Assembly (NCBI RefSeq): GCF_015482775.1
Contig: NZ_CP058214.1
Coordinates: 868,001 to 932,000 of the forward strand
Reading direction: 5' to 3'
DNA: 64,000 nt
DNA from: Kaustia mangrovi
Lineage (GTDB): Bacteria; Pseudomonadota; Alphaproteobacteria; Rhizobiales; Im1
Shown: piece by piece, positions 1 through 64,000 of the stretch
Layout: each line of letters opens with the position of its first letter
Position numbering within the stretch: position 1 is the stretch's first letter
Position numbers and translations under genes: made by a program
Notes under the pieces: generated by a model
What the model saw: the letters and a program-made list of their open reading frames with translations, nothing else
Databases searched by the model: none
Told to the model about the DNA's origin: nothing

Positions 1-942
1 ACCAAGGATGGCGGCTTCGTGTCGGTCGGCACCGACATCACGCCGCTCAAGCAGCACGAGGAGCGGCTGCTGGACTCCGAGCGCGAGCTCATGAACACGG
101 TGCGCGATCTCCAGCGTTCGCGCCTCACTCTGGAGCAGCAGTCGCAGCGCCTCGCCGATCTGGCGGAGAAATACGCCCAGGAGAAGACCCGCGCGGAGGC
201 CGCCAACCGCTCCAAGTCCGAATTCCTCGCCAATATGAGCCACGAGCTCAGGACGCCGCTCAACGCCATCATCGGCTTCTCGGAGGTCATGAAGGACCAG
301 ATGCTCGGCGCGATCGGCACGGAGAAATATCTGGAATATGCCCGCGACATCCACGGCTCGGGCCAGTATCTGCTCGACGTGATCTCCGACATTCTCGACA
401 TGTCCAAGATCGAGGCCGGGCGCATGCAACTCGAGATGGGCTCGTGCGACCTCGCCGACGCGGTGGAGGAGTCCCTGCGCATCGTCCAGCCGCGCGCCCA
501 GGCGGAGAATGTGGAGATCGTGCGCGACCTGCCCGGCGCGCTCCGCGTGAAGGCCGACAAGCGCGCCATCAAGCAGGTGCTCATCAACCTGCTCGCCAAT
601 GCGGTGAAGTTCACCCCGTCCGGCGGCGAGGTCCGCATCGCGGCGACGGAGCGCGACGGCACGGTCACCATCGCGATCTCCGATACCGGCATCGGCATCC
701 CGGCCGGCGACATCGAGAAGCTCGGCCGCCCCTTCGAGCAGGTGGAGAACCAGCTCACCAAGACCAAGGCGGGCAGCGGGCTGGGGCTTGCCATCTCCCG
801 CTCCCTCGTCGAGCTCCATCGCGGCACGCTGGAGATCGAGAGCCGCGAGGGCGTAGGCACGACCGTCACCGTCGCCATCCCCCTCGACCACGAGGAGTGC
901 GCCGAGGACGAGGACCTCGCCCCTGCCGCGCAGATGGCCTGA
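1..942 (+). CDS. PAS-domain sensor histidine kinase, C-terminal part (5' end lies off the window)
   Basis: The frame is open from base 1, so the gene begins upstream of the window; the first in-frame start-like codon (GTG at 19) falls in the end of a PAS domain ([12 protein letters not shown]) and is not the real start. After a roughly 50-residue coiled coil comes a HisKA domain with the H-box [14 protein letters not shown]; the phospho-accepting His codon is at 241. The HATPase domain follows with an N-box ([13 protein letters not shown]), G1 (DTGIGI) and G2 ([10 protein letters not shown]). No membrane segment is seen in this part. It is a hybrid-free kinase of the PleC/PdhS-like PAS type; the input signal and partner regulator cannot be told from here. 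It is convergent with glnE. Confidence 0.92.
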
Positions 943-960
943 CAGGCGGCGTTTGTTATT

Positions 961-1031
961 CGTCATCCCCGCGCAGGCGGGGATCCATCTTTCTGGGTCC
1001 GCAATGGATTCCCGCTTCCGCGGGAATGACG
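961..1031. repeat. Intergenic palindromic repeat with 27-base arms
   Basis: Left arm 961-987 and right arm 1005-1031 are near-perfect reverse complements, and each arm itself folds (CCCCGC-gcag-GCGGGG and CCCGC-ttcc-GCGGG). This is the form of the short GTCATnCCCGC-type intergenic repeats common in alphaproteobacteria. It lies between two convergent genes, so it may also act as a bidirectional transcription barrier. The rest of 943-1231 shows no gene. A shorter, related palindrome lies at 32748-32775. Confidence 0.75.
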
Positions 1032-1231
1032 GGAAAAGAGGTTGGCCCGGGAAACAGGAACGAACATCTGCGCGAGCGCGCTCTCAGGGACTTAAAGGGC
1101 ATTGAGTAAACATGGGGTCACGAAATGCGCTCGTGATGCAAACCCGTTGGAGCCCCGGCATGACGAAGAGAGAAACGCGGCCGGCACGTGTTGAGGCGGC
1201 GTGTCTCGCATCCGATCGGACACAGCCTGTC

Positions 1232-4177
1232 CTATAGCGGCCCCACGATCTTGTCGAAGAGGCCCGCGACCTGCGCCTGCGTCTCGGCGAGCCGGGCCTC
1301 GAGAGCGCCGAGATCCGGGGCGTCGCCGGCCTGGGCGAGAAGGCGCTTCAGGCCTTCGGGCGCCTTGTCCGGCTCGAAGCGGTCGGCAACGCACAGGCGT
1401 ATGACCTGGGTCAGGCGGTGATAGAGACCGTTGGCGTCGCGCAGCGCATGGGCCTCGGCGCTGGCGATGAGGCCTTCCGCGGCCAGATGGCCGAGCGCCT
1501 CATGGGTGGTCTGGTCGAGGATGCGCTCGTGGGTGGCCGCATTGGCGACCTGGAGGAACTGGGCAATGAATTCGATGTCGATGAGCCCGCCGCGCGTGTG
1601 CTTCAGGTCCCAGAGGCCGCGCCCGCCGAACTCCGACAGGAGCCTGCGACGCATGTCGACGGCGTCGGAGGCGAGCGCCGCCACGTCGCGCGGCTGGCGC
1701 AGTGCGGCCGCGATGGCATCCTCCACCGTGCGGGTAAGCGCGCCGTCGCCGGCCACCACCCGCGCCCTCGTCAGCGCCATGCGCTCCCACGTCCACGCCG
1801 AGCCCTGGTGATAGGCGACAAAGCTGGAGATATGGGTCGCGAGCGGCCCGGCATTGCCGGACGGCCTGAGCCGCATGTCGACCTCGTAGAGCACGCCCTC
1901 CGCCGTCGGCGCGGACAGCGCGGAGACGAGCCGCTTGGTGAGGCGGGCATAGTACTGGCCGGCCATCAGCGGCTTGGCCCCGTCGGACATCGCATCCGCC
2001 TCGGCCGTCTCGTAGATGAGGATGAGATCGAGGTCGGACGAGGCCGTCATCTCCCGTCCGCCCCATTTGCCCATGGCGACCAGCACCGCCTCGCCGCCCG
2101 GAACACGGCCATGGGTCTCGGCGAAATCGGTTTGGCAGGCCTTGAGCAGGCGGGCGGACAGGACGTCGGCAAGCGCCGTATAGGCGCGGCCCGCCTCCGC
2201 CGCGCTCACCGTATCGGTCAGCACCCGCATGCCGATGCGGAACATCTGCTCGTGGCCGACGACGCGCGCCCGGTCGAGGCTCTCCTCGAAGGTCAGCTCG
2301 CCGGCGAGCGCCTCGTCCACCGCGGCATCGAGCTCCTCGCGCCCGGGCAGCGGGCCGAAGAAGCCCGGATCGAGCACGGCATCGAAGATGCGCGGCCGGT
2401 GGCTCACCTGGTCGGCAAGGCGCGGCGCGGTGCCCATGAGGGTCGCGACGAGATCGAGCAGCTTCGGATTGGCCCACAGCAGCGAGAAGAGCTGCACGCC
2501 GGCGGGCAGCCCCGTCAGGAATCGGTCGAAGGCGAAGAACGCGCTGTCGGGCTCGCCCGCCCGCGACAGGGCGGTGAGCAGGGCGGGCATGATCTCGGTG
2601 AGCCGCTCGCGCGCCCGTGCGCTGCGTGTCGCCGGGAACCGCCCGAAATGCCAGCCGCGAATGGCCGCGGAGATCTCCGAGACCTTGGTGAAGCCGAGCT
2701 GGGAGAGCGCCTCCAGCGTGCCGGGATCGTCCTCGCCGCCGGTGAAGACCAGATTGCCGGCATCCACCCCGAGCCCCGCGGATTGCTCGAACAGCGCGGA
2801 ATAATGCCGCTCCACCGTCTTCAGCACGGGCTCCAGCGCCGCCTCGAGCGCCTCCGGCGTCTCGAAGCCGGCAAACAGGGCGAAGCGCGCGAAGGCCTCG
2901 TCGTCGGACGGCAGGGTGTGGGTCTGCTCGTCGTTCATCATCTGCAGGCGGTGCTCGACGGTGCGAAGGAAGCGATAGGCGTCCTTGAGCTCGTCGGCCA
3001 CATCGGGGGCGATCCAGTCGGCCTCCGCCAGCGCGTCGAGCATCTCCAGCGTCTGGCGGCCGCGCAGCTCCGGCATCCGCCCGCCGGCAATGAGCTGCTG
3101 GGTCTGCACGAAGAACTCGATCTCGCGGATACCGCCGCGCCCCAGCTTGAGATTGTGCCCGCGCACCGCGACCGTGCCATGACCCTTGACGCTGTGGATC
3201 TGGCGCTTGAGGGACTGGACGTCGAGGATCGCGGCGAAATCGAGGTATTTGCGCCAGACGAAGGGGGTCAGCCGGTCGAGGAAATCGGCGCCCGCCGCCA
3301 TGTCGCCCGCCACGGGACGGGCCTTGATCATGGCCGCGCGCTCCCAGTTCTGGCCCATGCTCTCGTAATATTGCGCCGCCGCCTCCACCGCGATGGCGAT
3401 ATTGGTGGCTCTCGGATCGGGGCGCAGGCGCAGGTCGACCCGGAATACATAACCGTCCGCCGTGATGTCCTGGAGGAAGGAGACAAGCCTGCGCGTGAGC
3501 CGGACGAAGAAGGTCGAGGCCTCCACGCCCTCCGCGAGCGGCGCCACCTCCGGATCGTAGAAGACCATGAGGTCGATATCGCTCGAATAGTTGAGCTCGC
3601 GCGCGCCGTACTTGCCCATGGCGAGCACGATATAGCCGCTGCCGCGCCCGGGAGAGGCCTCGTCGAAGCCTTCGAGATGGGCCTTTCGGTAGGCCGCCCG
3701 CAAGAGCCAGTCCACCGTGCCGCCGAGGGCGGCGTCGGCGAAGGCGGAGAGCCCCTCGGTCACCTGCTCGACGCTCCAGGCGCCGGACAGATCGGCCAGC
3801 GCGATGGCCAGTGCCGCACGCTGGCGCGCCCGGCGAAGCGCCGTCTTCGCCTCCTGCTCGCCCTCGGTCTCGCCCAGCGTTCGGCCGAGCTCCGCAATGA
3901 TCGCATCGAGGGTGCGCTCCGGATCGCCCGTCAGGGCATCGGCGGCAAACGCCGGGTCGCGCAGCATGGCTTCGCGCAGGAACGGCGCCTCGAAGAAGAT
4001 GGCATTGGCGAGCCCCTCGGCGCCGCCATCCTCGCGGAGTCGGGCGAGGAGCGTTGCCGCGCCCTCTCCGTCCCCGCCGGAGGCGCGCTGCGCGAGATCG
4101 TCGAAGAAGGGGCCAGCAGCCTCGCGCACAGCGTCGTTGGCGACGGGCTTCAGGGACTGGGAATCGGGGATCGGCAT
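1232..4177 (-). CDS. glnE: Bifunctional glutamine synthetase adenylyltransferase/deadenylase
   Basis: GlnE adds AMP to, and removes it from, glutamine synthetase and so sets ammonia assimilation according to PII signals. The 981-residue protein has the duplicated family architecture: a first nucleotidyltransferase half with SSDIDLMVFYD near residue 198 and the GRGGIREIEFF motif, and a second half with SSDLDLILIYE near residue 710 and TRGGLIDIEF. Length fits the family (about 950-990). The frame extends to 4231, but that would overlap the upstream kinase by 41 bases; the ATG at 4177 is 13 bases after the kinase stop and starts MPIPDSQ, so I use it. It is the last gene of the degP-regulator-kinase-glnE run, an arrangement known in rhizobia. 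Confidence 0.95.
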   Translation of the reverse strand: MPIPDSQSLKPVANDAVREAAGPFFDDLAQRASGGDGEGAATLLARLREDGGAEGLANAIFFEAPFLREAMLRDPAFAADALTGDPERTLDAIIAELGRTLGETEGEQEAKTALRRARQRAALAIALADLSGAWSVEQVTEGLSAFADAALGGTVDWLLRAAYRKAHLEGFDEASPGRGSGYIVLAMGKYGARELNYSSDIDLMVFYDPEVAPLAEGVEASTFFVRLTRRLVSFLQDITADGYVFRVDLRLRPDPRATNIAIAVEAAAQYYESMGQNWERAAMIKARPVAGDMAAGADFLDRLTPFVWRKYLDFAAILDVQSLKRQIHSVKGHGTVAVRGHNLKLGRGGIREIEFFVQTQQLIAGGRMPELRGRQTLEMLDALAEADWIAPDVADELKDAYRFLRTVEHRLQMMNDEQTHTLPSDDEAFARFALFAGFETPEALEAALEPVLKTVERHYSALFEQSAGLGVDAGNLVFTGGEDDPGTLEALSQLGFTKVSEISAAIRGWHFGRFPATRSARARERLTEIMPALLTALSRAGEPDSAFFAFDRFLTGLPAGVQLFSLLWANPKLLDLVATLMGTAPRLADQVSHRPRIFDAVLDPGFFGPLPGREELDAAVDEALAGELTFEESLDRARVVGHEQMFRIGMRVLTDTVSAAEAGRAYTALADVLSARLLKACQTDFAETHGRVPGGEAVLVAMGKWGGREMTASSDLDLILIYETAEADAMSDGAKPLMAGQYYARLTKRLVSALSAPTAEGVLYEVDMRLRPSGNAGPLATHISSFVAYHQGSAWTWERMALTRARVVAGDGALTRTVEDAIAAALRQPRDVAALASDAVDMRRRLLSEFGGRGLWDLKHTRGGLIDIEFIAQFLQVANAATHERILDQTTHEALGHLAAEGLIASAEAHALRDANGLYHRLTQVIRLCVADRFEPDKAPEGLKRLLAQAGDAPDLGALEARLAETQAQVAGLFDKIVGPL

Positions 4178-4190
4178 GGCAGGCGCGATG

Positions 4191-5579
4191 TTATCCGTCG
4201 GCCCCGATGGAGGGAAGCACCAACTCCGCACGCAGGCCGGGCTCGTTGTCCTTCAGCTCGAGCGTGCCGCCATGAAGGCTCGTCACGGCGCTGACCAGGC
4301 TCAGGCCGAGCCCGTTTCCGGGCTTCGACCGCCCCCTGTCGAGCCGCACGAAGCGTTCCACGACGCGCTCGCTCTCGCCCTCCGGCACGCCCGGCCCGTT
4401 ATCGGCGACGGCGACCACCACCGTATCGCCGCGCCGCTGCGCGGAGAGCTCGATCCGGAGCGCGCGCTCATCCGTCGCGGCATATTTGAGGGCATTGTCC
4501 ACGAGATTGGTCAGCGCCTGCGCGAGAAGCTGCCGGTCGCCCCTGATCGCGAGGCCGGGCTCCGCCCTGACGGTGAGCGTGCCGCCCTCCTCCTCCACCA
4601 GCGGCTCGAACAGCTCCGCGATCTCCTCCACGAGGCCACCCGCCTCCATGTCCGTCAGGCCCTCGCGCGCCTGGCCGGCCTCGGTCCGTGCGATGCTCAG
4701 GAGCGCGTTGAAGGTGCGCAGGAGCTGGTCGGCCTCCTCCAGCGTCTCCTCCAGCGCGGCCTTGTGGACGGCGTCGTCCTTCTGGCGCAGTGCATCCTCG
4801 ACGCGCGCGCGAAGCCGCGTCAGCGGTGTCTTCAGGTCGTGAGCGACATTGCTGGATATCTCCTTCATGCCGACCATGAGCCGCTCGATCTGGTCGAGCA
4901 TCTCGTTGAGATTGCCGGCCAGCCGGTCGAGCTCGTCGCCCGTGCCGCTCACCGGCATGCGCCCGGAGAGGTCGCCCGCCATGATGGTGCGGCTCGTCTG
5001 GGAGATCGAATCGACGCGCCGGAGGAAATTGCGGCTCATCAGGATGCCCCCGCCGAGCCCGAAGACGACCGCGATGCCGAGCGCCCAGAACAGCGTGCGC
5101 CCGATCAGCTCGGCAAATTCCCGACGTTCCTGGACATCGCGGCCGACCAGCAGCGTGAAGCCCAGATCGAGCGGGGTATGGAAGGCGCGCGCCTGATGGC
5201 GCTCCACCCCATCCGCCGTCTCAACCGCATAGGGAAACTCGATCCAGCCCCGGCCCTTCACCGCCTTCACGGGCATGGCGTCGAGATTGCCGGCGATCCG
5301 GCGGCCGAAATAGTTGGTGAGGAGGTAGATATTGCCGGAGGCGTGCTCGCTGCGGCTCTTGATGGTGTCGACGAGCTGGCCGACGCCGCCCTGCGTGTAC
5401 TGCTCGCCAAGCGAGGAGATCTCCGCGCGGATGGTCTCGTCGCTCTGGCGTTCGAGCAGCACCACCGTGTTCCAGTAGACATAGGCGAGGATCAGGCCGA
5501 CCGAGAGCGCGAAGACGGCCAGGTAGAGGGCTGCCAGCCGGAAGGTCGACGTCTTGATGAGCTTAAGACTTGTCCGCAC
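4191..5579 (-). CDS. Membrane sensor histidine kinase, partner of the regulator at 5563-6243
   Basis: The 462-residue protein has an N-terminal membrane segment (about 14-36), a periplasmic sensor region of about 120 residues, a second membrane segment (about 162-182), a HAMP linker, a HisKA domain with NVAHDLKTPLTRL (His247), and an ATPase domain with DNGPGVP and NGLGLSLV. It is a type I OmpR-class kinase. Its start overlaps the stop of the response regulator by 17 bases, so the two are translationally linked. Position between degP and glnE suggests an envelope-related signal by context, but no specific ligand can be read from the sequence. Confidence 0.93.
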   Translation of the reverse strand: MRTSLKLIKTSTFRLAALYLAVFALSVGLILAYVYWNTVVLLERQSDETIRAEISSLGEQYTQGGVGQLVDTIKSRSEHASGNIYLLTNYFGRRIAGNLDAMPVKAVKGRGWIEFPYAVETADGVERHQARAFHTPLDLGFTLLVGRDVQERREFAELIGRTLFWALGIAVVFGLGGGILMSRNFLRRVDSISQTSRTIMAGDLSGRMPVSGTGDELDRLAGNLNEMLDQIERLMVGMKEISSNVAHDLKTPLTRLRARVEDALRQKDDAVHKAALEETLEEADQLLRTFNALLSIARTEAGQAREGLTDMEAGGLVEEIAELFEPLVEEEGGTLTVRAEPGLAIRGDRQLLAQALTNLVDNALKYAATDERALRIELSAQRRGDTVVVAVADNGPGVPEGESERVVERFVRLDRGRSKPGNGLGLSLVSAVTSLHGGTLELKDNEPGLRAELVLPSIGADG

Positions 5580-6243
5580 GGATCATGTACCCCGCGCCCC
5601 GGATGGTATGGAGCAGCGCGTTGGAGAACCCCTTGTCGATCTTGGAGCGCAGGCGCGAGATATGCACGTCGATCACGTTGGTCTGCGGATCGAAGTGATA
5701 GTCCCAGACATTCTCCAGGAGCATGGTGCGGGTCACCACGCGCCCAGCATTCTTCAGGAGATATTCGAGCAGCTTGAACTCGCGCGGCTGCAACAGAATC
5801 TCTTCCCCGCCGCGGCTGACCGTGCGGGCGAGCAGGTCCATCTCCAGATCGCCGACCTTGAGGGTGGTTCGGGCCGCCTCCGGCCGGGCGCGGCGCACCA
5901 GCCCCTCGATCCGCGCCAGGAGCTCCGAGAAGGCATAGGGCTTGGCGAGATAGTCGTCGCCGCCGGCGCGCAGCCCCGTCACCCTGTCGTCGACATCGCC
6001 GAGCGCGCTCAGGATGAGGACCGGCGTTGCGACGCCCTCGCGCCTCAGCGTCTCGATGACCGTCAGGCCGTCCATGCCGGGCAGCATGCGGTCGACGACA
6101 AGCACGTCGTGGACCTTGCCGCGCGCGGCCTCCAGGCCCTCCTCGCCATCGCAGGCATGATCGGCCACATGGCCGCTCTCCCTGAGACCCTTGAGGAGAT
6201 AGGCGGCCGCCTGCCCGTCATCTTCGATCACCAGAATGCGCAT
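5563..6243 (-). CDS. OmpR-family response regulator downstream of degP
   Basis: The 226-residue protein has a receiver domain (MRILVIEDD; acceptor Asp51 in VVDRMLPGMDG; Lys101 in AKPYAF) and a winged-helix DNA-binding domain ending in DVHISRLRSKIDKG and IRGAGYMI. The frame could extend to 6417, but the canonical receiver begins at the ATG at 6243, preceded by an AAGG, so that start is chosen. A strong intrinsic terminator (6261-6293) ends only 18 bases before this ATG. There is no room for a promoter between them, so expression must come from read-through of that hairpin or from a start point inside it. Confidence 0.93.
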   Translation of the reverse strand: MRILVIEDDGQAAAYLLKGLRESGHVADHACDGEEGLEAARGKVHDVLVVDRMLPGMDGLTVIETLRREGVATPVLILSALGDVDDRVTGLRAGGDDYLAKPYAFSELLARIEGLVRRARPEAARTTLKVGDLEMDLLARTVSRGGEEILLQPREFKLLEYLLKNAGRVVTRTMLLENVWDYHFDPQTNVIDVHISRLRSKIDKGFSNALLHTIRGAGYMIRADKS

Positions 6244-6260
6244 GTCATGCGCCTTACAAG

Positions 6261-6293
6261 AAAAAACCGGCGGTGGGAACTCCCCACCGCCGG
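6261..6293 (-). terminator. Intrinsic terminator after degP, in the leader of the response regulator
   Basis: On the minus strand an 11-bp perfect stem (6283-6293 with 6267-6277) and 5-base loop are followed by six T residues (6266-6261). It closes degP transcription about 143 bases after the stop codon. Because the next gene starts 18 bases further on, the same hairpin also works as a leader element, possibly an attenuator. The remainder of 6294-6436 holds nothing else recognisable. Confidence 0.9.
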
Positions 6294-6436
6294 CGTCCCT
6301 GTCCGGGACAGATGGCCACGCGATAACCGGTCTTGCGGGGGAACCGTGTCGCAACGACCGGCATCGCGTGGCTACGGCCCCCAGAGTGCGGGGATGCGGG
6401 GCCGCAGTTTCGTCCACAAGGCGCCAAACCCTCTCC

Positions 6437-7945
6437 TCACCCCTGCTTCAGCGGCAGGGCCACGAAGCGCTGGCCGTCGCTGGTGCGCACCAGGACGAGA
6501 ACCGACTTGCGGTCGCCCTCGCCGGCCTTCTCGAGCGCGGCGTTCAGCTCCTCCGGCGTCTTCACCGCGGCACCGGCCACCTCGACGATCTGGTCGCCCG
6601 GGCGGATGCCCTTGCCGGCGGCCGGACCGTCCGGGTCGAGGCCGACAATGCTCACGCCCTCGCCGTCTTCCGACGGCGCGACGCGCAGGCCGAGATCGGC
6701 GAGGCTCGTCTCGTCGGAGCCTTCCATGGCGCGGGCAGCCTGCTGCTTGGCGCCGGGCATCGTGCCGATGGTCACGTCGAGCGTCTGGCGGTCGCCGTCG
6801 CGCAGCACCTCCACCTTGGCCGTCTCGCCGGGTTCGATTGCCGCGATCTGGCGGGCAAGGTCGCGCGGATCCTTCACGCCGTTGCCGTTGACCGACAGCA
6901 CGGTGTCGCCCGTCTTCAGGCCGGCCTTGGCGGCGGGCGAGTCCTCGGTCACCTCCAGGACGATGGCGCCCTCGGGCTTGGCGAGATCGAGGCTTTCGGC
7001 AATATCGCCCGTCACCGGCTGGATCTGGACGCCGAGCCAGCCGCGGGTCACGCCGCCATTGGCGATCAGGTCGCCGACCACGTCGTTCGCCATGCTCGCG
7101 GGGATGGCGAAGCCGATGCCCACGCTGCCGCCAGACGGCGAGTAGATGGCCGTGTTCACACCGACGACCTCGCCCTTGAGATTGAAGGCCGGACCGCCGG
7201 AATTGCCGCGGTTGATCGGCGCGTCGATCTGCAGGAAGTCGTCATAGGGGCCGGCGCCGATCTCGCGGCCGCGCGCCGACACGATGCCGGTCGTGACCGT
7301 GCCGCCGAGGCCGAAGGGATTGCCGACGGCGATCACCCAGTCGCCCACGCGGGCCCCGTCCGTCGCGAAGGCGACATGCGGCAGGGCCTTGTCGGCCTCG
7401 ACCTTCAGGACGGCCAGATCGGTCTTGGGATCGGTGCCCACCACCGTCGCGTCATATTCAGTGCCGTCCGACGTCGCCACCGTGACGGTCTCGGCATCCT
7501 GGACCACATGGTTGTTGGTCACGATGTAGCCGTCCTCGGAGATGACGAAGCCGGAACCGAGGCCCGTGCGATGCGGCGCGTGGCGGCCCTGCGGGCCGTC
7601 GCCACCCGGCATGCCGGGAAACTGCTTGAAGAACTTCCAGAACGGGCTGTCCTTCGGGAAGGGCAGACCCTGGCCGTTGCCATTGCCGTCGAAGGACGAC
7701 AACACCTTTGGCTTGCTCTCCACCTTGACGCTCACGACGGCCGGCATAACCGTCTCGACGATGTCGGCGAAGCCCGCCGCCGGCGCGCGGTTGAGCGTGA
7801 TGGGCGCGCTGGTCTGGGGTTCCTTGGCAAAGGCGTCGTGAAGCGCCGGGCCCGTCAGCGCGCTCGCGCCCATCAGGGCGACGAGGCCGGCCGCCAGAAG
7901 GGCCTTGCGGCCGTTGCGCGGCAGTATCGTCTTGTGAGTCCGCAT
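6437..7945 (-). CDS. degP: Do/DegP-family periplasmic serine protease
   Basis: This is an envelope quality-control protease and chaperone. A signal sequence (residues about 1-40, with a hydrophobic core LLAAGLVALMGASALTG) precedes a trypsin-like domain with the triad His146 (TNNHVV), Asp176 (KTDLAVL) and Ser249 (RGNSGGPAF). Two PDZ domains follow, each with its own GD..V.V..G segment. Mature size is typical. The frame reaches 7990, but the ATG at 7945 is preceded by AGGAG and begins the signal peptide. It lies after the cytochrome c maturation genes, as in Rhizobium and Sinorhizobium, with a 127-base gap that could carry its own promoter. Confidence 0.95.
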   Translation of the reverse strand: MRTHKTILPRNGRKALLAAGLVALMGASALTGPALHDAFAKEPQTSAPITLNRAPAAGFADIVETVMPAVVSVKVESKPKVLSSFDGNGNGQGLPFPKDSPFWKFFKQFPGMPGGDGPQGRHAPHRTGLGSGFVISEDGYIVTNNHVVQDAETVTVATSDGTEYDATVVGTDPKTDLAVLKVEADKALPHVAFATDGARVGDWVIAVGNPFGLGGTVTTGIVSARGREIGAGPYDDFLQIDAPINRGNSGGPAFNLKGEVVGVNTAIYSPSGGSVGIGFAIPASMANDVVGDLIANGGVTRGWLGVQIQPVTGDIAESLDLAKPEGAIVLEVTEDSPAAKAGLKTGDTVLSVNGNGVKDPRDLARQIAAIEPGETAKVEVLRDGDRQTLDVTIGTMPGAKQQAARAMEGSDETSLADLGLRVAPSEDGEGVSIVGLDPDGPAAGKGIRPGDQIVEVAGAAVKTPEELNAALEKAGEGDRKSVLVLVRTSDGQRFVALPLKQG

Positions 7946-8072
7946 CGGTTGCTCCTGCTCGTGGTGCTCGGTAACTGTTTCGCAGAGCAATGTGCGGGCG
8001 GAGCCTTACACCGACCTTTCAGGAGCATTAAACTTTCGTAAGGTTTGGGCGGCCTGCCGCCGGCCCGATGCC

Positions 8073-9314
8073 CTAGTCGCCATCTCCGCCGGCAAGCGCC
8101 GTCACGATGGCGGAGCTCTTCTCCAGCGTCTTGTGCACCGGGCACTTGCCGGCGATCTCCAGGATCTTGTCGGCGTCGAGGCCCTCCGGCAGCGCGCCCT
8201 CTATGGAGATCGAGCGCTCGAAACGGTCGATGCGCCCTTCGCGCCCCTCCCCGCAGTCGCGGCAGTCCTCAGCGTGCACCTTAGCATGGCTCACCTCCAC
8301 CGCGATGCGGCCGAGCGCATAGCCCTTGCGGTCGGCATACATGCGCAGCGTCATGGACGTGCAGGCGCCGAGCGCGATGGAGAGGAAATCGTAGGGCGAA
8401 GGCCCGCTGTCGAGCCCGCCATGGTCCTGCGGCTCGTCGGCGAGCAGGCTGTGGCGCCCGGATGTCACCTTCTGCTGGTAGGTGCCCTCGCCCGTCTCCG
8501 ACACCCGAACCGCATCGGGCGGCCCGTCGGGCTCGGCGGCCTGGCCGTCGAGCGAGACATAGCGCTCCGCCCAGGCGCTCAGCACGTCGGCGACATAGAC
8601 CGCATCCGTCCTGCGGGTCAGAAGGTGGTCGGCATCGTCGAGCGAGACGAAGCTCTTGGGGTGCTTGGCGGCCTCGAAGATCTCCGCGGCGTTCTCGATG
8701 CCCACGACCTCGTCGCGCGGGGCATGGAACACGATGAGCGGCCGCTTGAGCGCCGAGATGCGCTGGCGCACATCCTGGGCGCGGACATTGTCGAGGAAGG
8801 ATTTGCGGATCGTGAAGGACCGTCCTGCGAGCTCGACCTGCGCCTCGCCGGTCCGCTCGATCTCCTCCACCGACACGCCGAAATTCCGGATCACATGGTC
8901 GGCATGGGCCGGGGCGGCGATGGTGGCCACCGCGCGGGCCTCCGGGATGTCGCCGGCCGCCGCCAGCACCGCAGCGCCGCCAAGGCTGTGCCCGATCAGG
9001 AGGCGCGGCGCCTCGTAGTCCCGGCGCAGGAAGTCCGCCGCCTCGAGGAGATCCTGGACATTGGACGAGAAATCCGTGCTGGCGAAGTCGCCGTCGCTGC
9101 TGCCGAGCCCCGTGAAGTCGAACCTGAGCACGGCGACGCCGCGCTCGGCGAGCATGCGCGACACACGCGAGGCCGCCGGCGTGTCCTTGGAGCAGGAGAA
9201 GCAGTGTGCGAACAGGGCGTAGGCACGGATCTCGCCTGCCGGCAGCTCGAGCCGCGCGGCGAGCCTGGCGCCCTGGCTCCCCTCGAATTCCACCTTTTCC
9301 GATAAGCGCGTCAC
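8073..9314 (-). CDS. Alpha/beta hydrolase fused to an OsmC domain
   Basis: The N-terminal ~255 residues form an alpha/beta hydrolase with nucleophile elbow GHSLGG (Ser110), an Asp in HAPRDEVVG and a His in DDADHLL. The C-terminal ~150 residues form an OsmC/Ohr-like domain with both peroxidatic-type cysteines: one in LGACTSM (about residue 317) and one in GKCPVH (about residue 390). OsmC proteins reduce organic hydroperoxides through this cysteine pair; what the hydrolase half acts on is unknown. The fusion is a known, widely distributed family. Its ATG overlaps the ccmH stop by 4 bases, so it is co-translated with cytochrome c maturation genes. Confidence 0.93.
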   Translation of the reverse strand: MTRLSEKVEFEGSQGARLAARLELPAGEIRAYALFAHCFSCSKDTPAASRVSRMLAERGVAVLRFDFTGLGSSDGDFASTDFSSNVQDLLEAADFLRRDYEAPRLLIGHSLGGAAVLAAAGDIPEARAVATIAAPAHADHVIRNFGVSVEEIERTGEAQVELAGRSFTIRKSFLDNVRAQDVRQRISALKRPLIVFHAPRDEVVGIENAAEIFEAAKHPKSFVSLDDADHLLTRRTDAVYVADVLSAWAERYVSLDGQAAEPDGPPDAVRVSETGEGTYQQKVTSGRHSLLADEPQDHGGLDSGPSPYDFLSIALGACTSMTLRMYADRKGYALGRIAVEVSHAKVHAEDCRDCGEGREGRIDRFERSISIEGALPEGLDADKILEIAGKCPVHKTLEKSSAIVTALAGGDGD

Positions 9315-9796
9315 GTCTGTCCATCCCCCTTGTCCGGGTCGCCGATCAGGTCCTTCAGCCGGGCCTCCTCCGCGGGCGCGAGTGGCGCGTCGGGCCTGTT
9401 AGCCCCGTTACGCGCGCCGCGCCGGCGAAGGATCACGATACCGCCGATCGCGAGCACGGCGAAGGGGGTCAGCCACAGGAGCCATGTATGCGGCGCGAAG
9501 CGGGGCCTGAGCAGGACGAACTCGCCGTAGCGCGCGACCACGAAGTCGATGACCTCGCCATCCGTGTCGCCCTCCTGAAGGCGCTCGCGGATCAGGACGC
9601 GCAGGTCCCTCGCAAGGGGGGCGTCGGAATCGTCGATGGACTGGTTCTGGCAGACCAGGCAGCGCAGCTCCGTCGACAGCTCGCGGGCCCGCGCCTCCAG
9701 CGCGGGATCGTCCAGCACCTCGTCGGGCTGATAGGCCGTTGCGGGGCCGGAAAGGCCCGCAAGAAGGGCGAGAACGACGAGAAGACGAGCCACCAT
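9311..9796 (-). CDS. ccmH: Cytochrome c maturation protein CcmH (CycL)
   Basis: CcmH keeps the CxxCH haem-binding cysteines of apocytochrome c reduced and presents it to CcmF at the periplasmic face. The 161-residue protein has a signal peptide (cleavage near GPATA-YQ), the active-site motif LRCLVCQNQS (Cys46, Cys49), a three-helix periplasmic domain, and a C-terminal membrane anchor at about 103-123. It is the short CcmH form without a TPR extension, consistent with a separate CcmI in the same operon. The stop overlaps the next gene by 4 bases, and ccmF ends 6 bases upstream. Confidence 0.95.
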   Translation of the reverse strand: MVARLLVVLALLAGLSGPATAYQPDEVLDDPALEARARELSTELRCLVCQNQSIDDSDAPLARDLRVLIRERLQEGDTDGEVIDFVVARYGEFVLLRPRFAPHTWLLWLTPFAVLAIGGIVILRRRGARNGANRPDAPLAPAEEARLKDLIGDPDKGDGQT

Positions 9797-9802
9797 GCCG
9801 CG

Positions 9803-11791
9803 TCAGGCCCCCGCGCCCTCGGCCTCGGCCGCCGCCGCGCGCGCCCGGCGCGGCGCGCCGACGCGGTAGCGCCGGTCGGTCAGCGAAATCGCCCCGCCGG
9901 CGAACATGATCGCCGCGCCGATCCAGATGAACGGCACGAGCGGGTGGAAATAGATCCGCACCACACGGCCTGCGTCGCCCTCACGGTCGCCCATGGCGAG
10001 ATAGAGGTCGCCCGACCAGAACGGATAGATGCCGACCTCCGAGGTCGGCTGGCGGCTCGGCAGATAGACCCGCTTGGACGGTGTCAGGACGGTCACCTCC
10101 CGATTGTCGGCGACCACACGGAAACGACCCACATCGTCGCGGTAATTGGCGCCTGTCATCGGCGTTTCCGACACGAAGGTGATGGTCGTCCCGGCGAAGT
10201 CGACGCTCCCGCCGGGTGTCATGACCGTGACGAGTTCCTCGCGCCAGGCGGTGGTCGCCACGATTCCCAGCACCGCGAAGCCCATACCCATATGGGCGAG
10301 CGTCATGCCGATGGCCGCGCGCGGCAGGCCGAAGAGACGGCGCAGCGCGGTTCGCACGCCTTTCCCGAACAGCCCGGTCCGCAGGGCGAGTTCGTCGAGC
10401 GCGCCCGCGATCAGCCACAGGCCGAGCGCCATGCCAAAGGGTGCGAGGACCGGGCCGTCCCGCACGATGGCGAAGGCGACCACGCCGGCCGCCAGCGCGA
10501 CCAGCCCCGCGCCCCAGAGCCGCTGCACCGCCGGCCAGGCGCGCGCGCGCTTCCACGACAGCATGGGCCCGATGGGCACGAGCAGGAGCAGCGGCAGGAT
10601 GAGCGGCCCGAAGGTGAGATTGAAATAGGGCGCGCCGACAGAGATCTTGTCGCCGGTGACGACCTCCAGCGCCAGTGGATAGAGCGTGCCCACGAACACG
10701 GTCGCCGCGCAGGCGGCAAGCAGGAGGTTGTTCACCACCAGCGCCCCCTCCCGGCTCACCGGCTGGAAGAGCCCGCCGCCCTTCAGCATGGGCGCACGCC
10801 AGGCGAACAGCGTCAGCGCGCCGCCGATGAACACGCACAATATGGCGAGGATGAAGACACCGCGCTCGGGATCGACGGCGAAGGCGTGGACCGAGGTCAG
10901 GACGCCGGAGCGCACGAGGAACGTGCCGAGCAGGCTGAGCGAGAAGGCGAGGATGGCGAGCAGCACCGTCCATACCTTCAGCGCATTGCGCTTCTCCACC
11001 ACGATGGCGGAATGCAGGAGGGCGGTGGCGACGAGCCACGGCATGAAGGAGGCGTTCTCCACCGGGTCCCAGAACCAGAACCCGCCCCAGCCGAGCTCGT
11101 AATAGGCCCACCAGGAGCCCATGGCGATGCCGAGTGTCAGGCACATCCAGGCGGCGACCGTCCACGGCCTCACCCAGCGCGCCCAGGCGGCATCCACCCG
11201 GCCCTCGATGAGCGCGGCGACCGCGAAGGAGAAGGCGACCGACAGGCCGACATAGCCGGCATAGAGGAAGGGCGGATGGAAGGCGAGCGCGGGGTCCTGG
11301 AGGATCGGGTTGAGGCCCTGCCCGTCCACCGGCACCGGATCGAGCCGGACGAAGGGATTGCTGGTCAGCAGGATGAACAGCAGGAAGGCCGAGCCGATCA
11401 TCGCCTGCACGCTCAGGGTCCGCGCCTTGAGGCCCGGCGGCAGGTTGCCCCCGAAGACCGCCACGCAGGCCCCGAACAGCGCCAGGATGAACACCCACAG
11501 GAGCATGGAGCCCTCGTGATTGCCCCAGACGCCGGTCACCTTGTAGAGGAGCGGCTTGGCGGAGTGGGAGTTCGCCCAGACATTCTCCACCGAGAAATCG
11601 GAGGTTACGTAGGCATAGGTCAGCGCGGCAAAGGCCAGCGCGATCAGGCCGAGCTGCGTGAGGGCGGCCGGCACCGCGACCGCGGTGAGGCGCTCGTCGC
11701 CCCGCTGCGCGCCCACCAGCGGCACAATCGCCTGGTAGAGCGCGACGGCGAAGGCCAGAAGCAGGGCGAAATGGCCGGTCTCGACAATCAT
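9803..11791 (-). CDS. ccmF: Haem lyase subunit CcmF (CycK)
   Basis: CcmF is the multi-spanning membrane subunit that ligates haem from CcmE to apocytochrome c. The 662-residue protein is hydrophobic throughout and carries the tryptophan-rich haem-handling motif [18 protein letters not shown] as well as the family's large periplasmic domain towards the C-terminus. The open frame reaches 11818, but the ATG at 11791 overlaps the ccmE stop as ATGA and starts [12 protein letters not shown], the typical N-terminus. It is the third gene of the ccmIEFH order. Confidence 0.96.
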
Positions 11792-12240
11792 TGCGCCCCC
11801 TCGCCCGCATGCTGCCACACGCCCTTCTCCTTCAGGGCGTCGGCCACCTCGCGGGGCATGTAGTTCTCGTCGTGCTTGGCGAGCACCGTGTCGGCGGTGA
11901 ACACGCCGCCGTCGAGCGCGCCCTCGGCCACCACGCCCTGGCCCTCGCGGAACAGGTCGGGAAGGATGCCGCTATAGACGACCGTCAGGGTCTTGTCGGT
12001 ATCGGTGACGGCGAAGCGCACCCTCTCGCCGCCAAGCCGTTCCAGGCTGCCGGCCTCCACCAGCCCGCCGAGGCGGAAGCGCTGGCCCGGCGCGATCTCC
12101 TTCTCGGCGACCTCGCTCGGCGTGTAGAAGAACACGATGGTATCGCTGAGCGCATAGAGCACGAGCCCCACGGCAACACCGAGCAGGGCGACGCCCGCCC
12201 CGATGACCGTTCCACGTTTCTGCTTGCGCGACAATGCCAT
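11788..12240 (-). CDS. ccmE: Haem chaperone CcmE (CycJ)
   Basis: CcmE is a membrane-anchored periplasmic beta-barrel that binds haem covalently and passes it to CcmF. The 150-residue protein has a basic N-terminus, one membrane segment (about 12-35), an OB-fold domain, and the HDENY motif with the haem-linking His123 and Tyr127. Length is standard. It lies between ccmI (127-base gap) and ccmF (4-base overlap). Confidence 0.96.
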
Positions 12241-12368
12241 GCGCCCAGTCTCCGACTCTATTTCTCAGGATCCGCCGCACGCACGGGCGGTTCCGCCCGT
12301 GCGGCCATCCCGGCGACACGGCCATCCCGCCACATATGTGCCATGTCCTCGGTCATGACGGAACAAGC

Positions 12369-13495
12369 CTAGCTCCCAAGGCCCAGCTCGGCACGCATGG
12401 ACTCGATGCGCGCGCTGGCCGTTTCGTCGCCGGCGAAACGCTCCGCGGCCCGGTCGAGCGCGTCTGCCGCCGCCTCCCGGTCGCCGAGCACCGAACGGGC
12501 CCGCGCAAGGCGCAGCCAGCCCTCCAGATCGTCGCCGTTCTCCTCAAGCCGCCGGGCCAGCCGGTCGACCATGCCCTCGATCATCGCCTGGCGCGCCTCC
12601 GGGTCGGCCTCCATGATGGCCTTCGCCGCCTCGCCATCCGGCTGCGGCATGCGGGCCCCCCGGTCTGAAGCGACGCGATGCGCTGCTCGACGACGCCGCG
12701 CCACGGCGCCTCGGCCGGCGCGTCCGCCAGGAGCGCCCGCCACAGGGTCAGGGCCTCGTCCTCGCGGCCGTCCTGCATGGCCGCAAGCCCCATGTAATAT
12801 CGCGCGCGTGCCTGTCCGGGCTCGATCGCGAGTGCGCCGGAGAACGCCTGGCGCGCCTCCGCCGTGACGAGCCCGTCATTGGCCTCCACCAACGCTGTCC
12901 CGTAGTCGCTCAGCGCGCCCGCATCCGGCGGCGAGAGCGCAACGATCCGGCCATAGGCGTTCGCCGCGTCGTCGAGTCGGCCGAGCCGCCTGTAGGCCGG
13001 CGCGAGCACCCGCCAGCCGCGCACATCCTCCGGGTTGGAGGCGAGATGCCGTTCCACCTTGTAGACCAGCGCGCCGAAATCCTGCCGCTCGAGCGCCGTC
13101 GCCATGCGCGCGGCATGGGGCACGTCGGGCATGCCCGGCCGGCCGAGCCACAGATAGCCGCCGAGCGCCACGGCGGGAACGGCGACCATCGCGGCGGCGA
13201 CGGCGGCCTTGTAGGCGACGGCTGCACCGCCGGAGCGTGGCTTGCCGCCGCGCGCGGCGGCGTCGGCGGCCAGCATGCGCCGGGCGATCTCGTTGCGCGC
13301 GGCCTCCGCCTCGCTGTCGCCGATGGTGCCCTCCTCGCGCTCGCGCGCGATCTCGGCGAGCTGGTCGCGATAGACGGCCATGTCGTAGTCGGGCCGTGCC
13401 GCGGCGTCCCGCGCGCTGCCGGCACGGCCGAGCGGACGCAGGAGCGCGATAAGGGCGATGCCCGTCAGGAGGGCGAAGGTGATCCAGAGCAACAT
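12369..13495 (-). CDS. ccmI: Cytochrome c maturation protein CcmI (CycH), split by a one-base frameshift
   Basis: CcmI is the TPR protein that holds apocytochrome c for the haem lyase. The first frame (13495 to 12581) gives a membrane segment at 1-20, the cytoplasmic leucine-zipper-like loop (MAVYRDQLAEIARE), a second membrane segment near 92-112, and TPR repeats. Past the run of six C (12656-12661; G6 on the coding strand) that frame becomes arginine-rich nonsense, while another frame carries on as MPQPDGEAAKAIMEADPEAR and ends at 12369 with further TPR-like sequence. One extra G in the run would join them into a normal 375-residue CcmI. A sequencing error in the homopolymer is the simplest explanation; a real mutation or slippage site is possible. 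Confidence 0.85.
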
Positions 13496-13680
13496 GGCGC
13501 CATCATTTTCGCGGGCGAGAATAAAATCAATTCAAGAGAGCGTGCGGGCAAGCGGCCCGGTGTCGCACTTCGTCGGCCAGACGTCGCAAAACCGCACGCC
13601 ACGCAAAAGCCGAATGATAAGGTCGAGCCGTCGTCAACGGTCGCCCGGCGGTCATGCGCCTGGAGCTTGGATACGGTGCC

Positions 13681-14931
13681 ATGAAGCGCTACTCGATTTT
13701 CTCGCTGGCGCGCAACGCCTTCAACTATCACAAGGACTGGCAGCGCGCCTGGCGCAGCCCGGAGCCGAAGTCGGAATACGACGTCGTGATCATCGGCGCC
13801 GGCGGCCACGGGCTCGCCACCGCCTATTACCTGGCCAAGGAACACGGCGTCACCAATGTCGCGGTGCTCGAGAAGGGCTGGCTCGGCGGCGGCAATACCG
13901 GCCGCAACACCACGATCATCCGCTCCAACTACCTCCAGGACGAGTCCATGGCGATCTACGAGCTCGCCCGCTCGCTCTACGAGGATTTGGCGCAGGACGT
14001 CAACTTCAACGTGATGTTCTCGCCGCGCGGCCTCTTGATGCTGTGCCAGACCGAGCACGAGCTTCGCGCCATGAAGCGCACCGACCATGCCAACCGGCTG
14101 GCCGGCATCGAGGCGCGCATGATCTCCCCGGCGGAGGTGAAGACGCTCGTCCCCATCGTCAATGACGCGCCCGACTGCCGCTATCCGATCCTCGGCGCCT
14201 ATTACCAGCCGCGCGGCGGCACCGGCCGCCACGACGCGGTCGCCTGGGGCTATGCCCGCGCGGCGGATGCGCGCGGCGTCGACATCGTCCAGAACTGCGA
14301 GGTCTTCAAGATCCTGCGCGAGGGCGACCGCGTCCAGGGCGTGGAGACGAGCCGCGGCACGATCAGGGCGAAGAAGGTCGCCGTCGTCACCTCCGGCAAC
14401 ACCTCCGTCATCATGGAGACGGCGGGCCTGCGCATGCCGATGGAGAGCGTGTGCCTGCAGGCGATGGTTTCCGAGCCGATCAAGCCATGCATGGACGTGG
14501 TCGTCATGGCCAACACGGTCCACGGCTATATGAGCCAGTCCGACAAGGGCGAGCTGGTGATCGGCGGCGGCGCGGACCCCTACAACAACTATTCCCAGCG
14601 CGGCAGCTTCCCGGCGCTCGAGCACACGGTGACGGCGCTGGTGGAGACCTTCCCGATCATCTCCAGGCTGCGCATGCTGCGCATGTGGGGCGGGGTCGTG
14701 GACATGACGGGCGACCGCTCGCCGATCATCTCCAAGACGGATGTGGGCGGGCTCTACGTCAATGCCGGCTGGGGCACGGGCGGCTTCAAGTCGATCCCGG
14801 GTTCGGGCTTCGTCTTCGCCGACACGGTGGCCAATGACCGCCCGCACCCGATCGCGGAGCCCTTCGGGCTCAACCGGTTCATGGAGGGCCGGCTGATCGA
14901 CGAGAGCGTCGCCGCGGCGGTGGCGCACTAG
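13681..14931 (+). CDS. soxB: Sarcosine oxidase subunit beta
   Basis: SoxB is the flavoprotein subunit of heterotetrameric sarcosine oxidase that oxidises sarcosine to glycine. The 416-residue protein has the FAD-binding GxGxxG (VVIIGAGGHGLATA, about residue 35-48) and the motif TGRHDAVAWG, whose His184 matches the residue that binds FMN covalently in characterised enzymes. The frame reaches 13654 but the ATG at 13681 starts the conserved N-terminus MKRYSIFSLARNAF. It begins the soxBDAG operon, divergent from ccmI across 185 bases in which I see no clear operator. Confidence 0.95.
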   Translation: MKRYSIFSLARNAFNYHKDWQRAWRSPEPKSEYDVVIIGAGGHGLATAYYLAKEHGVTNVAVLEKGWLGGGNTGRNTTIIRSNYLQDESMAIYELARSLYEDLAQDVNFNVMFSPRGLLMLCQTEHELRAMKRTDHANRLAGIEARMISPAEVKTLVPIVNDAPDCRYPILGAYYQPRGGTGRHDAVAWGYARAADARGVDIVQNCEVFKILREGDRVQGVETSRGTIRAKKVAVVTSGNTSVIMETAGLRMPMESVCLQAMVSEPIKPCMDVVVMANTVHGYMSQSDKGELVIGGGADPYNNYSQRGSFPALEHTVTALVETFPIISRLRMLRMWGGVVDMTGDRSPIISKTDVGGLYVNAGWGTGGFKSIPGSGFVFADTVANDRPHPIAEPFGLNRFMEGRLIDESVAAAVAH

Positions 14932-14992
14932 AGCAACCCTGCGCCGACCGGGCGCGGATGTGTTGCTCAGACACTTGGAACAACCGACATTT

Positions 14993-15022
14993 CTGCGATC
15001 AGGCGTGTCCCCCTGATCGCAG
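14993..15022. repeat. Perfect 11-bp inverted repeat between soxB and soxD
   Basis: Arms 14993-15003 and 15012-15022 are exact reverse complements (CTGCGATCAGG/CCTGATCGCAG) around an 8-base loop. It lies 39 bases before the soxD ATG in an otherwise empty 130-base gap. No T-run follows on either strand, so it is not an ordinary terminator; it could be an RNA-processing or stability hairpin or a genome repeat. Confidence 0.7.
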
Positions 15023-15061
15023 GTCGATCCAGAACTGGACTTTGCGGAACAGGTACGAGCG

Positions 15062-15538
15062 ATGCTGCTGATCAGGTGTCCGGTCTGCGGGGCCGAGGGC
15101 GACGAGACCGATTTCCACTATGGCGGCGAGGGCCATCTCAGGCGCCCGGCGACGCACGATCCCGAGGCCGTCACGGACGAGGCGCAGCGGGACTATCTCT
15201 ATGCCCGCCGCAATCCGAAGGGGCTTCATTTCGAGCGCTGGCGCTGCGACCGCGGCTGCGGCAAGTGGTTCCACGCCGCGCGCGATACCGTCACGCTGCA
15301 GTTCAGGGCCTGTTACGGCATCACCGAACTGCCGCCGGCCGAGCTGATCGAGGAGGCCCGGACCGGCCCGTGGGCCGGCGCCTTCCCCGATCCCGCGCCC
15401 AGGAAGACCGGGACCGCCAAGACAAGGAAGGCCGGATCCTCCGGGAAGTCGAGCAAATCGGGCAAGTCGAACAGCTCGGCCAAGTCGGATGGCGCGAAGA
15501 CCGCCGCCAGGACACCGCGCCGGAGGGCAACGTCATGA
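15062..15538 (+). CDS. soxD: Sarcosine oxidase subunit delta with a long Lys/Ser-rich tail
   Basis: SoxD is the small zinc-binding subunit of sarcosine oxidase. The N-terminal ~100 residues carry the zinc cysteines/histidines (RCPVCGAEGDETDFHYGG and RCDRGCGKWFH) and the family core up to YGITELPP. Typical SoxD ends near there; this protein continues for about 50 residues of low-complexity K/S/G/T/A sequence. The tail is probably real, because its stop overlaps the soxA start as ATGA. Confidence 0.93.
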   Translation: MLLIRCPVCGAEGDETDFHYGGEGHLRRPATHDPEAVTDEAQRDYLYARRNPKGLHFERWRCDRGCGKWFHAARDTVTLQFRACYGITELPPAELIEEARTGPWAGAFPDPAPRKTGTAKTRKAGSSGKSSKSGKSNSSAKSDGAKTAARTPRRRATS

Positions 15539-18500
15539 CAGCCAAGCCTTACAGGGTTCCCGCCAATGCCGGCGACGGCACGACCGGGCGACTGCTCGAC
15601 CGCACGAACCGGCTGAGCTTCACCTTCGACGGCCGCCGCCATACGGGCTTTGCCGGCGACACGCTCGCCTCCGCCCTGATGGCCAATGGCGTCCGCCTCA
15701 TGGGGCGCAGCTTCAAGTATCATCGCCCCCGCGGCCTCGTCGGCGCGGGCTCGGAAGAGCCGAATGCACTGGTCGGCGTCGGCGAGGGCGCGCGCCACGA
15801 ACCCAATCTGCGCGCGACCCAGGTGGAGCTCTATGACGGCCTCGCCGCCGTCTCGCAGAACCGCTGGCCGAGCCTCGACCTCGATGTCGGCCAGATGAAC
15901 GGGCTGGCCTCGCGGCTGTTCCCGGCCGGGTTTTATTACAAGACCTTCATGTGGCCGAAGGCCTTCTGGGAGAAGGTCTACGAGCCCGTCATCCGCAATG
16001 CCGCCGGCCTCGGCAAGGCGCCGGAGGGCCGCGACCCCCATCTCTACGAGCAGCTCCACGTCTCCTGCGACGTGCTCGTGATCGGCGCGGGCGTTGCGGG
16101 GCTTGCCGCCGCGGAGGCCGCCGCCGCGCGCGGCGCCCGCGTCATCCTGGCCGACGAGAACGCCCGCTTCGGCGGTTCCGCCGACATTGCCGGCGGCACC
16201 ATAGCCGGCGCAAGCCAGCTCGACTGGGTGCGCGAGCGCACGGCGGCACTCGCCGCGGCGGACAATGTGCACCTCCTGCCACGCACCACCGTCGCCGGTC
16301 ACTATCACCACAATCACGTCATGATGCTGGAGCGCGTGGCCGATCACGACCCGTCCCTGCTCGCGGACGGCACGCCGCGCCACCGTCTCTGGAAGGTCAG
16401 GGCGCGCCAGATCGTGCTCGCCGCCGGTGCCATAGAGAGGCCGATCCCGTTCGCCAACAACGACCGGCCCGGCGTGCTGCTCGCCTCCGCGGCCCGCGCC
16501 ATGCTCGCCCGCTACGGCGTGGCCCCCGGCCAGCGCGGCGTGATCTTCGCCAACAATGACGACGCCTACCGCACCGCGCTGGCGCTCACCCGGGCCGGCG
16601 TGACGGTCGCCCGCATCGTCGATGCGCGCGAGGTCGTGGACGGCCCGCTCGCCGACGAGGCCCGCACCATGGGCCTTGCGGTCATGCCGGCATCCGCCGT
16701 GTCCAATGTGGAAACGGGGCTCGGCGGCCGGTCGATCACAGGCGCCAGGATCGCGCCCTATCACGCCGGCGCCGGCCACACCCTCAAGGAGGAGACCGTC
16801 GCCTGCGACTTCGTCTGCGTGTCGGGCGGCTACAATCCGGCGGTCCATGTCTGGTGCCACAATGGCGGAAAACTGCGCTTCGACGAGGCGATCCACAGCT
16901 TCCGCCCCGACCGGACGCAGGATGCCCTGCGCGCCGTCGGCGCCTGTAACGGCACCTTCGCGCTGGCGGACATTCTGGAGGACGGTTATGGCGCCGGCGA
17001 CATGGCCGCGCGCGACGCGCTGGGGGCGACCGCTCCCGCGGCCCGCGCGGTCAGGGCGCCCGATGCCGAGCAGGAGCCACAGGGATCGCTCGAGCCCGTC
17101 TGGTTCGTGCCGGCCACCGGCAAATACAATGAGGGCAACAAGCACTTCATCGACTACCAGAACGACGTGACCGCGGCGGATCTGGAGCTCGCGCTTCGCG
17201 AAGGCTACGAGTCGGTGGAGCATGTGAAGCGCTACACGACCCTCGGCATGGCGACCGACCAGGGCAAGACCTCGAACATCACGGGTCTCGGCGTCATGTC
17301 GGGCGCGACGCGGCGCGCCATTCCCGATATCGGCACGACGACCTTCCGCCCGCCCTACACGCCGATCTCCTTCGGCTCCATCGCGGGCAGCCATGCCGGC
17401 AGCCTCTTCCTGCCCGTCAGGCGCACCGCCGCCTATGACTGGCATGTCGGGCACGGGGCCGATTTCGAGCCGGTCGGCCAGTGGCGCCGCCCCTATTGCT
17501 ATCCGCAGGACGGCGAGAGCCGGCACGACGCCGTCAATCGCGAGATCCTCGCGGTGCGCAACCGGGTCGGCCTGCTCGACGCCTCGACGCTCGGCAAGAT
17601 CGAGGTGAAGGGTCCGGACGCGGCGGCGTTCCTCGACCGCCTCTACACCAACACCTATTCGACGCTGAAGGTCGGCCGCTGCCGCTACGGCCTAATGATG
17701 AACGAGAAGGGCTTCCTGTTCGACGACGGGGTGACGGCACGGCTCGCCGACGACCACTATCTCGTCCACACAACCTCCGGCAATGCCGAGCACATCGCGG
17801 CCTGGATGGAGGAATGGCTGCAGACGGAGTGGACGGACTACAAGGTGTTCGTGACGCCGGTCACCGAGCAGTGGGCGCAGTTCGCCATCGCCGGGCCGAA
17901 GGCGCGCGAGGTTCTGGAGGCGCTCGGCACCGATATCGACGTCTCCCGGGACGCCCTGCCCTTCATGGGCTTCGCCACGGGCCATGTCGCGGGCTATCCG
18001 GTGCGGCTCTACCGCATCAGCTTCTCCGGCGAGCTCTCCTTCGAGATCGCGACGCCGGCCCATTTCGGCCGCGGCCTGTGGGACGAGATCCTCGCCGCCG
18101 GCAGCCCCCATGGCATGGAGGTCTATGGCACCGAGGCGCTCCACGTGCTACGCGCGGAGAAGGGCTTCATCGCCATCGGCGACGAGACGGACGGCACGGT
18201 CACGCCGCTCGATCTGGGCCTGAGCTGGGCCGTCTCCAAGAAGAAGGCGGACTATCTCGGCAAGCGCTCCCTGCAGCTCTCCCACCTCGCCGCGGAGGGG
18301 CGCAAGCAGCTTGTGGGCCTTCTCACCGACGATCCGAAGGAGGTGCTGCCCGACGGCGCCTATGCGGTGGAGAAGGTCCTGCCAAAGCCCCCCATGAGCA
18401 TGATCGGCCAGGTGAGCTCGACCTATTGGAGCCCGACGCTGGAGCGGTCCATCGCGCTGGCGCTCATCCGCGACGGCCGCAATCGCATGGGCGAAACGGT

Positions 18501-18588
18501 CAGCTTCCCGCTTGAGGACAGGGTCGTGACCGCGCAGATCGTGGAGCCGGTTTTCTTCGACAAGGAAGGAGAGCGCCAGAATGTCTGA
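15535..18588 (+). CDS. soxA: Sarcosine oxidase subunit alpha
   Basis: SoxA is the large subunit that binds NAD and folate; it passes the sarcosine methyl carbon to tetrahydrofolate as 5,10-methylene-THF. The 1017-residue protein has an N-terminal ferredoxin-like domain (LSFTFDGRRHTGFAGDTLASAL), a dinucleotide-binding GxGxxG at about 184-189 (VIGAGVAG), and a C-terminal GcvT-like aminomethyltransferase domain beginning near residue 620. Size matches the family (about 960-1020). The frame is open from 15076, but the ATG at 15535 overlaps the soxD stop by 4 bases and starts the conserved N-terminus. Confidence 0.96.
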   Translation: MTAKPYRVPANAGDGTTGRLLDRTNRLSFTFDGRRHTGFAGDTLASALMANGVRLMGRSFKYHRPRGLVGAGSEEPNALVGVGEGARHEPNLRATQVELYDGLAAVSQNRWPSLDLDVGQMNGLASRLFPAGFYYKTFMWPKAFWEKVYEPVIRNAAGLGKAPEGRDPHLYEQLHVSCDVLVIGAGVAGLAAAEAAAARGARVILADENARFGGSADIAGGTIAGASQLDWVRERTAALAAADNVHLLPRTTVAGHYHHNHVMMLERVADHDPSLLADGTPRHRLWKVRARQIVLAAGAIERPIPFANNDRPGVLLASAARAMLARYGVAPGQRGVIFANNDDAYRTALALTRAGVTVARIVDAREVVDGPLADEARTMGLAVMPASAVSNVETGLGGRSITGARIAPYHAGAGHTLKEETVACDFVCVSGGYNPAVHVWCHNGGKLRFDEAIHSFRPDRTQDALRAVGACNGTFALADILEDGYGAGDMAARDALGATAPAARAVRAPDAEQEPQGSLEPVWFVPATGKYNEGNKHFIDYQNDVTAADLELALREGYESVEHVKRYTTLGMATDQGKTSNITGLGVMSGATRRAIPDIGTTTFRPPYTPISFGSIAGSHAGSLFLPVRRTAAYDWHVGHGADFEPVGQWRRPYCYPQDGESRHDAVNREILAVRNRVGLLDASTLGKIEVKGPDAAAFLDRLYTNTYSTLKVGRCRYGLMMNEKGFLFDDGVTARLADDHYLVHTTSGNAEHIAAWMEEWLQTEWTDYKVFVTPVTEQWAQFAIAGPKAREVLEALGTDIDVSRDALPFMGFATGHVAGYPVRLYRISFSGELSFEIATPAHFGRGLWDEILAAGSPHGMEVYGTEALHVLRAEKGFIAIGDETDGTVTPLDLGLSWAVSKKKADYLGKRSLQLSHLAAEGRKQLVGLLTDDPKEVLPDGAYAVEKVLPKPPMSMIGQVSSTYWSPTLERSIALALIRDGRNRMGETVSFPLEDRVVTAQIVEPVFFDKEGERQNV

Positions 18589-19201
18589 CATCGTCTTCAC
18601 AAGCGCGCTCGGCGGGCGCAGCATCCAGGCCGGTCAGGACGGCATCGCCTTGTCCATGAGCGAGATCGCCGGGCGCGGCATGATCGACCTGCGCGGCCTC
18701 GCCTCCGACAAGGCTTTTCTCAAGGCCGCGAAATCCGTGCTCGGCACGGATCTGCCGCTCGAGCCGCGCAGCTCCGCCGGCAACGGCGACATCGCGGTGC
18801 TGTGGATGTCCGTCGACCAGTGGCTGGTGACCCTGCCGCGCGCGCGCACCGCGGAGCTCCTGTCTGCGCTGGGCGAGGCCGTCTCTGGCCTGTTCGCCGC
18901 GGTCACCGACATGAGCGACGCCCGGACGATCATCCGGCTGGAGGGAGACGGCGCACGCCAGACCCTCATGAAGGCGAGTTCGGTCGACCTGACGGTGGCG
19001 GGCACCGATGCGGGCTTCGTGCGCCGCATCCTCTTCGCCGAGATCGCCGCGCTCGTCCATATCGTCTCGACCGGACCGGACGTCGTCGACCTCTATGTGT
19101 TCCGCTCCTATGGCGATTTCGCCTGGGAATGGCTCACGCGCACGGCGACGCAGGCCAGTGCCGTCCCGCTCTTCGCCCCGCAGGCCGCCCCCGCCGTCTG
19201 A
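18581..19201 (+). CDS. soxG: Sarcosine oxidase subunit gamma
   Basis: SoxG is the folate-domain-like small subunit of the same enzyme. The 206-residue protein matches the family in length and in motifs such as GRGMIDLRG, WLVTLP and VDLYVFRSYGDFAWEWL. Its ATG overlaps the soxA stop by 8 bases, so the four subunits are translated from one message. No terminator with a plus-strand T-run is visible after it; the hairpin at 19220-19256 has its T-run on the other strand. Confidence 0.94.
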   Translation: MSDIVFTSALGGRSIQAGQDGIALSMSEIAGRGMIDLRGLASDKAFLKAAKSVLGTDLPLEPRSSAGNGDIAVLWMSVDQWLVTLPRARTAELLSALGEAVSGLFAAVTDMSDARTIIRLEGDGARQTLMKASSVDLTVAGTDAGFVRRILFAEIAALVHIVSTGPDVVDLYVFRSYGDFAWEWLTRTATQASAVPLFAPQAAPAV

Positions 19202-19219
19202 CGGGTCGGACCGGACCGC

Positions 19220-19256
19220 AAAAAAAGGCGCGAAGGCCGGATGGTGCCTTCGCGCC
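19220..19256 (-). terminator. Intrinsic terminator of the MetF-like gene
   Basis: On the minus strand an 11-bp perfect stem (19246-19256 with 19227-19237) with an 8-base loop is followed by seven T (19226-19220). It lies 33 bases past the stop of the reductase and 19 bases past the convergent soxG. Confidence 0.92.
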
Positions 19257-19288
19257 AGATGGCTCACTCCAGAGGGGAAAGCGCCGTT

Positions 19289-20197
19289 TCAGCGCTTCAC
19301 GGTGTCGAGCCAGGAAAACAGCTTGTCGAACCCGCCGAACGGATAGAAATGCGCCTGCCGGATGTCGAGCTCCGGCTGCTCGCGCGACGCCCGGGCGAGC
19401 GCACTCACCAGATCGTCCGGCGTGGACACGGTCAGAAGCTTCGTCACGTTCATCGCCTGCTTGCGGATGACCCGGGCCGACGCCCCCACCCCGCACATGG
19501 CGGCGAACTTGACCAGCGTCTTGACCGTGGCCGGCCCCGGAATGCCCACATGGACAGGCAGCGTGATGCCCTGCGAGCGCAGGGTGCGCGCCCAGTTCAC
19601 CACCGGGCCCGGCTCGAACAGGAACTGGGTTGCCAGATAGGCCTCCAGCCCCGCCTCGCGGGCATAGGCCTGCTTCTCGCGGAGCGCGGCCATGAGCGCA
19701 CCCTCGCCATGGACCTTCGTGATGTCGGGGTTGCCTTCGGGGTGGCCGGCAAATCCGATCCGCGTGATGCCGTATTCCTCGAACAGGCCGGTGCGCAGGA
19801 GCTCGATCGCGCTCGAAAACTCGCCGAACGGCTCGGGCAGCCCGCCGCCGAGCGTAAGGGCCTGGGTCACGCCCGCCTCGCCCGTCAGCCTCGCGAGCCG
19901 TTCGCCGAGGTCGGCCGCATTCCTGATCTGGCGCGCCGGCATATGCGGCACGGGCGCCAGCCCATGGGCGGCGAGCGCCTTGGCGGCGACGACCTGCTGG
20001 GGCGCTTCCGCGGGATCGATGAGGGCGACATAGACCTTCGTTCCCGGCGCGAGACGGGCCGCGATCTCGGCCACGCGATCGCTCTGCCGGGGCGTGATCT
20101 CGAGCGAATACTCCGCCAGGAACGCCTGGACGGGCTCGCCGCCGCGATCGTGCGCAACCTGCTGGACATCCACAGAAGCTAGTGCGTTGACCGTCAT
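19289..20197 (-). CDS. Methylenetetrahydrofolate reductase (MetF) family protein
   Basis: MetF enzymes reduce 5,10-methylene-THF to 5-methyl-THF with NAD(P)H and FAD. The 302-residue protein has the family features: SLEITPR near the N-terminus (catalytic Glu position), GHPEGNPD, a strand-rich barrel with TQFLFEPGPVVNW, and HVGIPGPATVKTL. The frame reaches 20347; the ATG at 20197 has GGAG upstream, whereas that at 20212 lacks a site, so 20197 is used. Next to soxBDAG, which produces 5,10-methylene-THF, the job is probably to handle that one-carbon unit. It is a shorter divergent branch than housekeeping MetF, so the exact reaction is inference. Confidence 0.82.
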   Translation of the reverse strand: MTVNALASVDVQQVAHDRGGEPVQAFLAEYSLEITPRQSDRVAEIAARLAPGTKVYVALIDPAEAPQQVVAAKALAAHGLAPVPHMPARQIRNAADLGERLARLTGEAGVTQALTLGGGLPEPFGEFSSAIELLRTGLFEEYGITRIGFAGHPEGNPDITKVHGEGALMAALREKQAYAREAGLEAYLATQFLFEPGPVVNWARTLRSQGITLPVHVGIPGPATVKTLVKFAAMCGVGASARVIRKQAMNVTKLLTVSTPDDLVSALARASREQPELDIRQAHFYPFGGFDKLFSWLDTVKR

Positions 20198-20514
20198 CGA
20201 CTGCCGCTCCATGACACGGGGCTCGGGGTCCGATCTCTGACGGTCACACTGCGCGCCATGAGCCGGCCTGACTCGCCCGGAAACGACTTTCATGACGCAA
20301 ATTGCGACGGCGCGAATAATCTTCCGGGATACACACGCTCTGGCCATCCGCCCCGGCCGAAGACCGTCGACGGCAAGGTTCGCTCGAGACGGCCGGCAGG
20401 AAATATGCCGGCCATACTTTGACCATGGTTGCGCAATTGAAAGGTGCCCGGCATTCTATCAGTTAAACTTTAGAGTCGCTGCGGACAGCGTGCTTGTTAC
20501 AGGCGGAAATGCCC
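20198..20514. promoter_or_regulatory. Divergent control region with three palindromes
   Basis: This 317-base gap separates the MetF-like gene (minus) from the GlxA-type regulator (plus), so it should hold both promoters. It contains CGCAAATTGCG at 20296-20306, TTGCGCAA at 20429-20436 and a perfect 8-bp inverted repeat GGCCGGCA/TGCCGGCC at 20391-20413. The two TTGCG palindromes are candidate operators, possibly for the adjacent regulator; that is inference. No gene is seen here. Confidence 0.5.
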
Positions 20515-21516
20515 ATGTTCGGTGATCGGCCTCGCGAATTACCGCAAAGATTTGCATTCGTTCTTGTCCCCGACTTCTCAATGATGCCGGTGACCGCAGC
20601 GATCGAACCCTTGCGTATCGCCAATAGAACTGCAGAACAGGACCTGTATTCCTGGAAGGTGTATTCGGTCGACGGCACGGCCGTGACCGCATCGAACGGA
20701 ATCGTGATGGGTGTCGACGGCGATATCGGCGATATCGGCGAGCACGATACGATCATCGTCTGTGGCGGTCTGAATATTCACAAGCACGCCGACAAGAAGC
20801 TGGTCGGCTGGCTGCGCAAGGAAGCCCGCCGCGGCATGGATATCGGGTCGGTCTGCACGGCAAGCCACATCCTGGCGGAGGCCGGCATTCTCGACGGCTA
20901 TCGCTGCACGATCCACTGGGAGAACCTGCCGGGCTTCTCCGAGGCCTTCCCCGACCTCAACGTCACGGGCAGCCTGTTCGAGATCGACCGCGACCGGTTC
21001 ACGAGCGCGGGCGGCACCTCCTCGGTCGACATGATGCTGGCGCTCATCGGCGCCCAGCACGGCCAGCAGCTCGCCTCCGAGGTCGCCGAAGGCATATTGC
21101 ACGCGCCCATACGCCATCAAAGCGAGTATCAGCGCATGTCCCTGCCCGCGCGGATCGGCGCGCGGCATCCCAAGCTCATCAGCATCATCGAGCAGATGGA
21201 GAAGAACCTCGAGGAACCGCTGAGCCCCAGCCTGCTCGCCCGTCAGGCCGGCTTGTCCACGCGCCAGCTCGAGCGCCTGTTCCGGCGCTATCTCGACCGC
21301 TCGCCCAAGCGCTACTATCTGGAGCTGCGCCTGCGCAAGGCCCGCTCGCTGCTGCTCCAGACGGACATGACCGTCATCAATGTGGCGCTGGCCTGCGGCT
21401 TCTCCTCGCCCTCGCACTTCTCGAAATGCTACCGCGCCTTCTTCGGCCGCACGCCCTATCGCGAGCGCGGCACGCCGCGCCTGGAATCGCACGATCACGA
21501 CATCGCCGCACACTGA
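20515..21516 (+). CDS. GlxA/GbdR-type AraC-family regulator
   Basis: An N-terminal DJ-1/PfpI (class I amidotransferase-like) domain, with the elbow SVCTASHILAEAG, is joined to a C-terminal AraC/XylS pair of helix-turn-helix motifs (LARQAGLSTRQLERLFRRYL and VALACGFSSPSHFSKCYRAFF). GbdR, which activates betaine, dimethylglycine and sarcosine catabolism, has this architecture, and the position next to sarcosine oxidase supports that role. The frame starts as far up as a TTG at 20494; AGGCGG fits best with the ATG at 20515 (333 residues). Confidence 0.85.
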   Translation: MFGDRPRELPQRFAFVLVPDFSMMPVTAAIEPLRIANRTAEQDLYSWKVYSVDGTAVTASNGIVMGVDGDIGDIGEHDTIIVCGGLNIHKHADKKLVGWLRKEARRGMDIGSVCTASHILAEAGILDGYRCTIHWENLPGFSEAFPDLNVTGSLFEIDRDRFTSAGGTSSVDMMLALIGAQHGQQLASEVAEGILHAPIRHQSEYQRMSLPARIGARHPKLISIIEQMEKNLEEPLSPSLLARQAGLSTRQLERLFRRYLDRSPKRYYLELRLRKARSLLLQTDMTVINVALACGFSSPSHFSKCYRAFFGRTPYRERGTPRLESHDHDIAAH

Positions 21517-21891
21517 TTGTGGTGAAGCCCCCTCCCCTGAATCGAAGAGCGGGCCCCGAAGGACCCGCTCCCGATAAAGTGCACGCCCGCGACCGGGGGC
21601 AATAAGGCAGACGGCACCTTATCGATTCTTGTTCTTGCTCTCCCAACCGTCCGGTTGCGCCCCTCTTCGTTGGATGGAGGCTTGCAACCTTACTCGCCTT
21701 ATCGGCGCGTCAAGCTGGAAACTACTCTTTTGAATATGATGAATTGAAACGCAAATCAACGTCTTTTTTTCTTCATTCCGCCACAATCCGCGCCCCGCCG
21801 TCGGGCCCGAACAAGATGATGACTCCGAGTTCATGCGCATTTTCGGTATATGGCTGTCTAGCCAAGAAAGCTTTCGACCATTGCAAAGCAT
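21517..21891. other. 375-base intergenic stretch, partly AT-rich, no gene seen
   Basis: The first part has a hairpin (21548-21569, AGCGGG/CCCGCT stem with one mismatch) that could end the regulator transcript but lacks a T-run. From about 21715 to 21800 base composition turns AT-rich with a T8 run near 21765. A 90-codon open frame on the minus strand has no recognisable features and I do not call it. Confidence 0.5.
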
Positions 21892-23268
21892 TCATCCCAC
21901 AGCAGGAAGTCGTAAGGTTACCTGAAGACCGCCCAACGGCGACCTGTCCAAGACGATACCACCTTCATACATGCCAGCCGTTTCGGACACGATGGACAGG
22001 CCGAGCCCGGACCCGGGCTTGGTCTCGTCGAGGCGGTGTCCGCGCTTGAGCGCCTCGTGGCGGCGCCCGGAGGGAAGCCCCGGCCCGTCATCGCCCACGA
22101 CCAGCGTCAGCCATGCCCGCCGGCCGGCCTTGTCGCCACTCTCGCTTACGCGCACCTCGACCCGGCGCTCGGCCCATTTGAAGGCGTTGTCGAGCAGGTT
22201 GCCGACCATCTCCTCCAGATCCTGCTGCTCGCCACGGAACCTCGTCCCGTCGGCACAGTCGATCTCCACCGCGATGTCGCGCTCGGCATTGATCCGCTGC
22301 AGGGTCCGCGCTATCGCCTCCACGACGGGCTTCACATCGGTCGCCGCGCCGAGCGTCTGGGCGCGCGCGGCGCGCCTCGCCCGATCGAGATAGAGATTGA
22401 CCTGATCGCGCATGACCTGCATCTGCGCCAGCACCGTCCCGGCCAGGGGGCCGGGCGTTGCGGCGGCCTCGTTGGCGAGCACGCTAAGCGGGGTCTTGAG
22501 CGCATGTGCCAGATTGCCGACCTGCGTGCGCGCGCGCTCCACCACCTCCGTGTTCGACTGGATGAGCGCGTCGATCTCGCGGGCGACCGTGTCGATCTCC
22601 ACGGGATAATGGCCGTCGATGCGGTCCGCGCGCCCGTCCCTGATGGCGCTGATCCGTCGCTGGAGATGGCGGATCGGCCACAGACCGAACTGGACCTGCA
22701 CGAAGATGGCCGCCACGAGGCCGAGGCCGAGAACGACAAGCACCGTGACCAGCGTCTGGGTGAAGGCATGAACCTCCGCCTTCAGCTCGTCGTAGTTGCC
22801 GGCCACGGTGAAGCTGAAAACCTTCCGGGACCCGAACAGCTCGTATTTCTGCTCGAGGGCGCGCAGCCGGTGGCCGTCCTCGTCGCGCAGGAAGAAGTGC
22901 GACACGCCGTGCACATCGGGTCCCGACAGCACGTCGTCAGGAAGCGTCAGCCGCTGTTCCAGAAGGGAGTCGGAAGTCAAAAGCTGGCGCTCGCCCTCGC
23001 CGGTGGAGGAGACCTGCCAGTACCAGCCGGACAGCGGCAGGCTGAAGCGGCTGTCCGCAAGCGTCTCGGTGAGTTTCAGCCGACCATCCCGGTCGAGCTC
23101 CACCGTGGCGAGCAGCCCGTCGAGAACGGCCCTGAGCCGGGCGTCGAAATTGCGCTCCAGCGCCGTCTGGAACAGGGTGGACAGCAGGATGCCCGCAGCG
23201 ACCAGTATGACGATGCTGACGACGGCCGCCGAGGCGATCAGGCGAAAGGCAAGGGAGTTAAGACGCAT
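21892..23268 (-). CDS. feuQ: FeuQ-like membrane sensor histidine kinase
   Basis: The 458-residue kinase has membrane segments at about 9-32 and 171-191, a periplasmic region of ~140 residues, a HAMP linker, H-box GNLAHALKTPLSVL (His255), N-box GNLLDNAFKWAE, G1 GDDGPGLP and G2 SGLGLSIV. The ALKTPLSVL H-box is that of the PhoQ/FeuQ branch. In Sinorhizobium, FeuQ with FeuP senses osmotic conditions and drives cyclic glucan export. The gene order (PepSY protein, FeuP, FeuQ) supports the name. Its start overlaps feuP by 11 bases. Confidence 0.87.
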   Translation of the reverse strand: MRLNSLAFRLIASAAVVSIVILVAAGILLSTLFQTALERNFDARLRAVLDGLLATVELDRDGRLKLTETLADSRFSLPLSGWYWQVSSTGEGERQLLTSDSLLEQRLTLPDDVLSGPDVHGVSHFFLRDEDGHRLRALEQKYELFGSRKVFSFTVAGNYDELKAEVHAFTQTLVTVLVVLGLGLVAAIFVQVQFGLWPIRHLQRRISAIRDGRADRIDGHYPVEIDTVAREIDALIQSNTEVVERARTQVGNLAHALKTPLSVLANEAAATPGPLAGTVLAQMQVMRDQVNLYLDRARRAARAQTLGAATDVKPVVEAIARTLQRINAERDIAVEIDCADGTRFRGEQQDLEEMVGNLLDNAFKWAERRVEVRVSESGDKAGRRAWLTLVVGDDGPGLPSGRRHEALKRGHRLDETKPGSGLGLSIVSETAGMYEGGIVLDRSPLGGLQVTLRLPAVG

Positions 23269-23929
23269 CGTCCGGTTCAGCCAGGCAATAGCCCAGGCCG
23301 CGTATCGTCCGGATCATGTCGGATCCGATCTTCTTGCGCAGACGGCCGACAAAGACCTCTATCGTATTGGAGTCGCGGTCAAAATCCTGATCGTAAAGAT
23401 GCTCGACGAGCTCCGTGCGCGACACGACCCGCCCCTGATGGTGCATCAGATAGGCGAGCAGGCGATATTCGAGCGAGGTCAGCTTGACGGCACTGCCGTC
23501 CACCGTCACCCGGGCGCTCCGCGTATCGAGCGCGACCTCGCCGCATTGCAGCTCGCTGGAGGCATGCCCCGCGCTGCGCCTCAGCAGGGCACGAACGCGC
23601 GCGAGCACCTCTTCCATGTGAAAGGGCTTGGCGACATAGTCGTCGGCGCCGGCATCGAAGCCTGCCACCTTGTCGCTCCAGCGGTCGCGGGCGGTCAGGA
23701 TGAGCACCGGCATCTTGCGCCCGTTGCGGCGCCAGCTCTCCAGCACGCTCACCCCGTCCATCACCGGCAGGCCGAGATCGAGGATCACCACGTCATAGGG
23801 CTCGGTATCGCCGAGGAAGTGTCCCTCCTCGCCGTCCCCGGCCGTGTCGACCGCATATCCCGCATCCGTCAGGGCCGTCGCGAGCTGCCTGTTCAGATCC
23901 GGATCGTCCTCGACAACGAGCAAACGCAC
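23258..23929 (-). CDS. feuP: FeuP-like OmpR-family response regulator
   Basis: Receiver domain with MRLLVVEDD, phospho-acceptor Asp51 (VILDLGLPVMDG), Thr in LILTARD and Lys in VAKPFHMEEV, then a winged-helix domain ending RTIRGLGYCL. The 223-residue length is standard. It is co-translated with the FeuQ-like kinase (11-base overlap) and lies 28 bases after the PepSY gene. The name rests on gene order and the PhoQ/FeuQ-type partner. Confidence 0.88.
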   Translation of the reverse strand: MRLLVVEDDPDLNRQLATALTDAGYAVDTAGDGEEGHFLGDTEPYDVVILDLGLPVMDGVSVLESWRRNGRKMPVLILTARDRWSDKVAGFDAGADDYVAKPFHMEEVLARVRALLRRSAGHASSELQCGEVALDTRSARVTVDGSAVKLTSLEYRLLAYLMHHQGRVVSRTELVEHLYDQDFDRDSNTIEVFVGRLRKKIGSDMIRTIRGLGYCLAEPDDAS

Positions 23930-23957
23930 GCCACACCCTCTCTCAAGACCGGAGCCT

Positions 23958-24278
23958 TCACTGGCCGATCACACGCCCCGTCCGGGCATCGACGACCACG
24001 AGCCTAACCTGCCCCCCGCTTCTGATCTTGACAAGATATACGGGGCCGCCGCGATCCGAAACGGCTATGTCGAGCACCGTGCCGTTCACGACCTTGCGGG
24101 CGGCACGCGCCGCGACCGAGGGTTTGACCAGACCGCCCTGTTCCTGACTGCCGCCATACTGGACGCGCAGCAAGGGCAACACGCCGCCATCGCCACGCAC
24201 GCCAAAGGCTGCGGCCGGGCCAAGGCAGCCAAGAACCAGGCCCGCCGCGAGCAACACTCTCCCGCACCGTACAGACAT
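23958..24278 (-). CDS. Small secreted PepSY-domain protein, FeuN-like
   Basis: The 106-residue protein starts with a signal peptide (VLLAAGLVLGCLGPAAAF) and has one PepSY repeat (AARAARKVVNGTVLDIAVSDR ... VYLVKIRS ... VVVDARTGRVIG). In Sinorhizobium a small periplasmic protein, FeuN, is encoded just upstream of feuPQ and restrains the kinase; this gene has the right size, location and export signal, so it is probably the counterpart. The frame reaches 24518 but would run into the holin gene; the ATG at 24278 starts the signal peptide. Confidence 0.75.
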   Translation of the reverse strand: MSVRCGRVLLAAGLVLGCLGPAAAFGVRGDGGVLPLLRVQYGGSQEQGGLVKPSVAARAARKVVNGTVLDIAVSDRGGPVYLVKIRSGGQVRLVVVDARTGRVIGQ

Positions 24279-24325
24279 CGCGCATTCCTCGTTCGCGGGT
24301 CGAGACCCTATCGGCGCGAAGCTGA

Positions 24326-24355
24326 ACGGCCCATGAATATGACGGCCCATGAATA
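24326..24355. promoter_or_regulatory. Tandem 14-bp direct repeat upstream of the PepSY-feuP-feuQ operon
   Basis: ACGGCCCATGAATA occurs twice, at 24326-24339 and 24342-24355, exactly matching and 16 bases apart, in the 112-base gap between the GTA holin and the PepSY gene, 48 bases or more upstream of the latter's ATG. OmpR-type regulators bind tandem direct repeats, so FeuP autoregulation is a natural hypothesis; this is inference. Confidence 0.6.
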
Positions 24356-24390
24356 CAATCGGGACAGGGGCGAATATGGCTGCCGGCGCG

Positions 24391-24882
24391 TCACCGGTTG
24401 ACCCGGACATCGTCCTCATAGACCGATCCCCGCCTGCCGAAGCCGCTTGCCGGCGGCGCCGAGGCGGTTCGCAGCGTGGCGACCTTCTCCAGAGAGCGCC
24501 CGCCAATATAGCCGCCAATCCCCCATTTGAGCATCTCCCAGATGCCGTCCGGGATCTCGTCCCACAAGGGCTGGAAGGCGAGCGGTTCCGGCAGCATCAG
24601 GTTGACCGCCGGCAGGAGCACGCCGAAGAAGACGAGCAGGAACATGCCGAGGAACATGAGGCAGGGCCGCCAGTTGCGCGTGAGCCAGCTGTCGGCGGAG
24701 AGCTCCGCCACGACCACACTGGCCGCGACCCTGGCGATCTGGCCCTCCGCGTCCGCCAGGGCCTTCTCGATCTCCGCGCGCGCCTGGGCCTCGCCGATCC
24801 GGCGCTCCTGGACCGCCTTGACGACCGTCACGATACGGTCGAGCAGAGGGCCCGTCAGCAACCCCGCAATGGCCGAGATCAT
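24391..24882 (-). CDS. Holin-like membrane protein of the GTA lysis module
   Basis: The 163-residue protein from the ATG at 24882 has an N-terminal hydrophobic helix (ISAIAGLLTGPLLDRIV), a charged amphipathic stretch, and a strong membrane segment (CLMFLGMFLLVFFGVLLPAVNLML) followed by WDEIPDGIWEMLKWGIGGYIGGRSLEK, the pattern of the three-TM holin family found with GTA-like clusters. It would make pores that release the endolysin. The frame extends to 24951, but the ATG at 24882 could overlap the end of the lysozyme as ATGA in a third frame. Confidence 0.82.
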   Translation of the reverse strand: MISAIAGLLTGPLLDRIVTVVKAVQERRIGEAQARAEIEKALADAEGQIARVAASVVVAELSADSWLTRNWRPCLMFLGMFLLVFFGVLLPAVNLMLPEPLAFQPLWDEIPDGIWEMLKWGIGGYIGGRSLEKVATLRTASAPPASGFGRRGSVYEDDVRVNR

Positions 24883-25438
24883 GAGCCCGCCCCTCTCGAG
24901 GATCCCCCCTTGCCCCGCCGGCGCCCGAGGAGCCGGAGAAGAGCCGGACAAGCCAGCCCAGAAGGCCGCCCGAACCGCCTCCTTCCCCCGCTCCGTCTGG
25001 CGTCATGAACAGCTCGCCCTCGGCCATGCGCCGGCGCACGAGGCCTCTCAGGACGCGCCCGCCCGCCTTGTTCCACAAGGCGAGACGCCCCGGCACATCG
25101 TCGAGCCGGCCCTCATTGACCGCCCGCAACACCGACGACCGGGCGAAATTCGCACTGCCCACATTGAAGGCGAAGGAGACCAGGGCGGAGAACTGGTTCG
25201 CCGTGAGCCCGGTTTCGATCAGGGGGGATATCTCGGCGATGAACACCTCGAGATCGGCCTTCAGGATCGCCTCGCCCTCCTCCGGCGTGATCGTCATGCC
25301 CGGCGTGACCGGCGGCGGTGCGGCCCGGCCCGTATGGCCGTAGCCGATGGTCCACACGCCGGCCGCGTCGCGATAGGCCTCCCGCCGGAAGCCTTCGAAG
25401 CGCTTGATGAGCGCAATACCCTCGTCACTCAGCGTCAT
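24416..25438 (-). CDS. Phage-type GH24 lysozyme; open frame runs on through the holin gene (probable frameshift)
   Basis: The first ~165 residues are a T4/P21-type muramidase: catalytic Glu in IKRFEGFRREAYRD, then WTIGYGHT and a C-terminal WNKAGGRVLRGLVRRR. This part spans 25438 to about 24950. Beyond it the same frame shadows the holin gene in R/G-rich sequence down to 24416 (340 residues in all), unlike any lysozyme. In the third frame translation would stop at 24879, exactly overlapping the holin ATG, as neighbours do. I therefore suspect a one-base indel between about 24900 and 24960, a G/C-rich stretch with a C6 run at 24904. The coordinates give the literal open frame. Confidence 0.75.
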   Translation of the reverse strand: MTLSDEGIALIKRFEGFRREAYRDAAGVWTIGYGHTGRAAPPPVTPGMTITPEEGEAILKADLEVFIAEISPLIETGLTANQFSALVSFAFNVGSANFARSSVLRAVNEGRLDDVPGRLALWNKAGGRVLRGLVRRRMAEGELFMTPDGAGEGGGSGGLLGWLVRLFSGSSGAGGARGDPREGRAHDLGHCGVADGPSARPYRDGRQGGPGAPDRRGPGARGDREGPGGRGGPDRQGRGQCGRGGALRRQLAHAQLAALPHVPRHVPARLLRRAPAGGQPDAAGTARLPALVGRDPGRHLGDAQMGDWRLYWRALSGEGRHAANRLGAAGKRLRQAGIGL

Positions 25439-25450
25439 TCCATCGCTCCT

Positions 25451-25672
25451 TCAGTGCGGCCATCCGGCGACGGGCAACACCTTGGCGGCAAGCGCGCCCA
25501 TGGCGCCGGCCGCCGAGACCAGCGCCACGAGAACCTTCCAGCCGCTGCGCGTGGAGACCACCGCGTCGCGAATGGTGCGCAGGTCGTGCTGAATGCCGCC
25601 GACCTCCCGTTCCAGCCGTTCCACCTTCGTATTGAGCTCGCCAAGCTCGCGCTCGATCGAGGTTGCCGCCAT
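25451..25672 (-). CDS. Small coiled-coil plus membrane protein next to the lysozyme
   Basis: The 73-residue protein has an acidic/basic heptad-like helix (ELGELNTKVERLEREVGGIQ) followed by a single membrane segment (VLVALVSAAGAMGALAAKVL). This layout is that of XhlA-like accessory holins. It sits 12 bases before the lysozyme and 37 after DUF2793, so membership of the lysis module is likely. No catalytic motif is present. Confidence 0.72.
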   Translation of the reverse strand: MAATSIERELGELNTKVERLEREVGGIQHDLRTIRDAVVSTRSGWKVLVALVSAAGAMGALAAKVLPVAGWPH

Positions 25673-25709
25673 TGCATATCCTTTCAGATTGGCCGCGCAT
25701 GGGGACAGA

Positions 25710-26711
25710 TCAGCCGTAAGCCTGCCCCAGCGTGTCGAGAAAGACAGTCGCGCCGTCGAAGCTCACCCGGAACCGGTCCATCGCCCAGGCCGTGGGCGTG
25801 ACGGCTGGCGCGACACCGCCGGCGACGCGCCAGCCCGCCGGCCAGGCCACGGAGCGCCCGCCCGTGCCGTCCTGCTTGACGAGCAGAACGATGTCGCCGC
25901 CATCGGCCGGCCAGTCCGTAACGGAGAGCGCCGTCACGTCCTGGTCGAGCGTCACCTCCACATGCTGGCCGGCCCGGTAGTCGATGGCGAGCGCCCCCGA
26001 CGAGATGGAGGCCCACTGGCGCGACAGGCTGTGGGCGCCGGAGAATCCGTTGGGCAGATCCACCGCACCCGAATTGCGGTCGATCCGCAGGGCGTCGTGC
26101 CAGGCCGCACCGTCGCCGCTAACCTTGAGCGTGACGTCGTCGGAACCCACGAGGCCGAATTCCGCACGCCCGCCCCAGCCGGACTGGAACAGCATGGAGA
26201 GGACATTGCCCGCCGCCTCCTTGTTCAGCGTGTAGCGCAGGTCGCCCGTGCCGCCCTCGCCCGACGAAAGCGCCGCGAAGAGCGCCTTGTTGATCTTCGC
26301 CGACAGGGGATTGCCGGCGTCCGCGGCGGTGCCCACACCGAGGCGGGCAAGGTTGTTCACCCCCGCAAGCGCCGAGAACAGGTTGGCCCAGGCGCTCCCC
26401 GTCCATATCAGCAGGGTCGCCTCGTCCTCGACCCAGGCGAGCCAGCCGCGCCTTGGCGCATGGAACACCCAGGCATCGGCCTGATAGATCGCGACCGCGT
26501 CCTCCTGGCCCGCCCAGTCGTCCGTGGCGCCGTCCGCGACGATATAGCGGTCGCCCTCCACCGCCCCCAGAGGCGGGCTTCCAAGGTGGCGGTCGGCCAC
26601 GGTGAGGTGGATGAGCGCGTCGAGCACGTCGAGCGCCTCGTTGTGGGTCACGTGCTTTTGCGCCTGGGCGGCCTCCAGATAGGGCAGCCGGAGATGTGCG
26701 CTGTCAGCCAT
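25710..26711 (-). CDS. DUF2793 protein at the end of the GTA tail genes
   Basis: The 333-residue protein starts LRLPYLEAAQAQKHVTHNEAL, the hallmark of DUF2793, followed by LHLTVADR-like and GDRYIVADGATDDWAGQ segments and a beta-rich C-terminal domain. DUF2793 proteins follow the g15 gene in RcGTA-like clusters and are thought to be surface or receptor-contact components; the precise role is unproven. The start at 26711 overlaps the upstream gene by 8 bases; the longer frame to 26909 is only shadow sequence. Confidence 0.85.
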   Translation of the reverse strand: MADSAHLRLPYLEAAQAQKHVTHNEALDVLDALIHLTVADRHLGSPPLGAVEGDRYIVADGATDDWAGQEDAVAIYQADAWVFHAPRRGWLAWVEDEATLLIWTGSAWANLFSALAGVNNLARLGVGTAADAGNPLSAKINKALFAALSSGEGGTGDLRYTLNKEAAGNVLSMLFQSGWGGRAEFGLVGSDDVTLKVSGDGAAWHDALRIDRNSGAVDLPNGFSGAHSLSRQWASISSGALAIDYRAGQHVEVTLDQDVTALSVTDWPADGGDIVLLVKQDGTGGRSVAWPAGWRVAGGVAPAVTPTAWAMDRFRVSFDGATVFLDTLGQAYG

Positions 26712-29700
26712 CGATCGTCGTCCTCCGTCCGGTGCCGCGCCCGTAGGTCGCCGAGATCTGGTAGACCACAACGTCGAACGAGGCGGGTATGGTGGTGAAA
26801 TCGGCCATCTGGTCGCCGGCCGTATAGACGGCGTCGGGCGTCGCGGTCGCGATGGTCCGCACGACCGCGTCCGCCCCGTCGAGAATGTCGACCTCATAGG
26901 CCTCCGCATCCTCGCCGAGCGGCACGTCGAGCTGGTCCCAGGAATCGCCGCCGCGCCGCGTCCGCCTGATCCAGCTCAGGGAGACATGGCCCGCCACGGG
27001 ATCGCGCATCCAGCGGACATGGACCGGACTCAGGGGCTTCAGTCCTGTTCCCGCGAAGGCATGGACGTCCTGCGCGAAGGCCTCGTCGCCGATATCGCGA
27101 TTGGCCGGACCGTAGCGATAGGTGAAGGCGAGCCCCACCTCGTCGAGCGCCATGGCGGCCTGCATCACGGCACCGTTGAGGAGAACGAACCGCGTGCCCG
27201 CCGGATGCTCCGCAGCCATCGCCGCCTCGCTGCCGGACTGGCCGCGCAGCAGGCCGGAGAGCCGGTAGGTGTTCGGGCCCACGAGCTCCGCGCCGCGGAA
27301 CTGGAAGACCTCCCAGCCGCCACCAACGCCGCGCAGGGCCGCCACATTCGCCCCGCCGAAGAGCTGGAGCGGGTCGACCGACGACAGCGCACCCGAAAAC
27401 AGCTTCACGCGGACCGCCCCGCCACGGTGCCACCGCCCGGTCGGCCCTGGGGCGAGCGCGTCGAGCGTCTCGCCCATGGTCGCCGGCGCGTCGAGCGTGC
27501 GATTGTGTTCGAACCCGCTGCCGCTCGCCGAGCGCGCGATCGCGAGCCCGCCGGGCCACGGCTTGGCAAACCCCGCGAAGTACCCCGCATGCGGCGTCTC
27601 CTCCCCGGTCATCAGAGGCAGGTCGAGGAACTCCAGGACCGGCTTGCCGTAGACCGGCGGCATTTGCGGCCTTGCGGCGCGATGCGGCCCCGCCACGGCC
27701 TCGTAGACACCGGGATCGAGGCTCACCGCCTCCACGCGCCTCGCCATCCCGTCGGCGACCGACTCGATGCGTAGCAGACGCTCGCGCCCGCCAAGCCCGA
27801 GCGCGACGGTGTCGCCGGGCTCCAGGGCCATGTGACCGCGCGGCAGAGCGAAGCGGGCCCGCTCGCGCCCCGCCCAGACATCCTGGAGCCAGACCTCCGC
27901 ACGGGCCTGGGCAAGCGACTGGGAGATCACCGCCGGCAGGTCCGCGCTCGACTGCCGGATACTGTGGCCCACAAGGCGGCGCGTCTCCACGGCGGCCTTG
28001 CGATAGTCGACGAGGCTGTCGACATAGGACAGCCGCACCGATGCCGGCAGTTCGCTCTCCTGCGCGCGGGTCACCCGGACGAGCGGTTGGTCGGCGGCCT
28101 CCTCCACCAGATCGCCCTCGCCAAGCGCGATCACGGGCCCCGCCCCCCTGTGGCGGAAGCGGATCCGCCCGCCGCTTTCGACCGCATCGAAAGAGAAGGC
28201 GAGGCTCAGGGGCTCCAGCGCATTGCGGGCCGACATGGGCCGGTCGATCAGATAGCCGTCGATCACGCCCTCCAGCGCGCTCGTATCGTGGGCGACGCCG
28301 CCGCCGGAATCGATGATGGCGGAGACCAGCGCGCCGAGCGAGGCTGCCCCCATGCGCCCGTTCAGCCAATGACCCGCCTCGTAATTGGGCCCGTCCGCCC
28401 AGACATCCGCGCGGTAGGGAAAGGTCGGAAAGGGCCGCGCGTCCCAGGCCCAGATGAACATGCGCTCCGGCGGGACCATCTCCGCGCCATAGACGGCGGA
28501 GACGGGATTGCGCGCCGTCCCGGCCTCCCCGCTCCAGTATTCGTGGAAGGCCTGCAGGTAGCGCCGCTGCATGAAATCGTCGCGCGCGCCGGAGGAAAAA
28601 TAGGGCAATGCGCTCTCCGACGAGCGCGCATCGTTGAAGCTGTTGGGCTGGTTCGCGCCCTTGTCGACCGCCGGGCAGCCGATCTCGGTGAACCAGATGG
28701 GTTTCGCCTCCGGCACCCAGGCGGTGGCCGATGCCGCTTCCACACCGCCGGGACGGTCGTAATGCGGGTTCGACCACCAGCTTACGAGGTCCTTGTTACG
28801 GAACACCCACGGCTTGCCATGGGCGCCGTCGGTGATCGGCGTGCGGATCTGGAGCTGCCGGTCGGCCCCGGAGGCGTAGTACCAGTCGAACCCCTCCCCG
28901 CCCGCGATATTGGCCTTGAGATAGTCGAGATCGTAGGGCGAGCGCACGCCCGCCTCGCGGTCGAGATGGGCCTGGCCGTCGCGCCAGTCGGCGAGCGGCA
29001 TGTAATTGTCGATCCCGACGAAATCGACCGCATCGCTCATCCACAGCGGGTCCAGGTGGAAGAACGCGTCGCCCGAGCCGTCCTGCAGGTGATGGCCGAA
29101 ATATTCCGACCAGTCCGCCGCGTAGGAGATCTTCGCATCGGGCAGAATCTCCGCGACGTCCCCGGCGAGTTCGGCAAGGCGGTCGACGGCGGGGTAATGG
29201 TCGGGCCCGTCGCGCAGCGTGGTCAGCCCGACCATCTCGCTGGCGATCAGGAAGGCATCCACCCCGCCCGCCAGCGCGCACAGATGCGCATAGTGCAGGA
29301 TCATGCGGCGCAGCGACCATTCCGACGGCCCCAGATAGAAGACCCGGTTCGCGAAGCGGAAGAAATCGCCCGGCGCGGCATCGCCGAAAAACGCGTCGAC
29401 ATCCGCCGTCAGCGCCGCCGTCTTGTCCGGCGTGCCCATCTGGTCCGGCGCCGGATCGCAGGTAATGCGCCCGCGCCAGGGATAGGCCGGCTGGCCGGGG
29501 GCGCCGCCATGGGGGTCGGGGAGCGCGTTGTCGGGCGGCACATCCATCAGGATGAACGGATAGAAGACGACCTCCAGGCCACGCTCCTTCAGGTCCCGGA
29601 TCGCGCGGATCACGGAGCGGTCGGACGGGGTGCCGGCAAAGGCCGCCTTGCCCTCCACCCGGCTCACCAGGCGGGCGCTCGACCGCGTGAGGTTGCCGAC

Positions 29701-30627
29701 CCGCCAGCTTTCCGGCTTGGTCTCCTTGCCACGGCTCTCCACGCCCGGCTTGAGAGTGCACGACCCGCAGCGCAGATCGTCGCCGAACCATGCCACGACC
29801 AGGGAGGCCGCCCCCACATTGCGGCAGCTCGACTGGAGCTGATCCATGGAGACGGACCAGTCGGTGCGCTCCGCGGCGGTGTGGGTGTTCTCCGCTGCCG
29901 TCTCCCCCCAGCCGGCATCGCGGCGGATGGGCTTCGTGTCGTAGCCGAACTCCGTGGCGCCGGGAATGATGTTCACCGCCTTCACGAGGCCCTCCACATC
30001 GTCGGGCGCGTTGAACACCTCGAAGGCGAGCTGCGGCAGGCGGTTGCCGAAATTCGTCAGCGGCATGCGCTCGAAGACGATATAGGCGAGGCCGCGATAG
30101 GCCGGCGCGTTGCCCGCGCCCTCCTTGGCCTCGATCAGGCTGTCGGGCAGCTGCTCCTCGTCGCCGCGATAGAAGCGCCAGGTGAACTGGCCGATATCGA
30201 TCTCCTTGCCGTCCGCCCAGACCCGGCCGATGCGGCTGACCGGCCCCTCGCTCAAGGCCACCGCGAAATTGCCGTAATATTTGTACTCCGTCACCCGCAC
30301 GCCGGAGGTGGAGGTCGCCGTCGACTTGCCGCCGGCGCGCTCGGTGTGGGTGGTGATCTCCTCCTCGAAATTGGTCGCCCAGATCACCTGGCCGGAGACA
30401 CGCACGCGCCCGAACAGGCGGGGTATGGGCACGCCCTCGCTGGAGGCCTGAACCTGGAGGTCGTCCAGCCTCGGCCCTTCCACGTGCCGCGTACGCCCGC
30501 CGAGCAGGGCCTGGTCGACGACGCTGCCGGCAAGACCGCCGACCGCGCGACCGATCATGCCGCCGAGCGGGCCGCCGACCATGGTGCCGAGCGCCTGGCC
30601 GGCGAATTGGAAGACCAGAGTGGCCAT
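26704..30627 (-). CDS. GTA megaprotein: TIM-barrel and tail-tip baseplate protein (g15-like)
   Basis: The 1307-residue protein starts with a glycine-rich segment (GTMVGGPLGGMIGRAVGGLAG), then the GTA TIM-barrel-like domain (about 420-720, including PYDLDYLKANIAGGEGFDWY and WFTEIGCPAVDKGANQPNS), then phage-tail-3 and receptor-end beta domains (about 750-1300). Its RcGTA counterpart forms the tail tip and is thought to act in cell-wall contact and DNA entry. The ATG at 30627 shares one base with the stop of the peptidase gene (TGATG). Full length, with no internal stop. Confidence 0.93.
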   Translation of the reverse strand: MATLVFQFAGQALGTMVGGPLGGMIGRAVGGLAGSVVDQALLGGRTRHVEGPRLDDLQVQASSEGVPIPRLFGRVRVSGQVIWATNFEEEITTHTERAGGKSTATSTSGVRVTEYKYYGNFAVALSEGPVSRIGRVWADGKEIDIGQFTWRFYRGDEEQLPDSLIEAKEGAGNAPAYRGLAYIVFERMPLTNFGNRLPQLAFEVFNAPDDVEGLVKAVNIIPGATEFGYDTKPIRRDAGWGETAAENTHTAAERTDWSVSMDQLQSSCRNVGAASLVVAWFGDDLRCGSCTLKPGVESRGKETKPESWRVGNLTRSSARLVSRVEGKAAFAGTPSDRSVIRAIRDLKERGLEVVFYPFILMDVPPDNALPDPHGGAPGQPAYPWRGRITCDPAPDQMGTPDKTAALTADVDAFFGDAAPGDFFRFANRVFYLGPSEWSLRRMILHYAHLCALAGGVDAFLIASEMVGLTTLRDGPDHYPAVDRLAELAGDVAEILPDAKISYAADWSEYFGHHLQDGSGDAFFHLDPLWMSDAVDFVGIDNYMPLADWRDGQAHLDREAGVRSPYDLDYLKANIAGGEGFDWYYASGADRQLQIRTPITDGAHGKPWVFRNKDLVSWWSNPHYDRPGGVEAASATAWVPEAKPIWFTEIGCPAVDKGANQPNSFNDARSSESALPYFSSGARDDFMQRRYLQAFHEYWSGEAGTARNPVSAVYGAEMVPPERMFIWAWDARPFPTFPYRADVWADGPNYEAGHWLNGRMGAASLGALVSAIIDSGGGVAHDTSALEGVIDGYLIDRPMSARNALEPLSLAFSFDAVESGGRIRFRHRGAGPVIALGEGDLVEEAADQPLVRVTRAQESELPASVRLSYVDSLVDYRKAAVETRRLVGHSIRQSSADLPAVISQSLAQARAEVWLQDVWAGRERARFALPRGHMALEPGDTVALGLGGRERLLRIESVADGMARRVEAVSLDPGVYEAVAGPHRAARPQMPPVYGKPVLEFLDLPLMTGEETPHAGYFAGFAKPWPGGLAIARSASGSGFEHNRTLDAPATMGETLDALAPGPTGRWHRGGAVRVKLFSGALSSVDPLQLFGGANVAALRGVGGGWEVFQFRGAELVGPNTYRLSGLLRGQSGSEAAMAAEHPAGTRFVLLNGAVMQAAMALDEVGLAFTYRYGPANRDIGDEAFAQDVHAFAGTGLKPLSPVHVRWMRDPVAGHVSLSWIRRTRRGGDSWDQLDVPLGEDAEAYEVDILDGADAVVRTIATATPDAVYTAGDQMADFTTIPASFDVVVYQISATYGRGTGRRTTIDG

Positions 30628-31067
30628 CAGTCCGTCACTCCCGGAAATTGAAAGGCAAAGGCGATGCGCCGCCGCCACCAGGGCCCGAGCGCCACTTCGC
30701 AGACCGCAACGCCGTCCTGGGCGTGGATCATGCGGCCGGGCGCGCTCACAATGGCGGCATGCTTGGCCGGCACATGGGCACGCCAGCGGAACAGCAGCAC
30801 GTCGCCGGGGCGCATGGCAGAGACCGGCACGGCGAGGAGATGGCGCCCGCCAGCCTCCGCCAGCGCCTCGCGGCCGCCCGTCTCCGCCCAGTCGGGGCTA
30901 TAGGGCGGCGGCGCCTCCGGCTCCGGCCCGCACAGCGCGCGATAGACCCCGCGCACGAGCCCCAGGCAGTCGCAGCCCACGCCCTTCAGGCTCGCCTGGT
31001 GGCGATAGGGCGTGCCGAGCCAGGAGCGCGCTTCCGAAACGATGGCCTCCCGCGTCGTCATCGGCAT
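30627..31067 (-). CDS. NlpC/P60-type cell-wall peptidase of the GTA tail (g14-like)
   Basis: The 146-residue protein has the papain-like NlpC/P60 signature: catalytic Cys in GVGCDCLGLVRGVYR and His in PAKHAAIVSA. In GTA and lambda-like tails this protein sits in the tip and cuts peptidoglycan peptides during DNA delivery. The ATG at 31067 forms a TAATG with the stop of the preceding gene; an internal ATG at 31061 is a possible alternative. Confidence 0.9.
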   Translation of the reverse strand: MPMTTREAIVSEARSWLGTPYRHQASLKGVGCDCLGLVRGVYRALCGPEPEAPPPYSPDWAETGGREALAEAGGRHLLAVPVSAMRPGDVLLFRWRAHVPAKHAAIVSAPGRMIHAQDGVAVCEVALGPWWRRRIAFAFQFPGVTD

Positions 31068-31963
31068 TACCCGCCCCACCGGCTGTTGCCGTCATTATCC
31101 GGATCGTCGCGCCGGGGATAGGAGATCGCGAAATCGTTGCCCGGCATCTGCGGGAAGCCGCGGAAATTGTAGCCATTGGCGAACTTGCCCCGGCAGGTGG
31201 AGAACTGCTTGTCGCAGCCCGCCGTGACGGCAAAGCCGTCGCCGGCCTCGACCGGGTCCGCCATCGCCTGCCACAGCCCGATCACCGTGCCGGACGCGGC
31301 CACCCGGTGGACCTTCACTTCCATGGCGCGCCCCTCATTGGCGCCGTGCGTCCACACGAGCCGGCCGCGCGCGAACCAACCGTCGGCGAAGGCCTCCAGC
31401 CCCGTCACGGCGAAGCGGTGGCTGTCCTCCACCCGGACGACCGTTCCGGTGCCCCTGTAGACCGGGCTTTCCGGATCGATCCCGCAGCGGGCGTCGCCGA
31501 GGTCTGCATCGCAGCCATGGCGATAGAGGCGGCCCGTGGTCTGGTCGAGCCTGTGGGCGAGCCCGCGCACCTCCGCGGAGAAGGCATGCGTGCTGCGCGT
31601 CACCTCGCCCAGATTGCCCCGGCGCATGAGCGCGCGCTCGGCCGGGGCCTGCCAGTTGACGAGCCACATCTCGATCAGCGCATTGTCGAAGACGCCGGCT
31701 GCCAGATCGGCCTCGTTCAGCCGGTCCGAACGCAGCATGGCGGACACGTCGAGATTGTCGACGCCGAGCCCGAGCGAACTCTCGCTCTCGGTGCCGTCGA
31801 ACCCGGTCGCGGCCTCGAAGGTCACGCCGTCGAAAGCGATGTCCCGGTCATGGTCGGTGAAGCCCATGACGCGCCCGTCATGGGTCGTGAGCGTCCAGCA
31901 CCAGCACAGCGTGGTTACGCCGCCCGCCAGATGCGCCTCGAGACCGGAAGGCAATGTCCTCAC
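31067..31963 (-). CDS. DUF2163 tail hub protein (g13-like) with four conserved cysteines
   Basis: The 298-residue protein matches the phage BR0599/DUF2163 family: MRTLPSGLEAHLAGGVTTLCWCW, GFTDHDRDIAF and C-terminal GNDFAISYP. It carries HGCDADLGDARCGID and TAGCDKQFSTCRGKF; these two pairs are the likely ligands of the iron-sulfur cluster reported in the RcGTA hub. It joins the distal tail protein to the tail tip. The start overlaps the DUF2460 gene by 4 bases. Confidence 0.9.
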   Translation of the reverse strand: MRTLPSGLEAHLAGGVTTLCWCWTLTTHDGRVMGFTDHDRDIAFDGVTFEAATGFDGTESESSLGLGVDNLDVSAMLRSDRLNEADLAAGVFDNALIEMWLVNWQAPAERALMRRGNLGEVTRSTHAFSAEVRGLAHRLDQTTGRLYRHGCDADLGDARCGIDPESPVYRGTGTVVRVEDSHRFAVTGLEAFADGWFARGRLVWTHGANEGRAMEVKVHRVAASGTVIGLWQAMADPVEAGDGFAVTAGCDKQFSTCRGKFANGYNFRGFPQMPGNDFAISYPRRDDPDNDGNSRWGG

Positions 31964-32598
31964 AGCCTGATCTCCACAATGGGAATGTCGGGAATGTCGC
32001 CGGCTGAGAACGCGGCGAGATTGATGGCGAGATGGTCGGTGTCGAACCGCACCGGCACGTCGAAGGCGAAGCCCGCCGTGACGACAGCGCCGTTCGCCGG
32101 CTCGCGTCCGGGCTGGAAGGTGACGGTGCCCGCCGCGGTGTCGACCGCGACGTCGCTCCCCTCCGCCTGCTCGGCGCCGTCGACGGCGACCCTCACCGAC
32201 CCCGCCACGGGCTTGGCGATGGCGCGCAGCTCGCTCACCCCGCCCGAGGCGTAGCGCTTGACGAGCGCGAAGGTGGCCGTCGCCCCGTCGCCCACCCCCA
32301 GCGCCTGGTCGAGCGGGGCCGGCGTGGCCGAGGGCGGACAGGACTTCCAGTCCGCATGGTCCTTCCAGCGGAAGCCGTGCAGCCTGCCGCGCCGCGCCTC
32401 GAAGAAGGCGATCACCTCGTGGATCTCGTCGAGCGTGCGCACGCCGTAGCCGGCATTGTAGCGCCGTCGCGAGGCCGCCCAGCGGGTGTTGCGCTCCTCG
32501 TGGCCGGAGCCGAGCGCGACGATCTCGGTGCGCCGTTCCGGCCCGCCCGTCGCCCCGAGCGCGATGTTGACGGGAAACCGAACCTCATGAAATGCCAT
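31960..32598 (-). CDS. DUF2460 distal tail protein (g12-like)
   Basis: The 212-residue protein starts FHEVRFPVNIALGATGGPER and has NTRWAASRRRYNAGYGVRTLDEI and FRWKDHADWKS, the core of DUF2460 (TIGR02217 type). It forms the ring below the tail tube in the GTA particle. The chosen ATG at 32598 begins the conserved sequence; the 8 residues upstream of it in the open frame look non-coding. A 228-base gap separates it from the tape measure gene. Confidence 0.92.
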   Translation of the reverse strand: MAFHEVRFPVNIALGATGGPERRTEIVALGSGHEERNTRWAASRRRYNAGYGVRTLDEIHEVIAFFEARRGRLHGFRWKDHADWKSCPPSATPAPLDQALGVGDGATATFALVKRYASGGVSELRAIAKPVAGSVRVAVDGAEQAEGSDVAVDTAAGTVTFQPGREPANGAVVTAGFAFDVPVRFDTDHLAINLAAFSAGDIPDIPIVEIRL

Positions 32599-32826
32599 CG
32601 CTGTCTCCGACAGTTTGCACAACGGCCAAACCGGCTGCGGCCGGCTCTGCGGCGACCTGCAGCCCGGCTCACTCGCGGTCTCGCGCGGCCTCTGGGCTCC
32701 CCCCTGTGCGGGAGCGAGCGGAGAATGGGCAGGACCGGTTCGTGCACTTGCCGCTCATGCCCGCAACGGCGGGCATCCAGTGGCCGCGGATACAGGTCCT
32801 GAAGGATCCGCTCGAGAGCCCCGCCT
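32599..32826. other. 228-base gap inside the GTA operon with a palindrome
   Basis: This is the largest gap in an otherwise tight cluster. It contains an inverted repeat at 32748-32775 (TGCCCGC-aac-GGCGGGCA region followed by TCCAGTGG) resembling one arm of the repeat at 961-1031. No open frame with coding features was seen. It may be an inserted repeat element. Confidence 0.5.
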
Positions 32827-33411
32827 TCAGAGATTCCGCATGCCGCGATCGACGGCGCGGCTGACGAGCGCTGCGACCTGGGACTGGGAGCGCCGGAAGC
32901 TCTCGGCATCCTGCGCCTGGATGTTGAGATTGAGCGTGACGGCCCGGCCGCCGCCCTCGGCACGCACGCCGAGCCGGCCATCGGCGCCTCGCGCGAGCGG
33001 CATGATCGCCTCCGCCCCCGCCTCGCCCATGAGCCCCACATTGCCGCCGCGCATGGGAAAGAGGGTCGGCCCGCCCACGACGCCGCCCTGGGCGAAGGGC
33101 TTGAGCACGCCGTTCGCCACGACATTGCCCCGCGCGCTCGGCAGGACGGCGCCGAACAGGCTGGAGAACAGCCCGCCCAGCCCGTCGCCGAGCGGCTGCA
33201 GCGCCGCCGACAGCGCCTTGCTCGACAGCGACAGCGCGAGCGAGCGCATGACGTCGCTCAGTGCCTTCCCGCCCGTCACCGCACCGGTGAACGCCTTGGT
33301 GAGGGACGTGCCGAAGGCGTCGCCGAGCTTGCCGAGCTCGTCGAGCTCCGACTTGAAATGCGAGGCATCGAGGCCGATGGCCACTTCGAGCCCGTCGATC
33401 CGTTCCGCCAT
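32827..33411 (-). CDS. Short tail tape measure protein (g11-like)
   Basis: The 194-residue protein has an amphipathic N-terminus (DGLEVAIGLDASHFKSELDELG), a hydrophobic/glycine-rich middle (LGDGLGGLFSSLFGAVLP), the GGxxGxx-MGEAGAEAIMPL segment common to tape measures, and a C-terminal helix. Tape measures set tail length; at under 200 residues this one suits the short tail of RcGTA particles, not a full siphophage tail. It lies 10 bases after the chaperone gene. Confidence 0.85.
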   Translation of the reverse strand: MAERIDGLEVAIGLDASHFKSELDELGKLGDAFGTSLTKAFTGAVTGGKALSDVMRSLALSLSSKALSAALQPLGDGLGGLFSSLFGAVLPSARGNVVANGVLKPFAQGGVVGGPTLFPMRGGNVGLMGEAGAEAIMPLARGADGRLGVRAEGGGRAVTLNLNIQAQDAESFRRSQSQVAALVSRAVDRGMRNL

Positions 33412-33421
33412 GAAAACCTCC

Positions 33422-33625
33422 TCATCGGTCAGGAAAGCGCGACATCAGCGCGTCGAGATCGGCACGCGCCGGGGGCGCGGCGCCGCCATCGGCAAGGCCG
33501 GCCCCGTGAAGCGCCACCATCAGCTCGCGCGGTGTCATCGCCCAGAAGACCGGCGGCGCCAGGCGCAGCGCGCCGAGCCCGGCGCCCATGAGCGCACGCC
33601 AGGGAAATCGGGCGCCGGCGCTCAT
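33422..33625 (-). CDS. Tail assembly chaperone-like protein (g10.1-like)
   Basis: The 67-residue protein FPWRALMGAGLGALRLAPPVFWAMTPREL matches the small rcc01693-type family located just before the tape measure gene. It is thought to act as a tail assembly chaperone with its upstream neighbour. Its start overlaps the preceding gene by 4 bases. Confidence 0.87.
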   Translation of the reverse strand: MSAGARFPWRALMGAGLGALRLAPPVFWAMTPRELMVALHGAGLADGGAAPPARADLDALMSRFPDR

Positions 33626-33954
33626 TGTGCGCCGTCCGCCCCGTCCTCGTGGGCGAAGGTCGCGCGCAGGAGGTCCGCGACAATCGCCACATAGCCCGCC
33701 GCGCCGCCCTCCACGCGGAACGCCCGGACCTCCTCGTCGGTGACCTCGTGGCCGGCGCCGCGCAGGCCCGCTGCGATGACGAGGACGGCGTCGCTCGCCC
33801 GGATACGTCCCGTCTCGAAACGGTCCACCAGCGCCATCAGGTCGGCGCCGTCATAGGCGCTTTCGAGCTCGGCCAGCGCCCCGAGCGTCAGGCACAGCGT
33901 CCAGCGCCGCCCGTCGAGCTCGGCTTCGATCTCGCCTCGATGTCTGTTCGCCAT
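33622..33954 (-). CDS. GTA gp10-like tail assembly chaperone
   Basis: The 110-residue protein starts MANRHRGEIEAELDGRRWTLCLTLGALAELESAY, the classic opening of the GTA-gp10/TAC-11 family, and ends acidic. It is predicted to coat the tape measure during tail assembly. It lies 10 bases after the tail tube gene and overlaps the next by 4 bases. Confidence 0.9.
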   Translation of the reverse strand: MANRHRGEIEAELDGRRWTLCLTLGALAELESAYDGADLMALVDRFETGRIRASDAVLVIAAGLRGAGHEVTDEEVRAFRVEGGAAGYVAIVADLLRATFAHEDGADGAQ

Positions 33955-33964
33955 GACGCCCGCC

Positions 33965-34378
33965 TCACGCCGCCGCGAACGACAGGAGGCCGGCGGATTC
34001 GAGCGCCAGCTCGAAGGTCAGCTCGCCGTCGTGCTGGCCGGAATATTCGAGCGCCGTCACCTGAAACGGGCCGCTCACCGTACCGAAATCGGGGATGATC
34101 ACCTGCCAGTCGCGGATCGTGCCGTCGAACATGAACTGACGCACGAGGACGTCGGAGGCGTCGTCCTTGAATAGGCCCTGGCCTCTGATGCTCGCGGACT
34201 TGATGCCGGCACCCGCCAGGAGCTCGCGCCAGGCGCCGGCCGATTCCGCATGGGTGATGTCCACCGTCTGCGCGTTGAAGGAGAGCGCATGGGTGCGCAA
34301 TCCCGCAACCGTCGTGAAACTGCCCGTCCCGCTGCTGTCGGTCTTGAGCAGGAGATCGCGTCCCTTCTGGGCTGTCAT
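33965..34378 (-). CDS. Major tail (tube) protein, TP901-1 type (g9-like)
   Basis: The 137-residue protein has MTAQKGRDLLLKTD, TVDITHAESAGAWRELLAGAG and DGTIRDWQVIIPDFGTVSGPF, the pattern of phage major tail proteins in GTA clusters. It polymerises to form the tail tube. It lies 42 bases after the DUF3168 gene. Confidence 0.92.
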   Translation of the reverse strand: MTAQKGRDLLLKTDSSGTGSFTTVAGLRTHALSFNAQTVDITHAESAGAWRELLAGAGIKSASIRGQGLFKDDASDVLVRQFMFDGTIRDWQVIIPDFGTVSGPFQVTALEYSGQHDGELTFELALESAGLLSFAAA

Positions 34379-34420
34379 GGTCTCAACGAACCTCCGAGAA
34401 TGATGTCGAGGTGATGGGGC

Positions 34421-34834
34421 TCACGCCGCCGGTTCGGTGACCGCCCTCAGGCGGACAATGCCGTGATAGGTCTCGCCGTCGGTGTCCCGGAGCGCGTGCC
34501 AGAACACCGTGCGCAGATTGACGAGCACATGGCCGTCGAGAGACGGCGCGGCCCCGTCGAGCGCGTCGTCGAGCGCGGCGATGATGGCCTGGACCTCCCG
34601 CCTGCCCTTGTGGCGCGACCACACATGGAGCGTCACGCGGTGCTCGTGGCCGCGGCGGGTCTGGGTGCTCCAGTCGCGCGTCTCGGTGTCGCCGAGCGTG
34701 ACGTAGGGGAAGGCGGCCTCCTCGGGCACGTCGTCGTGGAGATGCACGCCGCCGAGCAGCGCCATGAGGTCGGCATGCGCCGCGAGATGCGCGAAGAGCG
34801 CCGCCTGCAGCGCCCAGGCCGGACTTGCCGTCAT
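34421..34834 (-). CDS. DUF3168 tail terminator-like protein (g8-like)
   Basis: The 137-residue protein contains ALQAALFAHLAAHADLMALLGG, VPEEAAFPYVTLGD and HVWSRHKGRREVQAI, typical of DUF3168. Members cap the tail tube at the head end. Start overlaps the preceding gene by 4 bases. Confidence 0.9.
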   Translation of the reverse strand: MTASPAWALQAALFAHLAAHADLMALLGGVHLHDDVPEEAAFPYVTLGDTETRDWSTQTRRGHEHRVTLHVWSRHKGRREVQAIIAALDDALDGAAPSLDGHVLVNLRTVFWHALRDTDGETYHGIVRLRAVTEPAA

Positions 34835-35229
34835 GATCGGGTCTCCTTGATGGGCGGCGCCTGCCGGATGGCCGCCTTCAGCCCCTCCCGCAGGATCGCG
34901 CGGACCTCGCCGCGCGCCGCCGACAGGGCCGGCGCGAGCCAGGGATCGGCCGGCATCGCGCTTGAACCGAATTCGCGGGCCGCGGCCTCCGGCACGGTGC
35001 TCGCGATGCGCACCTCTCCCGCCGCCGGGTCCACGGTGACGGCGAGCGAGCGCACCAGGCGGCCGCGCGCCGTCCCGCTCGCCGTCGCGAGGTCGAGCAT
35101 GGCGCCCGCCTCGCGGCGCACCGCGCCGGCGGCCTCGCCGAGCGCCGCGGCGACGGCGGGGGAGCGCAGGAGCGCCTCCAGCCGCCGGCGCGGCAGCAGC
35201 GTGCCCGAGCCGGTCATGACCGCCCTCAT
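34831..35229 (-). CDS. HK97 gp10-like head-tail protein
   Basis: The 132-residue protein (LLRSPAVAAALGEAAGAVRREAGAMLDL ... REFGSSAMPADPWLAPALSAA) has the form of HK97 gp10-type minor structural proteins at the head-tail joint; the C-terminal GSSAMPADPWLAPAL is the typical part. The open frame extends to 35886 in shadow sequence, but the ATG at 35229 overlaps the stop of the adaptor gene by 4 bases. This gene is not one I would expect in every RcGTA-like cluster. Confidence 0.78.
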   Translation of the reverse strand: MRAVMTGSGTLLPRRRLEALLRSPAVAAALGEAAGAVRREAGAMLDLATASGTARGRLVRSLAVTVDPAAGEVRIASTVPEAAAREFGSSAMPADPWLAPALSAARGEVRAILREGLKAAIRQAPPIKETRS

Positions 35230-35552
35230 GGCGTGAGCCGCTCCCGGACGAGGCAGACGAGCCGCCGGCGCCGCTCGTCGGGGTCGTAATGGGCCACGAT
35301 GTCGAACACCCGGTCGTCGGCCCTGAACCGCATGGCCGCCGTCACGTCGTCGCGATGGCGAAGCGCGATGCGGTGGCTGACCTCGGCGGAGATCTTTTCC
35401 GCCCGCACCGTGTCGCGCGGCGAGGCCGGGGCGATCTCCGCCCATAGCTCCGCGACAGGCTGCCAGACGATCTCGGCACCGCCCCCGCCATCGGCCACGC
35501 GCTGCGGCGCCTCCAGCCGGAGCCGGTGGCGCATGGCCCCGATACGGCTCAC
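35226..35552 (-). CDS. Head closure / head-tail adaptor protein (stopper-like)
   Basis: The 108-residue protein (IGAMRHRLRLEAPQRV ... VAELWAEIAPAS ... VRAEKISAEVSHRIALRHR) belongs to the SPP1 gp16/HK97-type head-tail adaptor family, all-beta and about 110 residues. It closes the DNA exit channel. Both ends overlap neighbours by 4 bases. Confidence 0.9.
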   Translation of the reverse strand: MSRIGAMRHRLRLEAPQRVADGGGGAEIVWQPVAELWAEIAPASPRDTVRAEKISAEVSHRIALRHRDDVTAAMRFRADDRVFDIVAHYDPDERRRRLVCLVRERLTP

Positions 35553-36130
35553 AGCGACACCATGCGGTAGGGCGCGATGAGCGCCTTGACGGTCGCCGGC
35601 ATCTCGATGGCCGCCCCGTCGAAGGCGAGCGGCTCGCGATGCTCGAACCAGTGCGCCACGAGCTGGAGGATCGCCTGGCGCAACGGTGCCGGCACATCGC
35701 CCGGCGCCGCGCCGAACCCCGCCGTGAACATGATCTCGATGCCGTTGAGGGCCCGTGTCGCCCGGCCCGGCCAGCCATCGTGACCGGGCCGGGCGACGCG
35801 CGCCGGCAGGCTGGCCGTGTCGACGACATATTCGCTCCCGGCGAGCGTCGTCGCCGTACCGCCCTCGTCATACAGGCGCACGGCATCGACCGACTGGACG
35901 GGCCCGAACGGCAGGGAGACGGTGCCGCCCTCCGGCCAGCGATCCAGGAACAGCGACCAGCTCTGCGTCAGGAAGGCCCGCCTGGTGGCGAGCTCCAGAT
36001 GCGCCCGCGCCGCCGTGACGAGCGCCTGGACGAGCTGGTCCTCGTTGGAATCGTCCACCTTCAGATGCGCCTTCGCATCCGCGAGGCTGACCGGCTCGTC
36101 CGCCGGTCCGAGATTGAGCATGGTGGTCAT
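35549..36130 (-). CDS. Head-tail connector, phiE125 gp8 type (g6-like)
   Basis: The 193-residue protein has PVSLADAKAHLKVDDSNEDQL, ARAHLELATRRAFLTQSW and C-terminal PAPLRQAILQLVAHWFEHRE, the pattern of the phiE125 gp8/YqbG adaptor family. It forms the ring below the portal. The 105 bases between it and the capsid gene hold no further frame. Confidence 0.92.
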   Translation of the reverse strand: MTTMLNLGPADEPVSLADAKAHLKVDDSNEDQLVQALVTAARAHLELATRRAFLTQSWSLFLDRWPEGGTVSLPFGPVQSVDAVRLYDEGGTATTLAGSEYVVDTASLPARVARPGHDGWPGRATRALNGIEIMFTAGFGAAPGDVPAPLRQAILQLVAHWFEHREPLAFDGAAIEMPATVKALIAPYRMVSL

Positions 36131-36235
36131 CGCAAACTCCCCTTGTTCGAAGGTCCTCGATGGCGATGCGGGCGCGGGGGTCCGTCGCCGGACCGTCGCG
36201 CCCGCATCCCGGTGTGGCTGCCAGGGGGAGAGACC

Positions 36236-37510
36236 TCAGCTCACACCGAACTTCAGAAGCTTGATCGCCTCGAAGTTCTGCACGCCGCCGCCGACGCGCT
36301 TGGTCGTGTAGAACAGCACATAGGGCTTGCTCGAATAGGGATCGCGCAGGATCCTGACGCCCAGCCGGTCGACGATCAGATAGCCGCGGCGGAAGTCGCC
36401 GAAGGCCACCGCGAGCGCGTCGGAGCCGATATCGGGCATCTCCTCGGCTTCCGCGATCGGGGCGGTCATCAGCGTCGCCGCCCCGCCCGCCTGGGCCGCC
36501 GGCTGCCACAGATAGTTGCCGTCGGCGTCCTTGATCTTGCGGATCTCGGCTTGCGTCTTGCGGTTCATCACCCAGTGCGCGTTCTGGCGGTAGCCGCTCT
36601 TCAGCGCATAGACGAGGTCGATGAGCACGTCGCCGGCATCGCTTGCGGGAAGGCCGCCATCGACGCCGGTGGCCACAGTGCCGAGGCTGCCCCAGCTCCA
36701 GCTCCCGTCATCGACGACGGGATAGTCGAGGAAGCCGCGCGGCTTGGCCACGCCGTCGCCATTGACGAAGGCTGCGCCTTCCTGCTCGGCGAAGACGGTC
36801 TGGACCTCCTCGGCGATCCACTGGTCGATATTGACCGCGGCGTCGTCGAGCAGGCTCTGGGTCGCCGCCGGCATGGCATAGAGCTCCATGGTCGGGAACT
36901 GGAGCTCGGCCAGCGTCGGCGCGGCGGTCTCGGGCCGGGCATCGGTCTCGCCCACCCAGCCGGTCGCAGCCCCCGACGTCGCAAAGGGCTTCTTGTAGAC
37001 GGAGCCGGAGACCTGGCGCACGCCGGCAATGGCGCGGATGGGCGAGGCCGAGGCGAGCATGCGGCCGATCTCCGCCTCCGTCTCCTCCGGCACCAGATAG
37101 CCGCCATCGGGGTCAGAGCCGACCGACAGCGCCTTCGCCTCCAGCGCCGTCAGATTGTGCGCCTCGCCCTTGCGGACATAGGCCTGGAAGGCAGCCTTGT
37201 GCTCGCCGGCATGGGCGTTGCGGCCGGCATCGCCCCCGCCATGCTCCAGGCCGGGCCGGTGCGCCTTGAGGGCGAGATCGTCGACGACGCGCTTGTACTC
37301 GTCGAGCGCGGTGTTGATGCGCTGGACCTTCTCCTCCGTCACCACATCGGCCGCCATGCGGCGCTCGATCTCGGTCAGCCGGTCGTCATTGGCGTCCTTG
37401 AAGGCCTCGAAGGCCTGCATGAACTCGTCGAAGGCGCCGGTCAGGTCGCCATTGGCGGGCGCGCCGGCCACCTTGGTCTCGAGCGCCGGGGTGGACTGGG
37501 TCTGGGTCAT
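36236..37510 (-). CDS. Major capsid protein, HK97 fold (g5-like)
   Basis: The 424-residue protein has an N-terminal coiled-coil delta domain (about 20-75), a protease-type linker, and the HK97 body with DPDGGYLVPEETEAEI, QFPTMELYAMPAATQSLLDDA and AFVNGDGVAKPRGFLD. The chosen ATG at 37510 has GAGGAG upstream and lies 8 bases after the protease stop. Nothing in it looks damaged, so particles should be able to form. Confidence 0.95.
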   Translation of the reverse strand: MTQTQSTPALETKVAGAPANGDLTGAFDEFMQAFEAFKDANDDRLTEIERRMAADVVTEEKVQRINTALDEYKRVVDDLALKAHRPGLEHGGGDAGRNAHAGEHKAAFQAYVRKGEAHNLTALEAKALSVGSDPDGGYLVPEETEAEIGRMLASASPIRAIAGVRQVSGSVYKKPFATSGAATGWVGETDARPETAAPTLAELQFPTMELYAMPAATQSLLDDAAVNIDQWIAEEVQTVFAEQEGAAFVNGDGVAKPRGFLDYPVVDDGSWSWGSLGTVATGVDGGLPASDAGDVLIDLVYALKSGYRQNAHWVMNRKTQAEIRKIKDADGNYLWQPAAQAGGAATLMTAPIAEAEEMPDIGSDALAVAFGDFRRGYLIVDRLGVRILRDPYSSKPYVLFYTTKRVGGGVQNFEAIKLLKFGVS

Positions 37511-37518
37511 CTTGCTCC

Positions 37519-38076
37519 TCACTGCAGTTCACGTTGAAGTCGGAAGGCCGTCGCCTGCATGCGCCGGGCGAGGGTGGCGGCGGGTGCCGCCGGACGGGCC
37601 GGCGCGATCCGTGCGCCGGGATGGAGGGGAAAGGTCACGATGGAGATCTCCCAGAGATCGAGCGCGGCGAGCTCGCGCAGGGCCTGTCCGGAGCGCCGCC
37701 TGGCGGTCACCGTGCGAAAGCCGATGGAGAGCCCGTCGACACCGCCCGCGCGGATCAGGCTCGCAAGCTCGCGCGCCCGGGCCACCCCGTCCGCCAGCCG
37801 ACCGCGCACATGGAGCCCGTGGCCGTCCTCGCGCATTGCGAGCCACACGCCGACAGGCTCTGCCGGGTCGTGCTGAAACAGCATGCGCACCGCCCCCGGA
37901 GGCCTTCGGGCGAGCGAGCGTTGAAAGGCGCCGCGAAGCACCACGTCGCCGCCGAGATCGGGCGTGCCGAACAGGCTGGCATAGCCCTCGAAGACGCCCT
38001 CCCCGTCCACCGATGCGCGTCCGACGCGCCCGGTCCGCGCGCGCGACGGCGCGGCCGGCGTGATCACACCGTCCAT
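37519..38076 (-). CDS. Prohead protease, HK97 U35 family (g4-like)
   Basis: This 185-residue serine protease trims the capsid delta domain during head maturation. The motifs are GYASLFGTPDLGGDVVLRGAF, catalytic His in RMLFQHDPAEPVG and catalytic Ser in GVDGLSIGFRTV. The frame begins with a TTG at 38088, but the ATG at 38076 has GAGGGA upstream and is preferred. Confidence 0.92.
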   Translation of the reverse strand: MDGVITPAAPSRARTGRVGRASVDGEGVFEGYASLFGTPDLGGDVVLRGAFQRSLARRPPGAVRMLFQHDPAEPVGVWLAMREDGHGLHVRGRLADGVARARELASLIRAGGVDGLSIGFRTVTARRRSGQALRELAALDLWEISIVTFPLHPGARIAPARPAAPAATLARRMQATAFRLQRELQ

Positions 38077-38105
38077 GAGATCCCTCAATCTTGCGAAAGG
38101 TCAGG

Positions 38106-39335
38106 TCAGCCGGACGACGCCGGCGAAAGGCGGTCGCCGCCCTCGACGGGCTCGTAGCCGACGGCGGCGCGCTTCTCGTTCACCGTCAGGAAGCTCGAGC
38201 GCTCCACCCGGTCCCACAGCGCCTCGCGCTCGCCCGACAGCGCGTCCACCCGGTCGGCGTCGTACCACAGCCGCAGATCGCCGCCATAGGCGGGGGCGAG
38301 CCAGTTGGTCAGCGCCTGTGCGGTGCGCGCCACGAGCGGCAGGACCGTCTGGCGCCAGAAGGTGCGGTTGGCCTCGGCATAGTTCGCGAAGGTGTTGTCG
38401 CCGGGAATGCCGAGCAGCATGGGCGGCACGCCGAAGGCCAGCGCGATCTCGCGGGCGGCCACGTGCTTGGCCTCGATGAAGTCCATGTCCTTCGGGCTGA
38501 AGCCCATGGATTTCCAGTCGAGCCCGCCTTCCAGCACCAGCGGCCGCCCGGCATTCGCCGCCCCCTGATAGGCGCTCTCCAGCTCGTGCTTGAGGCGGGA
38601 GAACTGCTCCTCGCTGAGGTTGTGGTCGCCGTCGGGGCCGGTATAGACGAGCGCGCCGGAGGGCCTGGCCGCATTGTCGAGCAGCGCCTTGTTCCAGACC
38701 CCGGCGGCATTGTGGATATCGGTGCTGCGCGCGGCCGCCTCGAAGGGACTCAGCCCGTAATGGTCGTTGCCCGGATTGAACAGGCGCGCATGGAGGATGG
38801 GCGGCACGGGGCCTCCCGCCCCGTCCTGCCGGAACCGGACAGTCTGCCCGTTGGCGCCGTATTCGTACGCCTCCGGCCAGCCATTGCCCCCCGGCACGAC
38901 CTTCATCCGGTCGGGGCGCAGCACATGGAGCTCGCGCACCGCGCCGCCGATGGCGACGGCCTCCAGATAGGCGTTCCCGGAGACCTGCAGATGGCCGTAG
39001 AAGGTCTCCATCAACATCGCGCCGCCCTGGGCCGGGTTCGGCTCGGCGAGCAGCGCCAGGAAGGGATGGCTCGCATGCTCGCGCTCGCCCTCGTAGAGCA
39101 GCCAGGAGACGCTGGCGGCCGCCTCCGCGATCATGCGCACGCAGCGATAGCCGACCGCGTTCTGGGAGAAGCCCTCCCGGGTCAGGTCGGCATAGTTGCG
39201 CGGCGTCCAGACGGGCCGGCCCTGGCTGTGCAGGGCGATCACGGGCCCCGTCCGGCTCATCTTGCGCTCCGGCGGCGCAGGCGGTCTGTGCGCGCGGCCC
39301 ATGAGCCGCCGCAGCCCTTGTGAAACTGAGGCCAT
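38106..39335 (-). CDS. Portal protein, HK97 family (g3-like)
   Basis: The 409-residue protein has NAVGYRCVRMIAEAAASVSWLLY, GNAYLEAV, HVLRPDRMKVVPG, HARLFNPGNDHYGLSPFEAA and ALAFGVPPMLLGIPGDNTFANYAEA, all diagnostic of HK97-type portals. It is the DNA channel and the docking point for terminase. The ATG at 39335 begins the conserved N-terminus; the longer frame is shadow sequence. Lies 53 bases after the terminase stop. Confidence 0.95.
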   Translation of the reverse strand: MASVSQGLRRLMGRAHRPPAPPERKMSRTGPVIALHSQGRPVWTPRNYADLTREGFSQNAVGYRCVRMIAEAAASVSWLLYEGEREHASHPFLALLAEPNPAQGGAMLMETFYGHLQVSGNAYLEAVAIGGAVRELHVLRPDRMKVVPGGNGWPEAYEYGANGQTVRFRQDGAGGPVPPILHARLFNPGNDHYGLSPFEAAARSTDIHNAAGVWNKALLDNAARPSGALVYTGPDGDHNLSEEQFSRLKHELESAYQGAANAGRPLVLEGGLDWKSMGFSPKDMDFIEAKHVAAREIALAFGVPPMLLGIPGDNTFANYAEANRTFWRQTVLPLVARTAQALTNWLAPAYGGDLRLWYDADRVDALSGEREALWDRVERSSFLTVNEKRAAVGYEPVEGGDRLSPASSG

Positions 39336-39388
39336 GACGTCGATCCGTCCTTCGTTGTTCGGTGTGCGAGATACCCGCAAGACGCCCG

Positions 39389-40726
39389 TCAGAGCGTGCG
39401 GACCTTGGGCGCGCCGTGCGTGCGCGACAGCATCAGCTCGGTGAGCGCCCAGACGAGCGCGTCCACCCGGTCGGGGCTGCGGCCGCGCGCGGCGAGGATG
39501 GAGTCGAAGGCGCACATCTCGTCCTCGAGCTCCGGAAAGGTGCCCGCATGGCTGACGCGCCCCTGTTCGTAGAGGGCCGCGACCGGTTCCGCGCGCACCC
39601 GCTTGCCGCGCGAGGCGCGCACGCACCGGACAGGAATGCCGGGGTCGGCCTCGTGCATCACCGCCGCGACGAGGTCTCCGCCCTGATTGACCTCCGCCAC
39701 GAGCCGGTCGGCGCAGAAGGCGCGGTAGAGCGCGACCGCGGCCCGCGCCCAGCGCATTGGCGAGGCCCGCTCCACGGTGCCGTCGGCCAGCACATAGGCC
39801 CGCCCGTCGAGCCCGCGCCCGGCGCAGACGATGCCGCAGGCATTCGCCCCCTCCCCGCTCGTGACCGGCGGGTCGACGGCGACCACGATGCGGGCAAGCT
39901 CCGGCGCCCGCGAGATGCGCGCGCCCTCGATGGCGTCGCGCCGGAACAGGGCATGCGGGTCGTCCTCGATCAGCTCGCCATCGAGCTCCTGCCGGCCGAG
40001 CCGCGTGCCCTCGTAGCGCGCGACCACCGCCTCCAGGAAGCCCGGGGCGAGATTGTGCTTATTGTCCCGTGTCGACGCGCGGCTGACCACGGTGCGCTCC
40101 TGCGCCATGAGGCGCTTGAGAAGCGGCACCGCCCGCGGCGTCGTCGTGACGACCTGACGCGGGCGGTGGCCGAGGCGCAGGGCGAATTGCAGCATGTCCC
40201 AGGCGGCATCCCCGTTGCGCCACTTGGCGAGTTCGTCGCACCAGGCGACATCGAACTGCGGGCCGCGCAGCGCGTCGGGCTCCTCCGCGGAGAAAAGCTG
40301 GGCGATACAGCCATTCGGCCAGGTAAGCTGGCGCCGCGACGGCTCGAAGAGCGGCCTCTCGCCATCGCCATGGACCGCGAGAAGGCCGGAGACGCCCTCC
40401 ACCATGACGCTCCGCGCATCCCCCATGGTCTGGCCGACGAGCGCGATGCGGCTCGCCGGCACCTCCGCCATGGGCGCGATGCCGAGCGCCTGAGCCCTGA
40501 TCCATTCCGCGCCGGCCCGGGTCTTTCCCGCGCCGCGCCCGCCGAGCAGGACCCAGACGGTCCAGCCGGCCATGCCGCCGCGAATGTCGGGCGGGAGCTG
40601 GTCGAGGCGGCCCCATAGCGCCCAGTCGCGTTCCATGAGCGCGATGTCGTCGGCATCGAGCGTCGCCGCGAAAGTCTCAAGACGCGTCCTGCTCGGACAG
40701 TTCCGCAAGGCGCTGCGCAAGCGCAT
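39389..40726 (-). CDS. Terminase large subunit (g2-like)
   Basis: This is the packaging ATPase/nuclease. Walker A is LLGGRGAGKTRAG, Walker B FDVAWCDELAKW, and the nuclease half has acidic motifs VVAVDPPVTSG and DRVDALVWALTEL. In GTAs the large subunit packages random host DNA. The start is uncertain: the frame opens with a GTG at 40777, has an ATG at 40726 (overlaps the small subunit by 50 bases) and another at 40636. Family-like sequence (LDADDIALMERDWALW) begins before 40636, so 40726 is used. Confidence 0.9.
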   Translation of the reverse strand: MRLRSALRNCPSRTRLETFAATLDADDIALMERDWALWGRLDQLPPDIRGGMAGWTVWVLLGGRGAGKTRAGAEWIRAQALGIAPMAEVPASRIALVGQTMGDARSVMVEGVSGLLAVHGDGERPLFEPSRRQLTWPNGCIAQLFSAEEPDALRGPQFDVAWCDELAKWRNGDAAWDMLQFALRLGHRPRQVVTTTPRAVPLLKRLMAQERTVVSRASTRDNKHNLAPGFLEAVVARYEGTRLGRQELDGELIEDDPHALFRRDAIEGARISRAPELARIVVAVDPPVTSGEGANACGIVCAGRGLDGRAYVLADGTVERASPMRWARAAVALYRAFCADRLVAEVNQGGDLVAAVMHEADPGIPVRCVRASRGKRVRAEPVAALYEQGRVSHAGTFPELEDEMCAFDSILAARGRSPDRVDALVWALTELMLSRTHGAPKVRTL

Positions 40727-41147
40727 TGCGGCGTTCGTCGATATCACGGAATCCGTGATCGATCCGGTCGGTGTCACAGGCGGCGGGCCCTCCTTCGTCC
40801 GGCCCCTGAAGCGTCAGGAGCTTTTCGTAGATGCGCACGAGCGCGCTGACCGTGCGCGCATCGCGTTCGCGCTGGGCGGCATCGCCGCCACCCTCCGGCG
40901 CGCTCGCCGCGAGCCGCTGCTCGAGAAGGGCGAGCTGGCGCTCGACCACCACGCGCAGCCGCTCGCCCAGCGGTTCCTGTCTGGCAGGCGTCCACTTCGA
41001 CCGGCGGGGCCAGTTCTCCTCCCTGATCCGCTTGTAAAGAGTCCTCCGGGTCACCCCGAATCTCGCGACGATCTGCGATACCGAGCCGTCGCCCGCGCAA
41101 TAGGCAGCGCGCGCACCGGCCCAGTCGGGCCCTGCGTTTTCGCTCAT
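40677..41147 (-). CDS. Terminase small subunit-like protein (g1-like)
   Basis: The 156-residue protein has an N-terminal helix-turn-helix (SVSQIVARFGVTRRTLYKRIREENWPRR) and a helical C-terminal half with heptad-like repeats, the structure of small terminases, which recognise DNA for packaging. It is the first gene of the GTA cluster. It is divergent from the PBP gene across a 361-base region. Confidence 0.8.
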   Translation of the reverse strand: MSENAGPDWAGARAAYCAGDGSVSQIVARFGVTRRTLYKRIREENWPRRSKWTPARQEPLGERLRVVVERQLALLEQRLAASAPEGGGDAAQRERDARTVSALVRIYEKLLTLQGPDEGGPAACDTDRIDHGFRDIDERRNALAQRLAELSEQDAS

Positions 41148-41508
41148 ATGCCGAACACACCAGTGGAGAGGACAGAAAGACCGACGCGCGTCGGCAATCC
41201 TGGACGCCTTCGCGCCCGCGGCTCGCCGTCACCCGCATTTGTCGGATTGTGCCCTCTTATAGACACATGACCGTCACGCTGTCAATTAAAAAATCACCTT
41301 ATTCGTAAAATTATATCTTGGCGGATTGTCGGCCTCCCGGCCTGCCCGCAGCCTATATACGGTCTGGCTATCGGGGCGGGGATGGATGCGGCACCGGATC
41401 GCGTGAAATCCGCACGCAGTTGGTCTATAGTCTGTCACTGACGCCGCCGCTTGTGGGCCCGATGCGGCGGAACGAGGCAACAGGTGGGGTTTCCGGGTGT
41501 GCTGGTCC
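41148..41508. promoter_or_regulatory. Divergent promoter region between the GTA cluster and the PBP gene
   Basis: The region is GC-rich except for an AT-rich stretch at about 41280-41325, including TTAAAAAATCA and AAAATTATAT, which stands out sharply from its surroundings. This is the likely promoter area for the GTA operon, the PBP gene or both. There is a half CtrA-like TTAA but not a full box. No convincing gene lies here. Confidence 0.45.
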
Positions 41509-43914
41509 ATGAGCGGCCAGCGGGTGCTGCGGCCGTTGCGCCGCCGGCCCCTCGACGGCATCGGACCGGAGGCAGGCCCACCGCAGCAGCAGATCTGGAG
41601 CTACAGGGACCGGGTCCGGAGTACTGGGGTGTCAGAAAGACCGTCCACCAATCCTGTCTACCGTTTCTTCTTCGCCGTCGATGCGTGGTGCAGCTCCGGC
41701 TTCTACGAGATTCGGGACAGGTTCAGGCGCATGTGGAGCGCCTATTCGGCGCTGCTCGACCGGGTCCGCATCGGCGGACCGCCGCGGCTGCTCTTCGAAC
41801 TCGTCTCAGACGGCGCGACGCTCGGGCTCCTCTTCGCCCTCGGCGTGCTTTACTACGCCCTGCCCCCCTTCTCCGGGACCGGCGACATCTGGAACCAGGG
41901 CCGCGACTACGCGGTGACCTTCACCGACTCCAATGGCGAGATCATCGGGCGCCGCGGCATCCGCCAGGACGACGCCATACCGCTCGACGAGATCCCCCAG
42001 AACGTGGTCCGCGCGGTGCTTGCGACCGAGGACCAGCGGTTCCTGAAGCATTTCGGCCTCGACATCCAGGGCACACTGCGTGCGCTGGTTGAGAACCTGC
42101 GGGCGAAGGACGTGGTTCAGGGCGGCTCCACCCTCACCCAGCAGCTCGCCAAGAACCTGTTCCTCAACCCCGAGCGCACCCTCCAGCGCAAGGTCAACGA
42201 GGCCTTCCTCGCCCTGTGGATCGAGGCGCGCCTCACCAAGCCGGAAATCCTCAAGCTCTATCTCGACCGGTCCTATCTCGGCGGCGGCACCTATGGCGTG
42301 GAGGCAGCCGCACAGTTCTATTTCGGCAAATCGATCCGGGACGTGAACCTGTCGGAGGCCGCCATGCTCGCGGGCCTCTTCAAGGCGCCGAGCAACTTCG
42401 CGCCGCATGTCAACCCGGAAGCGGCCCGCGCACGCGCCAATGTCGTGCTCTACCGCATGCTCGACGTGGGCGTCATCAGCCAGGGCGAGCTTCTGGAAGC
42501 GCGCCGCAACCCGGCCGAATTCGCCTCCGAGCGCGATCACTACAGCCCGGACTGGTTCCTCGACTGGGCCTATGAGGAAACGCTGGCGACACTGAAGACC
42601 TACGGCCTGGAGACCGAATATGTGATCGAGGTGAAGACCACGATCGACATGGCCATGCAGAGGACCGGCCAGACGCTGATCAACGAGATGCTGGACAAGG
42701 AGGGCGAGGAGCGTCACGTCACCCAGGGCGCGCTCGTGTCGCTCACCCCCCGGGGCGCGGTAAAGGCCATTGTCGGCGGGCGAGACTACGAGGACAGCCA
42801 GTTCAACCGCGCCATCGACGCCCTGCGCCAGCCGGGTTCGGCCTTCAAGCCCTTCGTCTACATGGCCGCGCTTAGGGCGGGCTATCACCCGAACACCGTC
42901 GTCTACGACGTGCCGATCACCGTCGGCAACTGGACCCCGAAGAACTATACGCGCCGCTATACGGGCCGCACCACGCTGGTGACGGCGCTGAAGAAGTCCT
43001 ACAACACCATCCCCGTGCATATCGCGCAGAATATCGGGCGCAAGGCGATCATCCAGGCCGCCGAGCTCGCCGGCCTGCGCACGAAGCTGTCGCCGGTGCC
43101 CTCGCTGCCGCTGGGCACCAACGAGGTCACGCTGATCGACCTGACGAGCGCCTATGCGGGCTTCGCCAATGGCGGCCACGCGATCACGCCCTATACGGTG
43201 CTGGAGATCAAGCGCCCCAATGGCGAGGTGCTCTACAGCCGCGACACCGCCCGCCCCGCGCCGCCGCAGACCCTCGAGCCGGAGCTGGTGGAGGAGCTCA
43301 ACTACATGCTGAACCAGGTCGTGCGCTCCGGCACCGGGCGGCGCGCGCTCCTCGGCTTCACGCCCCAGGCCGGCAAGACCGGCACCAACCAGGACTATCG
43401 CGATGCCTGGTTCATGGGCTTCACCGCCCACTATGTGACCGGCGTGTGGTACGGCAATGACGACTTCACGCCGATGAAGCGCATCACGGGCGGCAGCCTG
43501 CCGGCCATGACGTGGAAGTCGTTCATGGAGAAGGCGCTCGAGACGAAGGTCGCCGAAGCGCTGCCCGGCGTTCCGCTGGACGACAGCTACGCCCGATATA
43601 TCGCGCGCCAGGATGAGGGCCAGGAGGCGCCTGTGGTCGGCGGCACGGCGGACGAGCTCCCCACGCGCGTCACGGTCGACACGACCAACAGCCGCCAGCA
43701 GGTCCCGGAGCGCCGCGAACGCCGGGCCGATCCGGTGGTCCGCGTGTTGCAGAGCATGTTCTCGCTGTTCAGCGGCTCCTCGAGCGAGCCCTCCCCGCCG
43801 CCGCGGCGTGCCGAACCGCCCCGGCGCCAGGTCGACAGCAGCGGATCCGCGCGCCAGCGCAGCACTCCCAATTTCTCCGAACGCCGGCGCGAGCTGGAGG
43901 ATAGCCTGCGGTGA
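41509..43914 (+). CDS. Class A penicillin-binding protein (PBP1A-type)
   Basis: This bifunctional enzyme makes peptidoglycan strands and cross-links them at the inner membrane. After a cytoplasmic N-terminus of about 95 residues comes one membrane segment (ATLGLLFALGVLYYAL), a GT51 glycosyltransferase (ATEDQRFLKHFGLD, GGSTLTQQLAKNLFL, KILELYL-like KPEILKLYLDRSYLGGGTYG), then a transpeptidase with SxxK (GSAFKPF, Ser444), SYN (KKSYNT) and KTG (AGKTGTNQ). The C-terminal ~90 residues are a disordered R/P/S-rich tail. The start could be GTG 41497 or ATG 41509; the ATG is used. About 800 residues, normal for the family. Confidence 0.93.
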   Translation: MSGQRVLRPLRRRPLDGIGPEAGPPQQQIWSYRDRVRSTGVSERPSTNPVYRFFFAVDAWCSSGFYEIRDRFRRMWSAYSALLDRVRIGGPPRLLFELVSDGATLGLLFALGVLYYALPPFSGTGDIWNQGRDYAVTFTDSNGEIIGRRGIRQDDAIPLDEIPQNVVRAVLATEDQRFLKHFGLDIQGTLRALVENLRAKDVVQGGSTLTQQLAKNLFLNPERTLQRKVNEAFLALWIEARLTKPEILKLYLDRSYLGGGTYGVEAAAQFYFGKSIRDVNLSEAAMLAGLFKAPSNFAPHVNPEAARARANVVLYRMLDVGVISQGELLEARRNPAEFASERDHYSPDWFLDWAYEETLATLKTYGLETEYVIEVKTTIDMAMQRTGQTLINEMLDKEGEERHVTQGALVSLTPRGAVKAIVGGRDYEDSQFNRAIDALRQPGSAFKPFVYMAALRAGYHPNTVVYDVPITVGNWTPKNYTRRYTGRTTLVTALKKSYNTIPVHIAQNIGRKAIIQAAELAGLRTKLSPVPSLPLGTNEVTLIDLTSAYAGFANGGHAITPYTVLEIKRPNGEVLYSRDTARPAPPQTLEPELVEELNYMLNQVVRSGTGRRALLGFTPQAGKTGTNQDYRDAWFMGFTAHYVTGVWYGNDDFTPMKRITGGSLPAMTWKSFMEKALETKVAEALPGVPLDDSYARYIARQDEGQEAPVVGGTADELPTRVTVDTTNSRQQVPERRERRADPVVRVLQSMFSLFSGSSSEPSPPPRRAEPPRRQVDSSGSARQRSTPNFSERRRELEDSLR

Positions 43915-44063
43915 CCGTTTTCCCACGTCTCCGGCCGAAAGCGCCTTCGCCAACAGCTTCGCGGTTTCCCAGACCATGCCGGATCGGTATCTTGTGATCG
44001 CCCATCGCCGCCTGCCGCGCCGTTGCGCGGGCGGTGGACGCAGTTAGTTCCCGGGGAGTGGCC

Positions 44064-44636
44064 GTGCGCTTGGTCTTCGATGCTCTGGTATTCATTCTGG
44101 TCGGACTGGGGCTCGGCTATTATTCCGCCGACCGGGCGGTGACCGACGGCCTGTCCTTCATCACCGAGCGCAACGGGCCCTGGACGATCTGGCCCGGGGT
44201 CGCCAGCCCGTCCGCCGATCCCTATACCCGCGCCCATTTCGCGACCGCCGGCAAGCTCGGGCTCAAGCAGTTCGAGGCGCTGGTCTATCGCGCCGAAACC
44301 GATTCCGGCGACCGCCCGCTCGATGCGAGCTGCATCTATCAGGTGACGGGGCTGCCGCTGGAAAGCCGCTGGTGGAACCTCGCCGTCTATACGCCGGGCC
44401 ACGAGCTGATGCCCAATCCCGCGGACCGCCACAGCTTCAATTCGGAGAACCTCATACGCGAGCCAGACGGCTCCTTCCGCATCGTTCTTGCCCGCGAGTC
44501 CCGGCCCGGCAACTGGATCCCCCTGGGCGACAGCCAGTCCCTCGAGCTCGTGCTCACCCTGTTCGCGCCCCCGGAGGCCTACAGGGAGGCGCCCGAGGCC
44601 GTCGCGCTTCCGCGCATCGAGCGGGAGGCCTGCTGA
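44064..44636 (+). CDS. DUF1214 membrane-anchored protein
   Basis: The 190-residue protein has one N-terminal membrane segment (ALVFILVGLGLGYYSA) and a DUF1214 jelly-roll domain (NGPWTIWPGVASP, YQVTGLPLESRWWNLAVYTP, NSENLIREPDGSFRIVLA). Function is unknown. The GTG at 44064 has GGGGAG seven bases upstream, so I prefer it to the GTG at 44034. It shares one base (TGATG) with the DUF1254 gene. Confidence 0.85.
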   Translation: MRLVFDALVFILVGLGLGYYSADRAVTDGLSFITERNGPWTIWPGVASPSADPYTRAHFATAGKLGLKQFEALVYRAETDSGDRPLDASCIYQVTGLPLESRWWNLAVYTPGHELMPNPADRHSFNSENLIREPDGSFRIVLARESRPGNWIPLGDSQSLELVLTLFAPPEAYREAPEAVALPRIEREAC

Positions 44637-45190
44637 TGGGGCGCATCCTCTTCTGGGCGATCGCGACGGTCATGCTGGCGGGTGCCACGCATCTCGCCGT
44701 GGTGCTCTTCACGCCCGACATCTCCATGGCAAGCCTCATCGGCCGGATCACGGCGGCGACGGCGGTCAATCGCATGGTGGTGCTGGAGCCGGAGGAGACC
44801 GCGACGCTCGTCCACGAGATCAACCCCGACCTCGCCTATGCGGTCTGCCCCTACGACATCGTCGACAACGATCTCCAGATCACGCTGGAGATCCCCGACA
44901 CCTACTGGTCGATCAGCATCTACAACGAGCGCGGCGACAATATCTACACGCTCAACGATCGCCAGGCCGGCGCAAGCTATCTGGTACTGCGGCTGGTGCA
45001 GAAGGCATCGGCCTCCGACGAGACGCTCGTCCCGTCGCTCACGGAGGGCAATGCAGTGGTCGTGCGCACGAGCAGCCTGCGCGGCGTGATCATGCTGCGC
45101 GCGATGGTTCCGAACGGCGCCTATCGCCAGCGCATCAGGGACGTGCTCGCCGCCTCCCGTTGCGCACCCCAGGCGCGCGAGACCTCATGA
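44636..45190 (+). CDS. DUF1254 membrane-anchored protein
   Basis: The 184-residue protein has an N-terminal membrane segment (LFWAIATVMLAGATHLAVVLF) and a DUF1254 domain (MVVLEPEETATLVHEINPDLAYAVCPYD, TYWSISIYNERGDNIYTLNDRQ). DUF1254 and DUF1214 are usually halves of one protein; here they are two membrane-anchored genes that are translationally coupled. Function unknown. Confidence 0.86.
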   Translation: MGRILFWAIATVMLAGATHLAVVLFTPDISMASLIGRITAATAVNRMVVLEPEETATLVHEINPDLAYAVCPYDIVDNDLQITLEIPDTYWSISIYNERGDNIYTLNDRQAGASYLVLRLVQKASASDETLVPSLTEGNAVVVRTSSLRGVIMLRAMVPNGAYRQRIRDVLAASRCAPQARETS

Positions 45191-45527
45191 CGGCCCGTTC
45201 CGGCCGCGTCCCTACCCGTCGCCCTTCGCGTACCGTTCGCCCGGATGGGGCACGCCCCGATCCGGCGGCACGGCGGGAGCGGTCCGCTCCCTGCGCACTC
45301 CGGGAAAGATGAGCACCCGTCCCTCGCTCCCGGCCTGCGGGCGCGATGTCGCGCGTAACCGGTCGACAGGAAACTCCACGATGTTGCCCATGACCCTTGG
45401 CCCTCGCCTCTTCCGCGCGGCCCCTGGGCGCCCTGCGGCACCGCCGGCCGCTGGCCTTATTAGGCGGGCCGCAAGGTTAACGATTGATTAACGGACCGGC
45501 CCGTCACGCCGGCCGGGGATACCCGGC
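45191..45527. promoter_or_regulatory. Convergent gap with a full CtrA-type box (45477-45492)
   Basis: The two flanking genes converge on this 337-base gap, so no promoter is expected. It nevertheless contains TTAA-N7-TTAAC at 45477-45492 (GTTAACGATTGATTAAC), which is the consensus for the alphaproteobacterial cell-cycle regulator CtrA. No convincing protein gene is seen; the site could serve an unannotated RNA or be chance. Confidence 0.45.
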
Positions 45528-46436
45528 TCAGGGGTGAGGTACGGTTCGGCGGCGGCCTTCCCGGAACGAGATATAGATGCCGCTGGCGATCAGGATGACC
45601 ACGCCCACGACCGTCCACCGGTCCGGCAGATCGCCGAACCAGGCATAGCCGACAAGGACGGCCATGAGGATCTCCGCAAAGGAGAACGGCGCCAGAACCG
45701 TCGCTTCGGTATGCTCATAGGCCTTCACGATGCAGTAATGGCCGAGGGTGGAGATGAGGCCGATGAGCACGAGCTCCAGCCATTGCGTCGCGGTCGGCCA
45801 CTGCCAGACCCAGGGCATGGCGACCGTCAGCACGATGGCGCCGGCAAGCCCGGTGAAGGTCGCCGTCACGAGCGGACGCCCGGTGCCGGCGATCCGCCGC
45901 GTCAGCAGCAGGTAGCTCGCAAAGCACAGGCCCGCGGCCAGCGCCAGGACGGTGCCGAGATTGATCTCCTGAAAGCCCGGGCGGATGATGATCAGCGTCC
46001 CGATGAAGCCGACGATCACCGCGCTCCAGCGGCGCACGCCCACATGCTCGCCCAGAACGAAGGGCGACAGCGCGGTCACGATCAGCGGCTGGATAAAGAA
46101 GATCGCGAGCGTGTCGGCGATCGGCAGGAAGGTCAGCGCGGAAAAGAACAGCGTGGTGGCCGTCACCAGGCACAGCCCCCGCACGATCTGGATGCCCGGA
46201 CGCGGCGGGATGAGCCCCTTGCGGCCATGGAGCGCCGCCAGCACCGGCAGGACGAGGATCACATTGAAGAAGAAGCGCCCCCACACGACCTGCAGCACCG
46301 GCAGGCTCTGGCCGAGATGCTTCGCGAAGCCATCCATGACAGGCAGGATGGAGACGGCCACGAGCATCAGGGCTATGCCGGCGGCCTGGCGGCCCGTATC
46401 CGGCAATACGGCGCGTTCGCGCGGGATGGAGGCCAT
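45528..46436 (-). CDS. EamA/DMT-family transporter
   Basis: The 302-residue protein has ten membrane segments in two repeats, the drug/metabolite transporter layout, with motifs such as VLQVVWGRFFFNVILVLPVL, FFIQPLIVTALSPFVLGEHVG and EATVLAPFSFAEILMAVLVGYAWFGD. The substrate cannot be assigned. Length is typical. It stands alone. Confidence 0.92.
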   Translation of the reverse strand: MASIPRERAVLPDTGRQAAGIALMLVAVSILPVMDGFAKHLGQSLPVLQVVWGRFFFNVILVLPVLAALHGRKGLIPPRPGIQIVRGLCLVTATTLFFSALTFLPIADTLAIFFIQPLIVTALSPFVLGEHVGVRRWSAVIVGFIGTLIIIRPGFQEINLGTVLALAAGLCFASYLLLTRRIAGTGRPLVTATFTGLAGAIVLTVAMPWVWQWPTATQWLELVLIGLISTLGHYCIVKAYEHTEATVLAPFSFAEILMAVLVGYAWFGDLPDRWTVVGVVILIASGIYISFREGRRRTVPHP

Positions 46437-46551
46437 GGAGGGAGACCTTCTGTCGGAAAACCGGTTGGCACTGTCTCCCTGATAGTCTCAAGCCCTGCGC
46501 CCGGCAAGCACGATCCGGCAACCCCGCCGCCAGCGGCGTCCCGGACGGTCG

Positions 46552-47307
46552 TCAGAAGTTCGACAGGCTGGACAGGCCGCTGACCTTGCCGAGCTCGTCG
46601 ATGAGCTCCGGCCCGACCTCGCCGGTGACCGGCATGGCGCGGTCGCGCTGGAAATCGCGGATCGCCTGGCGCGTCTGCTCGCCCATCATGCCGTCGACCG
46701 GCCCGGGGCTGTAGCCGAGCTCGGCGAGCCCCGTCTGGACCAGGCGGATGCGCCGGCGCTCCTCCGGATTGCCGGTGGAACCGGTGAACCGGGCCGCATC
46801 CTGGATCTCGCGGTTGAAGCGGATGTCGTCGCGCAGCGCCTGCGTCGGCTCGCCCGTCACCTGGACACCCCGTCCGCGCTGATAGCTCGCAATCGCCTCG
46901 CGGGTCTTGGGGCCGTCGAGCCCGTCCACGGGCCCGTCATAGAGATCCATGGCGGACAGGTCGCTCTGGATATCGCGCACGAGAGGATTGCCCTCGGGAG
47001 CCTCGCGCTTCGCCGCATCGTCCTTTTCTCCGGGCGCCGGTACGCTTGCAGTGACCGTTCCGGACGCCGTCTTGCTCCGCGACGGGGTGGGCTCGGCGCG
47101 GTCGGCACGCGGCCGCAGCACCGCCCGGTCGCCCTCCGCCGACTGCCACGAGGCCGCGAACGGGGCCGGATGCCGCCCGCTCTGGGCGATAAGCGCGTTG
47201 TAGGTGATGCCGAGCCCCACAATGCCGGCGAGCGCCAGGGTCACCATGCCACGCGGCGAGACCACCGGTTCGTCGGCATCCAGCACGTCCTTCATCGTCC
47301 GGTCCAT
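46552..47307 (-). CDS. Membrane-anchored protein with two peptidoglycan-binding domains
   Basis: The 251-residue protein has a short cytoplasmic part, one membrane segment (GMVTLALAGIVGLGITYNALIA), a linker rich in A/R/S/P, then two PG-binding-1 repeats (VRDIQSDLSAMDLYDGPVDGLDGPKTREAIASYQ and VQTGLAELGYSPGPVDGMMGEQTRQAIRDFQ). It is probably an envelope protein anchored in the inner membrane. The ATG at 47307 has AGAGG at good spacing; the one at 47313 is too close to it. Confidence 0.9.
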   Translation of the reverse strand: MDRTMKDVLDADEPVVSPRGMVTLALAGIVGLGITYNALIAQSGRHPAPFAASWQSAEGDRAVLRPRADRAEPTPSRSKTASGTVTASVPAPGEKDDAAKREAPEGNPLVRDIQSDLSAMDLYDGPVDGLDGPKTREAIASYQRGRGVQVTGEPTQALRDDIRFNREIQDAARFTGSTGNPEERRRIRLVQTGLAELGYSPGPVDGMMGEQTRQAIRDFQRDRAMPVTGEVGPELIDELGKVSGLSSLSNF

Positions 47308-47411
47308 CTCCATCCTCTCAAGCCAGACCGCCCCCGTCTCGCGCCGATGCCGCCCTTTCCGGACCCCGGCCCCCGGGGGGACTTTCCGACGGCACCCTTG
47401 CATGGATGTCC

Positions 47412-47427
47412 TTAAGGAATTTTGAAC
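47412..47427. promoter_or_regulatory. Near-match CtrA box between two divergent genes
   Basis: TTAA-GGAATTT-TGAAC differs from TTAA-N7-TTAAC by one base. It lies 105 bases upstream of the peptidoglycan-binding protein gene (minus) and 134 bases upstream of the DUF5330 gene (plus), a sensible position for cell-cycle control of an envelope protein. Suggestive only. Confidence 0.35.
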
Positions 47428-47560
47428 CTTATCGGCAAGCCGGCGACCGCTCTTGCTGACTCCGGACGGCCCCGCCGCTACCATAGGAAGAACACGGACC
47501 TCCCATGCGCCTGATGCGCGACGCAAGAGGGAGGCGAGCCCTGAAGCGGATCTCGGGATC

Positions 47561-47917
47561 ATGTTCTTCCTCATTCGGGCGATATTCTGGCTGACCGTCG
47601 TCTACCTGCTGCTGCCAGTGGGGCAGGACGGCGAGCCGGACCGGGAACAGGCCTCCGCCAGAGCCGCGGCGGAGACGGCCGAAACGGTGCGCGACACCGT
47701 GACCACGGCCGGCGATGTCGCTCGCTTCTGCTCCGGCCAGTGGGAGATCTGCGAGGCCGGCGCCAGGCTCTGGGGCCTGTTCGGCGGCGGACCGGCGGGC
47801 GGTTCCGCAAAGGGCGAAACCGCGCCCGCCGGGCGTTCCTCGCTGCCCGGCGACACGCTGACCGGCGACGACCTCGCGCCCGACTGGGACGGCCCCGTTT
47901 CCCGCCAGAAGGGCTGA
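47561..47917 (+). CDS. DUF5330-like membrane protein
   Basis: The 118-residue protein starts MFFLIRAIFWLTVVYLLLPVG, a single membrane segment, followed by an Ala/Thr-rich segment and FCSGQWEICEAGARLWGLFGG with two cysteines. This is the pattern of a small rhizobial family of unknown function. The frame reaches 47453 but sequence before the ATG at 47561 is not conserved-looking. Upstream of sufE. Confidence 0.75.
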   Translation: MFFLIRAIFWLTVVYLLLPVGQDGEPDREQASARAAAETAETVRDTVTTAGDVARFCSGQWEICEAGARLWGLFGGGPAGGSAKGETAPAGRSSLPGDTLTGDDLAPDWDGPVSRQKG

Positions 47918-48013
47918 TATCCCGCCGCCACGCTTGTTCTGCGGCCCGTGACGGACTATTTCTGGAGACAGAAACGTGTCCCGCGGGCACCGATCGCAAC
48001 GCAGACAGGCCAG

Positions 48014-48448
48014 ATGCAGAAGATCGACCAACTTGTTGAGGATTTCGAGCTGCTCGACGACTGGGAGGACCGCTACCGGTATCTCATCGAGCTCGGCCGC
48101 GATCTCCCGTCTTTCGACGAGGCGCTGCGCACGCCGGAGAACAAGGTGCGCGGCTGCGTGAGCCAGGTGTGGCTCGACACCACCGTCGACCGGTCCGGCG
48201 AGGCGCCCGTGCTGAGTTTTGTCGGCGACAGCGACGCCCATATCGTGCGCGGCCTGATCGCCATCCTCTTCGCCCTCTATTCCGGACGCAACGCGGACGA
48301 GATCGTCCAGACGGACGCCCAGGCCGTCTTCGACAGGATCGGCCTGATCGAGCATCTCACGCCGCAGCGTTCGAACGGCCTCGCCTCCATGGTGGAGCGC
48401 ATCAAGCGGGACGCCCGCGCCGCCGTATCGCAGGCGCCCGCCCAGTAA
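48014..48448 (+). CDS. sufE: SufE family cysteine desulfurase sulfur acceptor
   Basis: SufE takes persulfide sulfur from SufS and passes it on for iron-sulfur cluster assembly. The 144-residue protein has DQLVEDFELLDDWEDRYRYLIELG, ENKVRGCVSQVWL with acceptor Cys48, and C-terminal HLTPQRSNGLASMVERIK. The frame starts at 47948 but the ATG at 48014 begins the conserved part. It is not with the rest of a suf operon here. Confidence 0.94.
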   Translation: MQKIDQLVEDFELLDDWEDRYRYLIELGRDLPSFDEALRTPENKVRGCVSQVWLDTTVDRSGEAPVLSFVGDSDAHIVRGLIAILFALYSGRNADEIVQTDAQAVFDRIGLIEHLTPQRSNGLASMVERIKRDARAAVSQAPAQ

Positions 48449-48454
48449 TCCGTC

Positions 48455-49345
48455 TCATTCCATACCGGTGGCCTCCCCGCCGCCTTCGATACTCGGCCTG
48501 AAGCCGTCGCGTCCCCAATGGCGGATGCGCGACGGCGCCGTCGTCCTTGTCGGGCAAGCCAGCAGGCCGTAATGGCGCGCCAGCCGCGTCAGGGCGAGCT
48601 GGAGCACGATCTTGCCGGAGCGCTGGGGCCAGCCGAGACTGCGTTCCGCCGCCTCGATGCCGTTGGCCAGACAGCACACCTCCACAAGGACGTCGGCCAG
48701 TTCCGGGCCGACCCTCTCCAGAGCGCGGAAATAGCGCTGCCGGGCCGCAAGCGCCCGGTCCTGGATTTCACACGCCGTATTGTCGCCCGGCCCCGACCTC
48801 CGGCGGCGCCCCCTGGCGGTCTGCGTCCAGTTCGATGTCAGGCGCGGCGAGAGGCCGGCGACGGTGAAATCCCGCCGCAACCGCTCGCCCGCCTCGTATT
48901 GCGCATCGTTGATGAGCGGCTTGCCGTCCGTCCCTTTCCGGCGCCGCAGCCAGCCAAGCGGGCTTTCCGCCTCGTTGACGGTGACGTGCCCGCCTGTGCG
49001 CCCCTGCTCCTCGATCGTGCGCGTGCCGATGAGCTGGTGCTGGCGCCTGAAGGCCTCCTTTGCGGTTTCCCCGCCCGCCAGCATGCGCCGGTACCAGGCG
49101 AGACCGGCGGCGGACAGACGGCACCGGCCTCTTGCATCCTCGTCCAGCCAATCGCGGGCACGCCATGCGGACACGACCGGCCCGTCCACGGTCATGACCG
49201 CAGCGCGATGGCCGTTGCGCGGCACGAACACCCCCCAGCCCGGGGATGGCATGTCGACGGGCAAGAGATATGCATCCGCACCGGCGAGGCGACGAAACAC
49301 TCTGAGCGCCTCGCGGCGGACGGCGCCCTCGGCTTGTCGAACCAT
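48455..49345 (-). CDS. DUF6456 protein
   Basis: The 296-residue protein has an N-terminal helix-rich region (AEGAVRREALRVFRRLAGADAYLLPV), then the DUF6456 core (VNEAESPLGWLRRRKGTDGKPLINDAQYEAGERLRRDFTVAGLSPRLTSNW) and a helical end (LADVLVEVCCLANGIEAAERSLGWPQRSGKIVLQLALTRLARHYGL). Function is unknown; the family is common in Hyphomicrobiales and usually lies next to the DnaA-C-like gene, as here (34-base gap), which suggests a DNA-related job. Confidence 0.85.
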   Translation of the reverse strand: MVRQAEGAVRREALRVFRRLAGADAYLLPVDMPSPGWGVFVPRNGHRAAVMTVDGPVVSAWRARDWLDEDARGRCRLSAAGLAWYRRMLAGGETAKEAFRRQHQLIGTRTIEEQGRTGGHVTVNEAESPLGWLRRRKGTDGKPLINDAQYEAGERLRRDFTVAGLSPRLTSNWTQTARGRRRRSGPGDNTACEIQDRALAARQRYFRALERVGPELADVLVEVCCLANGIEAAERSLGWPQRSGKIVLQLALTRLARHYGLLACPTRTTAPSRIRHWGRDGFRPSIEGGGEATGME

Positions 49346-49379
49346 GTCTGAGACCCCTGCTTTACGCGTCCCGATGCCG

Positions 49380-49832
49380 TTACACGGCGCTGACATGCGG
49401 ACAGAGCTGACGCCAGGCGCAAACGGCCGATTCCAGAGCGTCGAGGACCATGTCGAACACCGGATCGTCCCTTCGGTCCTCCACGCACCGGCAGGCATGG
49501 GCGGCCGTGGTCCGGTCGCGTCCGAAAAGCCGTCCCACATCCGTCATTGTGAGCTGGCCGGCAATATGGGTGAGATACATCGCGACCTGACGCGCGAACG
49601 CGATCCTGGCGCTGCGCCGGCTCTGCGCGGAGAGGTCGGGAATGGCGACGCCGAAGGCGCGCGCCACGATGAGTTGGACGAAGCGGTGTATGGCCGTCCG
49701 CTCCAGCGGCAGGGCTCGCGATGCCGGGTCCGCCGCAGCAAACCTCCCGTGGGGCTCGCATTGGTTGTATGGTCTGCGGACGTCGTGCAGAGCCCCTGCG
49801 CCATGTGTCCGGCGATGAATGCAATATGTCAT
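49380..49832 (-). CDS. DnaA domain IV-like helix-turn-helix protein
   Basis: The 150-residue protein ends in ARQVAMYLTHIAGQLTMTDVGRLFGRDRTTAAHACRCVEDRR, which follows the DnaA C-terminal signature (helix-turn-helix with FGRDHTTVLHA-like core). No AAA+ ATPase is present, so it cannot be a full initiator; it is a stand-alone DnaA-box-type DNA-binding protein. The ATG at 49832 is used; an upstream frame to 49916 exists. Confidence 0.82.
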   Translation of the reverse strand: MTYCIHRRTHGAGALHDVRRPYNQCEPHGRFAAADPASRALPLERTAIHRFVQLIVARAFGVAIPDLSAQSRRSARIAFARQVAMYLTHIAGQLTMTDVGRLFGRDRTTAAHACRCVEDRRDDPVFDMVLDALESAVCAWRQLCPHVSAV

Positions 49833-50026
49833 GAATTGCCCCCATTTCCTTTCGTTCTGTGCAGTCGCCGCTGAGTTCCGAAACCTCCTTTCAAGGAACA
49901 TAATCCTATTCAGCAAGACTCATACCGGACGCCGCCGGGGGCGGGGATAAGTTAGGTTCGCAAGGACAAGAGCGCATTTCGTGAACGCATGTTCACTCAA
50001 TGCCCTCCAGGTCCCTGTATCGCCGC

Positions 50027-50068
50027 GCTTTCGAACCGGAAAAGTGGTCCCCACTTTTCCTGAAAGCG
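50027..50068. repeat. Nested palindromic repeat upstream of the XRE regulator
   Basis: The core is a perfect 10-bp stem, GGAAAAGTGG (50038-50047) and CCACTTTTCC (50051-50060), with a 3-base loop; an outer pair CGCTTTC (50027-50033)/GAAAGCG (50062-50068) extends it. Elements of this form (AAAGTGG/CCACTTT within CGCTTTC) are widespread intergenic repeats in Hyphomicrobiales. It lies about 40 bases before the ATG at 50107. Confidence 0.75.
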
Positions 50069-50106
50069 CTCCAGGTCGCCGCAACGAGGAGGAAGGAGAG
50101 CTGTGT

Positions 50107-50682
50107 ATGGCCACGAGGATCAGGGAGCTCAGGCGCCGCCGCGGATGGACGCTTCAGGACGTTGCCCGGCGCACCGGTACGACGGCCCAGACCATCCAGC
50201 GCCTCGAGACCGGCAAGATGTCGGTCTCCACCGACTGGCTCGACCGTCTGGCGAACACCTTCGGAACGCATCCCGCCGATCTGCTCGCTGCGCCTGGCCG
50301 GAATGCGGCGCATCTTATCGGCACGCTCGACCCCCACGGGCTGGTCCGCCGCACGACTGCCGACGCGGAAACCGTATCGATGGATATTCCTGCAGAGAAC
50401 GCCGTCGCGGTGCGTCTCGCCGCGCCCGTCGGAGGACATCGGCGCGACACGCTCCTGATTGCCAACAAGCTGCCGCCGGAGGACATCGCCAACGCCCACA
50501 ACAGGGACGCCCTCGTCGCCCTCTCGGTCTCAGGCAAGGAGGTCGTCCTGCTCAGGCGTGTGATCCTCGCGCCGGACGGAGCCGTCACGCTGGTCCCCTG
50601 CACGTCGGCGTCGGGCGATGTGCGCTACGGCATAGCCCCGTGCTGGGTCGCACCTCTCGTCATGCGGATCGAGTATCTCTAG
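50107..50682 (+). CDS. XRE-family helix-turn-helix regulator
   Basis: The 191-residue protein has an N-terminal Cro/CI HTH (IRELRRRRGWTLQDVARRTGTTAQTIQRLETGKMSVSTDWLDRLA) and a C-terminal beta-rich domain of unknown ligand (NAVAVRLAAPVGGHRRDTLLI ... GIAPCWVAPLVMRIEYL) shaped like S24/peptidase-like repressor tails but with no Ser-Lys dyad that I can see. AGGAGGAAGGAG precedes the ATG. Targets are unknown. Confidence 0.85.
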   Translation: MATRIRELRRRRGWTLQDVARRTGTTAQTIQRLETGKMSVSTDWLDRLANTFGTHPADLLAAPGRNAAHLIGTLDPHGLVRRTTADAETVSMDIPAENAVAVRLAAPVGGHRRDTLLIANKLPPEDIANAHNRDALVALSVSGKEVVLLRRVILAPDGAVTLVPCTSASGDVRYGIAPCWVAPLVMRIEYL

Positions 50683-50807
50683 CCCCCGTACCGCTGGCCG
50701 CGATCCGCGCGCACCGTCTCCGCGTCGTCGACTTATCCCCTCCCCCTCGTGCCATGCCATCCTCCTCGACCGTCTGGCCGATCTGCGGCTGCAACAGGAT
50801 GGACATC

Positions 50808-51140
50808 ATGACCGAGACGACGGACCGGCACGAGCCGGCCTCCCTATCGCGGATACGCGCCGCGCGCCATCTCGTGGCCGCCGGCGCGGCACGATACGAT
50901 CCCGACCGGCACCTCGAACGCCTTTTCCCGGAAGAGGTCTTCGCCAGTGGCAAGGCAACCGCGACCGCGGGCGCCGCACGTCTTGCACGCCTGAAGCGGG
51001 CATTGCGGACCGAACGGCGAAAGGGGCGCGCCGGCCACTGGAGCTACGATCTCAATCGCCACATCGGCCTGTTGCAGGCCGTCAAGGCGGAGCTGTCCGG
51101 ATTGGACGGGCCGGTACGGGCCGGGCGGAAAGGAGATTAG
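50808..51140 (+). CDS. Small conserved hypothetical protein
   Basis: The 110-residue helical, basic protein (RIRAARHLVAAGAARYDPDRHLERLFPEEVFASG ... GHWSYDLNRHIGLLQAVKAELSG) has a clear coding look, an AGGATGG before the ATG, and a stop that overlaps the convergent PAS gene by 4 bases. An alternative ATG lies at 50799. I do not recognise a domain; no function can be given. Confidence 0.65.
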   Translation: MTETTDRHEPASLSRIRAARHLVAAGAARYDPDRHLERLFPEEVFASGKATATAGAARLARLKRALRTERRKGRAGHWSYDLNRHIGLLQAVKAELSGLDGPVRAGRKGD

Positions 51141-51682
51141 CCCGTCTGGGCGACGGCCTGCACCGGTGCGGTCATATCGGTCATGACCGTCGGGCGCTCG
51201 TTGAACTCGGCGGCGGGAACGAAGGCGTCGTAGCACAGGATCATGTCGACGCCGTCCGGCCTGCTCGACAGGGGCAGCCGGAGCCAGAACTGGACAAGGT
51301 GCTCCTTGCTGACGCGCGGTCCGCGCACGACCCCCTGCGCCGGCCGGCCGGTTCCCGCGACCCGCTCATAGGCCGACATCCAGTAATCGCGATGATTACC
51401 CCAGTCGAACTCGTCGAGATAGAGGCCGGTGATCTCGCGCTCGTAGATCTCGCGCAGCCGCGTCCCGGCCAGGCGCACCCGGAACCGCCCGCTATCCGCC
51501 CCCACATCGACGAGGCTGATGCCGGGCAGCAGGCGCGGAAAATCGACCGGGCTGATATCGCGCCGTGCCGGCATGGCACGCCCCCGAGCGCGCCGACACC
51601 AGTAATCGTAGAGCTCGCGATGCTCGGGAATGACGAGTTGGGCCCTGAAAGCCTCATGCGACGATTGAGCTGGCACGGTCAC
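51137..51682 (-). CDS. PAS-domain protein (PAS_5 type)
   Basis: The 181-residue protein is a single PAS-like domain of the rhizobial PAS_5 family: LYDYWCRRARGRAMPARRDISPVDFPRLLPGISLVDV, then FRVRLAGTRLREIYEREITGLYLDEF. These proteins have no output domain; they probably bind a small ligand. It stands alone, upstream of the mucR terminator. Confidence 0.88.
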   Translation of the reverse strand: MTVPAQSSHEAFRAQLVIPEHRELYDYWCRRARGRAMPARRDISPVDFPRLLPGISLVDVGADSGRFRVRLAGTRLREIYEREITGLYLDEFDWGNHRDYWMSAYERVAGTGRPAQGVVRGPRVSKEHLVQFWLRLPLSSRPDGVDMILCYDAFVPAAEFNERPTVMTDMTAPVQAVAQTG

Positions 51683-51803
51683 GGCCCCGTAAAACGAATC
51701 AGTGTGAAACCCCTCCCTATCTTTATGAATCGGTTAATGAATCGGCACAAGGGGGTGATTGCGCCCCATTGCCTGTTGCCGATGATTTCGGAGCGGACAA
51801 ACG

Positions 51804-51827
51804 AAAAGCCCGCCGGAGGCGGGCTTT
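51804..51827 (-). terminator. Intrinsic terminator of mucR
   Basis: Stem AAAGCCCGCC (51805-51814) pairs exactly with GGCGGGCTTT (51818-51827) around a 3-base loop; on the minus strand it ends in T4. It lies about 88 bases past the mucR stop. The short flanking A/T tracts mean it may work in both directions. Confidence 0.85.
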
Positions 51828-51914
51828 CCAGGCCGGGCGCCGGACGGCGTCCCGGATCGGTCGCGATATGTCGAAGTCCCCGCCCCAGGACCGGCGGGAC
51901 AGGGAGACATCGCC

Positions 51915-52355
51915 CTAGCGCTTGCGCTTCTTCTGGCCGAGGCCCATCTTCTTGGCGAGCTGCGAGCGCGCGGCGGCATAGTTCGGCGCGACCATCGGAT
52001 AGTCGGCCGGCAGCCCCCATTTCTCCCGATACTGCTCGGGCGTCATGTCGTAATGGGTGCGCAGGTGCCGCTTGAGGGACTTGAACTTCTTCCCGTCCTC
52101 CAGGCAGATGATGTAATCCGGCGTCACGGACCGGCGAATGGACACGGCCGGTTTCTGCTCCACCGCCGGCTTTTCTTCCTCATCCCCCACCGTACCGGAC
52201 AGGGCCTTGTAGACTTCCTTGATCAGGCCCGGCAGATCGGCCGACGACACGGCATTGTTGCCCACATAGGCCGAAACAATCTCCGTCGTCAGCTCTACCA
52301 GCTCTGATTTTCCTGTCCCTGCGGTGTTTTCCGGTTTGCTGTCCATAATCTCCAT
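51915..52355 (-). CDS. mucR: MucR/Ros-family zinc-finger regulator
   Basis: MucR binds AT-rich DNA and regulates exopolysaccharide, motility and cell-cycle genes; family members behave like H-NS. The 146-residue protein has an N-terminal dimerising helix region ([34 protein letters not shown]), an acidic linker, and the Ros-type finger [34 protein letters not shown]. Its second zinc ligand position is Asp (C-x2-D), a known MucR variant. The C-terminus is [27 protein letters not shown]. The start could also be the ATG at 52346. Upstream lies a 290-base AT-rich leader. Confidence 0.93.
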
Positions 52356-52647
52356 CCGTTTCTGACGTCGCAAATCGCCGTACCTGATCTCATCTTTGCG
52401 GCAGTTGTGTGAGCGGGAGAGTTATCGCCAGCGCGAACATAGTCGAGCGCACAATAACACTCTCCACTCTCCGGCGCGTTGTCCGGCCGCCCCGCACGGA
52501 GATGCTCCCCTCTCTCTCGATTACGGATTACACTCGATCGCGTACCGTCAACTGACTAAAAAACCGCAGAACGACTTATTAGCGATATTTACGAGATATG
52601 CAAGCAACCAACAAGAGAATAATTAAACCAGAAAAAACTTATCTGTA
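52356..52647. promoter_or_regulatory. AT-rich region upstream of mucR and after mnhG
   Basis: The 52530-52650 part is strikingly AT-rich in a GC-rich chromosome. MucR proteins prefer AT-rich sites and repress themselves, so this is a likely operator-promoter region for mucR (inference). No gene is seen. Confidence 0.5.
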
Positions 52648-53028
52648 TCATGAATTGCCATCGGAACTATCGAAGGGATAGCCATCGAGCTTTCGGAAAC
52701 CTTGCCTGTAGCGCCCGGCAAGCTGGTCGAACTGGGTGCCCTTCCAAGGCGCGACGCCGGCGAAGTAGGCCGCGCGGGCGAGCACATGCGCACCGACCGG
52801 CGCGGTCAGGATGAAGAAGATGATCCCGGCCAGGGCCCGCGTGGTGATCTCCAGCTCGGTGAAATGGACGGCAATCGCCAGAAACAGTATGCCGACCCCC
52901 AGCGTACCCGCCTTGCTCGCGGCGTGCATCCGCGCATAGAGGTCCGGCAGGCGCACCAGACCGATGGCCGCGGTGAGCGAGAAGAAGGAGCCGATCAGAA
53001 GCAGGCTGCCGGTTATCACCTCCATCAT
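52648..53028 (-). CDS. mnhG: Mrp-type antiporter subunit G
   Basis: The 126-residue protein has three membrane segments ([63 protein letters not shown]) and the conserved [13 protein letters not shown] motif. Mrp antiporters exchange Na+ or K+ for H+ and need all seven subunits. The ATG at 53028 overlaps the mnhF stop by 4 bases. It is the last gene of the operon. Confidence 0.94.
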
Positions 53029-53387
53029 GACGCATTGTCTCCCGTCGAATTGGTCGTTGCCGGCCCGTCCTCCACGACCGCGGCCTCCCCGCCCTCGCCC
53101 TCCTCGTTCAGCCCGCGATTGATCACATAGCGGGCGAAGGCGACCGTCGCGAGGAAGCCGACGAGGCCCAGCGCAATCGCCACGTCGACATAGGTGCTCT
53201 GCTCGGTGCGCACCGCGATCACCGCGATGAAGCCGACCGCGATAGTCACCAGCATGTCGAGCGAAAGGATGCGGTCCGGCAGGGTCGGCCCACGCACCAG
53301 CCGCAGGACGATCAGCGCGAAGGCCACAAGGAACGCCACCAGCGACACGACGATGGAGATTTCGAGGAAACGGTCGGTCCAGCTCAT
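53025..53387 (-). CDS. mnhF: Mrp-type antiporter subunit F
   Basis: The 120-residue protein has three membrane segments ([51 protein letters not shown]) and the [17 protein letters not shown] motif. It carries an acidic, unstructured C-terminal tail of about 25 residues. Start and stop overlap neighbours by 4 bases. Confidence 0.94.
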
Positions 53388-53860
53388 CGCAGGGCCTCCA
53401 TGATCTTGCGCTCGAACCCCTTGGCCACGTCGTCGCGCAGCGCATCGATATCGTCCACGTCGAGCGCATGGATATAGAGCGTGGAGCGGTCGTCGGAGAT
53501 GTCCACGCTCAGCGTCCCGGGCGTCAGCGTGATCAGGTTGGCGAGCAGCGTGATCTCGATATTGCGGTCGCAGGTCAGCGGGAAGGCGACGAAGCCCGCC
53601 CTGAAGTTCTGCCCGGGCGTCAGCACGATCTTCACGACGCGCAGCGAGGAGAGAAGGAGCTCGTACAGGAACAGCCCCACAAGGCTGAGCACCAGATAGC
53701 CGCGCACGAAATATTTCGAGGTGCTGATCTGCTCGCGGATGAGCCAGAGCGCGAAGGCGGCCAGCACGAACCCGAAGACGAGGTTGATGACGGCGAAGCT
53801 GCCGGTCACCTCCGCCCAGATCAGCGCCAGTATGACATTGATGACGAAGGGATGGGTCAT
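53384..53860 (-). CDS. mnhE: Mrp-type antiporter subunit E
   Basis: The 158-residue protein has two to three N-terminal membrane segments ([53 protein letters not shown]) and the conserved [17 protein letters not shown] segment. The open frame extends to 55186 as a shadow of mnhD; the ATG at 53860 overlaps the mnhD stop by 4 bases. Confidence 0.94.
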
Positions 53861-55398
53861 GGCTGCACTCCCAGCACCGCGCCGATATAGCCCGCCGGAT
53901 CGATCAGCCCCTGGCTGGCATCCAGCGCAAGCGGCATGAGGAGCGTCGGCACGAGCCCGATCACCGTGGCCGCAAGGCCCAGAACGACAATCGGGCCGAT
54001 CACGGCCGCCCGCATGTCCAGCGCCGCCGCATCGGGCGCCGGCGCCGCCGTGCCGTCGGGCGTGCCCTCCGGCCCGCCGCGCAGGAACACGCTGCGCCAG
54101 ACCTTGGAGACGGCGACGGTGGTGATGAAGCCCGTGACGAGCACGCCGGCCGCCGGCCAGGCGAGCCCCTGGTCGAGGCTCTCGCGCACCAGCACCACCT
54201 TGGGCCAGAAGCCGGAAAACGGCGGCAGGCCGGCGATCGCGAATCCGAAGACGAGGAAGGCGCCGGCCAGCAGCGGGCTCGAGCCGTAGACATTGCCGAT
54301 CCTGTCGTAGCGCTCGTCGCCCGTCAGCCGCTCGACCGCCCCGGCGAGCAGGTAGAAGCCCGTCATCACGATCATCGAATGGGCGATGTAGAAGATGCCG
54401 CCGGCAAGGCCGTTGAGCGTGCCGAGCGACAGGCCGAGGATCATCGAGCCGATGCCGCTGATGACCAGGAAGCCGAGCATGCGCCGGATATGGGACTGGG
54501 CCAGGGCGCCCGCCGCCCCGATCACCATGGTCGCGACCGCCGCCCACAGCAGGATGTCGAAGATCGCCGCCGGCGCGTTCGCAAAGACCAGCGTGAAGAT
54601 CCGGAACAGCGCATAGACGGCGACCTTCGTCAGCAGGCCGGCGAACAGCGCGGAAACCACGAAGCGCGGCGTGTGATAGGAGGCCGGCAGCCAGAAGAAG
54701 AGCGGAAAGGCCGCCCCCTTCATGCCGAGGGCCACGACATAGAGCAGCGCGATCACCGCCAGCAGATCCCCGGAGGTGCTCTCGGGAACGGTCACCGCCA
54801 GATCGGCGAAATTGAGCGTTCCGGTGAGGCCGTAGAGAAGGCCCGTGGCGATCAGGAACAGCGTGGTCGCGACCAGGTTCAGGAAGGCGTATTTCACCGC
54901 GCCGTCGATCTGGATCTTCTCGCCGCCGAGGATCAGCATCCCGAAGGACGAGATGAGCAGCACCTCCAGCCACACATAGAGGTTGAAGATATCGCCGGTG
55001 AGGAAGGCCCCGTTGACGCCCGCCAGCATGATCAGGAGCAGCGGGAAGAAGCCGAAGCGCTGGGCGCGCCCGTCCATGTCGTCGAGCGCATAGACCGCCG
55101 CCAGCGTGCCGATCAGCGACCCGATGAGGGCGAGCAGCGCTCCCAGCGTGTCGGCGGCGAAGGTGATGCCGAAGGGCGGCAGCCACGAGCCCATGGTCAT
55201 GGCCAGCGGCCCTTCGGAGACGACACTCGCGAGCAGCCCGATATTGGCGGCGAGCAGCAGGACGACACCGACAATCCCGATCCGGGGCTGCCAGTGGAGG
55301 TGCCTGCGCTGCATGACACCCAGCGCACCCGCGATCAGGGGAATGATCACGGGCAGGATGACAAGCCAGGCATGGGCGGATATCGGGCTTTCGGACAT
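53857..55398 (-). CDS. mnhD: Mrp-type antiporter subunit D
   Basis: The 513-residue protein is a 14-TM homologue of complex I NuoM/N with the proton-translocation motif [21 protein letters not shown] (conserved Glu) and a Lys in [20 protein letters not shown]. Length is typical. It lies 18 bases after mnhC and overlaps mnhE by 4. Confidence 0.95.
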
Positions 55399-55416
55399 CT
55401 AGGCCGGCACCTTTCC

Positions 55417-55782
55417 TTATGCGTTCCGGTCGGTGCGCGGCTCGGCCACGCGCATCTCGTCGCTCGAATCCGTCCCGAGCTCCTCATAGGCGCGATAGGC
55501 CAGGACCAGAACGAAGGCGAACAGGGCGAAGCTGATCACGATGGCCGTGAGGATCAGCGCCTGCGGCAGCGGGTTGGCGACGGCCTCCGCCGGCACCTCC
55601 AGGCCCGGCGGCACGATGGGCGGCACCTCTCGCGTCACCCGCCCGGCGGTGAAGATCAGGAGATTGGTGGCATTGCCGAGCACCACCACGCCGATCAGCA
55701 GGCGGATGATGCTCTTCGACAGCATCAGATAGGTCGAGACCCCGAACAGCGTCGCGACGGTTATGGCCAGCAGCGGCTCCAT
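55417..55782 (-). CDS. mnhC: Mrp-type antiporter subunit C
   Basis: The 121-residue protein is a NuoK homologue with three membrane segments (ITVATLFGVSTYLMLS, LLIGVVVLGNATNLLIFTAG, ALILTAIVISFALFAFVLVLAYRAY). It carries the conserved NPLPQALILTAIVI. Lies 4 bases after mnhB. Confidence 0.95.
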   Translation of the reverse strand: MEPLLAITVATLFGVSTYLMLSKSIIRLLIGVVVLGNATNLLIFTAGRVTREVPPIVPPGLEVPAEAVANPLPQALILTAIVISFALFAFVLVLAYRAYEELGTDSSDEMRVAEPRTDRNA

Positions 55783-55786
55783 GGGC

Positions 55787-56209
55787 TCACCCGTAATCCT
55801 TCTCTTCGAGCGCGAGGGCTATTCCCGTGATCGCGCCGACCACGACCAGCCAGACGCCGATATCGAATATCAGCGGCGTCGACAGCGCGACCTTCGTCCC
55901 CTCCGAAAGCTCCGGCACCCACCACAGGCCGGTGAGGTAGGGGCTGTTCACGAGCGCCGAGGGCAGGCCGCTCAGCGCGGCCAGGAACATGCCGAGCCCC
56001 GATATGGAGATCGGATGGAACAGCAGCGCGCGGCGCACCGGCTGCACGCCGCAGGCGATGCCGTAGAGCGCGAAGGCGGAGGCCGCGATCAGGCCCGCGA
56101 TGAAGCCGCCGCCCGGCTCGTTGTGGCCGCGCAGCAGCACGAAGATGGAGAACAGCACCATCAGCGCGGTCAGAAGCGGCGTGATGGTGCGCAGGATAAG
56201 CGTGTTCAT
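55787..56209 (-). CDS. mnhB: Mrp-type antiporter subunit B
   Basis: The 140-residue protein has four membrane segments and the motif [25 protein letters not shown], the MnhB signature. In many rhizobia this subunit is fused to A (phaAB); here it is a separate gene whose start overlaps mnhA by 4 bases. Confidence 0.95.
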
Positions 56210-58569
56210 GCCTCGGCCTCCACCTTGTCGCCTCGCGGCTCCCCGGCGTCATCGACGGCCTGCGACTTGCGCCTCGCGCGCAGGCGGATCAGCGCGATGA
56301 CCGACAGGCCGGTCACCATGACCACCGTGATCTCGCCCAGCGTGTCGAGAGCGCGGAAGTCGACCAGGATCACATTGACGATATTGTGCCCGTGGGCGAG
56401 CGGCACGCTCGCCTCGGTGAAGAAGTCCGACAGCCGCATGTCGAGAGGGCGCTCGGTGACGGCGGTCAGCATGGTCGCCACGCCGCCCGCCACCAGAAGC
56501 GCCACCCCGCCATCGATGAGGCGCTCGTTCGTGGACCGGATATCGACCGCGTCGAGCCTGAGCCGCGTCATGACGAGGGTGAGGATCACCACCGACAGCG
56601 TCTCCACCATGAACTGGGTGAAGGAGAGGTCGGGCGCGCCGAACAGCAGGAAGATGAGCGCGACCGCCGAGCCCTGGATGCCGAGCGCGACGATGGCGGT
56701 CAGCCGTGTCCGGGCGAAGAGCAGCGAGATCGCGCCGATCACCGCCAGGACGAGGATGCCGAGCTCGTGGAAATGCGCCTCCGTCAGGCCGAGCGCGAAG
56801 CCGGGTTGCGACACCAGCGCGCTGCCGAGGATGAAGGGGGTCGCGAGCGCGAGGCCGAAGATCAGATAGACCACCAGAAGATAGCGCCGCAGGATGCCGG
56901 GCTGCACGATGCCGATGACGATGGCGCACAGCCGCTCCAGCCCCGCCAGCACCTGGTCGTAGCCGCGGTCCGGCCCCCAGCCTATCGCCGTCAGCATCCG
57001 CGCGAAGCCCGCGCGCAGCTCCGCGATCCGCCAGAGCAGGCCGAGCCCCAGTAGAACCGTGGCGATGCTGAGGAGGAATGGCGTGTTCACCCCGTGCCAC
57101 AGGCTCAGATGGCTCTCCATCGCCTCGCCCGCGATGGCACTGGCCATGGGCGTGACGATCCAGTGGCCGGTAATGGCCGTCGCGATGCCGAAAACCGGCC
57201 CCAGAACGGCGAGCAGGGCCGGGCCCGTCAGAAGCGAGAGCGGCGCCTCGTGGGGCTTTTTCGGCGTCTCCACCCGGTCGCCGGCGAAGGGCAGCCAGGC
57301 CACCGCGAAGGCCGCGGCGAACATCAGCCCGTTGCCGATGACGGCGACCGCCGTCACCGCCCAGGCGGACGATACGCCGATCGTGCCGGCATAGATCGAT
57401 TCCTTGGCGAGGAAGCCGACAAAGGGCGGCAGCCCGCCCATGGACAGCGCGGAGAGCAGCGCGAAGGCGAAGGTCGCCGGCATGGCCGCGCGCAGGCCGC
57501 CGAGCTTGGTGATGTCGCGCGTGCCCGTCTCGTGGTCGACGCAGCCGGCGAGCATGAAGAGCGCGCCCTTGAAGAAGGAATGGGCGACCAGATAGAGCAC
57601 CGCGCCCTCGATGGCCACCTCCGAGCCGAGCCCCGTCAGCATCACCAGAAGGCCGAGCGAGGCGACCGTCGTATAGGCGAGGATGAGCTTCAGGTCGGTC
57701 TGGCGGATCGACAGCACCGTGCCGGTGATCAGCGTGGCCGCGCCGAACGCCGTCAGCGTGGTCGACCACAATGCGGTGTCGCCGAGCGCCGGATTGAGGC
57801 GCATGAGCAGGTAGACGCCCGCCTTCACCATGGTCGCGGAATGCAGATAGGCGCTGACCGGCGTCGGCGCCTCCATGGCGTTGGGCAGCCAGAAATGGAA
57901 CGGTACCTGTGCCGATTTGGTGAAGGCCGCACCGAGGACCAGCACGAAGATCGCGACATAGAGCGGGCTTGCCTTCAGCGCCTCGCCGAGCCCGATGAGC
58001 CGCGACAGGGACCAGGCGTCGGTGACAAGCCCCATGAGGATGACGCCGGCGAGAAGCGACAGGCCGCCGATCCCCGTCACCACCAGCGCCTGCACCGCGG
58101 CCCGGCGCGAGGCCGCGCGCAGATGGTCGAAGCCGATCAGCAGGAAGGAGGTGATCGAGGTGAGCTCCCAGAAGACGAAGAGCGCGATCACGTCGTCGGC
58201 CACGACCAGCCCCAGCATGGAGGCCATGAACATCAGGATGAAGCTGAAGAAGCGGCCCTGATGGGGGTGCCCGTCGAGATAGCCGCCCGAATAGATCACG
58301 ATCATCGTGCCGATGCCGGTGATCAGGAGGGCGAAGACGAGGCTGAGCCCATCCAGGTAGAAGGACAGCTCGACGCCGAGCTGGGGCAGCCATGCGGTGG
58401 CTTCGCGCACCGTTCCGCCCGCCGCGATCTCCGGCGCGAAGCTGGCGAAATAGGCGAACAGCGCGGCCGGCAGCAGCGCCAGTACCCACCCTGCCCGTCC
58501 GCCCAGTGCGCGTTGCACGAGCGGCGCGAATGCGGCCAGGACGAATCCGGAAAGGACGGCAAGCAGCAT
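56206..58569 (-). CDS. mnhA: Mrp-type antiporter subunit A
   Basis: The 787-residue protein is a NuoL homologue with many membrane segments, the motif [26 protein letters not shown] (conserved Glu), and a C-terminal extension with a DUF4040-like part. Its frame starts with a TTG at 58581, but the ATG at 58569 has GAGAG upstream. First gene of mnhABCDEFG; its promoter must lie in 58570-58887. Confidence 0.95.
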
Positions 58570-58887
58570 GGACTCTCTCAAACCCCTCTAGACGGGTCCC
58601 CCTCCCTGGTGTCCCGACCGGCGAGTGTCCCGGCCGGAGCCGCCCTGCCGGACAGCATGCAAGGCACCGTATCCATGTGCCTTTTCGTCGGCAATCCCGG
58701 CTTGCGTTCCTGCGCGGGCAATCCCGCGGGTTATAGCCAACAGGCCAGGGCGCGCCAACCGCAATCCGACATGGATTGCCCTTTGCCAATCGTCGCACGC
58801 CCGCCCTGCCGTTACCATCGCGCCGGCACTAAGGACTTGCGATCGCCGGCCAGTGCGCTACGAAACCCGATGGTTGGCATTGAATAT
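58570..58887. promoter_or_regulatory. Divergent promoter region between the Mrp operon and maoC
   Basis: This 318-base gap should carry both promoters. I see no clear operator, repeat or convincing gene in it. Confidence 0.4.
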
Positions 58888-59358
58888 ATGGAGGATCGAA
58901 GCCCCGTGAAGGTTTACAGGACCCTGGCAGAGCTGGCCGCCGACGAAGGCAGGGAACTCGGCATCAGCGGCTGGGTGGACATCACGCAGGACCGCATCGA
59001 CACATTCGCCGAGGCGACGGGCGACCGGCAGTGGATCCACACCGACCCCGAGCGCGCGCGCGCCGAGCTCGGCATGCCGACCATCGCGCATGGCTATCTG
59101 ACGCTCTCGCTCGTTCCCCGCTTCTTCCAGGAGATCGTGGCGGTGGAAAGCGTCAAGCGGATGATAAACTACGGCGCCAACAAGATCCGGTTCACCGGCA
59201 TGGTGCCCTCCGGCTCGCGCCTTCGCGGGCGGATCACATTGTCGAAAGCCGTCTTGAGCCCGAACTCGCTGCGCACCATCTCCACCGTTGTGGCGGAGTG
59301 CGAGGGCGCTGCGAAGCCCGCCCTGTCCGCCGAGGTGATCACCCTCTTCTACGAATGA
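58888..59358 (+). CDS. MaoC-like hydratase
   Basis: The 156-residue hot-dog-fold protein has the R-hydratase signature [38 protein letters not shown], with the catalytic Asp and His of the hydratase-2 motif. It likely hydrates enoyl-CoA; the chain-length preference is unknown. The ATG at 58888 is used; a GTG at 58906 with GGAGG upstream is an alternative. The stop overlaps msrB as ATGA. Confidence 0.93.
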
Positions 59359-59795
59359 CCGCGATGGTGGATGCCATGAGCAAGACGACAGAGCCGAAGG
59401 ATCCCGCCCGCAAGGCGGACGACGACTGGCGCAGCGAGTTGACGCCGGAGCAATACCGCGTCACCCGCGAGCACGGCACCGAGCGCCCCTTCAGCCATCC
59501 CTACAATGGCGAGAAGCGGGACGGCGTCTATCGCTGCGTCTGCTGCGGCGCGCCGCTCTTCAGCTCGAAGGCGAAATACGATTCGGGCTCCGGCTGGCCG
59601 AGCTTCTACGAGCCGGTGACCGGCGACGCGGTCGACGAGCACACCGACACCTCGCATTTCATGCGCCGCACGGAGGTGCGCTGCGCGCGCTGCGAGGCCC
59701 ATCTCGGCCATGTCTTCCCGGACGGTCCCCAGCCGACCGGCCTGCGCTACTGCATGAACGGCACCGCCCTCAAGCTCACCCCCGACGAGGAGTAA
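59355..59795 (+). CDS. msrB: Peptide-methionine (R)-S-oxide reductase
   Basis: MsrB repairs oxidised methionine R-sulfoxide. The 146-residue protein has zinc-binding Cys61/Cys64 (RCVCC) and Cys110/Cys113 (RCARC), the [11 protein letters not shown] segment, and catalytic Cys133 in RYCMNG. The start overlaps the maoC stop by 4 bases. Confidence 0.96.
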
Positions 59796-59805
59796 CCCGA
59801 CCCCC

Positions 59806-61896
59806 ATGGACGCCCGTCTCCCCGCCGTGCCGGCGCACGCGCGCAAGATTTCCCATGTCACCACCCGCCACGGCCATGAGCGCGACGATCCCTATCACTG
59901 GCTGCGCGCGGAGAACTGGCAGGAGGTGATGCGCGATCCCGGCGTGCTCGACCCGGAGATCCGCGCCTTCCTCGAGCAGGAGAATGCCCATGCGCAGGCC
60001 GTCATGGCCGACACGCAAGGCCTGCAGGAGGCGCTGGTGACGGAGATGCGCGGGCGCATCAAGGAGGACGATTCCTCCGTCCCCGCCCCCGACGGGCCCT
60101 TCGCCTATTATGTAAGCTATGTGGAGGGTGCCGAGCATCCCCGCTATTGCCGAAGCCCGCGCGGCGGCGGCGCGGAGACCGTGCTCGTCGACGGCCAGGC
60201 GCTCGCGCAGGGCAAGGCGTTCTTCCGGCTCGCCGGCGTCGACCACAGCCCCGACCACCGGCTCGTCGCCTATGGCTTCGACGAGACGGGCAGCGAATAC
60301 TACACGCTGCGCCTGAGGGAGGCCGATGGCGGCCGCGAGCTCGACGACCGCATCGAGGCGACCACGGGCCATGTCGCCTGGGCGGCGGACGGCGCCTCCT
60401 TCCTCTATGTCTGGAACGACGACAACCACCGCCCCTGCAAGGTGTTCCGCCATGCGGTCGGCACGCCGGCAGAAGCCGACACGCTGGTCTACGAGGAGGC
60501 CGACCCCGGCTTCTTCGTCGGCGTCGGCGAGACCCAGAGCCGCGACTTCCTCGTTATCAGCGCCCATGACCACGAGACGGCGGAGGTCTATCTGATCGAC
60601 GCGCACGCCCCGGAGACGCCGCCGCGCCTCGTCGCCGCGCGCGAGCCCGGCCACGAATACCATGTGGAACACCGCGGGGACCGCCTGCTCATCCTCACCA
60701 ATGCCGACGGGGCGGAGGACTTCAAGATCGTGGAGGCCCCGCTTAATGCCCCGGAACGGGACAACTGGCGCGAGCTCGTCGCCCATGTCCCCGGCCGGCT
60801 CATCCTCTCAATGACGCCCTTGCGCGACCACATGGTCAGACTGGAACGCGAGGACGGCCTGCCGCGCATCGTGGTGACCCATTTCGGGACAGGCGAGGAC
60901 CACGCCATCGCCTTCGACGAGGAGGCCTATTCGCTGGGGCTCGATCCGGGCTACGAGTTCGACACCGCGACCGTGCGCTTCAGCTATTCCTCCATGACGA
61001 CGCCGGCGCAGATCTTCGACTACGACCTTCAGACCCGCGAGCGCGTCCTGCGCAAGACGCAGGAGGTGCCGTCCGGCCACGACCCGGCCGACTATGTGAC
61101 GCGCCGCCTGCTGGCGCCTGCCGCCGACGGCGAGACGGTGCCCGTCTCCCTCCTCTACCGCAGGGACACCCCGCTTAACGGCTCCGCGCCCTGCCTGCTC
61201 TATGGCTACGGCTCCTACGGCATCTCGGTGCCCGCCTCCTTCGCCACCAACCGGCTCAGCCTCGTCGACCGCGGCTTCGTCTATGCCATCGCCCATATCC
61301 GCGGCGGCAAGGACAAGGGCTATCGCTGGTATCGCGAGGGCAAGCGGCAGGCCAAGGCCAACACCTTCACCGACTTCGTGGCCGCCGCCGAGCACCTCGT
61401 CGCGCAAGGGGTCACGGGCAGAGGGGCGATCGTCGCCCAGGGCGGCAGCGCCGGCGGCATGCTCATGGGCGCGGTCGCCAACATGGCGCCGGAGCTCTTC
61501 GCCGGCATCGTCGCGGAGGTCCCCTTCGTCGACGTGCTGAACACCATGCTCGACGCCACCCTGCCGCTGACCCCGCCGGAATGGCCCGAATGGGGCAATC
61601 CCATAGAGAGCGCTCAAGACTACGAGACCATCGCCGCCTATTCGCCCTACGACAATGTGCGCAACGGCCCCTACCCCCACATCCTCGCGCTCGCCGGCCT
61701 CTCCGACCCGCGCGTCACCTATTGGGAACCGGCCAAGTGGATCGCCCGCCTGCGCGAGATGAAGACCGACGACAACCTCCTCCTCCTCCACACCAACATG
61801 GACGCGGGACATGCGGGGGCAGCGGGACGGTTCGACAGGCTGAAGGAGGTGGCGCTGGTCTATGCGTTTGCGTTGAAGGTGGCGGGGAGGGTGTGA
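59806..61896 (+). CDS. ptrB: Oligopeptidase B (S9 family)
   Basis: The 696-residue serine peptidase has an N-terminal beta-propeller and a C-terminal alpha/beta hydrolase domain with the triad Ser548 (QGGSAGGML), Asp near 634 (GLSDPRVTYWEPAKW) and His near 669 (MDAGHAGAAGRF). The N-terminal YHWLRAENWQEVMRDP is typical of PtrB, which cuts short peptides after basic residues. It lies 10 bases after msrB. Confidence 0.94.
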   Translation: MDARLPAVPAHARKISHVTTRHGHERDDPYHWLRAENWQEVMRDPGVLDPEIRAFLEQENAHAQAVMADTQGLQEALVTEMRGRIKEDDSSVPAPDGPFAYYVSYVEGAEHPRYCRSPRGGGAETVLVDGQALAQGKAFFRLAGVDHSPDHRLVAYGFDETGSEYYTLRLREADGGRELDDRIEATTGHVAWAADGASFLYVWNDDNHRPCKVFRHAVGTPAEADTLVYEEADPGFFVGVGETQSRDFLVISAHDHETAEVYLIDAHAPETPPRLVAAREPGHEYHVEHRGDRLLILTNADGAEDFKIVEAPLNAPERDNWRELVAHVPGRLILSMTPLRDHMVRLEREDGLPRIVVTHFGTGEDHAIAFDEEAYSLGLDPGYEFDTATVRFSYSSMTTPAQIFDYDLQTRERVLRKTQEVPSGHDPADYVTRRLLAPAADGETVPVSLLYRRDTPLNGSAPCLLYGYGSYGISVPASFATNRLSLVDRGFVYAIAHIRGGKDKGYRWYREGKRQAKANTFTDFVAAAEHLVAQGVTGRGAIVAQGGSAGGMLMGAVANMAPELFAGIVAEVPFVDVLNTMLDATLPLTPPEWPEWGNPIESAQDYETIAAYSPYDNVRNGPYPHILALAGLSDPRVTYWEPAKWIARLREMKTDDNLLLLHTNMDAGHAGAAGRFDRLKEVALVYAFALKVAGRV

Positions 61897-61937
61897 GGGG
61901 GCTGTTCTTTGCTATGTAGCCAACACACTTCGATGTC

Positions 61938-61960
61938 GTCCCGGGACTTGTTCCCGGGAC
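61938..61960. repeat. Inverted repeat after ptrB
   Basis: GTCCCGGGA (61938-61946) and TCCCGGGAC (61952-61960) pair perfectly around 5 bases; CCATTGG follows. This is another intergenic palindrome of the GTC-CCGGG type common in the group. The rest of 61897-62082 is unremarkable. Confidence 0.65.
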
Positions 61961-62082
61961 CCATTGGCCTATCCGGTTTCGCGGATACCGCTTTGATCCT
62001 TGTCCCCCTCAGTCGTCATCCCTACAAAGTGAAGTCGGGCGGCACAAGTAGAGCGACTAAGTTGGTGCTGGCAATCACAGAA

Positions 62083-64000
62083 TCACCGCGCACGCCGCCT
62101 TTGCCGCTTCTTTATGAGCCAGCTGTGATACGACTCTAAGCCAAGATAGAGTTGCTGAGTATAATCAGCCAAATGTCGCAAATTATCCATTCTTGCCAAG
62201 CCGTGAGAAGCGATTTTGGCGCGCTTGCCCCCCTTCGCCTCCCACTCTGACTTAAGAGAATAAGCAGTGAACAACTCTGTACCTGTGAGCATAATGACAG
62301 GTGCTCGTGTGCCGCGCTGGTTCGGTAGGTATTCTCGCCCCCAAGTGGCCAGTCTTCTTAGTCGCGCAATTTCCCGGTGCGAGAGATCGCTCGCCTCTTT
62401 CATGGTGGCGAAGACAATAATTGAGCCAGGAAAACGCTTGGCGAGGCACTTCATTCTACCGACATCATCTCGCGTGAACGCTTCGCGGCTGAAACTCTTG
62501 GCCTCGCCGAATACCGTCTCGGTAGGATAATCGTTGCCTAGGATTTGCTTGCGCTGATACCAGAGAATGACGTCAGCTTCGGGTTTGCACGTCGGTTCAA
62601 GTTCCAGTTCTTGTCCAGCCGACCAAGTAATCTGGGCGCGCGTTCGTCCGATGACGGTGGCAAAGAAGCGAAGCGTGAGCGCCGCTGCGTAACCTCCTCC
62701 CGCATAGTCAGGGAGAGCGAATGGGCCGACAAGGCGGTAGGACCAACGGGTATGCTGGCTTGAAGACGGGTCAATAACTGGAAACGGAAAGGACTGTAGA
62801 CATAGACCGCAATTTACAGTGTGGCCAAGATCCTTCAGCTGGTGCCAGCTCCAGCTGGAACATTTTTCACATTTGATTTCGAGCCCGAGTTCAACCGCGT
62901 TGCGCTGCACGAGAGTCTCGAAATTTTTGCGACGCCAAATGTCGCCTTTAGTGATGTTGTGGATGCGATTTCGAAATTCTTGGTGCTGTATGCTTCTTGA
63001 ACCTGGCTTTCGTGATATTTTATCGAGAAGCTGAACTATTTCGGGGTGAGCTATGCTCCTGACACCCCAGAAACCGCTGAGCGTTTTCACAATTTGCTGC
63101 GTTGCACGCCCGGAATCAGACTGTGAAGATCTCACATTTTTTGTTTCCAGCCACTTCCGTATAGTTGTTGCATCATCCGAAAATTGCCAGAACTGCGAAA
63201 CACCTCGGTACTTATGAAATACCACCAAGCCTTCGGTCGTTGACAGCAGATATTCCAAGTCGATATTCAGACGAGAGAATAGGCCATGCCGATGGTTAGT
63301 TGGATAGACAGTGGCGACTTGACCATTAAGTCCCCAATCTCGCAAATTGACGACATTGGCCCACCGGTGATCATTTCCGTACTCCGAGGCAAACTCCGGG
63401 TGCAGCCCTTCGAACCGCAGCTCAGGTTTCTCGGGATCGATTGGTGCATCAAAGGTTTTGCTGTCGGCCGACAGAGTCGGTCGCATTTCGCGCACAGTGA
63501 AACTCGGTGAAGATCGCCAAAGCGGTGGGTAACAATCCTGACGAACAATTGCCCCCTCGATCTCGACTCTGAAATGGGCACGATAGATGCGATCCAAATT
63601 CTCAGTTGGAATGGAGCGTGCGAACATCACGTGTGGCTGGATCATTACCCCGTTGGGGTTGTCGGGTAGGGGTCGATAATTCAGCTTTATGAATTCTTTT
63701 GCGAAAGCCGATAACTCTCCTGCCCATTGGACAGGAACTGGCAGAACATCGCGACGAGTGGCGCGAAGATTCCAGTAGTCAATTAGGTCCTGAGACTTTG
63801 TCGGATCCAGCACGAACAGCGCCGGATCGCTGAGATCGTGATAGCCGACGTTGAGCTTCGAATGTCCCATACGAAGTGCTGATCTTCTGCCTGATCGGAA
63901 GAATTCGGCGAGAGCGTCTCCATCCAGTACGACGGTCTCGGGATCGAAAGTATCGATGAAAGCGTTCTCAAAGTAGGCGAGGCCATCGGTTTTCGGGAAG
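62083..64000 (-). CDS. Unrecognised protein with zinc-ribbon and PD-(D/E)XK-like segment, 5' end off the window
   Basis: The frame is open to the right edge (the visible N-terminal part begins FPKTDGLAYFENAF), so the start lies beyond 64000; the Met at 63870 is internal. I do not recognise the family. Visible, numbering from that Met: a globular alpha/beta region, a four-cysteine segment (C334-x2-C337, C354-x2-C357) like a zinc ribbon, then ADVILWY (Asp433) and GEAKSF (Glu456-Ala-Lys458) followed by a strand SIIVFAT, which fits a PD-(D/E)XK nuclease core, and a basic C-terminus (KKRQRRRAR). Its GC content is clearly below its neighbours, so recent transfer is likely. A defence or DNA-processing role is conceivable but unproven. 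Confidence 0.7.
   Translation of the reverse strand, partial: FPKTDGLAYFENAFIDTFDPETVVLDGDALAEFFRSGRRSALRMGHSKLNVGYHDLSDPALFVLDPTKSQDLIDYWNLRATRRDVLPVPVQWAGELSAFAKEFIKLNYRPLPDNPNGVMIQPHVMFARSIPTENLDRIYRAHFRVEIEGAIVRQDCYPPLWRSSPSFTVREMRPTLSADSKTFDAPIDPEKPELRFEGLHPEFASEYGNDHRWANVVNLRDWGLNGQVATVYPTNHRHGLFSRLNIDLEYLLSTTEGLVVFHKYRGVSQFWQFSDDATTIRKWLETKNVRSSQSDSGRATQQIVKTLSGFWGVRSIAHPEIVQLLDKISRKPGSRSIQHQEFRNRIHNITKGDIWRRKNFETLVQRNAVELGLEIKCEKCSSWSWHQLKDLGHTVNCGLCLQSFPFPVIDPSSSQHTRWSYRLVGPFALPDYAGGGYAAALTLRFFATVIGRTRAQITWSAGQELELEPTCKPEADVILWYQRKQILGNDYPTETVFGEAKSFSREAFTRDDVGRMKCLAKRFPGSIIVFATMKEASDLSHREIARLRRLATWGREYLPNQRGTRAPVIMLTGTELFTAYSLKSEWEAKGGKRAKIASHGLARMDNLRHLADYTQQLYLGLESYHSWLIKKRQRRRAR

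What the first reader, a model, noticed from the sequence alone, without database searches (positions are those of the whole stretch)
62083..64000. Low-GC orphan gene with zinc ribbon and PD-(D/E)XK-like core at the window edge
A protein of more than 630 residues is open to the window end. It has a CxxC...CxxC segment and Asp433 ... Glu456-x-Lys458 spacing followed by a hydrophobic strand, the layout of PD-(D/E)XK nucleases. Its composition differs from the chromosome on its left. I know no family with this combination. Such genes often mark defence or mobile islands.
Basis: partly seen in the sequence, partly recalled or inferred. Interest (0 to 1): 0.68.

Follow-up and report, generated by a model that had tools for sequence, protein, structure and literature searches.

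The report
Lone sensor-nuclease gene, likely antiphage
A single foreign gene inserted between two ordinary genes encodes an 802-residue protein of an undescribed, thinly scattered but very widespread bacterial family: its back half looks like a known virus-fighting nuclease with an extra zinc clamp, and its front half is a large domain of unknown kind that may sense the attack.

Summary
The gene lies on the minus strand and runs past the window end; the full protein is 802 aa. The named residues (Asp433, Glu456-x-Lys458; CxxC...CxxC) are invariant in 75 of 75 full-length homologues from many phyla. No member tested reaches a convincing Pfam, NCBIfam, PADLOC or PHROGs model. AlphaFold gives a confident model (pLDDT 91, pTM 0.90). 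Residues 442-777 match the nuclease half of Cdn1/Can2/Card1 best (Z 11.7, 10.3, 9.9). Residues 1-436 stand where CARF would be and have no convincing relative in the PDB. The gene is solitary, low in GC, absent from the same site in relatives, found in a Mu-like phage and on plasmids, and enriched beside type I restriction genes (about 20-fold). Host genomes lack Cas10 (none of 26 over cut-off), so it is not a type III CRISPR effector. Best reading: a one-gene defence nuclease with a built-in sensor; a modification-dependent (type IV) restriction enzyme is the main rival. Fold and defence-like behaviour are well supported; trigger and substrate are unknown.

The parts
62083..64000 (-). Orphan gene, C-terminal 638 of 802 codons; continues outside the window to G000:C1:932491 (ATG)
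63487..63999 (-). Part of the N-terminal bilobed alpha/beta domain (residues 165-335 of 1-335); holds the D235...W240-N241 motif. The W38-G39-G40-x-x-N43-P44 motif lies outside the window
63184..63486 (-). Middle beta-rich segment (residues 336-436), fold unassigned
   Evidence: secondary structure of the models
62767..63183 (-). Accessory helices plus two-strand motif (residues 437-575), apparently equivalent in position to the Can2/VC1899 accessory motif
   Evidence: description of the Can2 motif in PMC7969007
62800..62871 (-). Zinc ribbon CEKC-16-CGLC (C541, C544, C561, C564), invariant in 75/75 homologues
   Evidence: weak ribbon matches in the PDB
62257..62766 (-). PD-(D/E)XK nuclease core (residues 576-745)
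62497..62580 (-). Catalytic motif E638-x-D640 ... E663-x-K665
59806..61896 (+). Left flank: S9 prolyl oligopeptidase/oligopeptidase B gene; in relatives it is followed directly by the acyl-CoA dehydrogenase gene that here lies beyond the insertion

Best explanation
The gene is a horizontally acquired, single-gene defence nuclease. The C-terminal half is a Can2/Card1/Cdn1-type (DUF1887-type) PD-(D/E)XK nuclease that cuts nucleic acid through E638-x-D640 ... E663-x-K665, with a zinc ribbon built into the two-stranded accessory motif that probably grips nucleic acid. The 440-residue N-terminal part takes the place of the CARF domain: it most likely senses an infection cue (a small ligand or a phage product) and switches the nuclease on, so that phage and perhaps host nucleic acid is nicked or degraded and phage growth stops. 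Shown: the predicted fold, the invariant motifs, the solitary and mobile distribution, the association with RM genes and the absence of Cas10. Inferred: that it is a nuclease in fact, that it acts against phage, and that the N-terminal part is the sensor. Unknown: trigger and substrate.
For: Model pLDDT 90.7, pTM 0.90. Best solved matches of 442-777 are Cdn1 (Z 11.7), Can2 (10.3) and Card1 (9.9); the first eleven rows are all of this kind, above FokI (7.7). Can2 E276/D278 and Cdn1 D310/E323/K325 have the same ExD...ExK layout and are the active site there (PMC7969007; PMC12825302). A profile alignment with PF09002 proteins puts the two motifs on each other, though with a negligible score. Motifs are invariant in 75 homologues of many phyla. 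Horizontal spread: tree mixes phyla; lower GC than flanks by more than 3 points in 46 of 67 loci; empty site in three same-family genomes; carried in a Mu-like phage and on plasmids. Solitary, no conserved partner. HsdM relatives in 9 of 86 loci (1.25 Mb) against about 0.3 per Mb in 150 genomes; McrBC, Eco57I-type and Schlafen-type neighbours.
Against: No experiment. The sequence link to Card1 is not significant by itself (hhalign probability about 5%). The alpha-A glutamate (E274 of Cdn1) is replaced by V/A, so the metal site is not identical. No pocket or ligand was identified in the N-terminal domain; its best fold match covers one lobe only (Z 8.5, 89 residues). RM enrichment rests on nine loci, three of them related Poribacteria, and on a Pseudomonadota-only background.
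Confidence: 0.52

Rival explanations
1. It is a type IV, modification-dependent restriction enzyme: the N-terminal and zinc parts recognise modified DNA of phages directly and the PD-(D/E)XK domain cuts next to it, with no separate signal.
For: Solo PD-(D/E)XK genes beside type I RM and McrBC genes are a usual setting of type IV enzymes (general knowledge). MspJI is among the weaker fold matches (Z 5.8). A zinc ribbon and accessory motif next to the core could read DNA.
Against: No SRA, EVE/PUA-like or other base-reading domain was recognised in the first 440 residues (inconclusive). The nearest nuclease folds are those of signal-activated effectors, not type IV enzymes. A 330-residue two-lobed alpha/beta domain is not a usual base reader.
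Confidence: 0.27
2. It is an ancillary effector activated by cyclic oligonucleotides from type III CRISPR or CBASS, as Card1 and Can2 are.
For: Nuclease half matches Card1/Can2/Cdn1.
Against: None of 26 host genomes has a Cas10 of the Csm1 or Cmr2 type over cut-off, the own genome included. A SMODS cyclase is found in 4 of 25 other hosts and not in the own genome. No CRISPR-like array beside it except one short repeat set in L063. No CARF or SAVED domain recognised.
Confidence: 0.04
3. It is a DNA repair, recombination or mobile-element maintenance nuclease (or a selfish moron gene) rather than a defence protein.
For: Found in a Mu-like phage and on plasmids, near recombinases.
Against: Copies sit next to unrelated genes without a conserved element or partner. 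RM genes are over-represented.
Confidence: 0.13

Closest known systems
Card1 / Can2 / Cdn1 (DUF1887, PF09002; CARF plus PD-(D/E)XK effectors of type III CRISPR)
   Same: Best fold match over residues 442-777, accessory motif and core; same ExD...ExK active-site layout
   Different: No CARF recognised; 440-residue N-terminal part instead; zinc ribbon; alpha-A Glu missing; no Cas10 in hosts; no significant sequence match
Type IIS enzyme FokI and nickase N.BspD6I
   Same: PD-(D/E)XK core matches at lower score (Z 7.4-7.7)
   Different: Different DNA-recognition domains and partner methyltransferases (general knowledge)
Solo type IV restriction enzymes (Mrr, MspJI)
   Same: Single gene, PD-(D/E)XK, often next to RM genes
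   Different: Their known readers (SRA-like, winged helix) were not recognised here
Shedu (SduA)
   Same: Single-gene defence with a PD-(D/E)XK-type nuclease (general knowledge)
   Different: No PADLOC Shedu model matched; different N-terminal part and size

Membership tests
PD-(D/E)XK nuclease superfamily | Core fold of a central sheet flanked by helices | tested here: met
   Confident model; matches to Cdn1, Can2, Card1, FokI, AgeI, EcoT38I
PD-(D/E)XK nuclease superfamily | D...(D/E)xK catalytic residues conserved | tested here: met
   D640, E663, K665 in 75/75 homologues
PD-(D/E)XK nuclease superfamily | Metal-dependent nuclease activity | not testable with these tools
   Needs the purified protein
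Card1/Can2 (DUF1887) family | Nuclease half of the DUF1887 type, ExD...ExK with the accessory motif | tested here: met
   At fold level only: Z 9.9-11.7 over about 200 residues; motifs coincide in the profile alignment
Card1/Can2 (DUF1887) family | Sequence match to PF09002 | tested here: not met
   No Pfam match of this family in 24 members; hhalign probability about 5%
Card1/Can2 (DUF1887) family | N-terminal CARF domain | tested here: inconclusive
   None listed among fold matches of residues 1-436, which does not exclude it
Card1/Can2 (DUF1887) family | Association with type III CRISPR (Cas10) | tested here: not met
   0 of 26 host genomes over cut-off for Csm1 or Cmr2
Type IV restriction enzyme | Solo nuclease gene without cognate methyltransferase | tested here: met
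   No conserved partner in the loci
Type IV restriction enzyme | Modified-base reader domain | tested here: inconclusive
   No Pfam match; no such fold listed
Type IV restriction enzyme | Cleaves modified DNA only | not testable with these tools
   Biochemistry needed
Known PADLOC defence families (Shedu and others) | Match to a PADLOC model | tested here: not met
   Window protein has no match; one of 24 members has one weak match, to BrxD, E 0.0075
Mobile defence gene (general kind) | Sporadic, solitary, on mobile elements, near other defence genes | tested here: met

The most novel reading that the evidence does not exclude
The N-terminal 330 residues are a new kind of immune sensor: a two-lobed domain, marked by conserved WGGxxNP and DLxxxWNxR motifs, that binds a previously unknown alarm molecule or phage product and switches a Can2-type nuclease on, in one protein and without Cas10 or a CD-NTase.
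Probability: 0.25. Interest if true: 0.82.

Novelty: new variant of a known kind. Interest (0 to 1): 0.6.

Why it matters
It would detach the Card1/Can2 nuclease module from type III CRISPR: the same effector fold joined to a different, self-contained front half and spread across many bacterial phyla, Patescibacteria and Poribacteria included, with every annotated copy seen here called a hypothetical protein. If the N-terminal domain proves to be a sensor, its ligand would be a new infection cue, testable with one gene. It also gives clear catalytic residues to mutate and a ready profile for annotation.

Tried and rejected
Partner gene or operon: none conserved in the loci; a 208-aa upstream gene recurs only in three related alphaproteobacterial loci. 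CRISPR/CBASS ancillary role: rejected on the Cas10 and SMODS searches; the PF22335 search was discarded as evidence because it also rings in E. coli, probably on GGDEF proteins. Internal duplication of the N-terminal lobes: tried by hhalign of the halves, not supported. CARF or SAVED in the N-terminal part: not listed among matches, which does not exclude it. Transposon-like ends or target repeats around the insertion: none found. E. coli copies: none at DNA level in 5,426 genomes, with the Citrobacter homologue as query. Phage records: none. Literature searches for this family returned nothing specific; most subscription papers and all supplements were out of reach. Sequence search of the PDB gives only weak zinc-ribbon matches. 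An S9 peptidase hit in one member (L082) is an oddity of one MAG contig, not a family feature.

Full report
Observation. The frame at window 62083-63999 is on the minus strand and open to the window end. The window lies at G000:C1:868001-932000 of a single-contig 4.63 Mb genome. I took the DNA beyond: the gene starts at the ATG at G000:C1:932491, a start shared with the Photobacterium homologue (40% identity over 97%), giving 802 aa. The gene has 52% GC in a 69% GC chromosome.

Insertion. In three genomes of the same family the S9 oligopeptidase gene is followed, within about 75 bp, by the acyl-CoA dehydrogenase gene; in G000 the 2.4-kb orphan gene with some flanking DNA lies between them. No terminal repeats were found. 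It is therefore a single-gene gain, not the edge of a large island.

Family. The scan of genome contigs confirmed 123 relatives and kept 80; with the other loci, 75 full-length sequences were aligned. Identity to the window protein runs from 80% down to about 16%. Invariant: W63-G64-G65, G188, W265-N266, C566, C569, C586, C589, D665, E688 and K690 (numbering of the 827-residue frame; subtract 25 for the 802-aa protein); E663 in 74 of 75. Hosts include Pseudomonadota, Poribacteria, Planctomycetota, Acidobacteriota, Nitrospirota, Bacteroidota, Chloroflexota, Bacillota, Actinomycetota and Patescibacteria; the tree mixes phyla. Prevalence is low: 1 of 385 genomes of the class (the window's own, single-sequence search) and 4 of 398 of the phylum (own included, two of them broken or partial). 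Neither the window protein nor 24 diverse members give a convincing hit in Pfam, NCBIfam, PADLOC or PHROGs.

Structure. The AlphaFold2 model from 71 sequences has mean pLDDT 90.7 and pTM 0.90. Residues 442-777 match Cdn1 (Z 11.7, 222 residues, 4.7 A), Can2 (10.3) and Card1 (9.9), then FokI (7.7) and other restriction enzymes. The chain ranges matched (about 145 to the end) are the part after the CARF domain. Published work places catalytic residues of Can2 at E276/D278 and the metal-site residues of Cdn1 at E274, D310, E323 and K325 (PMC7969007; PMC12825302). The window family has E638-x-D640 and E663-x-K665, and a profile alignment with PF09002 proteins from other genomes lays these motifs on one another, although the score is not significant. 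The helix-A glutamate is replaced by V or A. Can2 has an extra motif of four helices and two antiparallel strands (PMC7969007); in the new family the zinc ribbon appears to sit between those two strands. This last point is my reading of the secondary structure, not a superposition.

N-terminal part. Residues 1-436 predicted alone (pLDDT 89.3, pTM 0.91) look like a two-lobed alpha/beta domain (1-335) followed by a beta-rich segment; the lobe division is my reading of the secondary structure. Foldseek and VIA-align list only weak matches, mostly to single lobes of periplasmic-binding-type proteins, and glutamate racemases (best Z 8.5 over 89 residues). Given the stated background of such scores, I treat this as no assignment. 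A duplicated origin of the lobes was not supported.

Context. The gene is nearly always alone, with different neighbours. HsdM relatives occur in 9 of 86 loci (1.25 Mb) against about 175 HsdM_N matches in 150 genomes, roughly 0.3 per Mb taking a mean genome of about 3.7 Mb: about 20-fold, with the caveats of related loci and a one-phylum background. Other neighbours are McrB/McrC-type proteins, an Eco57I-type RM protein, a Schlafen-type protein, serine recombinases and an integrase. One copy is in a Mu-like phage between early genes and gemA, others on Photobacterium and Bradyrhizobium plasmids. Copies have lower GC than their flanks by a median of 5.6 points.

Is it a CRISPR or CBASS effector? 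Host genomes lack Cas10: no Csm1 match in 25 plus the own genome, no Cmr2 over cut-off in 26. SMODS cyclases are in 4 of 25 hosts and not in the own genome. The Card1-like nuclease here is therefore not driven by type III CRISPR signals in these hosts.

Mechanism. I commit to a self-contained defence nuclease: the N-terminal domain senses, the Can2-type nuclease cuts. Predicted fold, conservation, mobility, defence association and absence of Cas10 are shown; catalysis, antiphage action and sensing are inferred. The strongest rival is a type IV restriction enzyme in which the first 440 residues and the zinc ribbon read modified DNA.

Novelty. The nuclease type is known; its pairing with this N-terminal domain and zinc ribbon is in no library tested here. 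I cannot exclude that the family is listed in a supplementary table of a large defence screen. DefensePredictor, for one, reports many PD-(D/E)XK systems in E. coli (PMC13092281); no E. coli genome held here carries a DNA-level match to the Citrobacter homologue.

Noticed in passing
L082:8032-10446: A family member on an Acidobacteriaceae MAG contig has S9 prolyl-oligopeptidase sequence at residues 610-760, downstream of the ExK motif; a fusion or a misassembly.
   Followed up: partly
L009:841-1467, also in L047 and L053: A 208-aa gene without Pfam match directly upstream of the nuclease gene in three related alphaproteobacterial loci; possible local partner or regulator.
   Followed up: no
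L010 / L087: A distant, interrupted family member lies 51 bp from a DUF2130 gene on the same strand.
   Followed up: no
L063:26 onward: Four copies of a 20-nt repeat (GAAATGTTTATAGATAACGT) at CRISPR-like spacing at a contig end, the only such array near any family member.
   Followed up: no
window 52648-58581, minus strand: Mrp-type multisubunit Na+/H+ antiporter operon (recognised by eye from the translations), ordinary.
   Followed up: no
window 61934-61964: Palindromic CCGGGACTTGTTCCCGG element between the S9 gene and the orphan gene, like short palindromic repeats I recall from alphaproteobacteria.
   Followed up: no
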